A stretch of 64,000 bases of DNA from Lactiplantibacillus xiangfangensis (lineage in GTDB: Bacteria > Bacillota > Bacilli > Lactobacillales > Lactobacillaceae). The stretch spans positions 1 to 64,000 of the forward strand of contig NZ_JQCL01000015.1 in the NCBI RefSeq assembly GCF_001438845.1, in the 5' to 3' direction. A model generated the notes under the pieces. That model made no database searches. It had not been told where the DNA came from and saw only the letters and a program-made list of their open reading frames with translations. How positions within the stretch are numbered: the stretch's first letter is position 1; each line of letters opens with the position of its first letter. Shown in pieces: positions 1 to 64,000 of this stretch. Both the position numbers and the translations under genes were made by a program.

Positions 1-50
1 TTTGTTCAGTTTTCAAAGGTCTAATTCGTTACGTTAATTCCTTAACGCAA
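1..50 (-). other. Leader of an rRNA operon running off the left edge
   Basis: Read on the minus strand, positions 22-1 end in TTTGAAAACTGAACAAA, the sequence that lactobacilli and bacilli carry in rRNA leaders and spacers just before a mature rRNA. Two tandem strong promoters lie immediately upstream. The rRNA itself is outside the window, so this is an inference from leader and promoters together. Confidence 0.7.
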
Positions 51-57
51 CTTAATT

Positions 58-86
58 ATCATAACATCTCAAGTATTTCATGTCAA
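58..86 (-). promoter_or_regulatory. rRNA-type promoter P2
   Basis: On the minus strand there is a perfect -35 TTGACA at 86-81, a 17-nt spacer and a -10 TATGAT at 63-58. It shares the extended AATCGTTGACA start with P1. The closer promoter of the tandem pair driving the leader at 1-50. Confidence 0.75.
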
Positions 87-234
87 CGATTAATTTCTCA
101 ACCGTGATTAACTTATTTGTTATGGCTGCCATTGCGACAACAGAATATATCATATCAATTTTCGAAATCATTTGCAACAACTTTTTAAATTAATTTGAAT
201 TGAAATTCCGTTCCCCGTAACAACAACGTTTACT

Positions 235-263
235 AATATATCAATTCAAATTGAAAGTGTCAA
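235..263 (-). promoter_or_regulatory. rRNA-type promoter P1
   Basis: On the minus strand there is a perfect -35 TTGACA at 263-258, a 17-nt spacer and a -10 TATATT at 240-235. Runs of A and T upstream (264-285) look like an UP element. P1 and P2 are about 177 bp apart, typical of tandem rRNA promoters. Confidence 0.75.
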
Positions 264-288
264 CGATTTTTTCACTCTTTTTTCAAAC

Positions 289-318
289 GTGACACACCCC
301 TACACTTATTACTATAAT
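289..318 (+). promoter_or_regulatory. Putative promoter of the VanZ-like gene
   Basis: A perfect -10 TATAAT lies at 313-318 with a GTGACA -35-like element at 289-294 (18-nt spacer). It points towards the gene starting at 341 and is divergent from the rRNA promoters. Confidence 0.5.
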
Positions 319-340
319 ATTAACCAAAGGAGTGATCTAT

Positions 341-856
341 TTGCTAGCTTGGCTACCCTTCATCCTAATCACCATTATCTGCGGTTACCTCGCCAACCGT
401 CTATGGCGGTCAGCGTCTAACCCCTGGTTACGTTTCAAGCGACTAGGACTACTCGGATTCATCTGGGTTCTGACCGCCTTTTGCTATACACCAACCGCCT
501 ATAACTTCAGTGGCGACATCATTCTGCACTACATCCAATGGGGACCCGTTAAACTCAATCCCGTTCCGTTTCAGCAACTCGATACCGAATTCTGGTTAAA
601 CGTACTACTTACGGTGCCACTCGGTGCCTTGCTTGGCTGGAATTTCCCCCACTGGTCCTGGCGCCAGATTATCCTGGCCGGTCTACTCACCGGGCTCTGT
701 CTTGAAAGCGGCCAATTCATTCTTGATTGGCTCGTCCATATCAGTCGCTGGGTCGAAACCGACGACGTCCTTACCAACTGGGCAGGTGTCCTCTTAGGAT
801 ACACCGCCTATCGCCTGTTTCGTCACGTTCCAGGATTTAAATGGCTTCAAAATTAA
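341..856 (+). CDS. VanZ-like membrane protein
   Basis: A 171-residue protein with about five hydrophobic segments (near 1-18, 35-50, 86-100, 108-130, 145-160). The segments NVLLTVPLGALLGW (87-100), CLESGQFILDW (120-130) and DDVLTNWAGVLLGY (141-154) are typical of the VanZ family, membrane proteins first seen with teicoplanin resistance and mostly of unknown role. I chose TTG 341, because AAAGGAG at 326-332 is 8 nt upstream; the frame is open from GTG 332, but that codon overlaps the ribosome binding site. No van resistance genes are nearby, so a resistance role is not implied. Confidence 0.8.
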   Translation: MLAWLPFILITIICGYLANRLWRSASNPWLRFKRLGLLGFIWVLTAFCYTPTAYNFSGDIILHYIQWGPVKLNPVPFQQLDTEFWLNVLLTVPLGALLGWNFPHWSWRQIILAGLLTGLCLESGQFILDWLVHISRWVETDDVLTNWAGVLLGYTAYRLFRHVPGFKWLQN

Positions 857-989
857 AGGAGTTCTTTCTATATAGTATGTTTAGCCAATTGCAAAGCTAA
901 TGCTCATAGTCATCAGACTAATCTTTTCGGTATTATAAACATTGTTTCTAGCTAACATTCAGATTTCACTTGAAGCGCTTAAACTAAAA

Positions 990-1047
990 AACAACGGAAA
1001 GCTCAAAACGGCTGCCATAGCCGTTAAAGTTTTCCGTTGTTTTCGTT
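990..1047. terminator. Terminator between convergent genes
   Basis: AACAACGGAAA at 990-1000 pairs with TTTCCGTTGTT at 1031-1041, and an inner helix AACGGCT/AGCCGTT lies between them. T-rich on the right and A-rich on the left, so it can serve both the VanZ-like gene and the convergent hydrolase. Confidence 0.8.
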
Positions 1048-1097
1048 TTATCCGTGTAAGCTAACGCTTTGTTTCATCACTAACACGTGTCATTGAG

Positions 1098-2081
1098 TTA
1101 CTTTTCAAAAAACAGGTCAAAAATGTGGCTCCGGTCCTGATTCCACACTTGATTATCGCTCGTTGGATAGACCCGGTTCGTCAACACGACCATCCCAACT
1201 TGCCGATCCAAGTCAAACGCAATCGCCGGACCAGTGTAGCCAGTATGAAAATACTGGTGCTGCCCATCACGTCGTTCCCAGCCTAACGTCCGACCATGCT
1301 CATCAAACTGGCCTAACCAATCAAACACATTCTCATCTAAAACTCGTTTACCTTGGTATTCGCCAAAGTTTAACATCATTTCAATAAAAACTGATAGGTC
1401 CGTTAACGTGGAGAACAGTCCCGCATGGCCACTTTCACCATTTAACAAGAACGCCTTGTAATCATGAACTTGGCCTTGAATTTGGCCTCGCCGGGGATCA
1501 AACTCTGTCGGTACAAACCGAACCTTGGGACGATTCAAGTTATAACCAGTATTGGTCATCGCAAGTGGATAACAAACGTGATCCTGAATACTCCTCGCTA
1601 ACGAACCATCAACCGTCCGAATGATCCAGCCTAATAAAATATAGCCTAAATCAGAATAAAGATACTGTTCACCCGGCTTACTGAGTAATTTTGATTCATA
1701 CACCGCCCGAATTAAATCTTCGCGGTTCATCTCCGACACATTTTCAATGTCAGCTGGTAAGCCACTATTATGTAGCAATAAGTTTTGAATCGTAATCTCA
1801 GGATGCGCAAAACCCGGTAAAAATCTTGCAACCGAATCTTCTAGCCGGACTGTGTGGTCTGAAAGCAGCTGAAAAATTCGTGTCGTCGTCGCAACGACCT
1901 TAGTGACTGAAGCCAAATCGTAGATCATCGACGCGTCCAGGCCAACCGCAAACTGGTCGTGGCCCTGCTTTCCGTGATAATACTGGTTAATTCCACGTGG
2001 CGTAATCAAGCTAAACGACGCACCATAGATGTCACCCGCCTCAATACAACTATCAATATACTGTTCAATTTTTTCGAGCAT
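1098..2081 (-). CDS. Serine hydrolase, class C beta-lactamase / PBP4*-like family
   Basis: A 327-residue protein with the beta-lactamase/transpeptidase-like fold signatures: the nucleophile motif SVTK at 58-61, YSD at 142-144 (place of Y-x-N) and HTG at 279-281 (place of KTG). LLLHNSGLP (101-109) and GHAGLFST (218-225) are further family signatures. No signal peptide or membrane segment is visible, so it is probably cytoplasmic, which argues for an esterase or peptidase rather than a drug-degrading beta-lactamase. An AGGGGG ribosome site precedes the ATG. It is monocistronic and convergent with the VanZ-like gene. Substrate unknown. Confidence 0.85.
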   Translation of the reverse strand: MLEKIEQYIDSCIEAGDIYGASFSLITPRGINQYYHGKQGHDQFAVGLDASMIYDLASVTKVVATTTRIFQLLSDHTVRLEDSVARFLPGFAHPEITIQNLLLHNSGLPADIENVSEMNREDLIRAVYESKLLSKPGEQYLYSDLGYILLGWIIRTVDGSLARSIQDHVCYPLAMTNTGYNLNRPKVRFVPTEFDPRRGQIQGQVHDYKAFLLNGESGHAGLFSTLTDLSVFIEMMLNFGEYQGKRVLDENVFDWLGQFDEHGRTLGWERRDGQHQYFHTGYTGPAIAFDLDRQVGMVVLTNRVYPTSDNQVWNQDRSHIFDLFFEK

Positions 2082-2404
2082 AGACGTGCCCCCTACCTTT
2101 CGTCATTGGACATCCCATAACGGGACGCTTACCGACTTTAGTACCCCTTAATGATAACGGACTTCCCCGTAAAATCAATAACTTGCCTTTAAATCGTTGA
2201 GTCGCTCACAGTATATCGTGTCAAATTAAGTTATGCACAATATGTCCGATATACGAATGGAATATCGCAATCATTTTGAGCCCTATTTTATTTAAGATAC
2301 TTTACGTTCCGAATTCTATATCCTTCAAAGCTTACAAGTGCCTTGGTTCAGGCATTATGAGATTACTTCTCGTTTCTTAATCAAAAAATTATAATTAATC
2401 TTCG
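2082..2404. other. Intergenic region between divergent hydrolase and pflB
   Basis: AT-rich sequence upstream of two divergent genes. I see no open frame with a ribosome site and no strong palindrome until the pflB promoter at 2405. It must hold the hydrolase promoter, which I could not place confidently. Confidence 0.4.
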
Positions 2405-2418
2405 TGAAAACGTTTACA
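2405..2418 (+). promoter_or_regulatory. cre box (CcpA operator) of pflB
   Basis: TGAAAACGTTTACA matches the consensus TGWAANCGNTNWCA at every position. It overlaps the -35 TTTACA (2413-2418), so CcpA bound here should block RNA polymerase, consistent with shutting off mixed-acid fermentation when glucose is plentiful. Confidence 0.85.
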
Positions 2419-2441
2419 TATTACGCGAATATTGGTATCAT
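2413..2441 (+). promoter_or_regulatory. pflB promoter
   Basis: -35 TTTACA at 2413-2418, 17-nt spacer, -10 TATCAT at 2436-2441. The -35 lies inside the cre box. Confidence 0.65.
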
Positions 2442-2485
2442 TTTAGACATACAAGGATTGCACATAAATTATGGAGGCGACTCAA

Positions 2486-4744
2486 ATGATTACAGTTGAT
2501 AAAACCGAAACTCCTAAAGCTTGGAAAGGTTTTAAGGGTGGCCATTGGCAGGAAGAAATCAATATCCGCGATTTCATTCAAAATAATTTTACGCAGTACA
2601 ACGGGGACGAAAGTTTCTTAGCAGGTCCTACGGAAGCAACTAAGATTTTAAATGATAAAGTCTTGGCTTTGAAGAAGAAGGAACGTGAAGCCGGCGGTGT
2701 CCTTGACGCTGACACAAGTGTTGTTTCAACCATTACTTCTCATGCACCTGGTTATATTGACAAAGATTTGGAAAAAATCGTTGGTTTGCAAACTGATAAA
2801 CCTTTGAAACGTGCATTCATGCCATTTGGTGGTATCCGGATGGCCGATGACGCTTTGAAGTCATACGGTTACAAACTTGATCCTGAACAGGACAAGATTT
2901 TTACTGAATACCGTAAAACTCATAACCAAGGGGTCTTCGATGTTTATACTCCTGAAATGCGTAAAGCACGTCACTACAAGATCATCACTGGTCTTCCAGA
3001 TGCTTACGCACGTGGCCGGATTATTCCAGACCTCCCACGGGTTGCTGTTTATGGTATCGATCGTTTGATGAAAGACAAAGCTAACGACTTTGAACACATT
3101 GGCGACGGTGAATTAACTGATGAAGTTATCCGCCTCCGTGAAGAAGTTTCTGACCAATACAGAGCTTTGAAAGACATGAAAGACATGGCCGCAAGCTATG
3201 GCTACGACATCAGCCGTCCTGCTGAAACTGCTCAAGAAGCCGTTCAATGGATGTACTTTGGCTACTTAGCAGCTATCAAGACTCAAAACGGTGCCGCAAT
3301 GTCCGTTGGTCGGATTGATACCACGATGGATATCTTCATCCAACGTGACTTGGACAACGGTGTTATTGACGAAGACCAAGCCCAAGAAATTATTGACCAA
3401 TTCGTTATGAAACTACGGATGGTTCGCTTCATCCGTACTGAAGAATACAACTCACTGTTCTCTGGTGACCCAATCTGGGCAACCTTATCCATGTGTGGAT
3501 TCGGCTTAGATGGCCGTCATCACGTTACCAAGACCGCTTTCCGGATCTTGAAGACCTTGGACAACATGGGTGCCGCACCAGAACCAAACATCACCATTTT
3601 ATGGGGCGACCGTCTGCCAGAAGACTTCAAGCGTTATGCAACGCAAGTTTCTATCGACAGCTCAACGATCCAATACGAAAATGATGACTTAATGCGGGTA
3701 CAATGGGGTACCGACTACTACGGCATTGCTTGCTGTGTTTCTGCACAACCAGTTGCTGATGGTATCCAGTACTTCGGTGCACGGGCAAACTTAGCCAAAG
3801 CAATCCTCTACGCCATCAACGGTGGCCGTGACGAAATTGCTGGCGATCAAGTTGGCCCTGCCTACGAACCAATTAAATCAGAATACATCGACTACGATGA
3901 ATTCATGAAGAAATTTGACAAGCAAATGGACTGGTTAGCTGACACTTACGTTAACTCACTGAACGCTATCCACTACATGCATGACAAGTATTACTACGAA
4001 GCAGCTGAATTAGCTTTGAAGGACACCGATCTTAACCGGACCTTCGCTACTGGGATCTCTGGCTTATCACACGCCGCAGACTCACTTTCAGCAATCAAGT
4101 ACGGCCATGTTAAAGTTATCCGTGACGAACGTGGTATCGCCGTTGACTTCAAAGCCGACAACGACTTCCCTCGCTACGGGAACAACGATGACCGTGCTGA
4201 TGACATCGCAAAGTGGTTAGTCAAGGAACTCTACACGAAGATGAACACTCATCACCTATACCGTGGTGCTAAACTTTCAACTTCTGTTTTGACCATCACT
4301 TCAAACGTTGTTTATGGTAAGAACACTGGGACTACCCCTAACGGCCGTCAAAAAGGCGAACCATTCTCACCAGGTGCTAACCCAGCATACGGCGCTGAAA
4401 AGAGCGGTGCTTTAGCTTCACTTCTTTCAACTGCCAAATTACCATACCGTTACGCAACTGACGGGATTTCCAATACCTTTGGTGTAACACCAAACACGTT
4501 AGGCCATGATATGGAATCACGTAAGGATACGTTGGTTAACATGTTGGATGGTTACATGACCAATGATGGGATGCATTTGAACATCAACGTCTTCAATAAA
4601 GACACCTTAATTGATGCTCAAAAGCACCCAGAAAACTACCCAACCTTGACTGTTCGGGTTTCTGGCTACTGTGTATACTTCGCAGACTTAACCAAGGAAC
4701 AACAAGACGACGTTATTTCACGTACGTTCTTCGACAAGATGTAA
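2486..4744 (+). CDS. pflB: Formate acetyltransferase (pyruvate formate-lyase)
   Basis: Converts pyruvate and CoA to acetyl-CoA and formate in anaerobic mixed-acid fermentation; a cytoplasmic glycyl-radical enzyme. The 752-residue protein carries the adjacent active-site cysteines at 416-417 (IACCVSA) and the radical glycine at 727 in RVSGYCVYF near the C-terminus. I place the start at ATG 2486, because GGAGG (2473-2477) lies 8 nt upstream; an in-frame ATG at 2471 sits inside that ribosome site and would add only five residues. Its activase follows after 28 nt. A perfect cre box on the promoter implies CcpA repression. Confidence 0.98.
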
Positions 4745-4772
4745 TTAATTAGAAGTTAAGAGGCGAAGGCTC

Positions 4773-5594
4773 ATGGCAAACAGCAAAGTTTCAACAACTG
4801 AACAATCGACAAAGGAGCCTTTGATTGGCTACGTCCATTCCATTGAAACGTTCGGGTCAGTTGATGGTCCTGGTATCCGCTACGTGGCATTCTTGCAAGG
4901 TTGCCATATGCGCTGTCAGTACTGTCACAACCCTGACACTTGGAAACTCAACGTCGGCGATCAAATGACGGCTGATGAGATTCTGGAAGACGCGCAGAAG
5001 TACCGGGCTTTCTGGGGCAAAACTGGTGGACTCACCGTTAGTGGTGGCGAATCACTAGTCCAGATCGACTTCATTCTGGAACTGTTTGAAAAGGCTAAGG
5101 CCATGGATATCAGTACTTGTTTGGACACTTCGGGACAACCGTTTACGCGGGAACAACCGTTTTTCGACAAGTTTGAACGTTTGATGGCCGTTACCGATAT
5201 CTCACTTGTAGATATCAAGCACATCAACTCCGCAGAACATAAGAAGTTGACGCAATATGGTAACGAAAATATATTGGATATGATTCAATATATGGCCGCA
5301 CACCATCACGACATGTGGATTCGTCACGTGCTCGTGCCGCAACGGACTGATAATGACAAATATTTAGCTGAACTTGGCGACTACATCGCTAAGATTCCTA
5401 ATAACGTTGTCCAAAAAGTCGAAGTGCTACCGTACCATACTTTGGGTGTTAAAAAGTATCACGAAATGAAGATCAAGTATCGGCTTGAAGGAATCGAATC
5501 ACCGACTCCCGACCGGGTTGCTAATGCTGAAAAGCTATTGCACACCAAAGACTATACTGGTTACAAGACGTGGATGCCACTTCCAAAGATTTAA
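4773..5594 (+). CDS. pflA: Pyruvate formate-lyase activating enzyme
   Basis: Radical-SAM activase that installs the glycyl radical on PflB. The CxxxCxxC cluster motif that binds the [4Fe-4S] centre is at Cys44, Cys48 and Cys51 (GCHMRCQYCHNP), and the SAM-binding GGE stretch follows (SGGESL). At 273 residues it has the normal size for the family. It lies 28 nt after pflB with no terminator between, so the two form one operon under the same cre-controlled promoter, and a strong terminator follows. Confidence 0.97.
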   Translation: MANSKVSTTEQSTKEPLIGYVHSIETFGSVDGPGIRYVAFLQGCHMRCQYCHNPDTWKLNVGDQMTADEILEDAQKYRAFWGKTGGLTVSGGESLVQIDFILELFEKAKAMDISTCLDTSGQPFTREQPFFDKFERLMAVTDISLVDIKHINSAEHKKLTQYGNENILDMIQYMAAHHHDMWIRHVLVPQRTDNDKYLAELGDYIAKIPNNVVQKVEVLPYHTLGVKKYHEMKIKYRLEGIESPTPDRVANAEKLLHTKDYTGYKTWMPLPKI

Positions 5595-5616
5595 CTCAAG
5601 TCCTTTCATGACTGAG

Positions 5617-5650
5617 AAGTCGCTGACAATTGTCGGCGGCTTCTTTTTTG
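5617..5650 (+). terminator. Terminator of the pflBA operon
   Basis: GAAGTCGCTGACA (5617-5629) pairs with TGTCGGCGGCTTC (5632-5644), followed by TTTTTT. Confidence 0.9.
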
Positions 5651-5689
5651 GTCCAAAAAAATACAATTTATACTTTCATCTGTTCCAGT

Positions 5690-5736
5690 GGACCCTGCTA
5701 ACATGTGGTCGTGGGGCCGGGGCCAACTTCCGAGCA
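5690..5736 (+). repeat. Truncated copy of repeat element B
   Basis: AACATGTGGTCGTGGGGCCGG (5700-5720) matches the 5' arm and shoulder of element B (compare 14976-15144, 34518-34609, 53461-53551), but the 3' arm is missing. The normal AT-rich spacer with CAATAG follows before element A, so this is the remnant of a full B-A pair. Confidence 0.5.
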
Positions 5737-5759
5737 AATAACAATAGTAAAACAGTTTT

Positions 5760-5934
5760 AGCGAAGTCAGGCAGAGTTGGGAGATGCTGTGTCGGCAAGA
5801 TTGGCAGATGTTCCTTAACTGCCAATCTTGCGGGGCAATTCAGAGACGCGGGTTATCGGCTTTGAATTGAGGTTCCAGACCGCACCATGGCTGGAACCGT
5901 CCCCCATAGCACCCCAGCTCTGCCTGACGAAGCG
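5760..5934 (+). repeat. Repeat element A, copy 1
   Basis: About 175 bp folding into a multi-branched structure. The outer helix is GTCAGGCAGAG (5766-5776) with CTCTGCCTGAC (5918-5928). Inside is a long hairpin GCAAGATTGGCAG/CTGCCAATCTTGC, then CAATTCA/TGAATTG, then GGTTCCAG/CTGGAACC. Other copies at 14760, 18539, 34659 and 53600 keep the pairing with different bases. No coding potential. Confidence 0.85.
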
Positions 5935-5944
5935 GTTTACAGCA

Positions 5945-5978
5945 CAAAAAAAGGAGCCGTACGTTAAGTACCAGCTCC
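5945..5978 (-). terminator. Terminator of the SufT-like gene
   Basis: On the minus strand GGAGC..GTAC pairs with GTAC..GCTCC across 5978-5953, followed by seven T residues (5952-5945). Confidence 0.8.
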
Positions 5979-5989
5979 CATGCTTGATA

Positions 5990-6301
5990 TTAATGCAAGC
6001 CTAACTGCAGCTTGGCTTCCCGGCTCATCATGCTTTCGTTCCAGGCCGGTTCAAACGTGATTTCAACTTCAATCGATTTGACCCCGGGTACCTTCATTAA
6101 GGCATCGTGGATGGATCCCGCTAACCATTCCGTTAAGGGACACCCGACAATCGTCAGGGTCATCGTCACGTTCGCAACCCCTTCAGGACTTAGTGTCACG
6201 TCATAAATCAATCCCAAGTTGACTAGATCCACCCCTAATTCTGGATCAATGACCGTCCCTAATGCTGCGAAGGCCTGTTCTTTAAACGATTGCTCACTCA
6301 T
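5990..6301 (-). CDS. SufT/MIP18-family Fe-S assembly factor (DUF59)
   Basis: A 103-residue single-domain protein of the DUF59/MIP18 family (SufT, PaaD, Cia2 relatives), which help load Fe-S clusters into target proteins. DPELGVDLVNLGLIYD (19-34) is the family signature, and Cys54 in VGCPLTEWL is the conserved functional cysteine. The ribosome site AGAGGGG precedes the ATG. It stands alone with its own terminator. A cre-like palindrome with one mismatch (around 6319-6332) lies between promoter and start; I do not count it as a firm cre box. Confidence 0.88.
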   Translation of the reverse strand: MSEQSFKEQAFAALGTVIDPELGVDLVNLGLIYDVTLSPEGVANVTMTLTIVGCPLTEWLAGSIHDALMKVPGVKSIEVEITFEPAWNESMMSREAKLQLGLH

Positions 6302-6438
6302 ATTTACCGTCCCCTCTAAGCGCTTTCAATTATTAGTTTAATTATACCGGTTGCTGACCTAAATTCAACACGTTTATCGCCCCCTTTCCCATTAAAAAGT
6401 CGCCTTACAAATTAATTTTAAAAAAACGACGTTTAGGG

Positions 6439-6467
6439 TTGCAAGCGCTTACAAAACCTGTTAGTAT
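6439..6467 (+). promoter_or_regulatory. Promoter with overlapping cre box, upstream of the candidate large RNA
   Basis: TTGCAAGCGCTTACAA (6439-6454) fits the cre pattern WTGNAANCGNWNNCAW fully. A -35 TTGCAA (6439-6444) and -10 TAGTAT (6462-6467) are 17 nt apart, with the cre box covering the -35. Predicted transcription start near 6474. Confidence 0.65.
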
Positions 6468-6473
6468 ACTAAG

Positions 6474-7083
6474 TGAGGAAAGGAATTAATCCTCTTAGCA
6501 AAGCTTCTCAACGTAAAGGGGTTGCCGCTTGAAGTTAGGCAACTGGTTCCACCGTTTGGGTCGTTATCGAAACCGTTTTAAGCGTTGAAATGCGTTATCG
6601 GTCTAATGAATGTCGCGAGACACGCACTGGATGGCTGAACGTTAACCCTTGAATAAACGATAACCGCAACAGAATTAATTGGCATTAGCACGACTATCAG
6701 ATTTTAGCTTCTTAGTTAGAAACAGGTGTCACCAATGACCAGTTGAAAGTTCCATTAGTACCAGTTCCATTGTAGACTCAGGTTCCAAATAGTTTAAACG
6801 GAGGTGCATGTCTGTTACGAAGACATTCCTAAGTTTTAAACGCGAGATCGACTTTCGTTAAAACCCGTTTGACGAGTCGCAATCAAGTAAATCTTTACTT
6901 TCGATCGACTAAAGCAGATAGATACAATAAATACGGGTTAGTCCGTTAGAAGTTGGACACGCGTAAAATTGAATAGCATGAAGGTGTAACGTATTAAAAA
7001 CACTGAACAATTATTTCTTGCTAATCAGGATTATTCCTCATAAGTAGGACTCGAGTTGAGAAGCCTTGGGTCCTATTTTTTTG
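6474..7083 (+). ncRNA. Candidate large structured non-coding RNA (~600 nt)
   Basis: A gene-free stretch framed by its own promoter and terminator. No open frame with a ribosome site is present on either strand. Local helices include GTTGCC/GGCAAC (6521-6526/6538-6543), TGTC-GCGA-GACA with a GNRA loop (6611-6622), GTTATCG/CGATAAC (6594-6600/6658-6664), ATGTCT/AGACAT (6808-6813/6821-6826) and AACCCGT/ACGGGTT (6862-6868/6933-6939). The 5' end GTGAGGAA (6472-6479) can pair with TTCCTCAT (7033-7040) next to the terminator, closing the whole molecule. The size and layout recall the ornate large RNAs (ROOL, GOLLD class), but I cannot assign it to a family from memory. Confidence 0.6.
7043..7083 (+). 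terminator. Terminator of the candidate large RNA
   Basis: TAGGAC (7045-7050) pairs with GTCCTA (7070-7075), extended by inner C-G pairs, followed by seven T residues. Confidence 0.8.
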
Positions 7084-7093
7084 CGTTCTTTTT

Positions 7094-7130
7094 TGTAATC
7101 GTTTACACAGCTAGCTGGAACTCGTATACT
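7094..7130 (+). promoter_or_regulatory. Promoter and cre box of the aldo/keto reductase
   Basis: TGTAATCGTTTACA (7094-7107) is a perfect cre box. It overlaps the -35 TTTACA (7102-7107), which lies 17 nt from the -10 TATACT (7125-7130). The arrangement is the same as in front of pflB. Confidence 0.8.
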
Positions 7131-7160
7131 TAAAGCATTCAAAACGAGGAGGTTTTTATT

Positions 7161-8081
7161 TTGAAAACCATTAATTTAGGTCACAGCGGCTTACAAGCTT
7201 CCGCCGTCGCCCTGGGCATCATGCGTATGGACGCCCTGAACGTCGATCAAGCCACGAAAGTCATCGAAACTGCCGTGAACTTGGGTATTAATTACGTCGA
7301 CTCTGCCGATATTTATGGCGGTGGCAAATCATCTGAAATTTTCGGTGCGGCCCTAAAGCAATCTAGTGTTAGCCGCGATCAGCTTTACATTCAATCCAAG
7401 GGCGGCATCGTCCCTGGCAAACGCTATGATTTCTCCAAACAACATATTTTAGATGCCGTTGACGGTGAATTAAAGCGCCTAGGCGTCGACTACTTAGATA
7501 GCTTTCTCCTTCACCGCCCCGACGCTTTAATGGAACCAGAGGATGTCGCAGCTGCCTTTGACAAGCTTCAGGCTAGTGGCAAGGTCCGGCATTTTGGGGT
7601 CTCCAACTTCAACCCGGGTCAGGTGGACTTACTTCAAGCCGCGCTCAACCAGCGCCTGATGATCAACCAATTACAATTCGGTATCATGCATACTAACGCC
7701 ATTGACTTCGGCTTACACACTAACATGCAAGATGACCGTAGCATCGATCATGATGGCGGCGTGATTGAATACGCCCGCTTACACAAGATGACGATCCAAG
7801 CATGGTCCCCTTATCAATACGGAAACTTCGCCGGGATCTTCTTAGATAATCCTAAGTTTCCTAAGTTAAACGCAGCTATGCAGGACCTTGCTGACGAAAA
7901 GCACACCAGTAAGAGTGCCATTGCAACGGCCTGGATTTTACGCCATCCCGCTAAGTTCCAAGTTATCTTAGGCACAATGAATCCAACCCACCTCGCTGAA
8001 AATGCGGCGGGTGCGGATATCAATTTGACCCGGCAAGAATGGTATGACATTTACTTCGCTGCTGGGAACGATTTACCGTAA
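7161..8081 (+). CDS. Aldo/keto reductase (YdhF-like)
   Basis: A 306-residue NADPH-dependent oxidoreductase of the AKR superfamily. The catalytic tetrad is visible as Asp47 and Tyr52 (YVDSADIYGGG), Lys80 (QSKGG) and His118 (LLHRP). It resembles the YdhF-type oxidoreductases; the physiological substrate is not evident. The start is TTG 7161, with AGGAGG (7147-7152) 8 nt upstream. It is monocistronic, under a cre-covered promoter, so probably repressed by CcpA on preferred sugars, and ends in a strong terminator. Confidence 0.9.
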   Translation: MKTINLGHSGLQASAVALGIMRMDALNVDQATKVIETAVNLGINYVDSADIYGGGKSSEIFGAALKQSSVSRDQLYIQSKGGIVPGKRYDFSKQHILDAVDGELKRLGVDYLDSFLLHRPDALMEPEDVAAAFDKLQASGKVRHFGVSNFNPGQVDLLQAALNQRLMINQLQFGIMHTNAIDFGLHTNMQDDRSIDHDGGVIEYARLHKMTIQAWSPYQYGNFAGIFLDNPKFPKLNAAMQDLADEKHTSKSAIATAWILRHPAKFQVILGTMNPTHLAENAAGADINLTRQEWYDIYFAAGNDLP

Positions 8082-8118
8082 GCCTAACTAGGCACGGACT
8101 CGATATTCGATTCTAGCT

Positions 8119-8160
8119 AAAACGTCCTTCAGAAAGTCTCAACTTTTGAAGGACGTTTTT
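8119..8160. terminator. Bidirectional terminator
   Basis: AAAACGTCCTTCA (8119-8131) pairs with TGAAGGACGTTTT (8147-8159). It serves the reductase and the convergent small-gene pair. Confidence 0.9.
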
Positions 8161-8178
8161 ATTTGTCATCGTGGTGTC

Positions 8179-8490
8179 TTAATGAAGCTGCCACGTTGCC
8201 ACCATGATTGCACCACTAATAATGAAGCTGATAACGTATCCAGCAACGATCCACCACTGATAACCGGCCAACTGTCGTGGTTGTGCCTGCTGATACAGCC
8301 AGCCATAGAAAATCAAGCACCCCAGACTGATGGGCACCATGAAAACTAGCCCCAGGATAACGTCGACCCAGCCATCCGGTGTGAGTAAACCATAGCTAAT
8401 CAACAATACGGGCCCCGCAACTAACAACACATTCACTAGCCATTCAAATAAGTGATACCGCTCTGAAAAGCGCAATTTGCCCATCTCCAC
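8179..8490 (-). CDS. Small membrane protein, unknown
   Basis: A 103-residue protein with three hydrophobic segments (about 18-37, 44-66 and 80-100). I do not recognise the family. The start GTG 8490 shares a base with the stop TAG of the upstream gene (TAGTG), indicating translational coupling; an in-frame ATG at 8484 is possible but has no properly spaced ribosome site. Co-transcribed with the YdeI-like gene. Confidence 0.6.
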   Translation of the reverse strand: MEMGKLRFSERYHLFEWLVNVLLVAGPVLLISYGLLTPDGWVDVILGLVFMVPISLGCLIFYGWLYQQAQPRQLAGYQWWIVAGYVISFIISGAIMVATWQLH

Positions 8491-8735
8491 TACTTTTTAC
8501 GGCTGTCATAAGCCCGTTTAGACTTATACCCTGATCTAAACACGGTCTTCATGACATCGACGTGCCGCTGCTTAGTTGCCTCGGCCTTGGCTCCAAAAAT
8601 GAACCGCGCCCATTCCCGCTGATAGCCAGGCGTCAGCTGGTCAAAGAAACTGGCTAATTGTGCGTCAGTCGTTAACAACTCACTAACACGTGGAATATCT
8701 TTTTCGTAAAAACTCAATGGTTGAGTCGTCATCAT
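8490..8735 (-). CDS. YdeI/OmpD-associated-like protein
   Basis: An 81-residue protein resembling the C-terminal part of the YdeI/OmpD-associated family (also annotated as bacteriocin-protection proteins). The diagnostic region is LTPGYQREWARFIFGAKAE followed by KQRHVDVMKTVFRSGYK. Full YdeI proteins are longer, so this is a short form. GAGGAGGG precedes tandem ATG codons at 8735 and 8732; an in-frame TTG just before them is too close to the ribosome site. First gene of a two-gene operon. Role unknown. Confidence 0.65.
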   Translation of the reverse strand: MMTTQPLSFYEKDIPRVSELLTTDAQLASFFDQLTPGYQREWARFIFGAKAEATKQRHVDVMKTVFRSGYKSKRAYDSRKK

Positions 8736-8921
8736 CAATCCCTCCTCGTCGTTTATTTAATTTTAACGTAAGAAACTAAAATTCCCCAACAATTTAAGTT
8801 TTAATATTTCGAATTTCAGTAAAAATGCGCTATCATTAATAGTGTGAGTGTTTAAGCCACAACTAATAACATCTAAAACCACTAACTATCATGACACGTT
8901 ATCATCAAGGGGAGCCCTGCT

Positions 8922-9350
8922 ATGTCAAAATTCGATATTACACTCATCACTGCCGACCGCGCTAAAGGCATGCTGACTGAGTATAAAGACCAACGTAAAA
9001 ATTCCGTTCCACATTTAGCGCATCCCGGGCGTTACATATTACCTGATTACAAGTTAACCCGGCGACGGGCCGCATTCAAGATCGTCAAACACACCTTCTT
9101 AACGCCCCACTATAAGTCATACGTTGCTATGGACTCCGACAACGGTCACACGCTGTGGTTTCACAACTTTGGCTCTCTAACCGAGGCCTTATTTTGGTTA
9201 GAGACCGGGTTAAAAATCAGCGATACTGACTCCCATTCTAATTACAAGGAATGGGTAACCAAGCACACGGACAACATCACTGCGTTTAAAGATCTTTTAC
9301 GTGAAACTAAAAAGGCCCAACCTAAGAAAAAAAAAGCGAACCACAAATAG
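8922..9350 (+). CDS. Hypothetical protein with Lys-rich tail
   Basis: A 142-residue soluble protein with no signal peptide or membrane segment and no family that I recognise. It ends in a strongly basic tail (last 20 residues, mostly Lys), which could bind nucleic acid. The ribosome site AAGGGGAG precedes the ATG at good distance. Monocistronic, divergent from the YdeI-like gene, with its own strong terminator. Confidence 0.6.
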   Translation: MSKFDITLITADRAKGMLTEYKDQRKNSVPHLAHPGRYILPDYKLTRRRAAFKIVKHTFLTPHYKSYVAMDSDNGHTLWFHNFGSLTEALFWLETGLKISDTDSHSNYKEWVTKHTDNITAFKDLLRETKKAQPKKKKANHK

Positions 9351-9353
9351 GCG

Positions 9354-9414
9354 AAAAGCAGGTTACGACTAAACGAGAGTACCTCTCTAATTTAGTCGTA
9401 ACCTGCTTTTTTAT
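9354..9414. terminator. Bidirectional terminator
   Basis: AAAGCAGGTTACGACTAAA (from 9355) pairs perfectly with TTTAGTCGTAACCTGCTTT (9391-9409), flanked by A and T runs. Confidence 0.92.
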
Positions 9415-9424
9415 TATTTATTGA

Positions 9425-9754
9425 TTACTGACGGCGGCCGTCAAATAGATTCCAACGCGACAAGATACTCAATCCTAGTAACACCAAACCTAAGAGAACG
9501 ACTTTAAGCGGATTGGTCTCGTCGGTTTGCGGGAGTTGTCGCTTTACCTTCCCCACAGCTGCCGCTTGTGCGGGGCGGATGACCGGTCTAAGTTGTGGCG
9601 GTTGTTGCGATAAATGAGTTAGCACCTGCTCACTAGCATTGACCCGACCCGTGACTGCGAGGCGCTCCGCCCGTCCCGTTATCCCACTGAGTCCCATTAG
9701 AAGGCCCATTGTTGCCACGATGCCAGTCACTAATTTCGTCAATTGCTTCATCAT
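9425..9754 (-). CDS. Short sortase-anchored surface protein (LPQTDE)
   Basis: A 109-residue precursor. An N-terminal signal peptide (basic MMKQLTK, hydrophobic core to about 24) is followed by only about 45 residues, then the sorting motif LPQTDE (74-79), a hydrophobic stretch (84-98) and a basic tail. LPQTxE is the form of the sortase signal usual in L. plantarum. The start ATG 9754 has AAGGGGA 6 nt upstream; longer in-frame starts lack this. After processing the exposed part is tiny and Pro/Gln-rich, with no recognisable domain, so it may be a spacer, a decoy or a remnant of a larger adhesin. Confidence 0.75.
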   Translation of the reverse strand: MMKQLTKLVTGIVATMGLLMGLSGITGRAERLAVTGRVNASEQVLTHLSQQPPQLRPVIRPAQAAAVGKVKRQLPQTDETNPLKVVLLGLVLLGLSILSRWNLFDGRRQ

Positions 9755-9959
9755 TAAAAGTCCCCTTTTATTAACAGAATTTTGATTCAACTGCCCTTAA
9801 AAAGTTGCTACTTAGTATGATGCTTAAACTGCTAGTGTGGGGTACTAACTGACCGCCACAACTTCAGTATATAAAATCAATGTAAAGCTTATGCCACGCT
9901 TTAGTAAATATCCGTTAAAAAGCTAGTAAACATCACCACTTTGCAATTGATTCCAAAAG

Positions 9960-10160
9960 AATGTGCGACAAAACTCAAAAAGCCATTCAGAAATATCAAC
10001 TATTTCTGAATGGCCTCCCTTATTACTATGGTCGAAACGTGTGACAAAAGGCAATTTGTTCCGCTTAACCCAAAATCAGCGACCATTCCAAGCCCGGGAA
10101 TAATCGCTGATTTTACGTTAATGCTCACAAACTGACCGCCTTTTGTCCCACTCTCTGAAT
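9960..10160 (-). repeat. Repeat element C, copy 1 (most complete)
   Basis: About 200 bp with matching ends: GTGGGACAAAAGGC near 10155 and GCCTTTTGTCACAC near 10040 on the minus strand. It contains the hairpin AATCAGCGA/TCGCTGATT (10072-10112) and the hairpin GCCATTCAGAAATA/TATTTCTGAATGGC (9982-10014). Parts recur at 20720-20822 and 48808-48905. Non-coding, downstream of the BCCT gene. Confidence 0.7.
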
Positions 10161-10171
10161 TTCATTTTTAA

Positions 10172-11857
10172 TTAATCTGTTTCTTGCGCTGACTTTCGAG
10201 AGGCACGCCGTTCGCGCGCATAGTCCGAATTGGTCGAGATTTCGATATCACGAGCCAACCGCTTGCGCCGAGCCAATTCGGCCGCCTTGGCATTTGCCTT
10301 AGCCGCTTCCTTGACCGGATCCGTCGTCAAGTCGTGATGAATCGAATATAGCAAGATAAGCGCAACAATCGTCAGTGGGAACCCCGACATCGCACAGATC
10401 GCCTGAATTGATTCAAAACCACCGACCGTCACTAACCCTAATGAGAACAAGAGGAAAATAACGACCCAGCTCATCCGATTAAAGCGACTTGGTTGTTGAC
10501 CAGGTGCCAATTGCTTACTAGTAAATGACGACGTGATGAAGGCAAACGACGAAACCGTCGTGGCCAAGAACACGAAGCATGATAGGCAGTACAAGGCTAA
10601 CATGATCATCTTCAATGGCAAGGTCGATAATACCGCTGCAATCACGGCCGCTTGTCCCTGCGTATTTAGGATGTGAACCAAGTTAACCGCACCCGTCCGT
10701 TGTAAGAACAAGGCGTAACCACCTAAGACCGCGTAAAAGCTGACACAGCCTAGGGAGCCCCATAGCAGCATTCCGCCTAAGACCTGACGAATTGTCCGCC
10801 CACGTGAAATCCGTGCAATGAACAGCCCCATAACGGGCATAAATGATAACCACCAGCCCCAATAGAAGATGGTCTGGCGTTGCATGGCCGTTGCATGACC
10901 ATTAGGTGCCGTGTTCGTGCTTAAGCTGACAAACTTATTGATAAACAATCCGATACTGTTAGTTTCGGAGTTTAAAATGTATAAGGTTGGGCCTACGACT
11001 AAAACTAGGACTAGGAAACCAATGGCTAACCAAATATGAGCTGAGCTCAACCGGCCAATTCCTTTTTTCAAACCGTTGAAAACGGCGATCGCGAAGATCA
11101 CAAATAACAAGGCGAATAAGCCTAGTTTCAAGCCCATGTTATCAGGAATCCCAGTTGCAGTGCTGAGGACTTTAGAAATAACTGGGATTTCCATCCCGAC
11201 AGACGTCCCAACACCACCCATAATCCCGATGATGACTAAAAGGTCAATGGTATTTCGAGCAATCCGCTTAGCCATACCAGGGCCTGCTAAAACGGTAATA
11301 GCCGCACTCAAGCGTTGAACCTTGACGTGCTTGACATACATCGCATAAGCAATCGCAATGGTTGCGGGTGCAAACATCATCCACGCCATTGGGCCCCAAT
11401 TAAATTGGCCTAACATATGCGCGTAATTATACGCTGAAGTTGAGAATGGCTTAACGCCAAAGGAAGGGCTCTGTAAGTAACGCAATGGATCGACGATACT
11501 CAACATTAAAATGCTGGCATCGATCCCGGTCGCGTAGACCATACTACCCCAATGAAACGTTGAAAATTCGGGTTTGTCCTTGGGATCGCCTAGCTTGGTC
11601 TTCCCAAGTTTGCTGAATCCTAAGTAAATAAAGAAAAGAAAAGTAATGACGTATACTGACATGTATAACCAACTCATGTTGTTCGTTAACCAGTTCAAAA
11701 CCCCGGTTAAACTCGTTTCTAATGAGTGACCACCTCTCAACAAAATGATTGAAGCCACCGCAAAGAGACCAATTGTTGGTAAATAAACCCACCAATCAAT
11801 ATTCTTACTTTTTAAAATAATAAACCTGCTACTGAATATATACTCTCTATATATCAA
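10172..11857 (-). CDS. BCCT-family glycine betaine/carnitine/choline transporter
   Basis: Secondary transporter of quaternary ammonium osmolytes, about 12 membrane segments. The BCCT signature FYWGWWLSFMPVMGLF lies near residues 330-345, with GGVGTSVGMEIP near 215. The C-terminus (about 45 residues after the last helix) is highly charged with many Arg/Lys; such tails sense osmotic stress in BetP-type carriers. The start is unsure: the frame begins at TTG 11857 with only a weak AGGAAG about 14 nt upstream, and there is no ATG or GTG before the first helix. Monocistronic. Substrate preference cannot be read from the sequence. Confidence 0.88.
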   Translation of the reverse strand: MIYREYIFSSRFIILKSKNIDWWVYLPTIGLFAVASIILLRGGHSLETSLTGVLNWLTNNMSWLYMSVYVITFLFFIYLGFSKLGKTKLGDPKDKPEFSTFHWGSMVYATGIDASILMLSIVDPLRYLQSPSFGVKPFSTSAYNYAHMLGQFNWGPMAWMMFAPATIAIAYAMYVKHVKVQRLSAAITVLAGPGMAKRIARNTIDLLVIIGIMGGVGTSVGMEIPVISKVLSTATGIPDNMGLKLGLFALLFVIFAIAVFNGLKKGIGRLSSAHIWLAIGFLVLVLVVGPTLYILNSETNSIGLFINKFVSLSTNTAPNGHATAMQRQTIFYWGWWLSFMPVMGLFIARISRGRTIRQVLGGMLLWGSLGCVSFYAVLGGYALFLQRTGAVNLVHILNTQGQAAVIAAVLSTLPLKMIMLALYCLSCFVFLATTVSSFAFITSSFTSKQLAPGQQPSRFNRMSWVVIFLLFSLGLVTVGGFESIQAICAMSGFPLTIVALILLYSIHHDLTTDPVKEAAKANAKAAELARRKRLARDIEISTNSDYARERRASRKSAQETD

Positions 11858-12493
11858 TATAATTCGTGGTTCTTCCTACCTATATACCCCGGTAGTCCCC
11901 ACGCGTAAATTTCCGACTAGCAATCGGTACATTCCCTCGAGTTACTCCTCGAAGCACTCAGTACCCTGACTGAATCAGGTTTAATCGGCTTTGTCATCTG
12001 AACTCTGTTTGTGCTAACTCAAAATCAGTAGCAGAATTTCCTTCTTTCCGTTGGTTGAGTTCCGATAACGCCATACTGAAAATTGTATGATTAATTGCAT
12101 AATCGCGTTGGTGTTGATCTATATTTTAGCGCTGATTAGTGTTTCTACTTGTGCTCGTCTCTGTTATCGAGTCGATCACGCTGACACACCACGTAACGAT
12201 TAATGGTTACATTTATCTTGCTAATGGATAACCCCCTTGATGCATCAGATAAACAAGTCCGCTTTGCCGTCACGCCCAGCAAGTTTAAAATGACGTTCCG
12301 TGGTACAAAAAAACACGCGACAAGGGTAACGGATTACCACCTGTACAGCGCGCCTGGGCTTATACAAATGCTGATTTCAGTATTTTTTCTGATATCTGAT
12401 GTTCATGTATAAGTATACTAGTATTATATTAGAAGTAAAATGAATGACTTGTCAGCGCTTAATCCCTCATATAATAGGGTTAAGACCGCTTTT
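11858..12493. other. Long intergenic stretch without a convincing gene
   Basis: About 640 bp upstream of the BCCT gene. Two short frames (12087-12203, hydrophobic, 38 codons; 12203-12412, 69 codons) lack ribosome sites and recognisable domains. Near 12405-12435 there are several TATACT/TATTATA -10-like elements. I see no clear homology to neighbouring genes; it may hold promoters for both flanking genes and decayed sequence. Confidence 0.4.
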
Positions 12494-12517
12494 AAAGCCG
12501 AAAAACCGGCTTTTTTT
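12420..12517 (+). promoter_or_regulatory. Possible attenuator leader of the metal ATPase gene
   Basis: -10-like elements near 12410-12430 are followed by a helix TAATCCCT/AGGGTTA (about 12460-12482) and a perfect terminator AAAGCCG/CGGCTTT (12494-12500/12507-12513) with T7. The ATPase start is about 140 nt further on. Either a leader with conditional termination or the end of a short RNA. Confidence 0.4.
12494..12517 (+). terminator. Intrinsic terminator upstream of the metal ATPase
   Basis: A 7-bp perfect stem with a 6-nt loop, followed by TTTTTTT. Confidence 0.75.
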
Positions 12518-12654
12518 CAGAAAATAGTCATAATTTTTCGAAACCATTAGTTTTTTATTTAGAATCATTCTTAACTGTTGATTTTATTTATTTAAATGTT
12601 ATGCTTACAACTAGAATAACGAAATCGGTTTCAATAAGCAATAAGGAGGGGTTC

Positions 12655-14496
12655 ATGATGCGGCATTACTACAAATTAACACTTACTGTCAGTGTCGGAA
12701 TCATTGCGTTAATTTTACAGTTTGGCTTCCATCAACAACTCGCTGCTCAGCTGATCATCACTTTATGGGGATCACTAATGGCACTATCAATGCTAGTTGA
12801 AATGATCAAAACACTCCGGTCAGGTAAATACGGGGTGGACCTGCTAGCAATTACCGCCATCGTGGCCACTTTAGCCGTCAGTGAGTACTGGGCCGGACTA
12901 GTGGTCCTGATCATGCTGACGGGTGGTGACTCCTTAGAAGATTACGCCGCCAAGCGGGCCAACACCGAACTGAAAGCCCTGCTTGATAATTCACCACGGA
13001 CCGCGCACCGCCTCATTGATGAAAATTTGACAGACATTGCGGTCGAAGATGCGACGGTTGGCGACCAGCTAGTCGTTAAACCCGGCGAACTTGTCCCCGT
13101 TGACGGTCACCTAATTCAAGGGACTGCGCTCTTTGACGAATCTTCCCTGACTGGTGAATCAAAGCCCGTCGAAAAAAATATTGGTGACGACGTCATGTCT
13201 GGTGCCGTTAACGGTGATAACGCCGTTACAATGGTCGTCGACAAGTTGGCCATTGATAGTCAGTACCAACAGTTAGTTAAATTGGTTAAAGAATCCGAAT
13301 CACGGCCCGCAAAGTTCGTTCGCTTAGCTGACCGCTACGCCGTGCCATTTACGCTAGTCGCCTACGTCATTGCAGGGATTGCTTGGGTGATTAGCGGTGA
13401 CCCCCACCGGTTCGCAGAAGTGCTCGTTGTGGCTTCACCATGTCCGTTGATTTTAGCGGCGCCGGTCGCCCTCGTTTCCGGGATGAGCCGTACTAGCCGA
13501 AACGGGATCGTGGTTAAGACCGGGGACATGCTCGAAAAAATGTCGACAGCAAAAACCGCGGCCTTCGATAAAACGGGGACCATTACTAGCGGTCAATTGG
13601 CCGTTAACAAAATTGTGCCCCAAGCTGATTTTACCACGGACCAAATTTTACACTTAGCCGCTAGTGCGGAACAAAACTCCAGTCATATCTTAGCCCGGTC
13701 GCTGGTCAAGTACGTCAGTGACGCGCCTCTGAGTCCAGCCACGAGTCTGGAAGAAGTTACCGGTAACGGAATCACCGCAACGGTTGATGGTTACGAGGTT
13801 AAGGTCGGCAAGCTAAAGTTCGTTGACCCCGACACCCAGCACCAGTCGCTGGCACAAACGGCGATCTACGTCACCATTAACAACGTCTACGCCGGTTACG
13901 TGACCTTCATCGATAACGTCCGGCCCGAAGCCGCGGATACGCTTAAAGCGCTCCACGCGGAAGGCGTTAAAAACGTCATGATGCTGACCGGTGACCAACA
14001 AGTTATCGCCGACAACATTGCGGAGAAAGTCGGGATCGATACGGTCGCAGCCGACTTACTACCCGCCGATAAGATCAAACATTTAAAGAACGTTCCGGCA
14101 GCCGAACGTCCCGTCATCATGGTTGGGGACGGGGTCAACGACGCACCGCCCCTCGCCGTTGCCGACGTTGGGATTGCGATGGGTGCTCACGGTTCAACGG
14201 CAGCTAGTGAATCCGCCGACGTTGTCATCTTAAAAGACGACTTGAGCCGAGTTGTCACGGCCATCCAGATTGCTAAGGATACGATGCAAGTCGCCAAGCA
14301 AGCCGTCTGGATTGGAATCGCCATCTGTACAATTTTGATGCTGATTGCCAGCACCGGGATTATTCCCGCACTGTTCGGCGCAATGCTACAAGAAGTTGTC
14401 GACACGGTTTCAATCCTTTGGGCCTTACGAGCGTTACGTGATCGTTCAGGATCAAACGTTAAACCCGTTGGCTCAACCGAAACGCGTCAAAGTTAA
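12655..14496 (+). CDS. Heavy-metal-translocating P1B-type ATPase
   Basis: ATP-driven metal exporter in the cell membrane, 613 residues, without an N-terminal metal-binding domain. TGES (actuator), SPCPL with Cys263 in the membrane metal site, DKTGT with phosphorylated Asp305 and GDGVNDAPP are all present. The membrane motif SPC (not CPC) and the late QEVVD sequence differ from classical Cd/Zn and Cu pumps, so metal specificity (Zn, Cd, Co, Fe or Mn) is open. In the nucleotide domain the usual SSHP reads SSHI, losing the conserved proline. AAGGAGGGG is just upstream of ATG 12655; the longer frame from 12601 has no ribosome site. A palindrome AGAATCATTCT (12561-12571) could be an operator. Confidence 0.9.
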   Translation: MMRHYYKLTLTVSVGIIALILQFGFHQQLAAQLIITLWGSLMALSMLVEMIKTLRSGKYGVDLLAITAIVATLAVSEYWAGLVVLIMLTGGDSLEDYAAKRANTELKALLDNSPRTAHRLIDENLTDIAVEDATVGDQLVVKPGELVPVDGHLIQGTALFDESSLTGESKPVEKNIGDDVMSGAVNGDNAVTMVVDKLAIDSQYQQLVKLVKESESRPAKFVRLADRYAVPFTLVAYVIAGIAWVISGDPHRFAEVLVVASPCPLILAAPVALVSGMSRTSRNGIVVKTGDMLEKMSTAKTAAFDKTGTITSGQLAVNKIVPQADFTTDQILHLAASAEQNSSHILARSLVKYVSDAPLSPATSLEEVTGNGITATVDGYEVKVGKLKFVDPDTQHQSLAQTAIYVTINNVYAGYVTFIDNVRPEAADTLKALHAEGVKNVMMLTGDQQVIADNIAEKVGIDTVAADLLPADKIKHLKNVPAAERPVIMVGDGVNDAPPLAVADVGIAMGAHGSTAASESADVVILKDDLSRVVTAIQIAKDTMQVAKQAVWIGIAICTILMLIASTGIIPALFGAMLQEVVDTVSILWALRALRDRSGSNVKPVGSTETRQS

Positions 14497-14517
14497 CTAA
14501 GGATGTGAATTTAATTT

Positions 14518-14700
14518 ATGCCACAATTACCCGAATGGGTGCTTCGGTGGTCACAGAGCGCGTTAACGTTCATTGTGGTCCTAACCCTCGTATCCGTTTT
14601 CCTATTACAAATTCCGCTTAAAGAAACAATTCTTGTCGATTTTGCCTACATGCTCCTTACGCTACCAGCTGCTTGGTACCGGGAACATCATAAGGCGTAA
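14518..14700 (+). CDS. Small membrane protein downstream of metal ATPase
   Basis: 60 residues, two hydrophobic segments (about 15-33 and 38-52) and a basic end. It follows the ATPase after 21 nt and precedes a strong terminator, so it is co-transcribed. AAGGA lies about 13 nt upstream, a long spacing. No family recognised; perhaps an accessory of the pump, judged only by position. Confidence 0.6.
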   Translation: MPQLPEWVLRWSQSALTFIVVLTLVSVFLLQIPLKETILVDFAYMLLTLPAAWYREHHKA

Positions 14701-14750
14701 AAATAGTGATCAGTTTTGAGAACAATCTCGAAACTGATCACTATTTTTTT
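14699..14750. terminator. Terminator of the metal ATPase operon
   Basis: AAAAATAGTGATCAGTTT pairs perfectly with AAACTGATCACTATTTTT, followed by T residues. Confidence 0.92.
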
Positions 14751-14759
14751 GCTTAGTTG

Positions 14760-14934
14760 CGCTTCGGCGGGGAGAACCAGTGTACTATGGGAGGACGGCC
14801 TCAGCCATGGTTCGGTCTGAGGCCTCAATTCAAAGCCGGTAACCCACATCTTTGAATTGCCCCGCAACATTCGTCGGCTAAGAACCGCCGACCAACGTTG
14901 CCGACACAGCACACTAGTCCTCCCCGCCTTCGCT
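14760..14934 (-). repeat. Repeat element A, copy 2
   Basis: Minus-strand copy. Outer helix GGCGGGGA (14927-14920) with TCCCCGCC (14772-14765); inner hairpin GCAAC..GGTCGGC/GCCGAC..GTTGC with the loop GGTTCTTA shared by other copies; then CAATTCAAAG/CTTTGAATTG and GGCCTCAG/CTGAGGCC. Adjacent to B copy 1 in the same B-then-A order. Confidence 0.85.
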
Positions 14935-14975
14935 AAAATTAATTTTATTACCACTATCGCTATCAAATAGCTGGA

Positions 14976-15144
14976 GGTTGTCGCTGATGGCATCGGTCGT
15001 GAAGGTGGTCTTAACCGGTGATTTTCCGGTCTTAGACCACGGACGGTCCGGGACAATTGCGCACCTTGCAATTGTTCCGGGCGAGGGTCAAGACGTTTCT
15101 CAGGCTTGACCCGGTCCCACGACCGCATGTCATCAGCGACAACC
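14976..15144 (-). repeat. Repeat element B, copy 1, with apical insertion
   Basis: Long hairpin closed by GGTTGTCGCTGATG (15144-15131) and CATCAGCGACAACC (14989-14976), continuing through GCGGTCGTG/CACGACCG. Unlike the other copies, the apex holds about 80 extra bases with two more hairpins (GGGTCAAG/CTTGACCC and ACAATTGC/GCAATTGT). It lies 42 bp from element A copy 2. Confidence 0.8.
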
Positions 15145-15172
15145 GGAACAAATTATAAATAACTGTTTCGTA

Positions 15173-16849
15173 TTAGTCCTTAATTTCGACCGATGTAAAA
15201 TCAAACTGGTCATAATCGAACAGACCCCGCGCCGTTAACTTTAAAGTTGGAATTACAGGTAACGTCAGAAATGACAACGTAATGAAGGGATCAAATTCAA
15301 TCGGCTGGTCACAAATCTGGTTATAAGCTTTCTTAATCTCAGTTAACTGCTGTGCGGCCACTTGATATGGTTCGGCTGACAATAAACCGCCAACTGCCAA
15401 TGACATGTCCGCACAGACTTGCTGGTCGTCACTGACCGCAATTCCACCGTTTGTGCGGGTAATCTGTGCGACGGCTCGCAGAATCGCTAAATCAGATGTA
15501 CCGACAGCGACAATGTTATGCGCATCGTGCGCAATCGTCCCCGCGACGGCCCCGTGTTTTAATTTAAACCCGTGGACCAGCCCAACACCGACCTTCCCAG
15601 TATTACGGTGGCGTTCGATCACGACCATCTTCAAAATGTCTTGCTCTAGGTCCGCTTCAAAGTTAGCCGTGGGTGCGACTTGCTTAACCAAGTGGTCCGT
15701 TTCAATGTGATTGGGTTGTACCCCAATGACGTTGACCCGACCGCTAGTTAAAGGCAATTGTAAATCTTTTAATGATGCGTGTTGATGAACCCGGGTCGCA
15801 GTAAATGGTAAGGGCTGAGTGGCTGGTTGGGCTTCCGCCACCCACTGGCCGTTTTTCATCGTCTTAGCAATCGTCACGTCATTCGGATCGTCCAAAACAA
15901 CCAAGTCCGCAATTTTGCCAGCCGTTAAGCTGCCCCGGTCCGTTAAGCGGTGTGCGACCGCCGCGTTCAAACTCGCCAACGTATACGCCAAGGCAGGGCG
16001 CATCCCGTTACCAATCGCCAGCTTAACGTTATAGTCGATCGACCCTTCCACCATCAGATCACTGATAGTTTTATCATCGGTACAAAAGGCAAACCGACTA
16101 GCATTCGCTTCATTAACTGCGCCCATCGTTGCGAGGACGTCGCGTTCAACGGTGCCTTCCCGCAAAAATACGAACATCCCCGCTTTAACACGATTCAGGG
16201 CTTCGATAACCGTCATACATTCATGGTCGGTATCCAAGCCCGCATTGACCATCACATTAAGTTGGTGTGGGTCCAGTCCAGATGCGTGACCATCGGCGTG
16301 GTAGCCATACGCGTAGGCATCGCGAATCTTCGCCGTAATATCCGCATCGCCACGTTCAACGGCGCCGTAGTCCATCACTTCGGCCAAGCCGTGAACACCC
16401 GGCTGACCATATAACGGACGCAAATCAGCAGCGTGCAGAGTAGCCCCATTGTCATCAAACGGCACACATGGGACCGACGACGGTAACATGAAGAAAACAT
16501 CTAACGGGGTTTGTTTGGCATCATCAATCAAATACTGGATACCCGCCACCCCGGCGACGTTCGCCAACTCGTGCGGGTCAGTCGCAATGGCCGTAACACC
16601 GTGTTGTAACAAGACTTGTCCCAACTCACTCGGTGCCACCATTGAGCTTTCCATATGAACGTGCGCATCAATCATCCCGGGAACGATCCACTGGCCGCTA
16701 GCGTCCACGGTTTGTTGTGCATGGTACGGTTCACCTTTTAAGTTGCTAACGACCTTACCATCCTTAATCCATAAGCTCGTCGCTTCAAATTCACGGGTAA
16801 ACGTGTTTAAAACCTGTGCCCCGGTAATGACCATATCAACTGTTTTCAT
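15173..16849 (-). CDS. ade: Adenine deaminase
   Basis: Converts adenine to hypoxanthine and ammonia in purine salvage. A 558-residue amidohydrolase-family enzyme; the metal-binding HxH is His63/His65 in MIDAHVHMES, followed by TDPHE. I place the start at ATG 16849, with AAGGAG 10 nt upstream. The frame extends 28 codons further, but that part is the riboswitch leader and should not be translated. A purine riboswitch (16932-17005) precedes it, so expression should respond to purine supply. Monocistronic and convergent with the metal ATPase operon across repeats A and B. Confidence 0.95.
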   Translation of the reverse strand: MKTVDMVITGAQVLNTFTREFEATSLWIKDGKVVSNLKGEPYHAQQTVDASGQWIVPGMIDAHVHMESSMVAPSELGQVLLQHGVTAIATDPHELANVAGVAGIQYLIDDAKQTPLDVFFMLPSSVPCVPFDDNGATLHAADLRPLYGQPGVHGLAEVMDYGAVERGDADITAKIRDAYAYGYHADGHASGLDPHQLNVMVNAGLDTDHECMTVIEALNRVKAGMFVFLREGTVERDVLATMGAVNEANASRFAFCTDDKTISDLMVEGSIDYNVKLAIGNGMRPALAYTLASLNAAVAHRLTDRGSLTAGKIADLVVLDDPNDVTIAKTMKNGQWVAEAQPATQPLPFTATRVHQHASLKDLQLPLTSGRVNVIGVQPNHIETDHLVKQVAPTANFEADLEQDILKMVVIERHRNTGKVGVGLVHGFKLKHGAVAGTIAHDAHNIVAVGTSDLAILRAVAQITRTNGGIAVSDDQQVCADMSLAVGGLLSAEPYQVAAQQLTEIKKAYNQICDQPIEFDPFITLSFLTLPVIPTLKLTARGLFDYDQFDFTSVEIKD

Positions 16850-16885
16850 CACTATTTTTCTCCTTCTGCCTATTGGAGAAAGCAA

Positions 16886-16927
16886 ACGGGCCCGTACGGC
16901 AAAAAGAGCAGCTGTACGGACCCGTCG
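16886..16927 (-). terminator. Expression-platform hairpin of the purine riboswitch
   Basis: On the minus strand ACGGGTCCGTAC pairs with GTACGGGCCCGT, followed by a modest U-rich tail (TTTGCTTTCT). It is the likely terminator stem controlled by the aptamer, although the U-tract is imperfect. Confidence 0.6.
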
Positions 16928-16931
16928 ACTC

Positions 16932-17005
16932 AATTCGCTTATAGTCCAGCATTTACGGTGCTGGGTAGAAACTCGCCATCCTTATCACGGCATTATATAG
17001 GCAAT
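16932..17005 (-). promoter_or_regulatory. Purine riboswitch aptamer (guanine-type)
   Basis: The minus strand shows the purine aptamer core: TATAAT (J1/2), the L2 loop GATAAGG, GTTTCTACC (J2/3), the L3 loop CCGTAAA and GGACTATAAG (3' P1). P1 pairs GCcTATA with TATAaGC. The discriminating residue before UAU is C, as in guanine/hypoxanthine switches; adenine switches have U. It lies directly upstream of ade. Confidence 0.9.
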
Positions 17006-17172
17006 TTGTTTTGGTTTTAAGTTGTCGCTTACCTTACCAGAATTTTTTCATAAATGCAACTTCAACTTCTATAATCCTTTTGAGCGATTAATGTTCTCAC
17101 TCGCCCCTGATTAGGCTAAAATTAAAGTATATAAATAATGATAATTAAATAGCTATAATAGGAGCTGATTTT

Positions 17173-18275
17173 ATGATGATGATGAACAATCCGACCATGT
17201 TATCCTATATTCGCCGGGAACAGTCGGTGCTGGGTAACATTGTTGCAGCGTATCCTGAACAAATCACACGGGCCTTGGCAAACGTCCCCCGGTCACAACA
17301 CTGGTTAATCTTGGCAACGGCGTCCAGCCGCAATGCGGCTAACACCGCCCGGCTATACATGCAAAAGATTGCGGGAATCCACGTAAACGTGCTGGCCACC
17401 GACCAGTACCTCACTTACGAAACTGCCGATCAAGACGTTGACGTCATCGTTGCGGTCTCCTTGACCGGTGACGATGAACAACCTTGGCCGCCCTTAAAAA
17501 GGCTCACGCAGCAAGTCAGGCCTATACAATTGCCGTAACGGCCCAACCAGATTCCGAGCTGGCTGGTCAGTGTGACGCCACTTGTGACCTACTAACTGGA
17601 AAAGAAACGATTCCTTACATCACACTGAGTTTTCAAGCCATCGTTTTGACCCTTATGTTACTCGGCTTGCGTAGCGCCGCCGATCAGGGACGTTTAACGG
17701 AATTAGCCGCCAACCAAGAACTTGACGACTTTAGCCTCATTATTGAAAAGATGAACTATACCGTTCAGCAGGCCAACGACTTCTACCGTAAATTTACGAT
17801 CGACTTCACTAACGCGCCGGAGTTCACCGCCATTGGTGCTAGCGTTTTAGCCGGCACATTAGCCGAGATGCAGACCAAGTTCACGGAAATTATGCGGGTA
17901 CCATCGCGCGGGTACACCCTCGCCCAATTCACTAAGGGCGGTTATCTGGGTGCCCATGAGACCCACCGTCAATTTTATGTTGAGCTCACGACCAATCCAA
18001 CCGTCATGGCACAACTACAAGCTGTCAAAGACTACGAGTCACGGTTGACGCCCCACATTTACACCATCAGCTTAACCGGGGAAGCGCCCACTTTAAAGGA
18101 CGAACAGACGTTACAACTAACGGCCGTAGAAGATCCTTATAAGGCGCCACTACTCGCCATCATTCCGTTCCAAGTGTTGGCCTGGTTCATTGCCAAATCA
18201 AAGGGAATCAACCTGAATCACCCAATCTTCACGGATTTCCATGACCAAATCAAAATAGCTGAAACGGGCATTTAA
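17173..18275 (+). pseudogene. SIS-domain sugar-phosphate isomerase/deaminase-like gene, frameshifted
   Basis: Two frames together encode one SIS-domain protein of about 367 residues, like the isomerase half of GlmS or FrlB-type deglycases. The first frame (17173-17538) carries the N-terminal part to AVSLTGDDE. The second (open from about 17484 to 18275) continues as TTLAALKKAHAAS. Restoring one base near 17481 (GAACAACC to GAAACAACC) joins them into a normal SIS core. Either a real one-base deletion or a sequencing error. The ribosome site AGGAG precedes ATG 17173. A strong terminator follows. If real, the gene is probably inactive. Confidence 0.75.
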
Positions 18276-18303
18276 AAAATAACCAACGTCAATTTAAATA
18301 GAC

Positions 18304-18353
18304 AAAAATCGTTGTCTTCTAATCTACTTAGACTAGAAGGCAACGATTTTTAA
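18304..18353. terminator. Bidirectional terminator
   Basis: AAAAATCGTTG..CTTCTA pairs with TAGAAG..CAACGATTTTT, flanked by T-runs on both strands. It lies between the SIS gene and the convergent small ORF. Confidence 0.9.
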
Positions 18354-18360
18354 TTTTTTT

Positions 18361-18474
18361 TTACAGGTTGAAAGTCATAAAAGCTAATACCAGCAACATA
18401 CCAACACTAACAAAGTCGGTAAACTTGCCGCTTCCGGCCGCCCATGATTTCACCTGCCACGGCAGATTCATCAT
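18361..18474 (-). CDS. Small membrane peptide (37 aa)
   Basis: A short frame with an excellent ribosome site: GGAGG (18485-18481), 6 nt before ATG 18474 (second ATG at 18471). The peptide starts MMNLPWQVKSWAAG and ends in a hydrophobic helix (about residues 22-36), then stop just before a terminator. It looks like a real small membrane protein; I recognise no family. It lies between a terminator and repeat element A copy 5. Confidence 0.55.
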   Translation of the reverse strand: MMNLPWQVKSWAAGSGKFTDFVSVGMLLVLAFMTFNL

Positions 18475-18538
18475 GATCGACCTCCAGCTAAGGTAACCTT
18501 TCTATGAAAATTGATTTAGCTTGTTTTTAACCAATCCT

Positions 18539-18710
18539 AGCGCAGCCGGCAGAACCAGTGGGCAGTGTCGGCCATGTTGCCTGGCGTTGTATGCCATGTG
18601 ACATGGCGGGTCGTCTTGGAAGACTTGGGCTTTAGGCTTTCAAGCGAGGCGGAAGACCGTACTCTGGCTGCAACCGACCCCACAGCCCACTGGTTCTGTC
18701 CGGCGGAGCG
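18539..18710 (+). repeat. Repeat element A, copy 5 (most diverged)
   Basis: Outer helix GCCGGCAGAACCAGTGGGC (18545-18563) pairs with 18685-18704 along 19 bp with one bulged base. Inner hairpin GGCCATGTTGCC..GGC/GCC..GACATGGC. Ends AGCG..GGAGCG match the other copies. No B element beside it. Primary sequence differs widely while pairing is kept. Confidence 0.8.
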
Positions 18711-18809
18711 ATGAAGTATCCTACTTTTTTTGTCATTAACCTTTGATATGACAACGATTATGCCTATTTTAATGTTTTCAACCTTGAGTTTCTTTCAAAT
18801 ATGACCATT

Positions 18810-20243
18810 TTAATTGATTTCTGCGGCTTGAACACCCTTCTTAGCTTTAGCCGATTTTTCTTGACCAAGGTGTGCAATCCCAATACCAGTAAAACCACTG
18901 ATAACGGAAATGACTGGGCAAAGTAAACTGAAGAAGGCGAATGGTAAGTAGTCAACCGTTGGAACACCTAACGTCGTGGCTAAGAAGACACCACCAACGC
19001 CCCAAGGAACTAAGTAGTTGATGACGGTCCCGCCATCTTCTAAGACCCGTCCTAAGGCTTGGCCAGCTAAGCCGCCATCGTTGAAGGCTTTCCGAAAGGC
19101 CCGTCCAGGTAAAATAATGGATAAGAATTGTTCACCAACAAAGACGTTAACGCCGATACAAGTTAAGATTCCGGCTAAAATGAGTTTACCATCACTATTT
19201 AAGTGCTTAGCAATTGGTGCCATGATTTGGTTGATCAACCCGAATTTAACCAGTAACCCCCCAAGGGATAACGTGACAATAATCAAGGCAACCATGCTCA
19301 TCATGCTAACAATGCCACCCCGTGAAAGTAAGGTATCAACACTCGTGTTACCAGTCTTAGAAACAAATCCAGTATTAATAATTGCGGTTAACTTAGTCAT
19401 CGTGATCTTTGGTTGTTCAAATAAAATCAACCCAGCAGAGACGAAGATGTTTAATAACATGGTTGGAATGGCTGGCATTTTAAAGCCGGCACAGACGAAG
19501 ACCAAGATGATTGGTAATAAGGCCAAGGCGGATACGTTGAAGTTACCGTTCAAAACGGCGACCGTTTGATTGATTTTAGTTAAGCTGGTGCTGGCGTTAT
19601 TATGACCTAAAATAGCAAATAAAATTAATGTAATCACACCAGCTGGAACGGTACTCCACATAATATGTTTAATGTGGGCAAATAGGTCCGTGTCAACGAC
19701 GGCGGAAGCTAAGTTGTTTGTTTCAGATAATGGGGATAGCTTGTCGCCAAAAATCCCACCACTAATGATTGCGCCAGCAACGAGGGCTGGGTTCAAGTTC
19801 ATGGTTACGCCCATTCCGAAGAAGGCAATCCCGACCGTTGAAGTTACCGTAAAGGCACTCCCAACAGCCGTTCCGACTAAGGTGCAAACGATGAAGACGG
19901 ATGGTAAGAACCACTGGATATTAATTAGTTTGAAACCAATAACCATTAAAGTTGGGATGGTCCCAGCGGCGATCCAAGTTGAAATCATCGCACCGATTAG
20001 AATGAAAATAAAGATGGGAACAATTCCTTTATCGATACCTTCCTTGATGCCGGCGTTAACGGCTGGCCAAGGGAAGCCACGAAACATCGCCCAAGCAGTG
20101 ACAACGCCCATCGCTAATAAGACTGGTACTTGTGGTGATAAGTGGAACCCAATGACACCTAAACTCATAATTCCTAAAACAACTAACAAAACGATTGCTG
20201 CTTCTAACGTACTAACTTTAGGCGTATCTTTTGTTTTTTTCAT
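18810..20243 (-). CDS. NhaC-family transporter, probably a tyrosine permease
   Basis: A 477-residue integral membrane protein with about 11-12 helices and the NhaC signature GIFGDKLSPLSETNNLASA. The family is annotated as Na+/H+ antiporters, but a subgroup (YheL-like) is predicted to carry amino acids because T-box leaders control it. Here a complete T-box precedes the gene, and its specifier reads UAC (Tyr), so tyrosine uptake, probably coupled to Na+ or H+, is the better guess. GAGGAG lies before the ATG. Monocistronic. Confidence 0.85.
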   Translation of the reverse strand: MKKTKDTPKVSTLEAAIVLLVVLGIMSLGVIGFHLSPQVPVLLAMGVVTAWAMFRGFPWPAVNAGIKEGIDKGIVPIFIFILIGAMISTWIAAGTIPTLMVIGFKLINIQWFLPSVFIVCTLVGTAVGSAFTVTSTVGIAFFGMGVTMNLNPALVAGAIISGGIFGDKLSPLSETNNLASAVVDTDLFAHIKHIMWSTVPAGVITLILFAILGHNNASTSLTKINQTVAVLNGNFNVSALALLPIILVFVCAGFKMPAIPTMLLNIFVSAGLILFEQPKITMTKLTAIINTGFVSKTGNTSVDTLLSRGGIVSMMSMVALIIVTLSLGGLLVKFGLINQIMAPIAKHLNSDGKLILAGILTCIGVNVFVGEQFLSIILPGRAFRKAFNDGGLAGQALGRVLEDGGTVINYLVPWGVGGVFLATTLGVPTVDYLPFAFFSLLCPVISVISGFTGIGIAHLGQEKSAKAKKGVQAAEIN

Positions 20244-20373
20244 ATTAAAACTCCTCTTTTGACTGAATAAGCATTAAACAACTTCATTCAGTACTAATAT
20301 CGAGCAAGTCCGCCGCATCGCTTTATTTCCATCCTCGTCATCCTCTTCTCTCATCATTTTTAATCACATTCAA

Positions 20374-20625
20374 ATAAAAAAATCGTCCCCGCTGTTCATT
20401 AAGAACAACAGGGACGATTAGACTAGTCGCGGTACCACCCAGGTTGCGTTTGGATCCACTGACCCAATACGCCACTCACTAGAAGATAACGGTTCTAGTT
20501 ATTACCCGTCCAACTGAAACTCGGTTACCGTATTTCAACTACAATTCCTGATCGGTTCGCAGCAACCACCGACTTCCTGACACTCAGAATTGCACCTACT
20601 TGATGTAACGTTTAACGTTCGTTTA
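20374..20625 (-). promoter_or_regulatory. T-box leader, specifier read as Tyr (UAC)
   Basis: Minus strand, 5' to 3': stem I with CAATTCTGA/TCAGGAATTG, the specifier region GAAATACGG with UAC at 20532-20530, the T-box GGGTGGTACCGCG at 20440-20428 that pairs with the tRNA acceptor end, and a terminator AATCGTCCCTGTTGTTC/GAACAGCGGGGACGATT with T7. Uncharged tRNA should favour readthrough. The T-box call is firm; the choice of UAC within the specifier loop is less so. Confidence 0.88.
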
Positions 20626-20639
20626 TTAACTTGTGTCTA

Positions 20640-20668
20640 ACAATACCATCATCATTTCTAATCGTCAA
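20640..20668 (-). promoter_or_regulatory. Promoter of the T-box/NhaC transcript
   Basis: -35 TTGACG (20668-20663), 17-nt spacer, -10 TATTGT (20645-20640). Confidence 0.65.
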
Positions 20669-20719
20669 GTCATTATTTTAATCTTTTTGCCATAAATTGA
20701 TTTAAGACCCTCAAAAGAG

Positions 20720-20822
20720 TCCGGATAAAACGCAAGAACCCGTTCAGAAATATCGAATATTTCTGAACGGGTTCTCCTATTATGATGGTTGAAACGTGCG
20801 ACAAAAGGCACTTTGTTCCGCT
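20720..20822 (-). repeat. Repeat element C, copy 2 (partial)
   Basis: Matches the inner part of copy 1 at 9960-10050. The hairpin GAACCCGTTCAGAAATAT/ATATTTCTGAACGGGTTC (20736-20774) has changed bases on both arms relative to copy 1 (GCCATTCAG/CTGAATGGC) and keeps pairing. It may also end transcription of the DUF915 gene. Confidence 0.65.
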
Positions 20823-20828
20823 CTTGAA

Positions 20829-21725
20829 TTACCACAGAAATTCAATCATTGATTGTGCGACCTTTGGATTTTGATTTAACGCACAGTGGGCCGCCTTCGC
20901 CCCACTATAAAATTCTTCGTGGTAGCCCGCAAGTCGATCCCGTAATAAGTAGCTGACCGAGCGTGCAGACGCCACCCCAACGTAACCGTCGTTGTTATAA
21001 CCGTTATTCGTATCCCCAACCACGTTGAGCAATTGAACATTCTTAGGGAAATTCTTACGATACTTCAACATTTCCGAAAAATGCCGTGTAAACCGCACCG
21101 GCTTGGCAGCGAGCTGCTTAACGCGCCCTTCCGTCTCTGCGTTTAAATAACCCGTCAGCCCATCAAACGGTCCAGCAATCGTGACAACCTTATTCAACGT
21201 CGGTAAGCGGTGATCATGCCCATACTTTAACGCTTGGTTCACAATATCATTTGAGCCGAGTGAGTGGCCCACTGCGTTGTACTTGGTCACACCATACTTA
21301 GACTTAAGCTGGACTAAAACCTGATGTAACCAGTAAACCTGTGTTTTTTGTGAAGCGTGACTATCTTGAAAGACAATTTGGACCATCGGGTTTTTCATTG
21401 ATTTTTCCCAGTAGCCTTTAAAGCCCATCACGCCATTTTTATAAACGTGGACGACCAATGCTTTCTGCGCCGCACCGGCCTTTTCTGCCTTATTAATTAA
21501 ATAATTCGTAGAATATGCCCCACCATTATAACCGTGTAAAAATACGGTCGCCGTATCCGATTTCTGATACTGGTTACGCAACGTTTTCGCACGGTGTGGG
21601 ACTAATTGACTCGTCACTTTTGTAATCTTAGTGCTCCCGCCACCGGCACCAATCAGTACCACGGTTGCACCAATCACAAAAGCTAGGAGCAAAAATTGAA
21701 TGACTATTCGAACTCGTTTTACCAA
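20829..21725 (-). CDS. Extracellular alpha/beta hydrolase (DUF915)
   Basis: A 298-residue protein with an N-terminal hydrophobic anchor or signal (about 8-28) and an alpha/beta-hydrolase domain of the DUF915 family common in lactobacilli. VFLHGYNGGAYSTNYL forms the oxyanion region, and the nucleophile Ser155 sits in VGHSLGSND. Likely outside the membrane; substrate unknown. The frame starts at TTG 21725 with AAGGG about 11 nt upstream, so the exact start is uncertain. Monocistronic. Confidence 0.85.
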   Translation of the reverse strand: MVKRVRIVIQFLLLAFVIGATVVLIGAGGGSTKITKVTSQLVPHRAKTLRNQYQKSDTATVFLHGYNGGAYSTNYLINKAEKAGAAQKALVVHVYKNGVMGFKGYWEKSMKNPMVQIVFQDSHASQKTQVYWLHQVLVQLKSKYGVTKYNAVGHSLGSNDIVNQALKYGHDHRLPTLNKVVTIAGPFDGLTGYLNAETEGRVKQLAAKPVRFTRHFSEMLKYRKNFPKNVQLLNVVGDTNNGYNNDGYVGVASARSVSYLLRDRLAGYHEEFYSGAKAAHCALNQNPKVAQSMIEFLW

Positions 21726-21948
21726 AACTAACCGTACCCTTCATTATGTCTAACATGATTCATTTTACCCGTTTGATTGAAAATAACAATTAATCGTTTT
21801 GGCCTTTTTCATTTAAATTCTGATTATCATCGTAATTATTTTCAATTCCAAAATCGTATTAATATTCTTTTCCTATCAAGACCACTATAATTAGAATGAT
21901 GGTTAGTTGACTGAACTAGCCGTGACTTTAACTCACGGAGGGATAGCG

Positions 21949-22449
21949 TTGGACGATCAAACATTCAAGTATCCGGATAAAGCGGCGTACGAATTTGTTA
22001 GCCATGCTTTAGCTCATAAGGGTATTACCTATAAAGAAATTGCAGAAATCACCTATAATTTACAAATTAAGTACGTGCCTCAGCTCACGGTGGCGGAATG
22101 TGAAGCTGAAACTAAAGAAGTTCTCCATAAACGCGAACTGTTGAACAATGCGATGGTTGCCTTAGAATTAGACCGCCTCGCCACCGAGGGACAACTCAAA
22201 GAACCGCTTCAATCAATTGTCGCTAACGATGCCGGCGTTTTCGGCGTTGACGAAGGCCTCGCACTCAACATGGCTAATATTTACGGCACAATTGGTGTGA
22301 CAAATTACGGCTACGTCGACAAAGTTAAGGAAGGCATCATCAAAAAACTCGACGAAGATAAATCGGGCGTTGTTAATACGTTCATTGATGACCTCGTTGG
22401 CGCGATTGCAGCGGCCGTTGCTGCTAAGATTGCGCATAAGTACGCATAG
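21949..22449 (+). CDS. pgpA: Phosphatidylglycerophosphatase A family protein
   Basis: A 166-residue protein of the PgpA (YutG) family, which removes phosphate from phosphatidylglycerophosphate in membrane lipid synthesis. Family traits include GITYKEIAEITYNLQ near the start, VGVDEG-like FGVDEGLALNMANIYGTIGVTNYGYVDK in the middle (in pieces) and the helical DDLVGAIAAAVA end. I choose TTG 21949: GGAGGG (21937-21942) is 6 nt upstream. The frame opens at TTG 21907, which has no ribosome site and lies just after a TATAAT at 21886-21891. Confidence 0.85.
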   Translation: MDDQTFKYPDKAAYEFVSHALAHKGITYKEIAEITYNLQIKYVPQLTVAECEAETKEVLHKRELLNNAMVALELDRLATEGQLKEPLQSIVANDAGVFGVDEGLALNMANIYGTIGVTNYGYVDKVKEGIIKKLDEDKSGVVNTFIDDLVGAIAAAVAAKIAHKYA

Positions 22450-22455
22450 ATTAAC

Positions 22456-22528
22456 AAAAAATAAAATAAAGCATCTACCTGTGCACATCAGTTTCTGACG
22501 ACAGGTAGACGCTTTATTTTATTTTTTG
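22456..22528. terminator. Bidirectional terminator
   Basis: AAAAAATAAAATAAAGC and TCTACCTGT pair with ACAGGTAGA and GCTTTATTTTATTTTTT, a very long stem between pgpA and the convergent spx-like gene. Confidence 0.92.
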
Positions 22529-22570
22529 ATTTTCCCCAAAACTACGGCAGCAACTCTCAAGCCAGTAGCT

Positions 22571-22975
22571 TTAAGCCATCTGATGCTTAGCCATTGCTTG
22601 CATCTTCAAGACGCGTTGATCCCGTGGAATAAACATCCGGATCTCATCTTGGTTGAACCCACATAGTAACCGATGATCATCAAAGATAATTGGTCGTCTT
22701 AACAACTGTGGTGTTTCACTCAACACTTTAACGGCTTCACTCAACGGCATATCCTCAATCGGTGTCGTTTTGCTGAGCTGCTGATAAGCATTGGACTTTG
22801 TACTAATTAAATCATCAATTCCATCATACGTATACTGCAACAGGTGCTTGATTTCGGTTTCCGTCAATGGTTGAGCATTCATATTCCGTTCGTGAAACGG
22901 GATTCGATGTTCTAACAACCAACGATGGGCTTTGCGACAACTTGCGGTACTTGGTAACACACATAAGTTAATCAT
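22571..22975 (-). CDS. Spx/ArsC-family regulator without the CxxC pair
   Basis: A 134-residue Spx-family protein, of the type that binds the alpha subunit of RNA polymerase under thiol stress. PSTASCRKAHRWLLEH matches the Spx N-terminus, and RRPIIFDDHRLLCGFNQDEIR the C-terminal region. The redox switch Cys10-x-x-Cys13 is reduced to Thr10-x-x-Cys13, so no intramolecular disulfide can form. It is thus probably a redox-insensitive paralogue; L. plantarum has several Spx-like genes. Monocistronic. Confidence 0.85.
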   Translation of the reverse strand: MINLCVLPSTASCRKAHRWLLEHRIPFHERNMNAQPLTETEIKHLLQYTYDGIDDLISTKSNAYQQLSKTTPIEDMPLSEAVKVLSETPQLLRRPIIFDDHRLLCGFNQDEIRMFIPRDQRVLKMQAMAKHQMA

Positions 22976-23186
22976 AATATTATCCCCAATCTTGCTTACC
23001 TAACAATGCAACCCCCATTATTGTGCACTGTAATAGTTGACGTCATTAATTAACAACATAATCATAGCAAAAGTCAGGGAAAAATGCTACCGTTTTCAGG
23101 GAAATAAATAAATTAATTTGATGACCGCAGTTTATTATTGACGATATACGGATTTTATCTATACCAATTATGATATTTTTTGTTTT

Positions 23187-23561
23187 TTATTCGGTTGGTA
23201 ATTGACCGCTTGCCAGTAAATAATCTCGCAGTACAACGGCTTGATTGTGTTCTTCATCCTTAGCGCCGTATAATAGAATTACGTTGGACTGTTTTAATTG
23301 CGTTGCAACTTGCTTGATAAAGTCCGCCGTAATCGGGTTTTCATCCAATTCCGCGCGATACTTTTGAACAAATTCTGGGTACTTAGCTACGTCGTGATTG
23401 AACCATTTTCGTAACTCCGTTGACGGGCCGATCTCTTTGACCCAATCGTCCAAATGCGCGTTGACCTTGGATATACCACGCGGCCACAAACGATCAACTA
23501 ACAAACGGTAACCTTCCAAATCAACTGGTTTTGTATAAATGCGTTCAAGTTTCAATAACAT
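23187..23561 (-). CDS. DUF488 family protein (YeaO-like)
   Basis: A 124-residue cytoplasmic protein. RLLVDRLWPRGISK (about 19-32) and the Trp/His-containing LRKWFNHD (near 50-57) are DUF488 signatures. The function of the family is not established. The ribosome site before ATG 23561 is weak (GAAGATGG). Divergent from the glycosylase gene, with only 39 bp between them. Confidence 0.85.
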   Translation of the reverse strand: MLLKLERIYTKPVDLEGYRLLVDRLWPRGISKVNAHLDDWVKEIGPSTELRKWFNHDVAKYPEFVQKYRAELDENPITADFIKQVATQLKQSNVILLYGAKDEEHNQAVVLRDYLLASGQLPTE

Positions 23562-23600
23562 TTTGCCATCTTCAATCTTTTAGAATTCGAGGAATCTATT

Positions 23601-24239
23601 TTGACAACACCATCATTTGCAACGGCCGACTTCTTTAACGGCCGTCCCACTACTGAAATTGCTAAAACCCTCTTGGGTACAACTTTATTATATCGCACTG
23701 GCAACAATTTGACTGGCGGACGCATCGTTGAGACCGAAGCTTATCTGGGCACTCATGATACTGCGGCACACGCGTACAACGGTCGGCGCAGTAAATTCAC
23801 CGAGCCCCTCTACCATGAAGCTGGTACGCTTTACATATACCAATTGCGAGCTAACCTCCTGTTCGACATTGTCACCCAACCAAAAGGCGTCCCTGAAGGA
23901 GTTTTAATTCGGGCACTCGAGCCTACTCACGACATAGACCAGATGCTTGTGAACCGTGGAAAGAGTGGGGTGCAAATCACAAACGGCCCCGGAAAATTAG
24001 CCCAGGCACTGGGAATCACTGATCAAAAAGATAATCTCCGTTTAATTGACGACAGTCCATTCTCAATTAGCCTTGCGGAGTCCCGTGAGCCTGGTCACAT
24101 TCAGGCCGTTCCTCGCGTCGGCGTTAACCCTAACGCGGCTAGCGGGCAACTCCCCCTTCGGTTCATCGTGGCTGGTAATCCTTATATCAGTGATAGTCGC
24201 AAACGCGATTGGCGCGAAGATCACGGGTGGCAAGCCTAA
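23601..24239 (+). CDS. 3-methyladenine DNA glycosylase (AAG/MPG family)
   Basis: Removes alkylated purines (3-methyladenine, hypoxanthine) from DNA to start base excision repair. The 212-residue protein shows the AAG-family features VETEAYLG with catalytic Glu, DTAAHAYNGRR and NGPGKLAQALGI. The start TTG 23601 has GAGGAA upstream. Monocistronic, followed by a strong terminator. Confidence 0.92.
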   Translation: MTTPSFATADFFNGRPTTEIAKTLLGTTLLYRTGNNLTGGRIVETEAYLGTHDTAAHAYNGRRSKFTEPLYHEAGTLYIYQLRANLLFDIVTQPKGVPEGVLIRALEPTHDIDQMLVNRGKSGVQITNGPGKLAQALGITDQKDNLRLIDDSPFSISLAESREPGHIQAVPRVGVNPNAASGQLPLRFIVAGNPYISDSRKRDWREDHGWQA

Positions 24240-24266
24240 CTAGCGATTATTACGTCTAAGAAAAAC

Positions 24267-24310
24267 AAACCGCTTCTAAGAAATCTTAAAATTCCTGAGA
24301 AGCGGTTTTC
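24267..24310. terminator. Bidirectional terminator
   Basis: AAACCGCTTCT (24267-24277) pairs with AGAAGCGGTTT (24298-24308). Confidence 0.88.
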
Positions 24311-24368
24311 ATTTTATTTAAGTATTAAAATTCAGTCGTCCTAGCCGTTCGTAAACAAACTGTGGGAA

Positions 24369-24692
24369 CTAGCCCTCACCGACAATGACTTCAACTTGGC
24401 CCCGTTTAGGCACAAAGTTGATATTATAAATCGGTTCGCGTAAGACCTTTTCGTATTCTTCCAAAACATCTGATGGAAGCGGCGTGTGTTCACTCAATTC
24501 GCGCATCAAGTCATCAACGGAGTACACTTCATTCATATCAACGAAGATACGCATGTTGCTGACCACGTCATTGAGTAGTTCCGTTAAGATTGCGTTGGGC
24601 TTACCATTGCCGTCCGTCACGACGATCTGGTTACTATCAATTTCCTTATGATCGATTTTGGTTAGCTTTACAATGTCAAATATGTTTAACAT
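24369..24692 (-). CDS. Hypothetical protein (107 aa)
   Basis: A soluble, acidic protein with no signal peptide or membrane helix. Not recognised. The first half is rich in Ile/Val/Asn (a possible beta-sandwich), the second is helical and charged. A strong ribosome site, CGGAGGACG, precedes ATG 24692. It stands alone between a terminator and mutY. Confidence 0.65.
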   Translation of the reverse strand: MLNIFDIVKLTKIDHKEIDSNQIVVTDGNGKPNAILTELLNDVVSNMRIFVDMNEVYSVDDLMRELSEHTPLPSDVLEEYEKVLREPIYNINFVPKRGQVEVIVGEG

Positions 24693-24782
24693 TTCAATCC
24701 GTCCTCCGTTAATTTCTTAAGTTTGCTATATTTTACCACACCGTTTACAAGCAGGCAGGCTAAATGCTACCGGTTAACCTGT

Positions 24783-25883
24783 CTAGTGAACGTTCGCCCG
24801 ATTAAAAATTTTTTCTTGGACTTTAGGCATCGGCAGCTGGTCCAATTCGGCGAGTAAAACACCTTTTCCGGCAAAATAAGCAAGGTCGGCTGGTTGCACT
24901 TGTCCACCAATCAGTTGGATCGTCCACTTTTGATGGGTAAACGTGTGGGTGACCGGCCGCAACTTCAGCATCTTTGCGGTAAGTATTAGTCGGTACTCCC
25001 GCTTGAAATAGGCCGTCACGGCAGCCAACAAATCAGCGGTTGACGCATCCTCTTCCAAATCCAGCTCATCCACTTTAATCAACGGAACCGTCCATAAATT
25101 TCCTAGCATCCCGGTACTTGGCCGCTGGACCATCAACCACTGATCACCCATTTGTGCCAAAACCGCAACGTACGCCACTGGTTTTGGCCGTGGCTTTTTA
25201 GTTTTGACTGGATACGCCAATTCCTGACCATCTAGGTAAGCTTGGTTAAAACGTTTGACCGGTGAATGGGCCGTATCCGGTTGTCGCGCCGTCATATAGC
25301 TGGACCCGAGATCCATAATGGCTTGGTTGAAATCACCGGGACGATCATGGGGCATAATTCGGGTAATAGCCTGCTCAAAAACTTGGCGGGTCTGCGGCTT
25401 AGCAATGTCATCGTCGATTTTTAACAGGCGGCTAAAGACCCGGTAGGCATTTCCATCAACGGCCGGGACCGGCTGATTGAACGCGATGCTGGCAATTGCC
25501 CCAGCCGTATACGGCCCAATTCCCACGAGGGCTTCTAAACCCGCAGCAGTCTGGGGCCACTGCCCATCGTAATCGGCAAGTAGCTGTTGCGCACAGCGTT
25601 GCATATTACGTACCCGGGAATAGTAGCCCAACCCTTCCCACGCCTTTAAAAGGCGCGCTTCTGGCGCATTCGCCAAGTCAGCCACTGTCGGAAACCAATC
25701 CATGAAACGCTCGTAATACGGGATTACCGTTTGAACCTGGGTCTGTTGCAACATAATTTCGGAGACCCAGACGTGGTAAGGTTCGTGGTCGTGACGCCAC
25801 GGCAAGTCCCGCCCTTCCTGGTCATACCAGTCCAAAAGCGTGTGTTGAAAATCTTTAATCGTGGCGGCGTTCCATTCTATCAT
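24783..25883 (-). CDS. mutY: A/G-specific adenine glycosylase MutY, lacking Fe-S cysteines
   Basis: Removes adenine mispaired with 8-oxoguanine. 366 residues: an HhH-GPD domain (about 1-215) with catalytic Glu42 (SEIMLQQTQVQT) and Asp143 (PAVDGNAYRV), then a NUDIX-like recognition domain (about 235-366). After DLGSSYMTA (191-199), where most MutY proteins carry four cysteines for [4Fe-4S], there are none; the only Cys in the protein is Cys97. Cluster-free MutY is known in some lactic acid bacteria. AAGGAG is 9 nt before ATG 25883. Confidence 0.95.
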   Translation of the reverse strand: MIEWNAATIKDFQHTLLDWYDQEGRDLPWRHDHEPYHVWVSEIMLQQTQVQTVIPYYERFMDWFPTVADLANAPEARLLKAWEGLGYYSRVRNMQRCAQQLLADYDGQWPQTAAGLEALVGIGPYTAGAIASIAFNQPVPAVDGNAYRVFSRLLKIDDDIAKPQTRQVFEQAITRIMPHDRPGDFNQAIMDLGSSYMTARQPDTAHSPVKRFNQAYLDGQELAYPVKTKKPRPKPVAYVAVLAQMGDQWLMVQRPSTGMLGNLWTVPLIKVDELDLEEDASTADLLAAVTAYFKREYRLILTAKMLKLRPVTHTFTHQKWTIQLIGGQVQPADLAYFAGKGVLLAELDQLPMPKVQEKIFNRANVH

Positions 25884-25900
25884 TTAAAAATTCTCCTTCT

Positions 25901-25938
25901 AAAAACGCCACGCAACTCCAATTGGAGTCCGTGGCGTC
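25901..25938 (-). terminator. Terminator upstream of mutY
   Basis: On the minus strand ACGCCACGGACTCCA pairs with TGGAGTTGCGTGGCGT, followed by T5. It ends the 25954-26322 transcript. Confidence 0.85.
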
Positions 25939-25953
25939 AATTGTTTCAGTGAC

Positions 25954-26322
25954 TTAATCTAAGGTACCCGCAAGATCGACCAACGTTTTTTCGTAATGGT
26001 CAATCACGCTTTCATCTTGAAAATCAGCGTTAAAAACTGCTAACGTCAAGTATTCTGGATACTTTAAGATGACTGTCGCTAAACGGTCATTCGTTTCAGG
26101 GTACTTTTGATCTTCATTATTTAAAATATCTAAACTTGCTTGATAACAAACGTTCGCTAAGAATAAGTAATCAACAAAGTAGTTAAATCCTGGCTCGTTT
26201 TTTAATTTAAAATGCGCCCCAACATCTACCGTTTCCGTAATATTGTTTAAATACTTCGAAACAATTTCTTGGTACTGACGTAGTAACTCCACTTTAGCTT
26301 TTGCATGTCCATCTTCTGCCAT
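25954..26322 (-). CDS. Hypothetical protein (122 aa), helical
   Basis: A soluble, mostly helical acidic protein. No family recognised. GGTGGGG is placed well before ATG 26322. It lies 33 bp after the immunity-like gene and may be co-transcribed with it, with a terminator after. Confidence 0.6.
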   Translation of the reverse strand: MAEDGHAKAKVELLRQYQEIVSKYLNNITETVDVGAHFKLKNEPGFNYFVDYLFLANVCYQASLDILNNEDQKYPETNDRLATVILKYPEYLTLAVFNADFQDESVIDHYEKTLVDLAGTLD

Positions 26323-26355
26323 GTAAAATCCCCACCTAACTTGTATCTGTGAGAA

Positions 26356-26862
26356 TTATAACATATGCCGCAGACCCTGTTGAATGTTCTGGGCTAACCC
26401 AGCCAACTGGTCATACTGCCACTGCCGTTCAGCAGTGATAGCCGCCGCATCATTGGGCTTCGTTAGGTTAATCAGTTTAACCGCCTGATCGGAGGCCCGC
26501 AGTGCGTTTTCGTCCGCATCTGCCGACGCAACCGCCCAGCGAATGCAATCAATGGCCGCCGCACCGATCGAACTCGTACTGTTTGAGTTCAACGCCGATA
26601 CTCTAGCCAAGGCTTGCCGTACCTGATAAACACTAACCAAATTAACTTGCCATAGTTCATTGGCATCGATGGCTAACCGAAGTTGCCGATCATAACGTTG
26701 CTGATCATCCACGTAATATAATGCTTTTTTAGCGATAATCAACGCCCATTTTGCCAACTGCTGTTGTGAGAGTTCACCCGTCAAGGCTTCGATTTGGGCC
26801 CGTATTCCAGGGTCATCGTCAATCGATACTTTAGGGTGACTCGGTCTAAAACCTTCCGTCAT
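26356..26862 (-). CDS. Imm5-like putative immunity protein
   Basis: A 168-residue all-helical protein. The pattern WALIIAKKALYYV, then a region with many Ala (SSIGAAAIDCIRWAVASADADENALRASDQAV), resembles the family annotated as putative immunity protein (Imm5-like). These usually neutralise toxins of rival cells; no toxin gene is next to it here, so it would be an orphan. Start at ATG 26862, with AGGA 7 nt upstream. The family match is from pattern memory and only moderate. Confidence 0.55.
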   Translation of the reverse strand: MTEGFRPSHPKVSIDDDPGIRAQIEALTGELSQQQLAKWALIIAKKALYYVDDQQRYDRQLRLAIDANELWQVNLVSVYQVRQALARVSALNSNSTSSIGAAAIDCIRWAVASADADENALRASDQAVKLINLTKPNDAAAITAERQWQYDQLAGLAQNIQQGLRHML

Positions 26863-27040
26863 CACGCATTCCTACTTTCTTCATAAATCCTACAACGATC
26901 CGGACTCACTCTTTCGAGCCCGTCCAGCTAATTATGTGCTGGTAACTACAGATTGTAACAGAAATCGCCAAACTTTGCGCCATCAAAACTTGTAAATTTC
27001 TGTAATTTTTTTGTATCTGATTCTTTACTACTTAGGGTAT

Positions 27041-27083
27041 AAAAAGGTCGGTAACCAGGTGCCTCGCACCCAATTGCCGGCCC
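27041..27083 (-). terminator. Terminator of hsp20
   Basis: On the minus strand GG.CGG..GGGTGC pairs with GCACC..CCGACC around a short loop, followed by T5. Confidence 0.7.
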
Positions 27084-27092
27084 TAACAAACA

Positions 27093-27536
27093 CTATTGAA
27101 TTTCAATGTGGTGCGTATCCGCAGCGGCTTTCTTTGGCAAGGTCAATGACAAAACCCCGTGTTCATACCGTGCTTCAATCTTGTCAACATCGACATCTGG
27201 TAATGAGTACTGACGCCCAAAGCGACCGGATTGACGTTCACTCGCGATAATATTACCGTCGTGATCACTTTCATCACTAATGCTATCACGCTTAACCGCA
27301 ATCGATAACGTGCCGTCACGGTATTTCAAAGCGATGTCCTTCTTATCGATTCCGGGAACGTCGACTTTCATCGTATACTGTTCGTCATTCTCTTTAATAT
27401 CGGTTTTTAATACCGAGCCATTGCTTGTCACATTCATGAAGGAACGCCCCAACCCATTGACCAGGTCATCCATCTTTGTTAAATCGTTAAAACGATCAAA
27501 TAAATCATTGTGCCAATTCATCATATCATTAGCCAT
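27093..27536 (-). CDS. hsp3: Small heat shock protein Hsp20 (Hsp3-like)
   Basis: An ATP-independent chaperone that holds unfolding proteins. 147 residues: a variable N-terminus, the alpha-crystallin domain (about 40-140) with YTMKVDVPGIDKKDIALKYRDGTLSI and the end motif GVLSLTLPK, then a short tail with IEI. ATG 27536 follows AAAGGGTG at 7 nt. Gene content around it fits hsp3 of L. plantarum. A CIRCE box upstream implies HrcA repression. Confidence 0.92.
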   Translation of the reverse strand: MANDMMNWHNDLFDRFNDLTKMDDLVNGLGRSFMNVTSNGSVLKTDIKENDEQYTMKVDVPGIDKKDIALKYRDGTLSIAVKRDSISDESDHDGNIIASERQSGRFGRQYSLPDVDVDKIEARYEHGVLSLTLPKKAAADTHHIEIQ

Positions 27537-27568
27537 GTGCAATCACCCTTTCAACTTATTACATCTTT

Positions 27569-27596
27569 ATGATAGTCGCTTGATAACTAAATGCAA
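27569..27596 (-). promoter_or_regulatory. hsp20 promoter
   Basis: -35 TTGCAT (27596-27591), 16-nt spacer, -10 TATCAT (27574-27569). CIRCE abuts the -35. Confidence 0.55.
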
Positions 27597-27600
27597 CGAT

Positions 27601-27627
27601 TTAGCACTAAATATAGTCGAGTGCTAA
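27601..27627. promoter_or_regulatory. CIRCE operator (HrcA)
   Basis: TTAGCACTA, nine bases, GAGTGCTAA: one mismatch from the CIRCE consensus TTAGCACTC-N9-GAGTGCTAA. It lies between hsp20 and the end of the upstream gene. Confidence 0.9.
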
Positions 27628-27635
27628 ATCGACTT

Positions 27636-27974
27636 CTATTCGACACGGTACGCTTCCATATCTACGGGAATGACCCGCACGACCTTGTAAGGCGTAATGG
27701 TTCGATTCTTCGTCGTTGTTGTCAGTGGCCACTGATCATGGGGCCGATCAGCGAGTTCCAGCCCAATTAACATCCGAATACGGTCCAAAATATCAGCTAC
27801 CCCAAACGCGTTGTCACCCTGATTAAACGAGGTTTGTAACATCTTAATCTCCACGTGTAGTCGGTGACTAGCAAAACTAAAGGTAACCGGGACGTACACG
27901 ACTTCGTGCGTTGTCGCCGGCTGCGCTGCCAGAACCTGATCTAGCTGAGCAATAAAGGTTGTAAATTGATCCAT
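27636..27974 (-). CDS. Hypothetical protein (112 aa)
   Basis: A soluble protein with alternating beta-like segments (EVVYVPVTFSFASHRLHVEIKML) and no family I recognise. ATG 27974 follows GGGGGTGG; the frame extends to 28013 but that lies within the promoter. The promoter carries a cre-like box, suggesting CcpA control. Confidence 0.6.
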   Translation of the reverse strand: MDQFTTFIAQLDQVLAAQPATTHEVVYVPVTFSFASHRLHVEIKMLQTSFNQGDNAFGVADILDRIRMLIGLELADRPHDQWPLTTTTKNRTITPYKVVRVIPVDMEAYRVE

Positions 27975-27995
27975 CGATACCACCCCCATCGATTT

Positions 27996-28024
27996 ATCAT
28001 TATTATACTGCAAGCGCTGTCAAA
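27996..28024 (-). promoter_or_regulatory. Promoter with cre-like box
   Basis: A perfect -35 TTGACA (28024-28019) lies 17 nt from ATGATA (28001-27996). TGCAAGCGCTGTCA (28009-28022) fits the cre core TGNAANCGNTNNCA and overlaps the -35. Confidence 0.55.
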
Positions 28025-28056
28025 ATCAAAAATAGCCCAGCAAAACTAGTGTAAAC

Positions 28057-28091
28057 AAAAAAGACTAGCCATCGTCACCGACAGTTAGTCT
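28057..28091 (-). terminator. Terminator of the 47-aa gene
   Basis: On the minus strand AGACTAAC pairs with GCTAGTCT, with inner CG pairs, followed by T6. Confidence 0.75.
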
Positions 28092-28113
28092 CGCTTTAAA
28101 AGTGTGTTCGAAA

Positions 28114-28257
28114 TTAGTTATTGGATAATTTCTTAGCATCTTCGTCGATCGTTTCAAAACCGGAAACGCCGCTCTTCTTCTTTGGGTGCTTTGCACGTTC
28201 TTCTTCAGCTTTTTGAATCATAGCCTTTTTTTGTTCCTTGCTAAGCTTTTGTGCCAT
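28114..28257 (-). CDS. Small basic protein (47 aa)
   Basis: A short gene. MAQKLSKEQKKAMIQKAEEE starts a charged amphipathic helix, then KHPKKKSGVSGF and an acidic end. AGAGGCG precedes ATG 28257 and a terminator follows the stop. Conserved-looking but of unknown function. Confidence 0.7.
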   Translation of the reverse strand: MAQKLSKEQKKAMIQKAEEERAKHPKKKSGVSGFETIDEDAKKLSNN

Positions 28258-28424
28258 GATTATCGCCTCTTTTATCTTGGGGTAGCGAAGACATTCTTCG
28301 TTACAATCCCTATTATAGGTCTAATTTCAAAAAGTGGCACAAATTTGCATTAATTTTTTGAAACCCCTTGCTTGCATTCTGTAATTATTAGATTTACAGT
28401 TAAGATGTTCAGGAGGGATCAAAG

Positions 28425-29063
28425 ATGAAAAAAGTATTAATTTTAGGTGCTGCGGGTCAAATCGCCCGTTTAGCCGAACAACAATTTTTAGCAGATGACG
28501 ATTTTGAACTCACACTTTACTTACGCAACGCGCAACGCGTTAGCGACCTCAAATCTGACCGGGTCACCATTATTGATGGCGACGTCACGGATCAAGCAAA
28601 GTTGACCAAAGCTATGGTGGGACAAGACGTTGTTTACGCTAACCTCGCTGGTCAAAACATTAAGGTCCAGGCCGAAACCGTCGTTAACGCCATGCACGCC
28701 ACGAATCTGAAGCGGATCATTTGGATTTCAACTTTAGGGATTTACAATGAAGTTCCCGGCAAGTTTGGGGAATGGAACAATGCGACCCTTGGAAGTTACC
28801 TCACCCGTTACTTCGATGCTGCCAAGGTCCTCGAAGATTCCGATTTGGATTACACAATTATTCGTCCCGCTTGGCTGACCAACCACGATGAAATCGACTA
28901 CGAAACGACCCAAAAGGGCGAACCTTTCAAGGGTACCGAAGTTTCACGGAAGAGTATTGCGGCGTTAGTTGTTAAGCTTGCTAAGACACCAACTGACAGT
29001 GTTCGGACTTCACTCGGGGTTAACAAACCTAATACCGACGGCGACAAGCCTGCTTGGTATTAA
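28425..29063 (+). CDS. NAD(P)-binding atypical SDR (NmrA-like)
   Basis: A 212-residue Rossmann-fold protein. The dinucleotide motif GAAGQIAR is at 8-15, DGDVTD follows the third strand, and YTIIRPAWLTN is a typical atypical-SDR/NmrA-like segment. The usual YxxxK pair is not clear, so it may sense or bind NAD(P) rather than catalyse. AGGAGGG precedes the ATG. Monocistronic, with a terminator. Confidence 0.88.
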   Translation: MKKVLILGAAGQIARLAEQQFLADDDFELTLYLRNAQRVSDLKSDRVTIIDGDVTDQAKLTKAMVGQDVVYANLAGQNIKVQAETVVNAMHATNLKRIIWISTLGIYNEVPGKFGEWNNATLGSYLTRYFDAAKVLEDSDLDYTIIRPAWLTNHDEIDYETTQKGEPFKGTEVSRKSIAALVVKLAKTPTDSVRTSLGVNKPNTDGDKPAWY

Positions 29064-29091
29064 AACGATTCTCATATAAATAAATTTGTTT

Positions 29092-29128
29092 AAAGCGGCT
29101 TACTGACTAAAATCAGGGCCGCTTTTTT
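29092..29128 (+). terminator. Terminator of the SDR gene
   Basis: AAAGCGGC (29092-29099) pairs with GCCGCTTT (29118-29125), followed by T residues. Confidence 0.85.
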
Positions 29129-29277
29129 AATGGCGTTTTCATTTTTAGTCCTATTAAATCAAGGTTTTAAATTCGTGGACCTTTCGGGTTGACGCTCCAA
29201 AATCACGGTGTTAAATTGTAGACTCAATTTGAAAATGACCGGGATATTTTAGCCCAGTTTTCAAGGAGGATTTTGCT

Positions 29278-29736
29278 TTGAACTTAAAATGGTACGTAAA
29301 GAAATTTAACGGTCTAACGACCACGCAACTACACGATATTTATCAGCTCCGCGCCAAAACGTTCGTCAAAGAACAGGCCCGTTCCTGCCAAGACCCCGAC
29401 GACGCTGACTTTGATGCCCGACACATTTTTGCTTACGATCAGGGAAAACTCGTCGCTTACGCCCGCATTTACGAGCACGATGGTGTCGTTTTCTTCGGTC
29501 GCATCACGACTGACAGTCGTTATCGCGGGACCGGTCTCGGCAAGAAGTTAATGAACCACGTCATGGCAATCTTAAAAGTCCATTATCACGACGCCACGAT
29601 TGAAATTGACGCGCAGACGCACGTTCAGAAATTTTACGAAAAATTTGGGCTAACCGCCGCCGGGGACCCTTATATTGACCTCGGCGCCGAGGTCATCAAG
29701 ATGCAAGCACCCGCACGTCAGTTGGTGTTAGCGTAG
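29278..29736 (+). CDS. GNAT N-acetyltransferase (ElaA-like)
   Basis: A 152-residue acetyl-CoA-dependent acetyltransferase of the ElaA type. YQLRAKTFVKEQ near 22-33 is the ElaA-like start; the acetyl-CoA loop is FGRITTDSRYRGTGLGKKLM (pyrophosphate-binding RGTGLG). Start TTG 29278, AAGGAGGA 7 nt upstream. Substrate unknown. Confidence 0.88.
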   Translation: MNLKWYVKKFNGLTTTQLHDIYQLRAKTFVKEQARSCQDPDDADFDARHIFAYDQGKLVAYARIYEHDGVVFFGRITTDSRYRGTGLGKKLMNHVMAILKVHYHDATIEIDAQTHVQKFYEKFGLTAAGDPYIDLGAEVIKMQAPARQLVLA

Positions 29737-29757
29737 CGCTCAACTCATCATTAAACT

Positions 29758-29802
29758 TAATGGCTAACTAAACTGATCAATTATCAGCCTAGTTAGCCAT
29801 TT
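29758..29802. terminator. Terminator between convergent genes
   Basis: AATGGCTAACT (29759-29769) pairs with AGTTAGCCATT (29791-29801). Confidence 0.75.
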
Positions 29803-29810
29803 CCTATTTC

Positions 29811-30458
29811 TTAATCTGATTGTTGCTTTAGTAAATACGCTGCCAGTTGCCGTAAATCCTGATCAACAACTGGTTGATACTTCTTAAAGCGCTTCGAATA
29901 CGACGGATGATAAAGCGGAAATAACGTGTAGTTGGTCGCTGTTAAATCAAAACGCTGCTGAGCCGCATCCCAATACCGAATCGGCAGCGTCAGCAACTGA
30001 CCATGCACGGCACTGATCTTATACTTGTTCCCTAGCAACCGCTGAAGTCCCGTATTTCCAAGCGGGACGATGATTGAACCACGCAACGCCGCCAATTCAG
30101 CATCCAGTAATGGAGCACTTGCTTCTACTTCCATACGGGTGGGCCGCCGATCGCGTTTCTTTCCCGTTTGACCAATTGAATAAGGCCGTGAACGGACAGC
30201 CCCAGTTAAGTAAATCTGATCACGGGTTAAATTGAGCTGGCTTAACCACCGATTCAATTCCGTTCCAGCCGGTCCTTGAAACGGGTGGCCCACCTGAGCT
30301 TCAGTTCTTCCCGGCGCTTCTGAAACCATTACCAGCGTGGGCGTCAAACTTCCTTCACCAGGAACAAAGCCTTCCAAATGATCAAATTGCGTTAGTAGTG
30401 CGCGGCCTTGAGCTTGCTGTTTTGCTGTCAATAACGTTGCCAACTTTTCCATCTCCAT
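29811..30458 (-). CDS. Uracil-DNA glycosylase superfamily protein without Fe-S cysteines
   Basis: A 215-residue UDG-superfamily (family 4/5-like) repair protein that should remove uracil or damaged bases. SEAPGRTEAQVGHPFQGPAG (46-65) is the uracil-binding region and PLYHPSY (181-187) the second active-site motif. Family 4 enzymes bind [4Fe-4S] through four Cys; this protein has no cysteine at all. ATG 30458 has only a weak ribosome site. Convergent with the GNAT gene. Confidence 0.85.
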   Translation of the reverse strand: MEMEKLATLLTAKQQAQGRALLTQFDHLEGFVPGEGSLTPTLVMVSEAPGRTEAQVGHPFQGPAGTELNRWLSQLNLTRDQIYLTGAVRSRPYSIGQTGKKRDRRPTRMEVEASAPLLDAELAALRGSIIVPLGNTGLQRLLGNKYKISAVHGQLLTLPIRYWDAAQQRFDLTATNYTLFPLYHPSYSKRFKKYQPVVDQDLRQLAAYLLKQQSD

Positions 30459-30538
30459 TCAATACTTACCATCATTCTAGATTCTAGCAAAGAATCGTGG
30501 AAAGCAATAACAATGTACTTATTCAATCCATTGCAAAC

Positions 30539-30574
30539 AAAAAACACTGTGAAGAAATTTTCCACAGTGTCGCT
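30539..30574 (-). terminator. Terminator of the DMT permease gene
   Basis: On the minus strand ACACTGTG pairs with CACAGTGT, followed by T6. Confidence 0.85.
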
Positions 30575-30593
30575 AATTCTTTTTAAAATGGAT

Positions 30594-31511
30594 TTAAACA
30601 CTCTCAGGATCACTCCGGAAACGTTGCAAAACGTAAATTGCAATGATGACCAGAACGGAACCTAAAATTTCGACCCATGACACCGTTAACCCCAAGAAAA
30701 TAATGCTAAGGATAAACGTTACGACGGGTTGAACCGCATCCACAATGCTGACCACCGCGGAAGGCGCGTATTGCAAGCTGTGTAGCAGGGAACCGAACGC
30801 AAAGATGGTCCCGATTAACACGATTGCACCAATTGAGATCACCAAAGTTGGTGTTATCTTCGGTGCTCCAACCCAAACCGGGTGATATAAGTTAAACAGA
30901 ATACCCGCAATCAGTGTTCCCCAACCTAGGACTACTACTGGCGAGTTTTCAGCCACAATGTGCCGTGGTAACACGACGTACAACGCAGCGGTGACCCCGG
31001 AAAGGATTCCCCAAACTAGCGCATCCATCGGAATTGCTAATTCATGAATATTTCCCTTCGTAATGGCTAGAAAGACCCCTAATAATGAGATTCCGAATGC
31101 AACTAAGTCTGTGCGCATTGGCAACTCACGCTTAAAGACCAGCGTTCCTAGAACGATGAACAATGGACTTAAGTATTGCAAGATCGTCGCTGCCGCCGCA
31201 GTTCCCCTTTCAATACTAATGTAGAACGTATACATATTCGCCATTAAGCCCACGGTTGCGTATGCGACTAATTGGCCCACGGACGCCCAGGATTTAAATA
31301 CGTTAAAAATCTTCGTTCCCTGCTGAAAGAACCCAATTGCTAGCAGGATCACCCCAGCAGACAATGTCCGCACGGATAAAAACCAGTCGGCCGGAATTGC
31401 TTGGTTTTGAGAGACAAACTGCATCACCGTACCTGAAATTCCCCATAACGTTGAAGCCAACATGGCCCACATAATGCCCTTCATGTAGCGGCTAGTTGTG
31501 ATATTTTTCAA
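30594..31511 (-). CDS. EamA/DMT-superfamily transporter
   Basis: A 305-residue permease with about ten membrane helices in two EamA repeats (about 10-145 and 155-295). The glycine-rich MLASTLWGISGTVMQF start is typical. Such carriers export metabolites or drugs; the substrate cannot be told. The start TTG 31511 has GGGG about 10 nt upstream, so an internal ATG at residue 10 is possible. Monocistronic. Confidence 0.85.
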   Translation of the reverse strand: MKNITTSRYMKGIMWAMLASTLWGISGTVMQFVSQNQAIPADWFLSVRTLSAGVILLAIGFFQQGTKIFNVFKSWASVGQLVAYATVGLMANMYTFYISIERGTAAAATILQYLSPLFIVLGTLVFKRELPMRTDLVAFGISLLGVFLAITKGNIHELAIPMDALVWGILSGVTAALYVVLPRHIVAENSPVVVLGWGTLIAGILFNLYHPVWVGAPKITPTLVISIGAIVLIGTIFAFGSLLHSLQYAPSAVVSIVDAVQPVVTFILSIIFLGLTVSWVEILGSVLVIIAIYVLQRFRSDPESV

Positions 31512-31660
31512 ATCTTCATTACCCCAATTTAATTGATGGCAACATTATACCGGGGCATAATTAAAACTCACTGATAATTCCATGCTAATTTTACATATAA
31601 AAAAAACGTCATCACCAGCATTTGGCACCAACATTTTCATTAGAAAATTGATATTTATTT

Positions 31661-32359
31661 CTAGAATAATTTACCGACATAAAAGTGAATAAACATCGTA
31701 ATAATACCAACAATCACGTTCCGAATAACCGCCGTTTTCACGTTTCCTTTACCCAATAGTGCGGATAAATAACCGGTCAACGCAACCGCAACCGACACTG
31801 CAATAATTGTCGCTGGCCACTGAAAACCAGTGGGAGCAAACGTCATCGCAACTAACGGAAAGACACCACCAGCCGACGCTGAAAATAGTGAGGCAAACGC
31901 GGCATCCCAAGGGTTCATATAGTGGCCTAATTCCATGTCGTACTTCACACTGACCACCGTTTCCAACGGCTTCTTGGATAACAAGTCCTTCGCAATTTCT
32001 AACGACGTCTCTTCCGTCACACCAAGTACCATGTAGTGCCGCTTAACCGCCGCTAATTCACTGGCGTAGTCCGTCTTAAGTAGCTGACGTTCTCGTTCAA
32101 CGACCGCCTTTTCGGTATCCTTTTGGGTGCTAACTGAAGCGTACTCCCCGGATGCCATTGAAAAGGCGCAGGCTAACAAGTCGGATAGACCAGCAATGAA
32201 GATCGTAAACTGGTTGGTCGTCGCCGCTGCAACACTGAATAACACACCGACAACGGTCAGAATACCATCGTTGGAACCAAGGACGCCGGCCCGCAATGAA
32301 TTCAGCTTTTCATCCATCGTCTGTTTAGCTTTTTTAGGTTTTACTTTTGAAATCTGCAT
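31661..32359 (-). CDS. VIT1/CCC1-family transporter, second of a tandem pair
   Basis: A 232-residue membrane protein of the VIT1/CCC1 family, which moves Fe(II)/Mn(II) out of the cytoplasm in other organisms. The first helix RAGVLGSNDGILTVVGVLF and ASGEYASVSTQKDTEK are family signatures; three helices sit in the C-terminal 80 residues. AAGGGGAG precedes the ATG. It follows its paralogue by 27 bp in one operon. Confidence 0.9.
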   Translation of the reverse strand: MQISKVKPKKAKQTMDEKLNSLRAGVLGSNDGILTVVGVLFSVAAATTNQFTIFIAGLSDLLACAFSMASGEYASVSTQKDTEKAVVERERQLLKTDYASELAAVKRHYMVLGVTEETSLEIAKDLLSKKPLETVVSVKYDMELGHYMNPWDAAFASLFSASAGGVFPLVAMTFAPTGFQWPATIIAVSVAVALTGYLSALLGKGNVKTAVIRNVIVGIITMFIHFYVGKLF

Positions 32360-32386
32360 ATCTTCGCTCCCCTTGACCTAATTTAC

Positions 32387-33064
32387 TCAGGCAAATAAGT
32401 GGCCAATAAAATACGTGACCAGCATCGTCAACAGCCCGGAAACAACGTTACGAAAAATCCCGTGACGCCGGTTCGCATTCCCCAAAATAGCTGCGACGTA
32501 CCCGGTAATTGCTAATGCGATGGCCACTGAAATGACCGTTGCAACCACTTTAATTTGGGGTGGGAAGAAGGTAATTGAGACCAGTGGTAAAATCGACCCG
32601 GTCGGAAACGAAATCATGGACGCAATCCCCGCCGCGTATGGACTGATAAATTCGCTCGGATTAAAGCCATAATGCTCACGGACCGTCGTGACTAACGCAT
32701 CCTCATTCATCATTTCACGCGTTGCTTTACGCGCCAACGGTTCACTGATGCCTTGATCGACGTATTTTTGAGCGACCCAGTCGGATTCCCCCTCATAGTT
32801 TTCAGCCAGCGCCTGTTTCTGATGCGCAATCGCCATTTTTTGCGAATCTTTTTGCGTATTAACGGAGACATACTCGCCCATTGCCATTGAAATCGTTCCG
32901 GCCAACATGCCCGCTAACCCGGAAATTAAAATTGAAAAACTATTCGTAGTCGCCCCAGCGACCCCCACAACAATTCCGGCAACGGATAAAATACCATCAT
33001 TCGCGCCCATAACACTGGCACGTAAAACATTAACCCGCTGCGCTAAAGTCATTTTCTTTTTCAT
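32387..33064 (-). CDS. VIT1/CCC1-family transporter, first of a tandem pair
   Basis: A 225-residue paralogue of the next gene, with the same landmarks RASVMGANDGILSVAGIVV and AMGEYVSVNTQKDSQK. The two differ in the cytoplasmic metal-binding helix region (about 80-140), which could tune metal choice. AAGGGG precedes the ATG. In a Mn-accumulating lactic acid bacterium, Mn or Fe export is plausible but inferred. Confidence 0.9.
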   Translation of the reverse strand: MKKKMTLAQRVNVLRASVMGANDGILSVAGIVVGVAGATTNSFSILISGLAGMLAGTISMAMGEYVSVNTQKDSQKMAIAHQKQALAENYEGESDWVAQKYVDQGISEPLARKATREMMNEDALVTTVREHYGFNPSEFISPYAAGIASMISFPTGSILPLVSITFFPPQIKVVATVISVAIALAITGYVAAILGNANRRHGIFRNVVSGLLTMLVTYFIGHLFA

Positions 33065-33270
33065 ATGGCGATGCCCCTTCGTCTACTTTATAATCATTAT
33101 TACTTAGTAGATATTATATCTTTTCGAAAATAAATGCAAGTCCTCGTTTTAATTCGTTGACAATTAAAGTTATGCTCACCTAAACCATAAGCTAGTGTAA
33201 CATCAATTTAACCTTAATGTTAGTCATGGCAAATTGAATCATCAGTAAATTCAGTCATAAAACGCACTAA

Positions 33271-33314
33271 AAAACGATGCTTCGAAAGTTACACGCTTCC
33301 TGAAGCATCGTTTA
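33271..33314. terminator. Terminator of the Bsh3-like gene
   Basis: AAACGATGCTTC (33272-33283) pairs with GAAGCATCGTTT (33302-33313). Confidence 0.85.
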
Positions 33315-33361
33315 TTAAGTGACCAGTCACAGCTAAGTGGAATGGTCCCATTTTGAAAGCT

Positions 33362-34348
33362 TTAGTTAACGGCGTTGAACTGCTGCGTCTCACTTAAAGC
33401 ATATTCTGTCGGATGATCTGCTTTCATCAAATCATCCGTTAGTGCCACCCGCGTAATCGTTTGGTCCCCATAAGGTTGGATGTAAAATGCAGGTTCATCC
33501 ATACTCATGTAAGCACGGTACTGGGTATAATCCGCACTACCATCCGCCTTGATCTTGACACCCTTAGGAATTTCGACCGAGTTTAACATGTGTGATAACG
33601 CGTTGACCGCCTCTGCATCGGTATCTACCGCAGTTGTGTTCTGACGCATGTAAACGGTCCGCACAAACCGAGAGACGGACGTGTAATCACCCGGCATACC
33701 GAGCGCACCTGAACCAGGGCCAAACGCTTTGACCGTAGTGTCACCGTATTGGCGATCTGGGTGTGGCGTTGGTTGTAACGCAACGTAATTGCTTAAGTTT
33801 TTCATATGCCATTCAAAATCTGGGGTGTTCGTCATGACACCAACCGGATTCTTTAAGTAGTGTAAACCGTCTTCTTCAGGTTCCAAGACGTAGGTTGCCC
33901 CACTGCGATCACTAATGATCCAATGTAGTGGAACGACTATATTAAGTAACGGTGCAGCTGCATTGACGATATTGATTTCACTCAAGCGTTCGCCCAGTTC
34001 CGCCGTACTCTTCACGTTACCTAAGACCCACATTAGTACGTCATGGGGCGCAAGGTTAATGGCGCCCTCAGTTGGCTGGTCATTATAGTGAGCCTGGCCC
34101 GCGAAGTACAGGGCAGCTGCGCTGACGCCGTATTCATTGACCCCGTCGATCAGCACGTAACCATTTAAATTACGACCAGTACCAACAAAACTATACGGTG
34201 CATCGAACCCGTCATCGTTAACCGCACCGGTAAAGTGATGGTCCCGTGGAATTGCAACGGGACGACCCTCGAGTTCAAACCCAAAATCCATTGTCCGAGC
34301 TAAAAATTGATCACCCATCGTTGTCTGATACGTTAAACTTGTACACAT
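33362..34348 (-). CDS. bsh3: Choloylglycine hydrolase / penicillin V acylase family (Bsh3-like)
   Basis: A 328-residue Ntn-hydrolase that cleaves amide bonds. Processing of Met1 exposes the nucleophile Cys2 (MCTSLTY), so ATG 34348 must be the start; three upstream codons in frame would bury it. LARTMDFGFELEGRP and NEYGVSAAALYF are family signatures. Size and the neighbouring copper ATPase fit bsh3 of L. plantarum; Bsh2-4 of that species have been reported as acylases on penicillin V-like substrates rather than main bile salt hydrolases. Repeats B2-A3 lie upstream. Confidence 0.9.
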   Translation of the reverse strand: MCTSLTYQTTMGDQFLARTMDFGFELEGRPVAIPRDHHFTGAVNDDGFDAPYSFVGTGRNLNGYVLIDGVNEYGVSAAALYFAGQAHYNDQPTEGAINLAPHDVLMWVLGNVKSTAELGERLSEINIVNAAAPLLNIVVPLHWIISDRSGATYVLEPEEDGLHYLKNPVGVMTNTPDFEWHMKNLSNYVALQPTPHPDRQYGDTTVKAFGPGSGALGMPGDYTSVSRFVRTVYMRQNTTAVDTDAEAVNALSHMLNSVEIPKGVKIKADGSADYTQYRAYMSMDEPAFYIQPYGDQTITRVALTDDLMKADHPTEYALSETQQFNAVN

Positions 34349-34517
34349 CGCTCTCACATCCTCGAATTAAGTAACTCTATTTTATCATCTAATCCCAATT
34401 AAAACCGTTTTCACAAAATTTATTTTACTCTTATCAGTTTAGCCTTTCATTATCAGTTTTATTTATAGTCTTCAAGTTATCACATTAAATAAAGACCAGA
34501 CTCTTATAAACTAATCC

Positions 34518-34609
34518 GGCTGGCGCTGATAGCATGCAGTCGTGGGACCGAGCCTAGCCTGGGAAGCGGTCAAAAGCCACCTTCACGACTGATACTATCA
34601 GCGCCAACC
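34518..34609 (+). repeat. Repeat element B, copy 2
   Basis: One long hairpin: GGCGCTGATAG (34522-34532) with CTATCAGCGCC (34595-34605), then CAGTCGTG/CACGACTG. Compared with copy 1 (TCGCTGATG/CATCAGCGA) and copy 3 (GTCACTGAT/ATCAGTGAC), both arms changed together. Confidence 0.8.
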
Positions 34610-34658
34610 TCCGAACATTCAACAAATTTAGAACATCAATAATAGAAAAGTTATATTT

Positions 34659-34829
34659 AGCGCAGGCGGGTAGGATTGGTGTGCTGTGTCGGCAATATCA
34701 GATAGCGTTTTGTGCTGTCTGATATTGCGGGGCAATTCAAAGACGTGGGCTATCGGCTTTAAATTGAGGGTCCAGACCGTACTTCGGCTGGGCCCGTCCC
34801 CATAGCACCCAATTCTACCCGCCGGAGCG
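34659..34829 (+). repeat. Repeat element A, copy 3
   Basis: Outer helix GGCGGGTAG (34665-34673) with CTACCCGCC (34815-34823). Then GTGCTGTG with the later CATAGCAC, the hairpin GCAATATCAGATAGC/GCTGTCTGATATTGC, CAATTCAAAG/CTTTAAATTG and GGTCCAG/CTGGGCC. It lies 49 bp after B copy 2, the same spacing and CAATA-rich linker as at 53552-53599. Confidence 0.85.
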
Positions 34830-34865
34830 GTCCACTATTACAACGTTCGTTTATTATTGACAACC

Positions 34866-34925
34866 ACAAAAACCCACAAAGGACTACGACAACCATGAAA
34901 CGGTATCGTAGTCCTTTGTGGGTTT
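34866..34925 (-). terminator. Terminator of copB
   Basis: AACCCACAAAGGACTACGA (34871-34889) pairs perfectly with TCGTAGTCCTTTGTGGGTT (34905-34923); T-rich on the minus side. Confidence 0.9.
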
Positions 34926-34995
34926 GATTCAACTATTCGGTGTCACCATCGTACGGCGCAAGTCAAAATTGGGGGTTGCCTTCCGTCGCATCACC

Positions 34996-37053
34996 TTAAT
35001 TTTTAAGCCGGAGTGTCATGGCATTGATTGCCACGATGATGGTACTCAATGACATCACGACCGCCCCAACCATTGGGTTCAATAGGAACCCAATCGGTGC
35101 CAAGATACCAGCGGCCAATGGGATGGTGATGACGTTGTAACCAGCGCCCCACCAGAGGTTTTGGGTCATCTTTCGCGTGGTCTGCCGTGCTAAGTCCAAG
35201 AAGTCCACGACATCATTCGGGTTGCTCTTAACCAGTACAACGTCCGCAGAATCAATTGCAACGTCGGTCCCAGAACCAATCGCTACCCCGACTTCTGCTT
35301 GAGCCAAGCTAGGCGCATCGTTCACACCATCACCAATCATCATGACGTGACTGCCATCTGACTGGTACTGCTTAACGAGCTTGGCCTTATCTTCTGGCAA
35401 TAAACTAGCGTGAACCTCAGTAATTCCAAGCTGCTTAGCAACCACTTGCGCACTCTGCGGGTTATCCCCGGTTAGCATAACTGGTGTGATGTGTTGTGCT
35501 TTGAGGCTATCAATTAAGTTTTTAGATTCTGGCTTAATCTGATCCCCTTGCGCGACGTAGCCGAGGACTTGGTCATCGGCCATCAAGTAGCTAACCGAAT
35601 TACCCGCACTTGCGAGCCGTTCAAAGGTAGCTTGATCATAGGTCAACTTTTGACGATCAAGGTAGGCTGCGGAAACGATTTGATACGTCCGACCAGCCAC
35701 TTGACCACTCAAACCGACCCCGGTAATCTGATGAACATCATCCGCGTTAACTAGCGCCAACTTGTGTGCCTTCGCCGCCGTTAAAATCCCGACTGCTAAC
35801 GGGTGACTGGACCCCGTTTCCAAGCTAGCCATGATTTTCAAAACATCGTCAGCTTTAAGTTCGGCATCGCTACTTTGATAATCCGCAACCTTAAAGTTAC
35901 CCGCCGTTAACGTCCCGGTTTTATCCATCAACGCATAGTTCAATTTTTTAACTTGTTCCATCGCATCCCGGTTACGAATCAACAGTCCGTGGCCGGCCGC
36001 AATCGCGGTACTCCGTGCAACAACTAATGGAATCGCCAATCCCAAAGCGTGGGGGCAGGCAATAACCAGTACCGTAACTGCAATGGAAAGTGCCAAGGCC
36101 AAATTACCGACTAACAACCACGTAATAAACGCAACGATTGAAACGGTCAACGCCGCGTAGAAGAGTAGTCCCGCAACCCGGTCGGCCATATTTTCCTGTG
36201 AGGACTTTGCGGCTTGCGCATCACTCACCAACTTCATAACTTGTGCCAAGTAGCCGTCTTCACCGGTCCCAGTGACGGTCATTTCAAAGGTCCCTTCACC
36301 GTTAACGGAGCCACCAACCACTTGATCTTTGACTTTCTTTTCAACTAACCGTGCTTCACCAGTAACCATCGCTTCATTGACACTAGTTGCACCACTGACG
36401 ATTTGACCGTCAGCCGGAATTTTTTCACCGGCCCGCACTTGAACTTGATCACCCTTAACTAACTGGGCAACCGTCACGTCCTGCACTTCACCGTCCACAA
36501 CTTTATGAGCGGTACTTGGTAATAGTTTTGCTAAGTGATCAACGGCAGAACCCGCATTCATCACGGTATTCATTTCGATCCAGTGCCCTAATAACATAAT
36601 GTCGATTAAGGTTGCGAGTTCCCAGAAGAAGTCGGTCACCATTGGCGTGACGTGCAACATATCATTCGCAATCACCGCGTAAATACTGTAGACATACGCC
36701 ACGCTGATTCCCATGGTAATTAAGGTCATCATCGCCGGCTTGTGGTTAGCAAGTTCCGCTTTCGCACCACTAAAGAATGGTTGCCCGCCGTAAACGAAGA
36801 GAATCGTGCCTAAAACGGCAACTAGGTAATCGGACCACGGCAGGAACGTGAACTGAAATGGTAGCCGTACCCCCATCATTGGACTCATCACAATAATTGG
36901 AATCGTGAGTACTAGTGAGACCCAAAACTTTAATTTCAGGTTGCCCATGTGCATCATTTGACCATTGCCCATGTCCATATCATCCATGTTCATATCCATC
37001 TTTTTCGAATCCATGCCATCCATCGTCATGCCGTCTGTTTTCTCCATTTTCAT
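34996..37053 (-). CDS. copB: Copper-exporting P-type ATPase, CopB class
   Basis: Membrane copper pump, 685 residues. A Met/Asp/His-rich N-terminus (about 5-36, repeated MDM units) replaces CxxC metal domains. The membrane metal site is CPH (IACPHALGLAIP), the mark of the CopB class; TGEA actuator loop (TGEARLVEKK, Ala where TGES is usual), DKTGTLTAGNF, SSHPLA and GDGVNDAPS follow. ATG 37053 has GGGAGG 8 nt upstream; the longer frame to 37104 runs through the operator. Two copper-type operator boxes lie in front. Confidence 0.95.
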   Translation of the reverse strand: MKMEKTDGMTMDGMDSKKMDMNMDDMDMGNGQMMHMGNLKLKFWVSLVLTIPIIVMSPMMGVRLPFQFTFLPWSDYLVAVLGTILFVYGGQPFFSGAKAELANHKPAMMTLITMGISVAYVYSIYAVIANDMLHVTPMVTDFFWELATLIDIMLLGHWIEMNTVMNAGSAVDHLAKLLPSTAHKVVDGEVQDVTVAQLVKGDQVQVRAGEKIPADGQIVSGATSVNEAMVTGEARLVEKKVKDQVVGGSVNGEGTFEMTVTGTGEDGYLAQVMKLVSDAQAAKSSQENMADRVAGLLFYAALTVSIVAFITWLLVGNLALALSIAVTVLVIACPHALGLAIPLVVARSTAIAAGHGLLIRNRDAMEQVKKLNYALMDKTGTLTAGNFKVADYQSSDAELKADDVLKIMASLETGSSHPLAVGILTAAKAHKLALVNADDVHQITGVGLSGQVAGRTYQIVSAAYLDRQKLTYDQATFERLASAGNSVSYLMADDQVLGYVAQGDQIKPESKNLIDSLKAQHITPVMLTGDNPQSAQVVAKQLGITEVHASLLPEDKAKLVKQYQSDGSHVMMIGDGVNDAPSLAQAEVGVAIGSGTDVAIDSADVVLVKSNPNDVVDFLDLARQTTRKMTQNLWWGAGYNVITIPLAAGILAPIGFLLNPMVGAVVMSLSTIIVAINAMTLRLKN

Positions 37054-37082
37054 CTGAATGACCTCCCTTTGCCTTTTTGGTT

Positions 37083-37092
37083 TACATTTGTA
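37083..37092. promoter_or_regulatory. cop box upstream of copB
   Basis: TACATTTGTA is an exact TACANNTGTA CopY box, between the copB promoter and start. Confidence 0.75.
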
Positions 37093-37104
37093 ATTCATGG
37101 TCAA

Positions 37105-37133
37105 AGTTTACAACCGTAAACGAAAAATGTCAA
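37105..37133 (-). promoter_or_regulatory. copB promoter with operator palindrome
   Basis: -35 TTGACA (37133-37128), 17-nt spacer, -10 TAAACT (37110-37105). The palindrome GTTTAC-N4-GTAAAC (37106-37121) covers the -10, where CopY should bind. Confidence 0.75.
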
Positions 37134-37163
37134 GCTTTCGCCTTCGGAACCTTTTGGTCGCAG

Positions 37164-37194
37164 AAAAAAAACACCACGGGTTGCAACCGTGGTG
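37164..37194 (-). terminator. Terminator of copY
   Basis: On the minus strand CACCACGG pairs with CCGTGGTG, followed by T8, separating copY from copB. Confidence 0.88.
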
Positions 37195-37240
37195 CCATCA
37201 TTATTCAATAAACTAATCATCTTAATAGGTAAATTAGTGG

Positions 37241-37669
37241 TTAACACTTTGTACCCGGGACGCAATCACAATCAACTTCTTCAGGGGCCGCTTCAGCTTT
37301 AGCGGCCAACACCCGTTGCATCTCCGCAATATCTTGCTGACTGAGCGTTAAATTCTTAATCACGTCGGTCAGCGTCTGACCGACCCGCATCTGACACAAG
37401 TGGCTGAAGAGCGTATTCACCGCCTCATCCATCGACGGCTGTTCTTCAACCGTTGGGTAATAAGTAAACGCGCGCCCGTTCTTTTCTGCCCGGAGCGCGC
37501 CTTTTTTGATCAATCGACCTAACAAGGTTTTAACGGTGGCCGATTTCCACCCCATCTTATCTGCCATGATTTCAGACATTTGACTACTTGTAACGCTGCC
37601 TAAGGTCCAAGCGACCCGCATAACTTCCCATTCTGCATCACTGATATCAATTCTGGTTTGAGTTTCCAT
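37241..37669 (-). CDS. copY: Copper-responsive repressor CopY (BlaI/MecI fold)
   Basis: A 142-residue winged-helix repressor of the CopY/TcrY family. The DNA-binding domain covers about 8-80 (ISDAEWEVMRVAWTLG, GWKSATVKTLLGRLIKKGAL). The C-terminus CDCVPGTKC has three cysteines; the classical Cu/Zn site is CxCx4CxC, so the last pair is shortened. It should release the operators at 37083-37121 and 37704-37719 when copper rises. Own promoter and terminator. Confidence 0.93.
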   Translation of the reverse strand: METQTRIDISDAEWEVMRVAWTLGSVTSSQMSEIMADKMGWKSATVKTLLGRLIKKGALRAEKNGRAFTYYPTVEEQPSMDEAVNTLFSHLCQMRVGQTLTDVIKNLTLSQQDIAEMQRVLAAKAEAAPEEVDCDCVPGTKC

Positions 37670-37703
37670 CGGTTACGCCACCTTTCCATGTATTTTAAGT
37701 ATA

Positions 37704-37719
37704 GTTTACAGTCGTAAAC
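37704..37719. promoter_or_regulatory. Operator palindrome of copY
   Basis: GTTTACAGTCGTAAAC has the same GTTTAC-N4-GTAAAC form as the copB operator and sits next to a -10 TATACT (37703-37698), giving autoregulation. Confidence 0.75.
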
Positions 37720-37845
37720 ACAAAAAAGCAATTAATTTCCCCAATCGTTAACTCAAGCATAAGCCAAATTTTCCAAAATATAAATATACTAATGTTCAAT
37801 TCTTACTTTGATTGCTTATATTAGGTTATTTATCAAACAAAAGAC

Positions 37846-37876
37846 AAAAATGATTACATTATTATGTGTAATCATC
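37846..37876 (-). terminator. Terminator of the immunity-like gene
   Basis: ATGATTACA (37851-37859) pairs with TGTAATCAT (37868-37876), T-rich on the minus side. Confidence 0.65.
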
Positions 37877-37892
37877 TACATCCTTATTAAAA

Positions 37893-38168
37893 TTAGGCGA
37901 CTGAATGTGTAAATTCTCCGAGTAACGTCGTCAACGTGGCGACCGTCGCCGGGTAATCTGCAGGGTGTTGTAAAAGATAGCTCGTAACCTTGCTTTGGTA
38001 CAACACGGTCGTTGCTGATTGACCATTGGTTTGTAATAAAGTCCGTCGAAATTCATTTAATAGTTGTTGAAGCCCCGTTTGTACGGGGTCTTTCAAATCA
38101 AGCGTTAACGCGGCTCGACTAATCGCGTCTAAAACCTGGGTTTGTGTGATTTTTGCATGTACTGCCAT
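37893..38168 (-). CDS. Small helical protein, possibly bacteriocin immunity (EntA_Immun-like)
   Basis: 91 residues predicted as a four-helix bundle. Size and pattern (LLNEFRRTLLQ, YLLQHPADYPATVATLTTLLGEF) recall enterocin A-type immunity proteins, which protect against class IIa bacteriocins. No bacteriocin gene is near, so it would be an orphan. Family assignment is tentative. Monocistronic. Confidence 0.5.
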   Translation of the reverse strand: MAVHAKITQTQVLDAISRAALTLDLKDPVQTGLQQLLNEFRRTLLQTNGQSATTVLYQSKVTSYLLQHPADYPATVATLTTLLGEFTHSVA

Positions 38169-38305
38169 TTTGGTTCCCCCACTCGTTAGAATAGTTATTA
38201 GTATACACCGTTATCATGATTTAACGGTCTTTTTTGTCGTGAATTGTTTCAATGGTCAATGTATGTTAGGATATTCCATTACTTTAAAACGGAGGCCTGG
38301 GATAT

Positions 38306-38722
38306 ATGAAACCTAGTTCTAAATTCATTCAACGTGTCCAACAATTTATGCGGGGGCGTTATGGCCAAAATGACACCCTCAACCGGTTCCTTACTGATTT
38401 GGCGTTGCTCTTAATTGTGATTAGCCTCTTCAGTCGTTCAATCTGGCTAACACCCATCGCCATTTTACTGATTGTTCTAAATTACTGGCGCTTATTTTCA
38501 AGAAAAATCTATGTTCAAGTTGCCATCAACCGCGGATTTGAACGGATTTGGCTCCCGCTAATTCGCCCACTGACTAAGTTAAAGTACCAGATCGTACAGC
38601 ACTGGCGCTACCGGTTCTTTCGTTGTGAAGAATGCCATCAACGCATTCGCATTCCGCGCCACCACGGTCATGTGCGGGTGACTTGTCCCAAGTGTGGGCA
38701 CCAGTTTGAAGCCCGTACCTAA
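38306..38722 (+). CDS. Membrane protein with C-terminal zinc ribbon
   Basis: A 138-residue protein with two hydrophobic segments (about 28-43 and 45-62), a basic amphipathic stretch and a C-terminal zinc ribbon with CEEC and CPKC (about 108-133). Such ribbons usually bind Zn and nucleic acid or protein. Family of unknown function in lactobacilli. GGAGG is 11 nt before the ATG. Confidence 0.75.
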   Translation: MKPSSKFIQRVQQFMRGRYGQNDTLNRFLTDLALLLIVISLFSRSIWLTPIAILLIVLNYWRLFSRKIYVQVAINRGFERIWLPLIRPLTKLKYQIVQHWRYRFFRCEECHQRIRIPRHHGHVRVTCPKCGHQFEART

Positions 38723-38837
38723 AGCCTATATTTCAGAAATCTTTAAACTTTTTTCAGAAATTACTTACGAAGCGCGCCTTTTTCTGTTACAGTGACCTAT
38801 TGTGCCTACTGTACAGACAAAGGAGCGTATTTTTTTC

Positions 38838-40280
38838 ATGAAATCAAAATCATCAACCAATCCAACCCTTATTATGATTGGATTATTACTTGGAGGATTC
38901 GTCGTGATGCTTAGCGAAACCGCGCTAAACATTGCCCTCCCCCAACTAGAACAACAATTGCACGTCAATACTGGGACCATCCAGTGGCTAGTCACTGGCT
39001 ACCTCTTAATGGTCGGAATCGTGCTTCCACTATCCAGTATGCTAACGAAACATTTCACGACTCGCCAAATCATCATCTTCGCTTTAAGCGACTTTATGGT
39101 TGGGGCCGTAATTTCAGCGTTATCTAGTAGTTTTGCTCAACTCTTAATCGGTCGGATGATCCAAGGGATTGCCACTGGCCTATTATTACCACTGATTTTT
39201 ATCGTTTTACTTGCCATCTACCCACCCGAAAAACGGGGCTCCGCCATGGGATTAGTTGGCTTAGTGATCATGTTTGCACCCGCCATTGGGCCAACCCTTG
39301 CTGGTATCATTTTAGGAGCGCTCTCATGGCAATGGATTTTCTGGTTATTTGTGCCACTATTAGCGATTGCTTTAATTATTACGATCTTTTTCATGCAAAA
39401 CGTTTCTGAGTTAACCAAACCTAAAGTCGACGTTCTTTCGATTATTTTATCTTCACTTGGTTTTGGTGGGCTCGTTGTGGGTGCCAGTTTAGCCGGAGAT
39501 AAAGGTTGGGGTAACCCACTTGTCATCGGTGCACTCGTGGTCGGCATCGTCTGCTTAGCCTTCTACGCTTATCGCCAATTACACTTAGACGCGCCTATTT
39601 TAAATCTCCGTGCCTTTGGTTTTAAAAAGTTCAGTGTCGGGACAGCCTTAGTCATGACTGACTTTGGGATTATCATGTCTTCGATGTACCTCCTACCCAT
39701 GTACTGGCAAAAAGGATTGATGGTTCCGGTCGCTTTAACCGGGGTCTTACTGTTACCAGGTGGGATCGTTAACGCGATCGTATCCGCTACTGCTGGTCGC
39801 TTATTCGATGATTACGGCGCCAAATACCTGACCCGGATTGGTTTTGCAATCACCTTTGTTGGGGCTTTAATGTTAATTTTTGTCACGACCCATACCGCGT
39901 ACTGGTACGTCGTTCTTGCCCACGTCCTTTTAATGATTGGGGCACCGTTAGCAATGTCACCAGCCCAAACTTACGGTTTAAACGCGCTGCGCGGACCCGT
40001 TGCAGCTGACGGCAGCACTATTTTGAACACCTTACAACAGATTTTAGGTGCATTGGCGACCGCCATTGCAACCAGTCTGTTAGGTATTGGACAGAGTACT
40101 AGCAATGCCGGTGGCGCCACGGCGTTCGTCCACGGCGTTCACTACGGCTTTTGGTTCACGCTGGCCCTATCCGTATTAGGTTTCTGCCTATCCATGATGG
40201 TCACAAACCAAAAGGAACCCGCTGAAGATCCATTAGCTCATGATGCTGAATCAGCTGGTCAACCCGTAGATAACAATTAA
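38838..40280 (+). CDS. MFS multidrug exporter, DHA2/EmrB type
   Basis: A 480-residue proton-driven permease with about 14 helices. SETALNIALPQLEQQLHV and WLVTGYLLMVGIVLPLS (motif D1 region) and the helix-5 GPTLAGIILGALSWQWIFWLF (motif C region) are DHA2 signatures. The start ATG 38838 follows AAAGGAG at 12 nt; the frame opens earlier but without a ribosome site. Followed by a terminator. Substrate unknown. Confidence 0.9.
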   Translation: MKSKSSTNPTLIMIGLLLGGFVVMLSETALNIALPQLEQQLHVNTGTIQWLVTGYLLMVGIVLPLSSMLTKHFTTRQIIIFALSDFMVGAVISALSSSFAQLLIGRMIQGIATGLLLPLIFIVLLAIYPPEKRGSAMGLVGLVIMFAPAIGPTLAGIILGALSWQWIFWLFVPLLAIALIITIFFMQNVSELTKPKVDVLSIILSSLGFGGLVVGASLAGDKGWGNPLVIGALVVGIVCLAFYAYRQLHLDAPILNLRAFGFKKFSVGTALVMTDFGIIMSSMYLLPMYWQKGLMVPVALTGVLLLPGGIVNAIVSATAGRLFDDYGAKYLTRIGFAITFVGALMLIFVTTHTAYWYVVLAHVLLMIGAPLAMSPAQTYGLNALRGPVAADGSTILNTLQQILGALATAIATSLLGIGQSTSNAGGATAFVHGVHYGFWFTLALSVLGFCLSMMVTNQKEPAEDPLAHDAESAGQPVDNN

Positions 40281-40298
40281 AAATACTAACGATTGATT

Positions 40299-40343
40299 GA
40301 AAAAGGCTACTCGGAAATTTTTAATTTCTGAGCAGCCTTTTCT
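40299..40343 (+). terminator. Terminator of the DHA2 exporter
   Basis: AAAAGGCTACTCGGAAA pairs with TTTCTGAGCAGCCTTTT. Confidence 0.85.
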
Positions 40344-40420
40344 CTCACCGATAATGATTGCTTTTTTCTGATTTCTCCCCCACAATCAAAGTGAAGCTTA
40401 ACGGAGGCGTATCAAAGTTT

Positions 40421-40612
40421 ATGGAAATAACGATTGACCTTATTATCGGTACCAGCATGGTCCTCGCCATTCTCTGTTGGATCTTAGCTGGTTATTATTA
40501 TCACCAAGTTAAAAAACGGATCGGTAGCAGTTGGCTGGTTGGCGGTCTACTCATGGCCGGGTTAGCCGGCTTCTTCATCTGGACTGCTATTCCGCTATGG
40601 ACCAGCTTATAG
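40421..40612 (+). CDS. Small two-helix membrane protein
   Basis: 63 residues with hydrophobic segments at about 5-25 and 39-60 and a short basic loop. GGAGG is 13 nt before ATG 40421. It is followed at 10 nt by the next gene, whose ribosome site overlaps its stop. Not recognised. Confidence 0.65.
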   Translation: MEITIDLIIGTSMVLAILCWILAGYYYHQVKKRIGSSWLVGGLLMAGLAGFFIWTAIPLWTSL

Positions 40613-40622
40613 GAGGAGCAAA

Positions 40623-40916
40623 ATGAATCCTGAAGAGATTTTTCAACGCTATCTTGATAAATATCACATTAGCTTACAGCATCCCGAACACGGCATGGTA
40701 TTACTGACTTCACCGGTCTGGCCTAACCACCCCGACCTTCAACAATCCGTTCAGACGGCCATTCAAGGTCTGAATGGCGTTCAAAGTGTCACCGCTAGTA
40801 GCCCCGAGCAATTGATCATGCGCTATGATTCCAGCCAATTACGCAAGCTCAATCCGCTCTCACTATTTAGCACCGAACGCCGGTTAAGCCACCAATATCA
40901 CCAGGCAGGATACTAA
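40623..40916 (+). CDS. Hypothetical protein, HMA_2-like fold possible
   Basis: 97 residues. The stretch HGMVLLTSPVWPNHPDLQQSV..LNGVQSVTASSPEQLIMRYD has the beta-alpha-beta rhythm of HMA_2-type domains, without a CxxC metal site. TAGGAGGAG precedes the ATG. Operon partner of the small membrane protein; a joint membrane function is inferred from position only. Confidence 0.6.
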   Translation: MNPEEIFQRYLDKYHISLQHPEHGMVLLTSPVWPNHPDLQQSVQTAIQGLNGVQSVTASSPEQLIMRYDSSQLRKLNPLSLFSTERRLSHQYHQAGY

Positions 40917-40924
40917 TTACAATC

Positions 40925-40973
40925 AATATCGGTACCAGCGACTCGTTCAGTCACTGGCACCGATATTTTTTAA
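40925..40973 (+). terminator. Terminator of the two-gene operon
   Basis: AATATCGGTACCAG..GACT pairs with AGTC..CTGGCACCGATATT, followed by T6. Confidence 0.88.
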
Positions 40974-41076
40974 TCAACTAAAAGGATTGCATGCTCCAAA
41001 ATTACCGTCAATATTTTTAAACTAGTGATAAGCTTAGTTTAAGACTACCTAAAGTTAGTCTAGGGGGGATGTTATC

Positions 41077-41850
41077 ATGTCACAGTCGCGCCATAATGCA
41101 TGGTTCGCTATTTTATTAATTATTTTAGTTCCGGGATTGTTTTTGCTAGTTCCTTTGCTCACTAGCCGAGTCGTCTCCGTCACTTATTCTGGCATCGTTC
41201 AAGATTTGGTCATCTTGGTCGCCATCGGGATCCTTAACCACTATCTATTCAAGATGCCCATCAATTGGTGGCACGCCCAGCACGGTTGGAAACAGGCCCT
41301 AGCTTGCTTACCAGCCATCATCATCTTACTCGTGCCTAAAATTCCTAGTGTTTTAAAGTTAGGTCAACTGACTTTCAATCCCATGATTTTCTTTTACGCC
41401 GGCTATATCCTATTAATTGGGGTTACGGAAGAATATATCTACCGCGGGGTTTTACTTCCGCTATTAGCCAAGGCCCTGCCGGGAAGAACACTACTGGTCA
41501 TTATCCTCGACAGTTTAGCCTTTGGTAGTATGCACCTCATTAACCTCACCGGACTGAATCTAAGCTACGTCCTGCCACAAATGCTACTGGCCGCCATAAC
41601 GGGACTATTACTTTGTGGCGTTTATCTCAAAACCAAAAATCTCATTTGGCCAATTTTGATCCACGCGCTTAGCGATATAAACATGATTGCTTCATTCATG
41701 TACCACACGCACAATCGCACCGGCCTAGCTATTCCACGGACAATTTCGTTGGGAGTATCAGCAATTGCTATCATCCTATTTATCCTCGTTGCGGGATTTG
41801 TTTATTGGCAAACCCGTCACCTTAACCTCAACAAGCAATTCGCTGATTAA
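41077..41850 (+). CDS. CPBP-family intramembrane metalloprotease
   Basis: A 257-residue membrane protein of the CPBP (Abi/CAAX protease) family with about seven helices. The catalytic motifs are EExxxR (Glu118, Glu119, Arg123 in EEYIYRG), His153 (FGSMHLIN) and His196 with Asp200 (HALSD). In lactobacilli such proteins are often linked to bacteriocin self-immunity; there is no bacteriocin locus here. AGGGGGGA before the ATG. Confidence 0.9.
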   Translation: MSQSRHNAWFAILLIILVPGLFLLVPLLTSRVVSVTYSGIVQDLVILVAIGILNHYLFKMPINWWHAQHGWKQALACLPAIIILLVPKIPSVLKLGQLTFNPMIFFYAGYILLIGVTEEYIYRGVLLPLLAKALPGRTLLVIILDSLAFGSMHLINLTGLNLSYVLPQMLLAAITGLLLCGVYLKTKNLIWPILIHALSDINMIASFMYHTHNRTGLAIPRTISLGVSAIAIILFILVAGFVYWQTRHLNLNKQFAD

Positions 41851-41869
41851 TCGGCAGTCAAATTAAACA

Positions 41870-41924
41870 GATAAAAATTAGCGCCATAAAGCCAAATTTG
41901 GTTTTATAACGCTAATTTTTATCC
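41870..41924 (+). terminator. Terminator of the CPBP gene
   Basis: GATAAAAATTAGCG (41870-41883) pairs with CGCTAATTTTTATC (41910-41923). Confidence 0.88.
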
Positions 41925-41980
41925 ATTTCCGCACGAGTCCATTTCAAATGCGACTTCAGGTCTTTCAACCTTTAACTAAC

Positions 41981-42027
41981 AAAAAAACCGAGCAACCATC
42001 AGTCGTAATGACGGTAGTTGCTCGGTA
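41981..42027 (-). terminator. Terminator of the DUF1398 gene
   Basis: On the minus strand ACCGAGCAAC pairs with GTTGCTCGGT, followed by T6. Confidence 0.88.
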
Positions 42028-42041
42028 CTTTTTGCAGTTAA

Positions 42042-42428
42042 TTAATACTTAATGGCTGCCATGATCTTGCCTTCATCACCGCTAAAGTCAATGATTTGGC
42101 GTTTCAGGTTGGCCGTCCATGCTTGGCAACCCGCCGCAGCTAATTGCTTAACGGCGTCAGCTAAGCTCAATTTGCCGGCAACATAACTGGTTGCCACCTT
42201 TTCAACCGTGGCCGCGTCTTCTTCACGCGCCACTGAGGTATTTAAGCCGTTAGTCCGGCGTTCAACGATATAACCATTTTCACCGAAGTACGCGGTAGAA
42301 CCAGTCAGTACGTCGTATTGAAAATGTTGAACACCAAGGTCAGATTCCTTTTTAGCAATCGTTGCAAAGTCCGCGTGGTCACCTAAGTCACTGAGCATTT
42401 CATCAATTTCAGTTAATTTAAACATCAT
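42042..42428 (-). CDS. DUF1398 family protein (YbcV-like)
   Basis: A 128-residue cytoplasmic protein of DUF1398. The signature GVQHFQYDVLTGSTAYFG and the Cys in AAAGCQAWTANL are visible. Function unknown. AAGGGG precedes tandem ATG codons (42428 and 42425). It is 48 bp downstream of the NCS1 permease gene and may share its transcript. Confidence 0.8.
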   Translation of the reverse strand: MMFKLTEIDEMLSDLGDHADFATIAKKESDLGVQHFQYDVLTGSTAYFGENGYIVERRTNGLNTSVAREEDAATVEKVATSYVAGKLSLADAVKQLAAAGCQAWTANLKRQIIDFSGDEGKIMAAIKY

Positions 42429-42476
42429 GACACCCCTTCAAATTTTACTTACATCACCATTGTAATCCAAATTAGC

Positions 42477-43844
42477 TTATTTGGCTGGTAACGGATAGAA
42501 AATCCGCATGAGACCCATGTAAATCAGCCCAATTAGGATCATATCAATAAAGGTCGCACCAGTGACGTTCGCTACAAAAGCGATATGCTTAATAGCGATA
42601 TAGAGTCCAACACCAAGTCCCCAACAAATCAGAGCGATGAGGTTGAACCCGTGAAAATACCAATATTGACCCTTAGAACTAGCCAGTTCGTTTACATCGT
42701 AATGCTGATGATGACGCCAATAATAATCGACTAACATCACACTGATCATTGGTCCTAGGACCATCCCGATGTAATCAAGAAAAACCGTAAAGGCCGCCAA
42801 GAAGCTGCCCATTACTAATGGAATCAAAGTGACGAGGGTCGCTATAATCGTTACGGCCCACAGTGCCGGCCGCAACCGAATCTTCGGAAAAATATTGGAG
42901 AGTGCAGAACCCGCAGCTAGCAAATTAACTGCGTTAGCCGTCATACTCGTCAAGACGATTACTAATAACGCCAGCACCCCTAATCCTAAGCGACTAGCAA
43001 TCGTACTTGGGTCAGAGTTATTTGGATCATAAGTTCCGGCAGTAATTGCGATACTGATGGTCGCTGCCAGTCCAATAAAGGCAAACCAGAATACCCCGGT
43101 AAACGCTCCTAAGAACGGCATCCGCGTTGCACCCGAGCGTTTACCCGTGAACCGGGTAAAATCGGCCCCAGCGGTCACCCAGGCAAGGTTGAACGCCGCT
43201 AACGTGTCCATCCCGGCACCCGCTGTCATGTGAAAGCGCACTGGCGCGTGCCAATTAAGCATGTCATGAATCGTAACGGTCTTAAATACCACGACCGTTT
43301 CCCATAAAACAAACAGGATCACTAAAATAATTCCAATTCGCTCAATCATCTGAACGGAGCGTTGCCCAACCGACACACTCAGCAGGTGCAGGACGCTCAT
43401 CACAATAATTCCGATGATGATCCCCTTGGCACCACCGGGATGACCATAAACCGGCCACCCCACTAGGTCGTGCAGCAAGTAGCTGACCGATGTCGCCGCA
43501 ATGAACGTGTTCACTGCGGTCCACCCAACGTACTGCGTTAAGTTAACAAACGACGGCACGTAACTGCCGCGAATCCCGAATGCGCCACGAATCAAACTCA
43601 TCGTTGCCGCACCCGTCTTATAACCCATAAATCCAACTAACGATAAACATAAGTAAGATAGGGTAGAAGAAGCAATGATAACCTTTAACGCAGTGAGTAA
43701 ACCACAGGCAGCTAACACGCCACCAACGTACCACGTTCCGTTATTAGCATTCGCCCCGATCCACGTGGCAAACATGTCCCAATTCGACATATGACGGTGT
43801 TTTTGCGCCACCACTTCAATTTGATACTTTGATTCCTGCTGCAC
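42477..43844 (-). CDS. NCS1-family permease (cytosine/purine/allantoin type)
   Basis: A 455-residue permease with about 12 helices. The NCS1 signature begins at NWDMFATWIGANANNGTWYVGG; VNLTQYVGWTAVNTF is helix 3 and WVTAGADFTRFTGKR the conserved loop. Takes up nucleobases or related compounds; the exact substrate is open. I prefer GTG 43844, with GAGAGG 9 nt upstream; GTG 43853 directly abuts that site. Divergent from an MFS exporter. Confidence 0.88.
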   Translation of the reverse strand: MQQESKYQIEVVAQKHRHMSNWDMFATWIGANANNGTWYVGGVLAACGLLTALKVIIASSTLSYLCLSLVGFMGYKTGAATMSLIRGAFGIRGSYVPSFVNLTQYVGWTAVNTFIAATSVSYLLHDLVGWPVYGHPGGAKGIIIGIIVMSVLHLLSVSVGQRSVQMIERIGIILVILFVLWETVVVFKTVTIHDMLNWHAPVRFHMTAGAGMDTLAAFNLAWVTAGADFTRFTGKRSGATRMPFLGAFTGVFWFAFIGLAATISIAITAGTYDPNNSDPSTIASRLGLGVLALLVIVLTSMTANAVNLLAAGSALSNIFPKIRLRPALWAVTIIATLVTLIPLVMGSFLAAFTVFLDYIGMVLGPMISVMLVDYYWRHHQHYDVNELASSKGQYWYFHGFNLIALICWGLGVGLYIAIKHIAFVANVTGATFIDMILIGLIYMGLMRIFYPLPAK

Positions 43845-43926
43845 ACCGTTCACCCTCTCTACACAATGCTTCCCATTGTATTTTCATTAGGGAGAATGGT
43901 CAAGTTGATTTTACCCCGTTCGTCCA

Positions 43927-43955
43927 TTGCATAACCCATTTATTCGCCGTAAGAT
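43927..43955 (+). promoter_or_regulatory. Promoter of the MFS gene
   Basis: -35 TTGCAT (43927-43932), 17-nt spacer, -10 TAAGAT (43950-43955). Confidence 0.5.
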
Positions 43956-43990
43956 AAAATCAGATTAAACTGATGAAGGAAGTGGCGCGT

Positions 43991-45208
43991 TTGAAAGGGC
44001 AAATAGAAGGCTGGCGACGGAACTTAGCCGTTCTCTGGCTAGGAACATTTATTGCGGGAATGGGCTTTTCCGAAGTCATGCCGTTCTTATCGCTATACGT
44101 TGGTCAAATGGGTGATTTCACTAAGGGTCAACTCACCATGTACAGCGGCTTAACGTACGCCGTGACTTTCTTTGTGATCGCCATCGTTTCACCGCTGTGG
44201 GGTAAACTAGCAGACCGGCGGGGACGTAAATTAATGCTCCTCCGTTCTTCACTAGGGATGGCCGTAGTCATTGGTTTGATGGGCTTCGTTCACAACGTCT
44301 GGATTCTCATCTTGCTCCGGTTCCTCCCGGGACTGTGTGCCGGATACATCCCCAACGCTAGTGCCTTAATCGCGACCGAGACGCCAAAGGAAAACAGCGG
44401 GACCGCAATTGGTATTTTGACTACCGGTTACGTCTCCGGTAACTTGATTGGCCCAATTCTCGGTGGGGTTTTAGCACAAGTCTTTTCCATTCGGTTTACG
44501 TTCATTATTACTGGGATCTTATTACTGATCGTCTTCGTTTTGAGTCTGACACTGGTCCACGAACATTACCAACCCAATCCAGCGGCCGTGGCCCAAAAAA
44601 ATGGCAGTCTCTTGAGCCAGTTTAAGAATCCGACGTTAATCATTACCCTCCTAGTTTCAACCATGATTATTCAAATGGGGAATAACTCAATCACCCCAAT
44701 TATCAGTCTCTACGTTCAACAATTGATGCACAACGTCGGTCCAATCACCGTCGTCGCTGGTATTTTAGCCGCATTACCCGGAATCTCAACGTTATTATCC
44801 GCCCCGCGCCTAGGTCAACTTGGCGATACCCGTGGGACTGATCGCATCTTAGTCTTTGGGTTTGTCTTTGCCATTCTGATGTATTTCCCACAAGGATTCG
44901 TCTCAAGCATTTGGACATTAGGCTTGCTGCGCTTCATGATTGGGATCTCAGATGGGGCACTTTTCCCAACGGTGCAAACCCTGTTATCGAAAAATACGCC
45001 CCAACATTTAACGGGAACGATCTTCAGTTGGAACCAATCCTTTCAGGCTATGGGCAGTATGCTCGGCTCACTACTCGGCGGGGTCATCTCAAACTGGTTT
45101 GACTACAGTGGCGTCTTCATCTTTACCGCTTTGTCACTCCTGCTAAACTTTATTGTCGTTTTGATTTTTATTCCTAGTATGCGCCATCCATTTGCCAAAA
45201 AAGCGTAA
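43991..45208 (+). CDS. MFS multidrug exporter, DHA1 type
   Basis: A 405-residue proton-coupled efflux permease with 12 helices. LWGKLADRRGRKLMLL is motif A (loop 2-3), and TTGYVSGNLIGPILGGVLAQ lies in the motif C region of helix 5. It resembles MdtG/PmrA-like exporters. I prefer TTG 43991, with AAGGAAG 8 nt upstream; ATG 43973 has no ribosome site and is too close to the promoter. Confidence 0.88.
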   Translation: MKGQIEGWRRNLAVLWLGTFIAGMGFSEVMPFLSLYVGQMGDFTKGQLTMYSGLTYAVTFFVIAIVSPLWGKLADRRGRKLMLLRSSLGMAVVIGLMGFVHNVWILILLRFLPGLCAGYIPNASALIATETPKENSGTAIGILTTGYVSGNLIGPILGGVLAQVFSIRFTFIITGILLLIVFVLSLTLVHEHYQPNPAAVAQKNGSLLSQFKNPTLIITLLVSTMIIQMGNNSITPIISLYVQQLMHNVGPITVVAGILAALPGISTLLSAPRLGQLGDTRGTDRILVFGFVFAILMYFPQGFVSSIWTLGLLRFMIGISDGALFPTVQTLLSKNTPQHLTGTIFSWNQSFQAMGSMLGSLLGGVISNWFDYSGVFIFTALSLLLNFIVVLIFIPSMRHPFAKKA

Positions 45209-45211
45209 TCT

Positions 45212-45264
45212 AATAGCGGATCTTCATCATGATTTTATCTGTCAGGGTGAAGATCCGCTATTTT
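45212..45264. terminator. Terminator between convergent genes
   Basis: AATAGCGGATCTTC (45212-45225) pairs with GAAGATCCGCTATT (45249-45262). Confidence 0.9.
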
Positions 45265-45278
45265 AATTATTTAAATTA

Positions 45279-46217
45279 TTATTGCATATATTTAGCCATG
45301 AACGCTGCAACCTTTTTTTCGTACAATTCAGGATGCAGGGTCATCGATTCCGCGTGCGCCGCATTTGGAACAACCCACAGTTGCTTATCCGGAACCGAAG
45401 TTGCCCGGTAATTTTCGTAAACCATCTTCGTAGGCACAAACTTATCACTGCCGCCATGAATAAAGAAGATGGGTAGCCGGTTCTTCTTTAACTGGGCAAC
45501 TGAACTAGCTTCTAAAAAGTTAAAGTGGGCCTTAGCCCGTGCCACCCAACTGGCGGTATAAAGTAACGGAAATTTTGGTAAATGGTATAACTGTTTCAAT
45601 TCATACCCCAGTTCATCACTGACACTGGTATAACCACAATCTTCAATAATGGCCTTCACTTGTGATGGTAATTTTTCACCACTCATCATCATGACCGTGG
45701 CACCACCCATGGAAACCCCAAATAAGCCAATTTGACTATTGGTCCCATTACGACGAATGACCTGCTTCGTCCACTTCACATAGTCCAAACGGTCCGGCCA
45801 ACCAAAACCGTAGTAGTTTCCTTCACTCTGCCCGTTACCCCGATCATCTGGTGCCAGCACATTGTAACCTTGCCGGTGCCACAACCGAATATAACTAGCC
45901 ATCTGTTCCTTATTTCCCATGTAACCGTGTGCGATGACGATTGTCTTGCTGGTTTTAGTTGATGCCGGGATATAGTCCGCGACCAACTTTAACTGATCGG
46001 TCGCCGACGTTTCGTGCCACGTCTGCTTAGTGACTCGTTTTAGCCAAGCTTGATTTTTTTGCAGCGTTTGATGACTCTTCTTAGAGCTATGGTGCAAAAC
46101 TTTAGGTGTGGGTTCAAATGCAAAGTGGTATAAATAAAAGCTCCCACCCGCAACACCCAGTGTGACGACCGTACAGGCTGCGACGATCGCAATTAACCAT
46201 TTCTTACGGGTTGTCAT
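45279..46217 (-). CDS. Membrane-anchored alpha/beta hydrolase
   Basis: A 312-residue hydrolase with an N-terminal helix (about 8-30), so extracytoplasmic. VIAHGYMGNKEQM holds the oxyanion loop, GVSMGGATV the nucleophile Ser, GGSDKFVP the Asp and NAAHAES the His. Peptidase or esterase role; substrate unknown. ATG 46217 with GAGGGGAT about 11 nt upstream; an in-frame TTG three codons earlier is too close to it. It lies 26 bp after the DUF1836 gene, probably one operon. Confidence 0.85.
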   Translation of the reverse strand: MTTRKKWLIAIVAACTVVTLGVAGGSFYLYHFAFEPTPKVLHHSSKKSHQTLQKNQAWLKRVTKQTWHETSATDQLKLVADYIPASTKTSKTIVIAHGYMGNKEQMASYIRLWHRQGYNVLAPDDRGNGQSEGNYYGFGWPDRLDYVKWTKQVIRRNGTNSQIGLFGVSMGGATVMMMSGEKLPSQVKAIIEDCGYTSVSDELGYELKQLYHLPKFPLLYTASWVARAKAHFNFLEASSVAQLKKNRLPIFFIHGGSDKFVPTKMVYENYRATSVPDKQLWVVPNAAHAESMTLHPELYEKKVAAFMAKYMQ

Positions 46218-46243
46218 TTCTTTCAAATCCCCTCTATGTAAAC

Positions 46244-46699
46244 TTAGCCTAATGTTTGAAGTGTTAGCAAGTGGGTACCGACCGTCCGTGCCGCCAGTTG
46301 AATCGTTCGTTCCGTCGAATCCGCTGGCTGGTTCAACGTATTTTCCCGCAAAACTCCTTCAAATGCGTGGCTAAACTGCTGGTACCTGAGCTTCACTTGC
46401 CGGGTATCGCGAATCGCTAAAATTGCTGACCCAATTTGGGACAACGCAAAGTCCGTTTTTAAAATGGACACGACCAAGACGGCAACCACGTGGTTACGGG
46501 TATAACGCCGCCCCGCGGGCCGACTGAAAAGGTGTTGCTTAACGTAACTATTGACCATCGTCTTAGTCACCAGTGGTAAGTCTAACGGCACCATCATCTG
46601 ATTGACCAACTGTAATAACTGGTCGATATAAAGTGGCATGGTTGGTAAATCGTTCCAGCGGACGAGCTGAAACGTTGCTAATTGATTCTGATCAGTCAT
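46244..46699 (-). CDS. DUF1836 family protein
   Basis: A 151-residue protein. LPTMPLYIDQLLQLVNQMM, KTMVNSYVKQHLFSRPAGRRYTR and the DFALSQIGSAI helix match DUF1836, a family with a MerR/HTH-like start, so possibly a regulator. ATG 46699 follows TTGGAGG at 8 nt. Upstream partner of the alpha/beta hydrolase. Confidence 0.82.
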   Translation of the reverse strand: MTDQNQLATFQLVRWNDLPTMPLYIDQLLQLVNQMMVPLDLPLVTKTMVNSYVKQHLFSRPAGRRYTRNHVVAVLVVSILKTDFALSQIGSAILAIRDTRQVKLRYQQFSHAFEGVLRENTLNQPADSTERTIQLAARTVGTHLLTLQTLG

Positions 46700-46900
46700 T
46701 TTAAAATCCTCCAAAGGCATGCTTTAATTTACCTTAATCTGAGTTCAAATTCAAGGAATACTAGTGTATTAATTATGTTATGTAGAATTATAATCTATTT
46801 AATTTTTAAGTAAAGTATGAGATGACTTGAAACCCTAGCCCCTTTTCGGATAAAATACGGTTACAATCTTAATTACTGCAGTCCAGAAAGGAAACTTCCC

Positions 46901-47374
46901 ATGAACAACGTTTATTTAGCAGCTCCTTTTTTTGACGACGCGCAAAAACAACGCATTGAACAAGTTAAAGCTGCGTTAAAAGCCAACCCCACCGTCAATT
47001 CCGACGGTATCTTCATTCCTGAAGAACATCAATTTGAAGAAGAACCATTCGGTAGTCGTGCTTGGCAGCAATACGTCTACGCTTCCGATATGCGCCAGGT
47101 CCACAGAGCCGACATCGTGGTCGCAATTCTCGATTTTGATATGACCAGCGCCACCAACGAACCAGATTCTGGCACCATGTTTGAAGTCGGTGCGGCGGTC
47201 GCTGAAAAGACACCCGTCCTGATCGTTCAATTTGATGCCGACAAGGACCTTAACCTGATGATTTCACAAGGACTAACGGCCTACTTCGACGCCAGCAAAA
47301 ACGGCTTAAAAGAACTCGCCACTTATGATTGTGACGACTTACGTTCCAAGCCCGCCAAACGGCCCGTATTTTAA
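46901..47374 (+). CDS. Nucleoside 2-deoxyribosyltransferase
   Basis: Exchanges bases between deoxynucleosides in purine/pyrimidine salvage, a classical Lactobacillus enzyme. 157 residues with Tyr5 (VYLAAPFF), Asp71 (ADIVVAILD) and the nucleophile Glu95 in PDSGTMFEVGAA. AAAGGAA precedes the ATG. Monocistronic. Confidence 0.93.
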   Translation: MNNVYLAAPFFDDAQKQRIEQVKAALKANPTVNSDGIFIPEEHQFEEEPFGSRAWQQYVYASDMRQVHRADIVVAILDFDMTSATNEPDSGTMFEVGAAVAEKTPVLIVQFDADKDLNLMISQGLTAYFDASKNGLKELATYDCDDLRSKPAKRPVF

Positions 47375-47461
47375 GGGATTTTACTAAAAGCTGAACGATG
47401 TTACGTCGTTGCAGGTGGAATTGGGTATGACCAGCTAGTGCCGCTTCTACTGCTTCCTTAA

Positions 47462-47714
47462 TTAAAGGTTCAGCCAGCTGACTTTTGGGTTCCTAAACGT
47501 CGTAATATGCATCGTACGGGGCTTAATGACCGATTATTAAAACAGGATCGACGTCAAATAGAGCGTGTATTTTCACGTTGGGTTAGTCCTTTTAATCCAG
47601 AAAAGGATCGTGCACACTTTGCAAAAGGATTTCAGGCAAGACTAGAGCAACGCTTGTTAGTAGATACCATAAATCAACTAGCACCAAGTGTAAGGGACTA
47701 TATTATGGAGGTGT
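47462..47714 (+). pseudogene. C-terminal fragment of a transposase (IS982-like)
   Basis: An open stretch without start or N-terminal domain reads ADFWVPKRRN.. then DRRQIERVFSRWVSPF and KGFQARLEQRLLVDTIN. The pattern RRxIExxFSxxxxxFxxExxRA..KGFxxRLxxxxL is that of the C-terminus of IS982/IS4-type DDE transposases with the last Glu. It ends directly at the ribosome site of the antitoxin gene. Only about 80 codons remain; no inverted repeats seen. Confidence 0.55.
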
Positions 47715-47718
47715 CATC

Positions 47719-48036
47719 ATGCCTAAAACTATCAAATCAAGTCAGGATGATAAAGTCGTTTACGAAGCAACAGTCACCAGCAAAGGCCAAATCACTTTGC
47801 CTACAAAATTTCGACAAGCGAATGGTCTCACTCACGGCGACAAAGTTAAGCTTATCCAAGACACCGCTAGCGGAAATATCCAGCTCGAAATCAGCGCGCC
47901 AGAAGATAGCCTAACCTGGGACGAAATTCTGAAAGACATTCCAACTGAAGTCGTCCAATTCAACAAAGACGGCACCGTAAATGCTGAAAAATCTCCAAAC
48001 TTCGCCGCCTGGATGAAAGAAGATGACGACGATTAA
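47719..48036 (+). CDS. AbrB/SpoVT-type antitoxin
   Basis: A 105-residue protein with an N-terminal swapped-hairpin AbrB domain (about 17-60): VTSKGQITLPTKFRQANGLTHGDKVKL is the classical signature. The acidic C-terminus (EDSLTWDEILKDIP and a DDDD end) would bind the partner. ATGGAGG precedes the ATG. The Fic gene follows after 82 bp with an intrinsic terminator between. Likely DNA-binding autorepressor and antitoxin. Confidence 0.8.
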   Translation: MPKTIKSSQDDKVVYEATVTSKGQITLPTKFRQANGLTHGDKVKLIQDTASGNIQLEISAPEDSLTWDEILKDIPTEVVQFNKDGTVNAEKSPNFAAWMKEDDDD

Positions 48037-48051
48037 CGAACATATCCTAAT

Positions 48052-48086
48052 ACAGTCTTCAGCTAAATAGCTAAGGCTGTTTTTTA
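48052..48086 (+). terminator. Terminator between antitoxin and Fic gene
   Basis: ACAGTCTTCAGCT pairs with AGCTAAGGCTGT (around a 4-nt loop, two mismatches), followed by T6. Leaky termination here would keep antitoxin above toxin. Confidence 0.75.
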
Positions 48087-48118
48087 GCTATACTAGGCTT
48101 CAAGGGAGTATTTTAGTA

Positions 48119-48790
48119 ATGACTTATCCAGATAAATATCAAATGACTATTAAGCAGGCCAAATTTTTTGCACATAAAAACCTCGTGAATTTAATCTATG
48201 ACAACTCAAAATTTGAAGGTACCCAAACAACCTTGCCACAAACCCAAACCATCGTTGATGGTATGAGTGTCGCTGGCGTTTCAACTGATGATGTCGTGAC
48301 AATCGTTACTTTAAAACGTGCCTGGCAATTCGTCATTGCTAATGCACAACCGTATACCATCGAAATCAGCAATAAAATTAATGCGAAAGTTGCTGCGGCC
48401 GATTCTCTCGATCCCGGCAACTTTCGCACCGAAAACGTCAGCATTGATGGAACCGACTACGTCCCGCCAATTTTAAGTACTGAGGAAATCACAACAACGA
48501 TTCAACAAATTTTATCACCAAAAGATGTTGCCTCTGAATCCATGACTGACAAGCTTTTGAAGCTACTACTAACCATGATGCGAAGCCAATTCTACTGGGA
48601 TGGAAACAAACGAACGGCATTTTTGACAGTCAATTACTTAGCAATTAATGCTGGCATTGGTCTATTTAATGTCAGTGAGAACCAGCTACCAACTTTTAAC
48701 ACGTTACTTAGTCACTTTTATACGACTAACGAGCCGCACGAATTAATGGATTGGCTTTATCAGAATTGTATTTATGGATTAAAGCTTTAA
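48119..48790 (+). CDS. Fic-domain protein with variant catalytic motif
   Basis: 223 residues. The Fic motif, normally HPFxDGN(G/K)R, reads QFYWDGNKR at 157-165, so the catalytic His is Gln157, while Asp161, Asn163 and Arg165 are kept. Near the N-terminus NSKFEGTQTTLPQTQ (29-43) matches the inhibitory helix of class II Fic proteins (SSxIEGN..LTLxET). AGGGAG precedes the ATG. With the AbrB gene upstream it forms a toxin-antitoxin-like pair. AMPylation needs the His, so activity may be lost, different or repurposed. Confidence 0.8.
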   Translation: MTYPDKYQMTIKQAKFFAHKNLVNLIYDNSKFEGTQTTLPQTQTIVDGMSVAGVSTDDVVTIVTLKRAWQFVIANAQPYTIEISNKINAKVAAADSLDPGNFRTENVSIDGTDYVPPILSTEEITTTIQQILSPKDVASESMTDKLLKLLLTMMRSQFYWDGNKRTAFLTVNYLAINAGIGLFNVSENQLPTFNTLLSHFYTTNEPHELMDWLYQNCIYGLKL

Positions 48791-48807
48791 ATGATACTTC
48801 ATTGACT

Positions 48808-48905
48808 AGAGTGGGACAAAAGTCGGTTAGCTTGCTAGTAGCATTAACGTGAAAATTGCGATTATTTCTGAGTTTGGGATAGTCGCTGAATCCCAATCAC
48901 CTCGA
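48808..48905 (+). repeat. Repeat element C, copy 3 (partial)
   Basis: AGAGTGGGACAAAAGTCGGTTAG at the start and GCATTAACGT..GCGATTATT match the first half of copy 1 (minus strand 10160-10070). The second half is missing. Confidence 0.6.
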
Positions 48906-48919
48906 CACCTCATTACGTC

Positions 48920-48970
48920 AAAAAGAAAGTGCTACCTAAATGCGTAAAACATTTAGGTAGCACTTTCTAG
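48920..48970 (-). terminator. Terminator of the P2-type ATPase
   Basis: AGAAAGTGCTACCTAAATG (from 48924) pairs perfectly with CATTTAGGTAGCACTTTCT; T-rich on the minus side. Confidence 0.9.
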
Positions 48971-49028
48971 AATTAAACTACTTTTTCAGTAGCCTCTCAT
49001 TTCTGAGATACCCTTTTTGCATGCTAAT

Positions 49029-51635
49029 CTATTCAACGACTTCCAATTGTGCGGCTCGTTGCCGACGTTGTTGCCACCGTTTATTAATTTCCAAGACAAT
49101 GGTTGGGATGAAGACACCAGTTAGCGCAATCACCCAAGCAGACCATGGAAGCACTGCGAGGCTGAAGAACTGCCGCAGCGGTGGCACAACGGCGATGGCC
49201 AGTATCACTAAGATTCCTACGACTAGTCCCCGATTCAATAGTGGGTTACGTTTGAACGTTGCCCAGCTCATTGGCCGGCGATCTTTAATCGCGTAAATAT
49301 CAATCATTGACCCGAGTGCTAACACTAAGAAGACCATCGTCATCCCAATTGACGCTTGGTTAGCGGCTAAGCCAAACCGGCCAATGGCGTAAATGCCTAA
49401 CGTTAAAATCGTAAACGTTACGGCCCGGACAGCTAATCGTGACCCTAAGCCACGCGCTAAGATGCTTTCATCATTTGCCACCGGTGGCTGTTGCATGGCC
49501 AACGGTTCGCCCGGTTCCTGACTGATAAAGAAGCCCGGAATTCCATCAGCTAACACGTTAACAATTAGCAACTGTTCCGCTAGTAGCGGCGCACCCCAAC
49601 CAAACAGGACAGCCCCGACCATCAAGAAGATTTGGGCAAAGTTAACCCCAACCAAGAACTCAACGGCTTTGATGATGTTTTGATAGACCGTGCGCCCTTC
49701 TTTAACGGCCGCAATAATGGTTGCAAAATTATCATCAGTCAAGACCATGTCGGCCGCTTCTTTAGAAACTTCCGTCCCGGTAATCCCCATGGCAATCCCG
49801 ACGTCGGCGGCTTTCAGCGCCGGCGCGTCATTAACGCCATCCCCGGTCATCGCCACGGTCTTGCCAAGACTTTGCCACGCTTGGACGATGCGAATCTTGT
49901 CGCTTGGTGACACCCGTGCGTACACGGCAATCTGGTCAATTTGCGCCCGCAATTCATCATCTGAAAGGGCCCGTAGCTGTTCCCCGCTGATAGCCTTAAA
50001 CGGCGCCGTTAAAATGCCAATTTCTTCTGCGATGGCACTGGCCGTCACTAAATGGTCCCCCGTAATCATGACCGGCATAATGCCAGCCTGCTTCGCAGCT
50101 TGAATAGCGGGGATGACTTCGGGACGCGGCGGATCAATCAACCCAACGAGTCCCGCTAAGTCTAAGTCCCGATTCAGGTTATCCCAATCATCGCTTGCCA
50201 CCGTGCTTGGCACAATCTTATAACCGACCGCTAAGACCCGTAACGCGTCACGGCCAAAGGCATCGTGGGCTTGTTGGCCGGCCCGTAATCCGGGCGTACC
50301 TGCTTTAAATGGAAGCCGGTCCCACGCCCCCTTTACAATGACCAGTTGGCGGTCATCCGCTAACTGGTGAACCGTCGTCATCATCTTTTTAGTCGAGTCA
50401 AACGGGTCCTCTGAAAGTCGCGGGGTCTCAGCTTCTAACGTCTGGCGCGTCATTTGGTGCGCCGCCAACCAGCGAACTGCGGCTAACTCAGTCGCATCCC
50501 CGATGGCCTGTTCTTCACCATCGACCTGCGTGATTTCGGCATTCGTCGCTAACCCCAAGTACTTCATTAACGTCGTTCCAGCCGGTGAAAGCAGGTCACT
50601 CGCCGTTGCGGTCCCACTTTTAGGTGTCCAATACTTCGTAATCGTCATTTGATTTTGGGTCAGTGTGCCGGTTTTATCCGAAGCAATCACATCCACACTA
50701 CCGATGGTTTCCACCGCGCTGACCCGCCGCATGATGGCGTTGCGGTCAGCCATCCGCCGCACACCGTGTGAGAGGCTGATTGTCACAATGATCGGCAAGG
50801 TTTCGGGAACGGCCGCGACCGCTAACGACACGCCAATCATTAAGCTGTCACCAATTCCTTGATTTTGAACCCAGACACTGAGGGCAAAAATAATCGCACC
50901 ACCTAAAACGGCAAAAGTAGTTAGCCAGCTTGATAGCCGGTTTAACCGGCCTTGAAGTGGTGTTGCCCGTTGTTTAGTCTTATTTAACAGCCCCGCAATT
51001 TGGCCTAATTCAGTGCTCATTCCGGTAGTCAGGACTTGAATTAAGCCCGTTCCGGCAGTCACAGCGGTCCCAGCGTATACTTGTTGTTCTTCAGTAACTT
51101 CATCAGCAGCGTAAGCAACCTTTTCAACCGGGACGCTTTCACCGGTCAAGACGGCTTCATCAATCGCTAAGTTTGTCCCCGTTAAAACGAGTGCATCAGC
51201 AGGCACTTGGTCCCCAGCTTTTAGTACCACTAAGTCACCTGGCACAATTTCGGTAGCGGCAATCGTCTGAATCGTCCCGTTTCGTCGAACGTTAGCAGTC
51301 GGGAGACTCATTGATTTTAACGCGGCCAAGGACTTCTCCGCGGAGGCTTCCTGGTACAAACCAATCGCGACGTTAATCACTAAAATGGCGCCAATGACAA
51401 TGGTTTTCGTCCACCCACCATTTTGGGCAAGGGCTAAATAGGTCGCCAGCCCAACTGCAAAGAGTAACACTAGTGAAGACACGTCACTCATATGTTGCCA
51501 AATTTTACGCCACAGTGGAACCGGTCGTGCGGCAACCAATTCGTTAGATCCGAATTGAGTCGTCCGTGACGCGATTTCCGCGGTTGTTAAACCGGAATCG
51601 GGGGTCTGTTTGAACGTCTTCTTGTCAAAATTCAT
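49029..51635 (-). CDS. P2-type cation-transporting ATPase (PacL-like)
   Basis: 868-residue membrane pump of the Ca2+/cation P2A type. TGES (VLTGESVPVEKV), Asp320 in SDKTGTLTQNQMT, GDGVNDAPALKAADVGIAMG and about ten helices are clear. The metal-site helix reads VPETLP instead of PEGLP of Ca pumps, so substrate (Ca, Mn, Mg or Na) is not certain. GGAGGAG precedes the ATG. Monocistronic, terminator at 48920. Confidence 0.92.
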   Translation of the reverse strand: MNFDKKTFKQTPDSGLTTAEIASRTTQFGSNELVAARPVPLWRKIWQHMSDVSSLVLLFAVGLATYLALAQNGGWTKTIVIGAILVINVAIGLYQEASAEKSLAALKSMSLPTANVRRNGTIQTIAATEIVPGDLVVLKAGDQVPADALVLTGTNLAIDEAVLTGESVPVEKVAYAADEVTEEQQVYAGTAVTAGTGLIQVLTTGMSTELGQIAGLLNKTKQRATPLQGRLNRLSSWLTTFAVLGGAIIFALSVWVQNQGIGDSLMIGVSLAVAAVPETLPIIVTISLSHGVRRMADRNAIMRRVSAVETIGSVDVIASDKTGTLTQNQMTITKYWTPKSGTATASDLLSPAGTTLMKYLGLATNAEITQVDGEEQAIGDATELAAVRWLAAHQMTRQTLEAETPRLSEDPFDSTKKMMTTVHQLADDRQLVIVKGAWDRLPFKAGTPGLRAGQQAHDAFGRDALRVLAVGYKIVPSTVASDDWDNLNRDLDLAGLVGLIDPPRPEVIPAIQAAKQAGIMPVMITGDHLVTASAIAEEIGILTAPFKAISGEQLRALSDDELRAQIDQIAVYARVSPSDKIRIVQAWQSLGKTVAMTGDGVNDAPALKAADVGIAMGITGTEVSKEAADMVLTDDNFATIIAAVKEGRTVYQNIIKAVEFLVGVNFAQIFLMVGAVLFGWGAPLLAEQLLIVNVLADGIPGFFISQEPGEPLAMQQPPVANDESILARGLGSRLAVRAVTFTILTLGIYAIGRFGLAANQASIGMTMVFLVLALGSMIDIYAIKDRRPMSWATFKRNPLLNRGLVVGILVILAIAVVPPLRQFFSLAVLPWSAWVIALTGVFIPTIVLEINKRWQQRRQRAAQLEVVE

Positions 51636-51876
51636 AGCATACTCCTCCGTAATTCGATTATCGTTACAATATCCATCACCTTATGATAACGGATACATTT
51701 ACCCAATCTGCGCCCAAACTATGAATAATATTTGAATCCGTACACCCGTGGCGCGCAGGCAAACCAGCTAGCAAGTCATTTTCTAGGAAAAATTCTATGG
51801 TTTACGTTCAGAAATAAGTTAAATGTGATGAATATTGTTATAATAGTAATCAAATACTAATTGGAGGCCCGGGTGC

Positions 51877-53427
51877 ATGCAAATTAAATTAATCTCAACA
51901 AGTGACGTGCACGGTTATCTCGCACCGACGGATTATAGTCGGCGCGATCACGTCGCGCCCTTCAGTCTCAGTCGGGCTGCCACTTTAATTGCGCAACTGA
52001 CCCAGCAAGACGACGACCAAGTGTGGCCAATCGTTATCGACAACGGTGATTACGTTCAGGGCTCACCGCTAACTTACTTTATCGCACGGCGACACCGGGC
52101 TCTCGCCCCACTATACTCGCAGTTGGCGAATTGTAACCACGTCGCTGCTGGGGTTCTCGGTAACCACGAATTCAACTACGGGCTTGATTACCTCGACCTG
52201 TGTGAATCCAGTCGTCATTACCCCATGCTGACCGCTAACATTCACGATGATCAGCAACGAACGTTATTTTCACAACCCTACACCATTCTCGAACGGTCGG
52301 GTGTCAAGGTTGCCATTTTAGGGCTAACCACTCAGTTCGTCAGTCGGTGGGAACAGCCTAAAAACATTGCCGGACTACACTTTGAAGACGTCGTCGAATG
52401 TGCAAAACGGTGGGTTCCAAAACTGCACGAACTCGCAGACGTTGTCGTCGTGGCTTACCACGGTGGCTTGGAACGCGATCCCCAAACGAACGCCCCCACG
52501 GAACGACTCAACGGTGAAAACCGGGGCTCAGCTTTGCTAGCAGAAGTGCCCGGAATCGATGCCATGATCACGGGACACCAACACCGCAAACTGGCCGTGA
52601 CAATCAACGGCGTCCCAGTCACCCAACCAGGAATGAAGGGGGCTAACGTCGGCGTGATTACCTTAGACGTCGATGACCAACGCCAAATTATTCGGCGCAA
52701 ACCTAACGTTATCAGTGTCAAAGAGACCCAACCGAACGCTGACCTAATGACACTTGTTTCACCAATTAACGAACGAATGGAAGATTGGTTAGACACGCCA
52801 CTAGGGCAAATTAACGGCGATATGCTGGTACATAATCACTTAGATGCCCGCTTGCATAATCACCCGTACATCGACTTTATCAACCGCGTCGAGATGGCCG
52901 CCACCGGAACCGACATAGCGGCCACCGCCCTTTTTAACGATGACGTTCCCGGGTTACGACAACACGTGACCATGCGTGAAGTCATGAACAGTTACGTTTA
53001 TCCAAATAAACTTGCCGTTGAAAAGATTACGGGTGCTGACTTGAAGCGCGCGCTTGAACGCTGTGCCAGTTATTTTCTATTGAAAAATGGCCGGGTCATC
53101 GTTAATCCTGAATTTTTAAAGCCTAAATTACGACACTACGTCTACGACATTTACAGTGGCATCGACTATACTTTCGATTTAACTAAGCCCATCGGACAAC
53201 GACTCGTTCGGTTAGACTATCACGGTCAACCCGTCACGGATGACCAACCACTAACCGTCACGTTAAATCACTACCGCGCTGGTGGTGGGGGAAACTATCC
53301 GATGTATGGGACGGCTAAAATTGATCACCAGTTGCCGACCGACATGACGGTATTAATCGCAGACTATTTCGCTGAACATCCGGTTGTGACGGCAAACCAG
53401 CCGACCAACTTTAACGTTAAGTACTAA
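51877..53427 (+). CDS. 5'-nucleotidase / 2',3'-cyclic phosphodiesterase family protein
   Basis: A 516-residue two-domain phosphatase: metallophosphoesterase domain (about 1-290) with Asp10/His12 (STSDVHGY), NGDYVQGSP, GNHEFNYG and GHQHRKL, then a 5'-nucleotidase C-terminal domain (about 310-505) with NHYRAGGGGNYP. No signal peptide, so unlike most family members it is probably cytoplasmic. Nucleotide breakdown is likely. GGAGG precedes the ATG. Confidence 0.92.
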   Translation: MQIKLISTSDVHGYLAPTDYSRRDHVAPFSLSRAATLIAQLTQQDDDQVWPIVIDNGDYVQGSPLTYFIARRHRALAPLYSQLANCNHVAAGVLGNHEFNYGLDYLDLCESSRHYPMLTANIHDDQQRTLFSQPYTILERSGVKVAILGLTTQFVSRWEQPKNIAGLHFEDVVECAKRWVPKLHELADVVVVAYHGGLERDPQTNAPTERLNGENRGSALLAEVPGIDAMITGHQHRKLAVTINGVPVTQPGMKGANVGVITLDVDDQRQIIRRKPNVISVKETQPNADLMTLVSPINERMEDWLDTPLGQINGDMLVHNHLDARLHNHPYIDFINRVEMAATGTDIAATALFNDDVPGLRQHVTMREVMNSYVYPNKLAVEKITGADLKRALERCASYFLLKNGRVIVNPEFLKPKLRHYVYDIYSGIDYTFDLTKPIGQRLVRLDYHGQPVTDDQPLTVTLNHYRAGGGGNYPMYGTAKIDHQLPTDMTVLIADYFAEHPVVTANQPTNFNVKY

Positions 53428-53460
53428 TTCTTAAATGGTGGTTTATTGATAAACTAAGTC

Positions 53461-53551
53461 GGGTCGTCACTGATGGTATGCGGTCGTGGCCTAAGACCGG
53501 AAGTTCACCGGTCAAAAGCCACCTTCACGACAGATACTATCAGTGACAACC
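53461..53551 (+). repeat. Repeat element B, copy 3
   Basis: Long hairpin with GTCACTGAT (53466-53474) and ATCAGTGAC (53539-53547), continued by GGTCGTG/CACGAC. It starts about 33 bp after the nucleotidase stop and lies 48 bp before element A copy 4. Confidence 0.8.
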
Positions 53552-53599
53552 TCTTAGTATTCAACTAATTTTAAATCATCCACAATAGAAAAAGATCTT

Positions 53600-53772
53600 A
53601 GCGAAGGTGGGCAAAATTGGTGTGCAGTGTCGGCAACATCAGGCAGCGCTTCTTAGCTGGCTGATGTTGCGGGGCGATTCAGAGACGTGGGCTGTCAGCT
53701 CTGAATCGAGGTCACAGACCGAACCATGGCTGTGACCGACCCCACAGCACACCGGCTTTGCTCACCGAAGCG
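53600..53772 (+). repeat. Repeat element A, copy 4
   Basis: Outer helix GGTGGGCAAA (53606-53615) with TTTGCTCACC (53757-53766, one G-U). Inner hairpin GCAACATCAGGCAGC/GCTGGCTGATGTTGC with loop GCTTCTTA, then CGATTCAGAG/CTCTGAATCG and GGTCACAG/CTGTGACC. It preserves the layout of the other copies. Confidence 0.85.
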
Positions 53773-53787
53773 GCCATTAATGTTAAA

Positions 53788-53846
53788 ACTAAAGGGACTA
53801 ATTTTAAGTCTGATGGATTCATCAAACTCAAAATTAGTCCCTTTTT
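53788..53846. terminator. Terminator of the AKR gene
   Basis: AAAGGGACTAATTTT (53791-53805) pairs with AAAATTAGTCCCTTT (53829-53843). Confidence 0.88.
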
Positions 53847-53887
53847 GATTAGATCAGTGTTTATCACTAGTCAGTTACTTTTAAAAA

Positions 53888-54748
53888 TTAGAAATCTACC
53901 TTATCTGGATCATTGGCCAAACCAGCGACGCCGTGCATCCCGTCGATTGTCTTCATATCAGCATCGGTTAACTCGAAGTCAAACAATTCTGTATTTTGCG
54001 CAATGCGATCAGCATGTACTGATTTTGGCAATGGCAAGAAGCCGTGTTGTAAGGACCAGCGTAAAACGACCTGTGCAACACTCTTATGGTACTTATCAGC
54101 AATTGTCTTCAACTCTGGAATACCAAAGATCTTCCCAGTGCCAAGTGGACTGTAAGCTTCGGATAAAATTCCGTGTTCACGGTTATAAGCAACCACTTCG
54201 TCTTCCGTATCACTAGGGTTCAAGAAGATTTGGTTAACTGCGGGAATCACTTTAGCCGTCTTTAGCAAGGCATCCAAGTGCTTTGGCCGGAAGTTAGAAA
54301 CACCAATTGCACGTGCTTTGCGATCAGCGTAAGCTTCTTCCATAGCCCGCCAAGTGTCCGCGTTTAATTGTTCCCAATTGTCACGCATGGCAGCTGGATT
54401 TGGCCAGTGAATCAAGTATAAGTCCACGTAGTCTAACCCTAACTTCTTCAAAGAGGTTTCCAAAGCTGCCTTGGCAGCTTCGTAACCGTGGTCCGCATTC
54501 CAAAGTTTAGTCGTGACGAATAGGTCTTCACGGGCAACGCCACTATCGGCGATAGCCTTACCAACGCTGTCTTCGTTACCATAGGCTGCGGCCGTATCAA
54601 TGTGCCGGTAACCGGCCTTTAAAGCAGCCAGCACGGAATCGTATGCAACTTGACCATCGGGCGTTTGCCAAGTTCCAAAGCCAACAATGGGAATCTTTGT
54701 TCCGTTATTTAAACTATACGTATCGGTGAGTTTTGTTAAAGCAGTCAT
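53888..54748 (-). CDS. Aldo/keto reductase (2,5-diketo-gluconate reductase-like)
   Basis: A 286-residue NADPH-dependent reductase of the AKR5-like group. Tetrad: Asp51 and Tyr56 (HIDTAAAYGNE), Lys81 (VTTKLW), His114 (YLIHWPNP); IGVSNFRPKHL is the family signature. Likely acts on small aldehydes or dicarbonyls such as methylglyoxal; substrate inferred only from family. ATG 54748 with AGGAGG 8 nt upstream; the longer frame to 54781 lacks a ribosome site. Confidence 0.92.
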   Translation of the reverse strand: MTALTKLTDTYSLNNGTKIPIVGFGTWQTPDGQVAYDSVLAALKAGYRHIDTAAAYGNEDSVGKAIADSGVAREDLFVTTKLWNADHGYEAAKAALETSLKKLGLDYVDLYLIHWPNPAAMRDNWEQLNADTWRAMEEAYADRKARAIGVSNFRPKHLDALLKTAKVIPAVNQIFLNPSDTEDEVVAYNREHGILSEAYSPLGTGKIFGIPELKTIADKYHKSVAQVVLRWSLQHGFLPLPKSVHADRIAQNTELFDFELTDADMKTIDGMHGVAGLANDPDKVDF

Positions 54749-54938
54749 CAAAGTGCCTCCTAAGAATAGCGCTAAAAACAACGATGCGTTTTCAGTGCTT
54801 CATTAGGTTAATTCTACCCTGAAACTAGGGGGCGCCGTCAAACAATCTGTTCTAATATTAGTGACGATGATTCGATTTCGTGAGAAAATAGTTTTATCTA
54901 ATTGAACAACACTTTATTTATTGGGGAGGCTGCATATT

Positions 54939-55691
54939 GTGGAACAAACAAACGTGATGTTGCAAGCCACACTGCTGGCAGGTGCCATTTTACTCGAAAA
55001 TGGTGCCGAAATTGAACGGGTGGAAGATACCATGCAACGCATCGCAACCAATGCTGGGTACCCCGACGCTCAAATCTTTGTCCTACTGACCGGTATTACA
55101 GTCTCCTTACCGGAAGCGGCGACCAGCCAAGTGCGGGCCATTCATCGTCGGGGAATGGACCTTGAAAAGGTGGACCAGGTCAACACTTTGTCACGCCGAT
55201 TTGCCGCCCACGATATCGACTTAACACAATTTGCAACCCAGTTAGACCAAGTCAATCAAGCCGTACCCACGTTCCCTTTCAGCTGGTTATTAATTGCTTC
55301 AGCAGTCGTTAGCGTTCCACTAATGGTCGCCTTTACCGGCCACGCTACCCCGGCTGATTTAGTGACGTGCGCCCTCGCCGGCACCCTCGGCTTTTCCACC
55401 TATTATTGGGTCAACCGACTCGGCTCAATTCGCTTCTTAAGTGAATTTATGGGCGCGTTAATTATTGGCCTAATTACGTTGATTGGTGAACACGTCGCCC
55501 CTGGCAGCTACCATCCCGACGCCATTATTATTGGTGCAGTTATGCCATTAGTCCCCGGTGTCGCAATTACCAACGCTGTCCGTGACACGATGACGGGCAA
55601 CTTACTAAGTGGCCCCGCCCGTGCCATTGAAGCAATTTTATCCGCATGCGCCATCGGGGTCGGTATTGCCCTGACGTCATTTTTCTATTAG
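54939..55691 (+). CDS. ThrE-like exporter, large subunit (DUF1212)
   Basis: 250 residues: a cytoplasmic N-terminal domain (about 1-115, GAILLENGAEIERVEDTMQRI signature) and five helices. Half of a split ThrE-type threonine/serine exporter. Start GTG 54939, GGGGAGG 9 nt upstream; the frame opens earlier over that site. The ribosome site of the partner gene begins in its stop codon, so the two are coupled. Confidence 0.88.
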   Translation: MEQTNVMLQATLLAGAILLENGAEIERVEDTMQRIATNAGYPDAQIFVLLTGITVSLPEAATSQVRAIHRRGMDLEKVDQVNTLSRRFAAHDIDLTQFATQLDQVNQAVPTFPFSWLLIASAVVSVPLMVAFTGHATPADLVTCALAGTLGFSTYYWVNRLGSIRFLSEFMGALIIGLITLIGEHVAPGSYHPDAIIIGAVMPLVPGVAITNAVRDTMTGNLLSGPARAIEAILSACAIGVGIALTSFFY

Positions 55692-55704
55692 GAGGGAACT
55701 CATT

Positions 55705-56169
55705 TTGGGACACTGGATTTTAACAACTGGGATCCTCCAACTCGTCTTGGCCTACTTCGCAACGGCCGGCTTCGGCGTTCTCTTGAACATCCCCCGGCGC
55801 GCCCTCAATCTCAGTGGTTGGGTCGGCGCTGCGGGTTGGTTGACCTACGAATTTTTGTATTTCTTATTACCAACCAGTATCAACGTCAAACTAGCCGTCG
55901 GTAATCTGATTGCTGCGGTGGTTATCGGGGTTGCTAGCGGGTTAGCAGCACATTATAAGCACATGCCCATGATTATTTTCAACATTCCTAGCCTCGTTCC
56001 GTTGGTTCCCGGAGGACAGTCTTACCGGGTCGTCCGTAACCTCGTGACTGGTCACCCCCACGTTGCCTCGGAGTACCTCGCACAGGTCGTCATCATCGCC
56101 GGCGTTATTGCGATTGGCTTCTTAATCGCTGAATTTATCAACCGAGTGACGTGGCGGCTCATTCATTAA
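55705..56169 (+). CDS. ThrE-like exporter, small subunit (DUF3815)
   Basis: 154 residues with five helices, corresponding to the C-terminal half of ThrE. IFNIPSLVPLVPGGQSYRVVRNLV is the conserved pore-like segment. Start TTG 55705, with GGAGGG upstream. Probably works as a heteromer with the preceding gene; amino-acid export is the family-based prediction. Confidence 0.88.
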   Translation: MGHWILTTGILQLVLAYFATAGFGVLLNIPRRALNLSGWVGAAGWLTYEFLYFLLPTSINVKLAVGNLIAAVVIGVASGLAAHYKHMPMIIFNIPSLVPLVPGGQSYRVVRNLVTGHPHVASEYLAQVVIIAGVIAIGFLIAEFINRVTWRLIH

Positions 56170-56200
56170 ACTCAATAAAATCAAATAGTCTAGACTAAAA

Positions 56201-56248
56201 AATCCCGTGAATAAGCAACCAATTTAGGTTGTTCATTCACGGGATTCT
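56201..56248. terminator. Bidirectional terminator
   Basis: AATCCCGTGAAT..GCAACC pairs with GGTTG..ATTCACGGGATT between the ThrE-like pair and uppP. Confidence 0.9.
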
Positions 56249-56279
56249 TTAGTTAATCGTTATTTTGAAAATATTAATG

Positions 56280-57113
56280 CTACATCAAAGTCTTTACTGC
56301 AAAGTAAGCAATCACAACTACCCCAAGGACGATTCGGTACCAACCGAAAATCTTGAAGTCGTTCTTCTTGATGTAATCCAGCAAGAAGCGAATGGCTAAG
56401 TAGGCCACAACGAAGGAAACGATGACCCCAACGGCTAAGACAACGCCTTGCAGGCCAGCTAAGGAACCACCGTGGGCGAAGAATTTCACTAACTTCAAGA
56501 GTGACGCCCCAAACATCGTTGGAATCGCCATGAAAAAGGAGAATTCAGTCGCAACGTACCGTGACGTTCCAATCAAGATGGCCCCTAAAATGGTTGCCCC
56601 AGAACGGGACGTCCCTGGTACCAATGATAAGAGCTGGAAACACCCAATGAATAAAGCTGTCGTATAAGGTAACGTCTTCAAGTCAGCGAACCGTGGTGTT
56701 AACGCCTTGTTATGGTTTTCAATCACGATGAAGAGAATCCCATAAACGATCAAGGCAGCGGAAACCACGCCCCAGTTCATTAAATGTTCATCCATCCAGT
56801 CATTCAATGGTAACCCAACGATCACCGATGGAATCACGGCAAGGATCACTTTACTCCACAGCACCCACGTATCGCGCTTTTCGGTACGATCTTTACGCGG
56901 TGACAACGGGTTCAACTTATGGAAGTACAAGACGACGACCGCCATGATGGCCCCTAATTGAATCACCACGTTGAACATGTCCGTAAATTGCGTGGACTGT
57001 TGCATTTTGATGAATTCATCAACTAACACCAAGTGACCCGTCGAACTAATTGGTAAGAATTCAGTAATCCCTTCAACAATCCCCAAGATTACCGCTTTAA
57101 AAATATCTAACAC
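56280..57113 (-). CDS. uppP: Undecaprenyl-diphosphatase
   Basis: Regenerates undecaprenyl phosphate, the lipid carrier for cell-wall synthesis; gives bacitracin tolerance (BacA). 277 residues, about eight helices. [17 protein letters not shown] (14-30) and [13 protein letters not shown] are the two active-site signatures. The start GTG 57113 has AAAGGAA 9 nt upstream. Monocistronic. Confidence 0.96.
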
Positions 57114-57257
57114 AAGCGAATTCCTTTCTTTTTAAAGGCCCGGTTCACTAAAAACCGCGCAGATTAAATTGGCAGCCATTTTGACTGTCAGCTTATTCAC
57201 ATTATAGCAAGCGACTATCCGAGATAATAGCATTCAAGGGTATCTTTTTCGTAAAGA

Positions 57258-57776
57258 TTACTTAGTTAGCGCTGCCAACGCTGATTCAAAGGCGTCTTGA
57301 GTTTGGTCGTCAAAACAAACAATCTCAATCAACGTAACACTTTTTGCAGTGCTTGCGGCCGTCTGCTGCAACGTTTGTAAGGCTAAGGGCGCCGCAATCG
57401 CTAGTGGAAACCGATAAACTCCGGTGCTGATCGATGGGAATGCCACCGTTTGACACCCTTGCGCAGCCGCGACATTCAAGCTGTTCCGGTAGCTATTGGC
57501 TAACAGCGCTACCTCGTTATGCTGACCGCCCCGCCAAATGGGACCGGGCGTATGGACCACGTATTTGGCGGGCAACTGGTAGCCCTTCGTCAGCTTAGCT
57601 TCACCCGTTTCACAGCCGTGGAGGGCCCGGCAAGCCGCAAGTAGCTTGGGCCCAGCTGCGCGATGAATGGCACCGTCCACACCGCCGCCACCTAACAAAC
57701 TCGTATTCGCTGCGTTAACGATGGCATCCACCACGACTTTAGTAATGTCGCCACGAACAATTTTAATCGTCACCAT
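57258..57776 (-). CDS. Macro-domain ADP-ribose hydrolase (YmdB-like)
   Basis: 172 residues forming one macro domain. GDITKVVVDAIVNAANTSLLGGGGVDGAIHRAAG (in parts: residues 9-42) is the ADP-ribose-binding loop, and FPSISTGVYRFPLAIAA the second. Likely deacetylates O-acetyl-ADP-ribose or removes ADP-ribose from targets. Its ribosome site GGGGAGG is within the end of the TetR gene two bases upstream, so the pair is translated together. Confidence 0.92.
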   Translation of the reverse strand: MVTIKIVRGDITKVVVDAIVNAANTSLLGGGGVDGAIHRAAGPKLLAACRALHGCETGEAKLTKGYQLPAKYVVHTPGPIWRGGQHNEVALLANSYRNSLNVAAAQGCQTVAFPSISTGVYRFPLAIAAPLALQTLQQTAASTAKSVTLIEIVCFDDQTQDAFESALAALTK

Positions 57777-57778
57777 GC

Positions 57779-58348
57779 CTATGCCTCCCCTAAAATCAGC
57801 CGGACGCTCATTTGCGCCTGGCGCTTCAGTTGAGCAGCCCCTGGATTTTGTTTAGCTAACAGCTGGAGGCCACTCCGAACTTGCATTAAACTTGCCGCTA
57901 CCTCAGCCGTCGTCGCTGGCAATTGGCTGGCCCGTGGTATCAATAGACCGGCCAAACGCGATTGCAGATTCGTATAAACCGTTTGGAGTTGTGCCGCCAC
58001 AACCGCATCCCGGGCGCCCACTTCGGCCATTAGATTAACCATCAGACAACCTGTTGGCCACTGATCACTTTGAAAAGGCATCAGTAAACAGTCCGCTAAC
58101 ACGGCAAATAATGGCGTCTGGCGCGCACGGTCCCGTTCGATCAACTGCGTGAGTTGCGCATCCAGAGTCGTTTGGTATAACTTTAAGCACTGGCGTAACG
58201 CCACCGCCTTACTATGATACTGTCGGTAAAATTGCGAGCGCGATAACCCACTTGCCGTCACCAAATCGGCGACCGTCGTTTGACCGTAACCCGCTTGCCA
58301 AAATTGAACCATCATCGCCGTTTTAGCGGTCGTTTCTACTGATGCCAT
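57779..58348 (-). CDS. TetR-family regulator, coupled to macro-domain gene
   Basis: 189 residues. The N-terminal helix-turn-helix (about 8-55) has GYGQTTVADLVTASGLSRSQFYRQYHSK; the C-terminal ligand domain is divergent. Ends two bases before the macro-domain gene. GGGGGAA precedes the ATG. Probably controls its own operon; ligand unknown. Confidence 0.88.
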   Translation of the reverse strand: MASVETTAKTAMMVQFWQAGYGQTTVADLVTASGLSRSQFYRQYHSKAVALRQCLKLYQTTLDAQLTQLIERDRARQTPLFAVLADCLLMPFQSDQWPTGCLMVNLMAEVGARDAVVAAQLQTVYTNLQSRLAGLLIPRASQLPATTAEVAASLMQVRSGLQLLAKQNPGAAQLKRQAQMSVRLILGEA

Positions 58349-58366
58349 TCAAATTCCCCCAATCAC

Positions 58367-58690
58367 TTAGTCTGCAATTAAATACTGAATTCCACGTACG
58401 ATTGACCATAAGTAACTGCCTAACGCAACAATGGCTAGGACCGCCATTAAGACAACGGCTAGCCACCCGCTATTAACAAAGTTATTCATGACCATCCCCG
58501 TCACACCGAGAATAATCACAAAGATGATACCCATTACTACCGGTAATAAATGCAGCCAGAATGCTTTGCCCGCAGCCCGGTGTGCATCCGGATTATTCCC
58601 CGTCAGTAACCACACGATTAGTGGAAACAAAACGGGTAAAAAGATAATACTCAGGTAGCTCAAACTATTAATTACGCGATTATTGGTCAT
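58367..58690 (-). CDS. DUF4870-like membrane protein
   Basis: 107 residues with three helices (about 9-30, 43-65, 76-103) and the DUF4870-like SLSYLSIIFLPVLFPLIVWLL and HRAAGKAFWLHLL segments. Function unknown. ATG 58690 with GAGGGG 7 nt upstream; the frame continues 51 codons upstream but without start signal. Upstream of the TetR gene by 18 bp, possibly co-transcribed. Confidence 0.75.
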   Translation of the reverse strand: MTNNRVINSLSYLSIIFLPVLFPLIVWLLTGNNPDAHRAAGKAFWLHLLPVVMGIIFVIILGVTGMVMNNFVNSGWLAVVLMAVLAIVALGSYLWSIVRGIQYLIAD

Positions 58691-58868
58691 TATTAAACCC
58701 CTCTTCATCCCTTTTAATCCGAGTATAGCGAACCCACCCACCACTCGCAAATGATAAAGATAACTTAAAAAGGTTAGAAGTCTCTCAAATTTCGTTGCCC
58801 GACTCAAAAGACATTGGGTGAATCTGCTATAATTAAGGCGCATTAGTTAAGATGCGGAGGAAATTATC

Positions 58869-59840
58869 ATGGCGAAACGAATTAGTTTTAACTTTAAATG
58901 GGTCGCGTTGCTCGCCACCCTAGTATTTAGTTTAGGCAGCTGGCAGGCCATGGCGCACGCCGACGATACCAGCGATGAACCGATTGTCACACTGGGAAGT
59001 AGCCTAACCAGCAGTCAAAAGTCAGGCACCATCAAGACGTTAACAAGTGCTTTAAGTAATGCCGACAACTACCAAACTTTAACCGTCAACGGGGACACCT
59101 TGGTCAAATACTTGAACCCAGCCGGTGAAAGTTTCACGAGTAGTTCGGGCGTTTGGTCCAGTGCGATGATTGAAAAGACCAGTTCCGGTTCGGGGATCAA
59201 CGTTAAAATTCTCGACTATAATGGGAGTAACAATATCACGACCATTACGGCTGATCAATATAAAAACGCGGCGTTAACCGCGGGGATTGCGGATGCCAAC
59301 ATTTACATCACGTCCGCTACGCCGATTGATGGCTCGGGTGCCCTTGCCGGGATTTACGCCGCTTACGCTAAGAACGGTAATAGTTTAAACGCTAAACAAG
59401 TCAGTGCCGCCCAAGACGAATTGGGGACACTGAGTGGAATTACTAAGGATAATAAGAACAAAGACGGCTACACCGATGCACAGTTAAACAATGCGGTGGC
59501 TGGCGCTAAGCAAGAAATGGCTAAAAAAGGTAGCAATGTCACCAAAAACGAAATTACAACGATTGTTAACCAACAAATCACCAATAATAACTTAACTAAT
59601 GTCATTACTAACAATCAGAAGACTCAAATCATTAACTTACTAGTTAAGGTCAGAGACTCGGGCGCGCTAGATTCATCTAGTTTTAAGAACCAAGCAAGCT
59701 CCCTCATGAAAAATATCCAGTCTAACGCTAAGGGTGTTTTCAATAAGCTTAATACCAAAGAAAATCAAAATTTACTCCAAAAGATTTGGGACGCAATTAT
59801 GAACTTCTTCAGTTCGATTTTTAAATCCATTTTTGGATAA
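58869..59840 (+). CDS. Secreted DUF1002 protein
   Basis: 323 residues with a signal peptide (cut after about AHA at 30). The rest is the DUF1002 domain (YpuA-like, first half with VTLGSSLTSSQKSGTIKTL) and an Asn/Thr/Lys-rich second half with a hydrophobic C-terminal helix (FFSSIFKSIFG). Cell-envelope protein of unknown role. GGAGG precedes the ATG. Monocistronic. Confidence 0.88.
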   Translation: MAKRISFNFKWVALLATLVFSLGSWQAMAHADDTSDEPIVTLGSSLTSSQKSGTIKTLTSALSNADNYQTLTVNGDTLVKYLNPAGESFTSSSGVWSSAMIEKTSSGSGINVKILDYNGSNNITTITADQYKNAALTAGIADANIYITSATPIDGSGALAGIYAAYAKNGNSLNAKQVSAAQDELGTLSGITKDNKNKDGYTDAQLNNAVAGAKQEMAKKGSNVTKNEITTIVNQQITNNNLTNVITNNQKTQIINLLVKVRDSGALDSSSFKNQASSLMKNIQSNAKGVFNKLNTKENQNLLQKIWDAIMNFFSSIFKSIFG

Positions 59841-59884
59841 TTGATTCTTAATAAAGGGCTGTAACTTAACTAACTCTTGAAAAC

Positions 59885-59922
59885 AGACGTCTAACCAAAA
59901 TTTGGCTGGACGTCTATTTTTC
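59885..59922 (+). terminator. Terminator of the DUF1002 gene
   Basis: AGACGTC pairs with GACGTCT, with an inner CCA/TGG, followed by a T-rich stretch. Confidence 0.75.
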
Positions 59923-59937
59923 TGTTCATGCACATCT

Positions 59938-60166
59938 TAACTGTATCAATCCATAGTAACAAGTAACAGTCAGATTATCTTACCAACAAAATTCCGGCAA
60001 GTTAACGACTTAATTCCTGCCGATAAGGTCAAAATCTTCAAGACACAAACACCGGTGAAATTCGTGCAAACTTAATAAATAACCGGACAGCCTTAGTTGG
60101 GACGCAGCACTAAAAGATATCCCCATTAAATACGCTGCTGAACTTATTTCTAGATTCACCAAATAG
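59938..60166 (+). pseudogene. Decayed AbrB-type antitoxin gene
   Basis: Frame 1 (59953-60072) reads VTSNSQIILPTKFRQVND then ADKVKIF, matching VTSKGQITLPTKFRQANG..GDKVKL of the antitoxin at 47719. Two stop codons (60073-60078) follow; after a shift, frame 2 (60083-60163) reads PDSLSWDAALKDIP against EDSLTWDEILKDIP. No start or ribosome site, and no Fic gene beside it. A second, dead copy of the antitoxin. Confidence 0.8.
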
Positions 60167-60169
60167 ACT

Positions 60170-60703
60170 TTAAGAATGGACAAACTTAGCAACCTGTTGA
60201 CCTAAGTATTCCGGTGATTCAATCAAACCATCATTAACCCAACGAATGGACATGTTAACGACGGCACCAGAAAAGAAGTCTAGGTAATATGGTTCGGCTA
60301 ATTTTGAACTGTGGTTGTCGAGACGTTTTTGTTTAAGTAGTAATTGAAAAACAGTTTGAAAAGTTTGCAACAAGATATTTATTTTATTATTTTTAATCAG
60401 CAACTGATAAGTCTTCACGCCAGTTTTGGTCAGTTTAAAATAGTGAGTCATTAAAGTAGCCAAGTCAACTTGAACCGTACTACTAGGCAGACGACGCAAA
60501 TAATGCAGCATCGCTTGCGCTTGAGCGGCTAAAATAATTTGATCAAAGTTTTGATAATGACGATAAAAATAGGTTCGCGAAACGTTCGCATTTTGACAAA
60601 GTTCAGTAATTGAAATACTTATCATGGGTTTTTGAGACATTAATTGTAATAGGGCCTGATAGATTGCTTTTAAATTTTGTTGCTTTTTTTCTTGTGGACT
60701 CAT
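60170..60703 (-). CDS. TetR-family regulator
   Basis: 177 residues. HTH (about 7-52) ISITELCQNANVSRTYFYRHYQNF; C-terminal domain like TetR_C_33 with PYYLDFFSGAVVNMSIRWVNDG, typical of DhaS-like/firmicute TetR. Start ATG 60703 with GGAG about 13 nt upstream, or TTG 60712 closer to it. Divergent from a membrane protein gene that it may control through the palindrome at 60777-60793. Confidence 0.85.
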   Translation of the reverse strand: MSPQEKKQQNLKAIYQALLQLMSQKPMISISITELCQNANVSRTYFYRHYQNFDQIILAAQAQAMLHYLRRLPSSTVQVDLATLMTHYFKLTKTGVKTYQLLIKNNKINILLQTFQTVFQLLLKQKRLDNHSSKLAEPYYLDFFSGAVVNMSIRWVNDGLIESPEYLGQQVAKFVHS

Positions 60704-60776
60704 TGGTAACAATATCTCCTTTTTTGTAACCCAAAGCTAGCATAAGTGTAGCCTACTTTATAAACTAGTGATAACA

Positions 60777-60793
60777 CTTTTCATTTCGAAAAG
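60777..60793. promoter_or_regulatory. Candidate TetR operator
   Basis: CTTTTC-ATTTC-GAAAAG, a perfect inverted repeat with 5-bp centre, midway between the divergent TetR and membrane protein genes. Confidence 0.5.
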
Positions 60794-60844
60794 AGTAACT
60801 CTAAAAAACGTGTATTTAGAAGAAACAGTAAGGATGATAATAGA

Positions 60845-61363
60845 ATGGAAAATTTAACATTTACGAACTTAGTTTTAGGCGGTTGGCTTTTAATCACTGT
60901 TATTCGGCGCCAAATTGCACCCCGGGTGATTCGGTTTAAAGCAAATTTTTACATTTTAATCGTCCTATTGGGAATAGCGTCAGTTGGTGATGCGTTTACC
61001 AAACAGCATTTGCAGATTACCCCAGTCCAAGGACTGATTTTTGGTCTCCTGAGCCTGGTCAGTGCAATTGGGTTTGCACTTTTACGAGCATGGTCTTATC
61101 ATTTCTGGGTCAATGAAGATGGGATGGTAATGCGTCAGGGAAGTTGGGTAACTATTTTATGGTGGATTCTAGGAATTGGGGTTCATTTAGGGGTCGATCA
61201 ATTGTGGACCGGTAGTAGTGTAACATTGTTACTATACCTTGGAATTACTTTGGCTGTGCAACGTGGTTGGGTCTGGTGGCTAGCGAGCCGAATTTATCCG
61301 AATGAAATTAAAGCTAACGCTCGACAGCAATCAACTGAAAGACGTCATCGGCGACGCTCTTAA
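60845..61363 (+). CDS. Membrane protein, CcdC/DUF1453-like
   Basis: 172 residues with four to five helices and a basic C-terminal tail (RRHRRRS). The layout and the central RAWSYHFWVNEDGMVMRQGSW loop recall CcdC/DUF1453-like proteins. Function unknown. Divergent from the TetR gene, thus a likely target. The ribosome site before the ATG is weak (AAGGATGATA). Confidence 0.6.
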   Translation: MENLTFTNLVLGGWLLITVIRRQIAPRVIRFKANFYILIVLLGIASVGDAFTKQHLQITPVQGLIFGLLSLVSAIGFALLRAWSYHFWVNEDGMVMRQGSWVTILWWILGIGVHLGVDQLWTGSSVTLLLYLGITLAVQRGWVWWLASRIYPNEIKANARQQSTERRHRRRS

Positions 61364-61453
61364 TCACTAACCCAATATACCAAGAGTCTGGAAAAAAATT
61401 CCTACCTTTTTTGAGCTTAAGTATATCCCACTATTTTTAAGGCATTGAGCCCC

Positions 61454-61501
61454 CCAAAAAAAGTGGTGTCAATCGCCACAGACCGGCAATTGACACCACT
61501 T
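61454..61501 (-). terminator. Terminator of the DUF4767 lipoprotein gene
   Basis: On the minus strand AAGTGGTGTCAAT pairs with ATTGACACCACTT, followed by T7. Confidence 0.9.
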
Positions 61502-61520
61502 ACTTATTTAGATTATAGGT

Positions 61521-62642
61521 TTAGTAGGGCTTATAATAGGCAATATTGTCAAACTTTTTAGTGCCTTGTTGCTTTGCCATCGCCGCTGTACGGTAAAATG
61601 TCATGTCGCATAAGACCTCCGCGCCCCCAGCATTAATTAATACGTCCGTTGACTTGCCATTAACGGTCTCTTGCTTAACGCCGTAATACGTACCGTCACC
61701 AGCGCCCTGATTCCAACCACGCACATCAATCAGCTTGATACCGTCGCGATTAAACACGCTACCAACTCGGCCCCAGTCGCCATGAATATCAGACCGATCA
61801 TCGGGGTCACTGCCATTATCGTTATACCAAGTAATCGTAGAAGGCTTTTCACCTGCAAACGATTCTGTAACTGTGTGTGCCGTAATCGTTGTCGTGTTCA
61901 TCTTACCCTTGTCATCAACTGAGTACCAAGTCCCCTGCATTGACGAGCTAATGTCGTACGGCTTTGGTTTGTTACTATCACTGCTACTGTCCTTAGTTGT
62001 CGTCTTCTGACTCTTAGTTGGAGTTGTTGCTGACTGACCATTCACAATTTTACTGAACCCGTCGGCTAAATCCGTATTGGCCGTGGTTTTAAAGTAAACT
62101 TTATTTTCTTCGTTACCCTGATTTTGCTCAGTAATCAAAACCACTGGCTCGCCCTTATGCAAAGTAAACAGGTAGAGGTGTGAGCCCATTGAGTTTTCAT
62201 GCTCTGAGTCCGAGTAGATCGCCACAACTTCGTAATCAACCGGACCCTTCCCATTATCGGACCAAGCAAAAGTCGCAGCTTGATTATTAGCCATTAAATT
62301 ATCTTTCTTAAATTGGGCCGGATACTTCAACCCGTAAAAGTCCGTGTTATTATTCGGACCGTAGCTGTCGTATTCTTGCTTCATCGTCGTTCCCCAACTA
62401 TCCATGAAGGAAGATAGCTGTTGGCTCTTCTCATCGTTCCAAAGGCCACCCTTCTGGCTAGTACTGTGCTCGTCTGACACTGATGGTCGAGCGGCCAGCT
62501 TGCCAACGGACGATGACTTACTTTTAGCTACCTTAGACGATGAACTGGACTTGGGCTGTGACGACGTATTGCTCCCCTGATTGCTGCAAGCCGCCAGTAA
62601 ACCGCTTAAAACACTGACCACAATAATGATACCCTTCCGCAT
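61521..62642 (-). CDS. DUF4767 lipoprotein
   Basis: 373-residue lipoprotein. Lipobox LLAAC with Cys19; a Ser/Lys-rich linker (about 20-65); the DUF4767 domain (about 66-205) starting GLWNDEKSQQLSSFM; a second Ser/Thr linker and a C-terminal domain (about 230-373) with MQGTWYSVDDKGKM. Common in lactobacilli, role unknown, anchored on the outer face of the membrane. Confidence 0.9.
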   Translation of the reverse strand: MRKGIIIVVSVLSGLLAACSNQGSNTSSQPKSSSSSKVAKSKSSSVGKLAARPSVSDEHSTSQKGGLWNDEKSQQLSSFMDSWGTTMKQEYDSYGPNNNTDFYGLKYPAQFKKDNLMANNQAATFAWSDNGKGPVDYEVVAIYSDSEHENSMGSHLYLFTLHKGEPVVLITEQNQGNEENKVYFKTTANTDLADGFSKIVNGQSATTPTKSQKTTTKDSSSDSNKPKPYDISSSMQGTWYSVDDKGKMNTTTITAHTVTESFAGEKPSTITWYNDNGSDPDDRSDIHGDWGRVGSVFNRDGIKLIDVRGWNQGAGDGTYYGVKQETVNGKSTDVLINAGGAEVLCDMTFYRTAAMAKQQGTKKFDNIAYYKPY

Positions 62643-62773
62643 TTTTGTGAACCCCTTTTAAATAGATTGATTTACATTTTTATTAAAGCACTTTAAAATT
62701 AGCAATTCAATTTTGATTGACACTAATCTGGTCACCGTGTTCACTACTGCGTTTCCACAGGCACCCCTAGCCT

Positions 62774-62811
62774 AAAAAATGGCCCAGCAACAAAAATTGC
62801 TGAACCATCTT
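62774..62811 (-). terminator. Terminator of the MarR gene
   Basis: On the minus strand ATGG..CAGCAA pairs with TTGCTG..CCAT, followed by T6. Confidence 0.8.
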
Positions 62812-62818
62812 AAATGTA

Positions 62819-63316
62819 TTACGCTTCTGCGCGTTTAATATCTGTATAAGTCGTCTTCTTGGATTGTTTGCTGGCGTTTTCGTTAACAAACTTGTCCATG
62901 AATTCATCAACTAAGTCTAACGTTTGATACTGCTTAGCTAAATTGAAAGACTGACGCCATTCACGGTTACGTTGTAACAGTTCAGTAAAGACTTCGTGTT
63001 CAACCCGTGCCCCTTCTGGCGTTAACTTCAATACTTTATTACGCCGATCATGATCTTCGGCTTCTTGGTATAAGTAGTCTTTACGTAACAAACGGCCAAT
63101 TAACCGTGAGATAGCTGACCGAGTGACACCGTGACTTTCAGCGATATCCATCAAACGAATTTTACCCTTAGCTTCTGCAATATCGTATAAGATGTAAAAT
63201 TCGTCTAACGTAATCCCGTGTTCTGTGGCTGGTTCCGCAAACATATCCGACAAGTTTTTAAAGCCATGTAAGTACATGTGGCTAAATCGGTTAAAAAATT
63301 CCATATCGTCATTCAT
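62819..63316 (-). CDS. MarR-family regulator
   Basis: 165 residues. Winged helix (about 35-105): GKIRLMDIAESHGVTRSAISRLIGRLLRKDYLYQEAEDHDRR in parts shows the recognition helix and the DxR wing. C-terminal dimer helices follow. ATG 63316 with AAAGGGAG 8 nt upstream. Monocistronic. Regulon unknown. Confidence 0.9.
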   Translation of the reverse strand: MNDDMEFFNRFSHMYLHGFKNLSDMFAEPATEHGITLDEFYILYDIAEAKGKIRLMDIAESHGVTRSAISRLIGRLLRKDYLYQEAEDHDRRNKVLKLTPEGARVEHEVFTELLQRNREWRQSFNLAKQYQTLDLVDEFMDKFVNENASKQSKKTTYTDIKRAEA

Positions 63317-63486
63317 TTTCAAGTCTCCCTTTCATTCTAAAAACCGAATTATTACTCAAGCAACCTCTTCATAATTCGCCCCATAGCTTTTTCTAAAAAA
63401 ATTAGTAAGCGTCGTTCATCATTTCCCCGCTTTAAAGTGTACTAGTATATTTTAAGGAATACAAGTTTTTAAGGTTACTTTTAATA

Positions 63487-64000
63487 TTAAATTTGTATTT
63501 CAGCACGTAAATTAATCGTGGAATGTTCGTGTAAATTGGTAATAAAGGCTTGATAGTACCGATCCGTACAATACTTAGCCGTACTCAAGTAGATCTGATT
63601 AATCTTTTGCGAGTCCTCACCTAATAATAGGTAGAACGCATGATCAATATTCTCTGCAATCCCCTCGACACTAGCTCTAAGAAGCTTACGCTTAAAGAAC
63701 ACGGCCATCCCACCAGATACGGCAAAGTTGGTGGCGTATCTAATCGTCAAGGTCTCACCGTCGACCCCAATCGCTTCAAGCCAGTCCAAGGTCACCAAGA
63801 CGATCTCCGTCGTCAGCTCCGGACTTTCAAACACATCTTTAATAAAATGTTCGATGGTCGGGTTCTCATCTAGCATCCGCAGTAAGAATCCCATTTGGAT
63901 CATGGTTCGTTGTTCAGGTGAAAGTGCCGTCAACTGCTCATTTCCGTAAACAAATGCACTAAGCATTAATTCATTCAGCATGGTACTTAGCAAAACAATT
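63487..64000 (-). CDS. Partial gene, possible C-terminal part of a TetR-type regulator
   Basis: The frame is open to the right edge, so the N-terminus is outside the window (first in-window start codon TTG 63993). The visible 168 residues are helical, with LRMLDENPTIEHFIKDVFESPEL and an unusual FKRKLLRASVEGIAENIDHAFYLL. This suits the ligand-binding domain of a TetR regulator, but no HTH is in view; assignment is weak. Confidence 0.5.
   Translation of the reverse strand, partial: IVLLSTMLNELMLSAFVYGNEQLTALSPEQRTMIQMGFLLRMLDENPTIEHFIKDVFESPELTTEIVLVTLDWLEAIGVDGETLTIRYATNFAVSGGMAVFFKRKLLRASVEGIAENIDHAFYLLLGEDSQKINQIYLSTAKYCTDRYYQAFITNLHEHSTINLRAEIQI

Follow-up and report, generated by a model that had tools for sequence, protein, structure and literature searches.

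A conserved large structured RNA with a candidate CcpA site over its promoter in Lactiplantibacillus and related Lactobacillaceae

The window, by which we mean the whole 64,000-nt stretch of Lactiplantibacillus xiangfangensis DNA that was analyzed, contains at positions 6439-7083 a stretch between two genes, one on the minus strand that encodes an iron-sulfur assembly-type protein (5990-6301) and one on the plus strand that encodes an aldo/keto reductase (7161-8081). Genes for a pyruvate formate-lyase and for a radical-SAM (activase-type) protein are situated upstream. The stretch contains the following features:

6439-6454, plus strand: cre (candidate CcpA site) TTGCAAGCGCTTACAA, the sole perfect 16-mer match to WTGNAARCGNWWWCAW in the window
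6439-6444, plus strand: -35 box TTGCAA, inside cre TTGCAAGCGCTTACAA
6462-6467, plus strand: -10 box TAGTAT after a 17-nt spacer, from the sequence and aligned in relatives
6473-7082, plus strand: predicted large structured non-coding RNA, ~610 nt, its ends placed from promoter and terminator
7042-7082, plus strand: intrinsic terminator, stem 7042-7055/7065-7078, T7 at 7076-7082

The original prediction, made from the sequence of the stretch, had proposed a promoter TTGCAA-N17-TAGTAT within a full cre match and a terminator with T7, and both were borne out. When one mismatch is allowed to WTGNAARCGNWWWCAW, which we take to be the cre consensus, the window contains eight matches at six places, two of them counted on both strands, versus 2.4 expected, and one of 100 shuffles gets to eight. 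Two cre-like sites with one mismatch are located at 2404-2419, upstream of pflB, and at 7093-7108, in the promoter region of the aldo/keto reductase gene, so that together with 6439-6454 there are three cre sites within 5 kb.

The RNA has a single match in its own genome and is present in 21 of 21 Lactiplantibacillus genomes. A DNA search of a sample of 397 Lactobacillaceae genomes identified 60 with a match at E<=0.01; 39 of these are outside Lactiplantibacillus, 28 matching through the 5′ end and the remainder through other parts, some surely by chance. A pattern made of the promoter and the 5′ end retrieved 45 records from 84,980 species, namely 44 from Lactobacillaceae and one from Erysipelotrichaceae (L118), which we judged to be a chance match; it gave no 3′ end, and by our own estimate about two chance matches to the pattern are expected. 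Core model R1 (window 6854-6990; 141 positions with only 3 base pairs, made from 27 RNAs) matched 47 of the 397 family genomes, in seven genera, and in 395 genomes of the order it matched 10 Lactobacillaceae plus one false positive; the R1 match in a genome of another family (G682) sits in an apparent SMC gene and was rejected. Core model R2, derived from Levilactobacillus RNAs, matched 25 of the 397 family genomes, of which 24 are Levilactobacillus and one belongs to g38. Neither model matches genome G100 (g39), whose RNA was found through its terminator. RNAs of a common plan thus occur in nine Lactobacillaceae genera, designated g1, g3, g5 (Pediococcus), g16 (Levilactobacillus), g38, g39, g42 (Furfurilactobacillus), g43 and g51, and one g38 genome contains two RNA copies. 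Genome G099 carries two diverged copies, L160 and L049. The g38 RNA L187 (genome G129) has a Levilactobacillus-type core (E 3.7e-7); the other g38 members found have a Lactiplantibacillus-type core.

The collected set comprises 71 RNAs of 449-1108 nt. It includes 22 named-record Levilactobacillus RNAs and leaves out ten Levilactobacillus loci (L053-L057, L061, L062, L064-L066); named-record RNAs total 43, and the other 21 were left out, mostly for coming from genomes already represented. We also dropped the truncated record L088, whose 3′ end was not obtained, and the locus from genome G116 (L072), which reads as coding. Loci L070 and L069 from g47 (genomes G072 and G107) were rejected as members, having in common with the RNA the promoter only; there, a cre-overlapped promoter is followed by a short leader and an apparent T-box-controlled threonyl-tRNA synthetase gene.

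A cre was found 31-34 nt ahead of the start used in 71 of 71 collected RNAs. Compared to TGNAANCGNWWNCA, 61 RNAs show no mismatch and 10 show one; compared to the stricter 16-mer, 20 are perfect, 40 show one mismatch, eight show two and three show three. Because many of these RNAs came from searches that included the promoter, the fair test for the cre is given by loci found without it, and all 15 such new loci that were opened contain the site (ten found via R1, that of G100 via its terminator, and four via R2). An eleventh R1 locus, L169, was taken to be the pattern-scan record L088 and not counted as new; likewise, five further loci were opened from the 25 R2 matches, of which L187-L190 are new and L191 was taken to be record L111. 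The position of the site over the -35 box suggests that the RNA is very probably repressed by CcpA.

The genes bordering the RNA change between and within genera, which argues against cis-regulation of the downstream gene and for an RNA that in all likelihood acts in trans. In Lactiplantibacillus the upstream neighbor is the iron-sulfur protein gene, a serine hydrolase-like gene or another gene, and in 19 of 21 loci one of the two genes that follow is an aldo/keto reductase gene in the same direction; in Pediococcus a small membrane protein is encoded upstream, and in Levilactobacillus the RNA is preceded by a gene for an NAD-binding protein and followed by a phosphopentomutase-like gene (gene names outside the window are our reading of translations; only window proteins were scanned). 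The recurrent reductase gene could indicate that the transcript is a long 5′ leader, and the open frames found in individual RNAs, of up to 88 codons, could conceal a gene for a small protein. We consider both very improbable. The RNA has its own terminator, and the downstream genes vary by genus and can be convergent. A hidden conserved frame, which the original prediction had named among the results that would speak against it, was searched for, and no frame is conserved among the collected RNAs: those present differ in place or length. In 12 of 22 Levilactobacillus RNAs a frame of 25 to 63 codons starts at a common GTG, and this GTG is within a strand of helix P2 described below. The window species has a 17-codon frame after GGAGGUGC, which we rejected as a gene since, by our reading, it lies on an invariant hairpin, shows mostly replacement changes and has lost its start in L023. 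Moreover, Lactiplantibacillus substitutions are evenly distributed modulo 3 (554/550/517) and 205 of 218 indels have lengths not divisible by 3, both counted against one reference and among related species that are not independent.

The predicted fold of the RNA contains the following elements:

6473-6480, plus strand: P1 5′ strand GUGAGGAA, pairs with 7034-7041
7034-7041, plus strand: P1 3′ strand UUCCUCAU, pairs with 6473-6480
6489-6492/7028-7031, plus strand: P1b AUCC/GGAU, weak, 79% of cells paired
6495-6501, plus strand: P2 5′ strand UUAGCAA, from covariation analysis and cross-genus complementarity
7018-7024, plus strand: P2 3′ strand UUGCUAA, from covariation analysis and cross-genus complementarity
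6503-6511, plus strand: pseudoknot 5′ strand GCUUCUCAA, pairs with the terminator loop 7056-7064
7056-7064, plus strand: pseudoknot 3′ strand, terminator loop UUGAGAAGC, pairs with 6503-6511
6520-6544, plus strand: hairpin GGUUGCC/GGCAACU, compensatory change in 3 of 7 pairs
6563-6664, plus strand: 5′ multi-helix module, with outer helix 6563-6569/6658-6664, inner helices and GNRA hairpin 6612-6621
6799-6990, plus strand: conserved core, from alignments, with the GGAGGUG region, an ACCCGU/ACGGGU helix (6862-6868/6933-6939) and AAUUGAAU..UGAAGGUGUAA

Folding of the single sequence gave a modestly stable structure (z -2.0, 0 of 20 shuffles), which is not decisive. Alignment of orthologs, which had been proposed along with the original prediction, yielded structure-restricted tests far above tree-aware nulls. 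In 16 of the 21 Lactiplantibacillus RNAs (alignment A2), 97.0% of cells pair, versus 35-43% with the partner slid, and two-sided changes affect 17 pairs and 53 cells (shuffles, 17.6 cells; 0 of 500 get to the observed value); further pair types are no more numerous than in shuffles, 409 of 500 of which get to the observed count. Against a null preserving the tree and the substitutions of each branch (116 pairs, pseudoknot excluded), and with structures that came from the same alignments, summed covariation was 154 versus 0.3 +- 16.5 and there were 53 compensatory cells versus 10.8 +- 4.6 (0 of 300 nulls for each). The corresponding values for 20 of the 22 Levilactobacillus RNAs (alignment A3) were 110 versus -0.3 +- 26 and 58 versus 22.2, again in 0 of 300 nulls; the number of A3 pairs with compensatory change, 14, is attained by 22 of 300 nulls. 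RNAalifold reported compensatory change in 17 of 130 and 14 of 105 pairs. Scans of all alignment columns, which used a tree-aware null, were underpowered. None of the pairs in 21 Lactiplantibacillus RNAs attained E<=0.05; a single one, in the terminator, attained E 0.05 when the ends of 47 RNAs were joined. A further scan likewise gave none at E<=0.05; at E<=1 it produced two pairs in Lactiplantibacillus, of which one (E 0.12) was base-pair-like and the other (E 0.5) was not, and a single pair, not base-pair-like, among 26 Levilactobacillus RNAs (E 0.17). The same scan of 37 cores produced no pair at that level. In the terminator, alignment pair 657/682 is A-U in nine RNAs and G-C in six.

The original prediction included a closing helix between both ends of the RNA. 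The helix is real, although its coordinates had been placed one base off (6472-6479/7033-7040 instead of 6473-6480/7034-7041), and our analysis adds to it P2, inside the closing helix, and the pseudoknot. P1 is invariant within Lactiplantibacillus, so that its support comes from the differing paired sequences of other genera: GAGGAAAGG/CCUUUCCUC in Pediococcus, GUGGAAA/UUUCCAC in g51, CGGAAAGG/CCUUUCCG and CGUAGAAAGG/CCUUUCUACG in Levilactobacillus, AGAUAGCUUGG/CCAAGCUAUCU in g43, and GGGAG/CUCCC in G100, where it adjoins an 11-pair P2. The sequence of P2 also varies by genus with its complementarity kept, scoring 18.8 with its own partner versus 11.2 across genera (46 RNAs, 1516 cross pairs); the values for g51 were 10.9 versus 10.5, with test windows that missed P2. 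The pseudoknot strand, CUUCUC(AA), lies directly 3′ of P2. Within Lactiplantibacillus, 94% of pseudoknot cells are paired with no two-sided change, and in g51 the pairing is compensated to CUCCUC/GAGGAG (own 24.8 versus cross 10.0). Own scores also exceed cross scores in Lactiplantibacillus (21.4 versus 16.5) and Pediococcus (21.1 versus 16.7), barely do so in Furfurilactobacillus (18.0 versus 17.0), and are not above cross-genus scores in g38, g3 and g39 (6-7 pairs). The motif with at least six pairs was found in 46 of 49 RNAs outside Levilactobacillus; among these 49 it was not found in that of P. claussenii (L063) and in two from g43. No clear pseudoknot is present among the 22 Levilactobacillus RNAs, and their membership of the family rests on architecture, without pseudoknot, sharing with the other types the cre promoter, P1, P2 and the terminator. 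R2 finds no core in 13 loci of other types, its one match (E 0.5) being outside the RNA. Compensatory change supports the proposed fold, in which P1, P2 and base pairing between terminator loop and 5′ end would lock the ends, and the stretch almost certainly encodes a structured RNA.

The GNRA-capped helix that had been predicted was located at 6612-6621 (GUC-GCGA-GAC), inside the 5′ module; a search pattern for a GNRA loop at this hairpin matched 17 of 21 Lactiplantibacillus RNAs, and not four. Helices 6-10 of the 5′ module region show compensatory changes. A 5′ module is duplicated in three genera, with up to 6 copies, and the units are in the 5′ half of the RNA. A 67-69-nt unit is present in 1, 4, 6, 2 and 2 copies in five g51 genomes, and three Pediococcus RNAs (L043, L051, L050) have two copies each of a ~110-nt unit, the duplication of L050 being seen by BLAST in an RNA for which the repeat finder listed none. 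In genome G018, BLAST identifies four copies, an approximate figure given a run of N, of a unit that spans up to ~170 nt and contains window helices 6563-6664. The window RNA has no duplicated unit and one module copy. The Lactiplantibacillus and Pediococcus units do not match each other, so the duplications look independent. Changes in module copy number can be neutral.

Over the RNA of the window, and likewise at nine loci from relatives, no match was obtained with any of 4227 Rfam families, and the best match in a relaxed scan of the window RNA was group-II-D1D4-5, with E 3.5. The library presumably includes the models for ROOL, GOLLD and OLE, and the relationship to these RNAs raised in the original prediction is thus not supported. 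The published motifs of Lactobacillales listed in PMC2864571 were covered by these scans when they have Rfam numbers; Lacto-int has no Rfam number in the table of that source. We found no published description of the RNA in the open-licence PMC literature.

As in the RNA described here, ROOL, GOLLD and OLE are large with an ornate secondary structure, and ROOL and GOLLD have pseudoknots, according to the portions of PMC12286853 considered here, which also describe homo-oligomers of large ornate RNAs. It could be, then, that our RNA forms an RNA-only assembly in which the oligomeric particle is the functional unit and the modules form its periphery, and features that fit with this idea are its comparable size, a long closing helix, the pseudoknot, the GNRA loops and the presence of invariant motifs. 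We regard it as unlikely, given the absence of any Rfam match and the spread of lengths (449-1108 nt), which fits poorly with a symmetric cage. ROOL and GOLLD are, moreover, encoded in phages or prophages, often near tRNA islands (PMC12286853, in part), unlike the present RNA, which is among metabolic genes and has a cre promoter: no tRNA was found in the window, and no viral contig contains the promoter/5′ pattern, so that we discarded a phage origin. A plasmid location was also discarded, since the P. claussenii RNA, used as one query, had no match in 72,556 plasmid records.

RsaI from Staphylococcus aureus is also under CcpA control and is much shorter than the present RNA. By analogy, the RNA might be a base-pairing riboregulator whose exposed segments, with one or few seeds, pair with mRNAs for sugar uptake or pyruvate metabolism; RsaI itself binds mRNAs via a C-rich region (PMC8216469, in part). 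Besides the CcpA-site promoter, the pyrimidine-rich CUUCUC and purine-rich GGAGGUG segments and the conserved AAUUGAAUA and UGAAGGUGUAA are compatible with such an activity. This seems to us rather unlikely, because the pyrimidine-rich strands are already engaged in P1 and in the pseudoknot and because 600 nt of conserved structure exceed what a seed needs.

6S RNA is about 190 nt long and has a fold other than that of the present RNA. Nevertheless, SD-like GGAGGU and GAAAGGA segments might indicate a ribosome- or polymerase-binding RNA, comparable to 6S or tmRNA. The 6S RNA of lactic acid bacteria is also a free-standing non-coding RNA, with a cre at the promoter in about one third of the species, and that of Lactococcus lactis is repressed by CcpA, as stated in passages of PMC8414754. 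We deem this improbable, because a 6S candidate distinct from this RNA is encoded elsewhere in the genome (40.4 bits, below the Rfam cut-off of 46.4), RF00013 gave no match at the RNA, and no tmRNA was found in the window.

By sequence comparison, we thus recognize a conserved gene with a conserved structure and cre, changing neighbors and duplicated modules. From this we are about evenly inclined to accept, as a whole, that it encodes a stand-alone, trans-acting, CcpA-repressed large structured RNA of a family outside Rfam that may be a multivalent sponge or scaffold. In the presence of glucose, CcpA with HPr-Ser-P would occupy the cre over the -35 box and block transcription; on poor sugars, the RNA would be transcribed up to its own terminator. 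Its body, locked at both ends by P1, P2 and the terminator-loop pseudoknot, would probably be stabilized, and the RNA would accumulate once glucose runs out, by analogy with the CcpA-repressed 6S and RosA RNAs. The 5′ modules would most likely be repeated binding sites in a species-dependent copy number, and the RNA, as a multivalent sponge or scaffold, would engage a protein or a second RNA and thereby adjust metabolism after glucose exhaustion. We favor this last role, tentatively and with a putative partner, because the locked ends suggest a stable RNA and the modules suggest several equal binding sites; the multivalent reading derives mainly from the tandem modules. A sponge role is known for RosA from Bacillus subtilis, which is also a stand-alone CcpA-repressed RNA and titrates other RNAs; its predicted CcpA site is at -1 to +12, unlike the cre over the -35 box found here, and, comparing by description, the parts of PMC8216469 considered here mention for RosA no large closed multi-helix body like that of our RNA.

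To our knowledge, few large structured RNAs have been described from bacteria, and most of them lack an assigned function. Of the sampled genomes of a food genus in wide use, 21 of 21 contain the RNA described here, which also occurs in close relatives, and its predicted CcpA switch offers a physiological clue, so that its function can be tested directly in food bacteria that are tractable. The RNA would bring a large-RNA layer to carbon catabolite control, and the differing number of modules between species is a natural experiment on multivalency. It is conceivable, if on balance doubtful, that it represents a new class of chromosomal, catabolite-controlled multivalent large RNAs, end-locked by a terminator-loop pseudoknot and with a number of binding modules tuned by evolution, that organize, as sponges or scaffolds, the metabolism of glucose-starved lactobacilli.

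Such RNAs would possibly be among the most abundant transcripts of glucose-starved lactobacilli, and PECL_2059 from P. claussenii would be an instance of them. MRS is a glucose-rich medium. The non-coding RNA PECL_2059 is induced 32-fold in beer, where glucose is too low to be detected (PMC3765258, in part). Genome G143 is that of P. claussenii ATCC BAA-344, the first 3000 bases of its contig C3 being identical to plasmid NC_016607.1, and our RNA is located at 175,189-175,831 of contig C1. PECL_2059, which comes from this strain too, is a candidate match for this RNA; if they are the same, its expression and its induction without glucose would already be on record.

The LPSMs (Wels 2009), or 'supermotifs', of L. 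plantarum are, like the present RNA, large intergenic transcribed elements; those portions of PMC5643018 considered here describe them as many-copy and restricted to L. plantarum, in contrast to the one match of our RNA in its own genome and to its distribution across genera. A different element of the window, at 5735-5955, is perhaps related to them: it is ~200 nt long, forms a predicted three-armed cruciform (fold z-score -9.4) and has at least 40 matches in its genome, the other 39 at 76-85% identity, among the 40 of 85 candidates that were scored. The only Rfam match in the window, away from the RNA, is a purine riboswitch (RF00167, 70 bits) at 16922-17020 on the minus strand, at the start of a minus-strand adenine deaminase-like gene.
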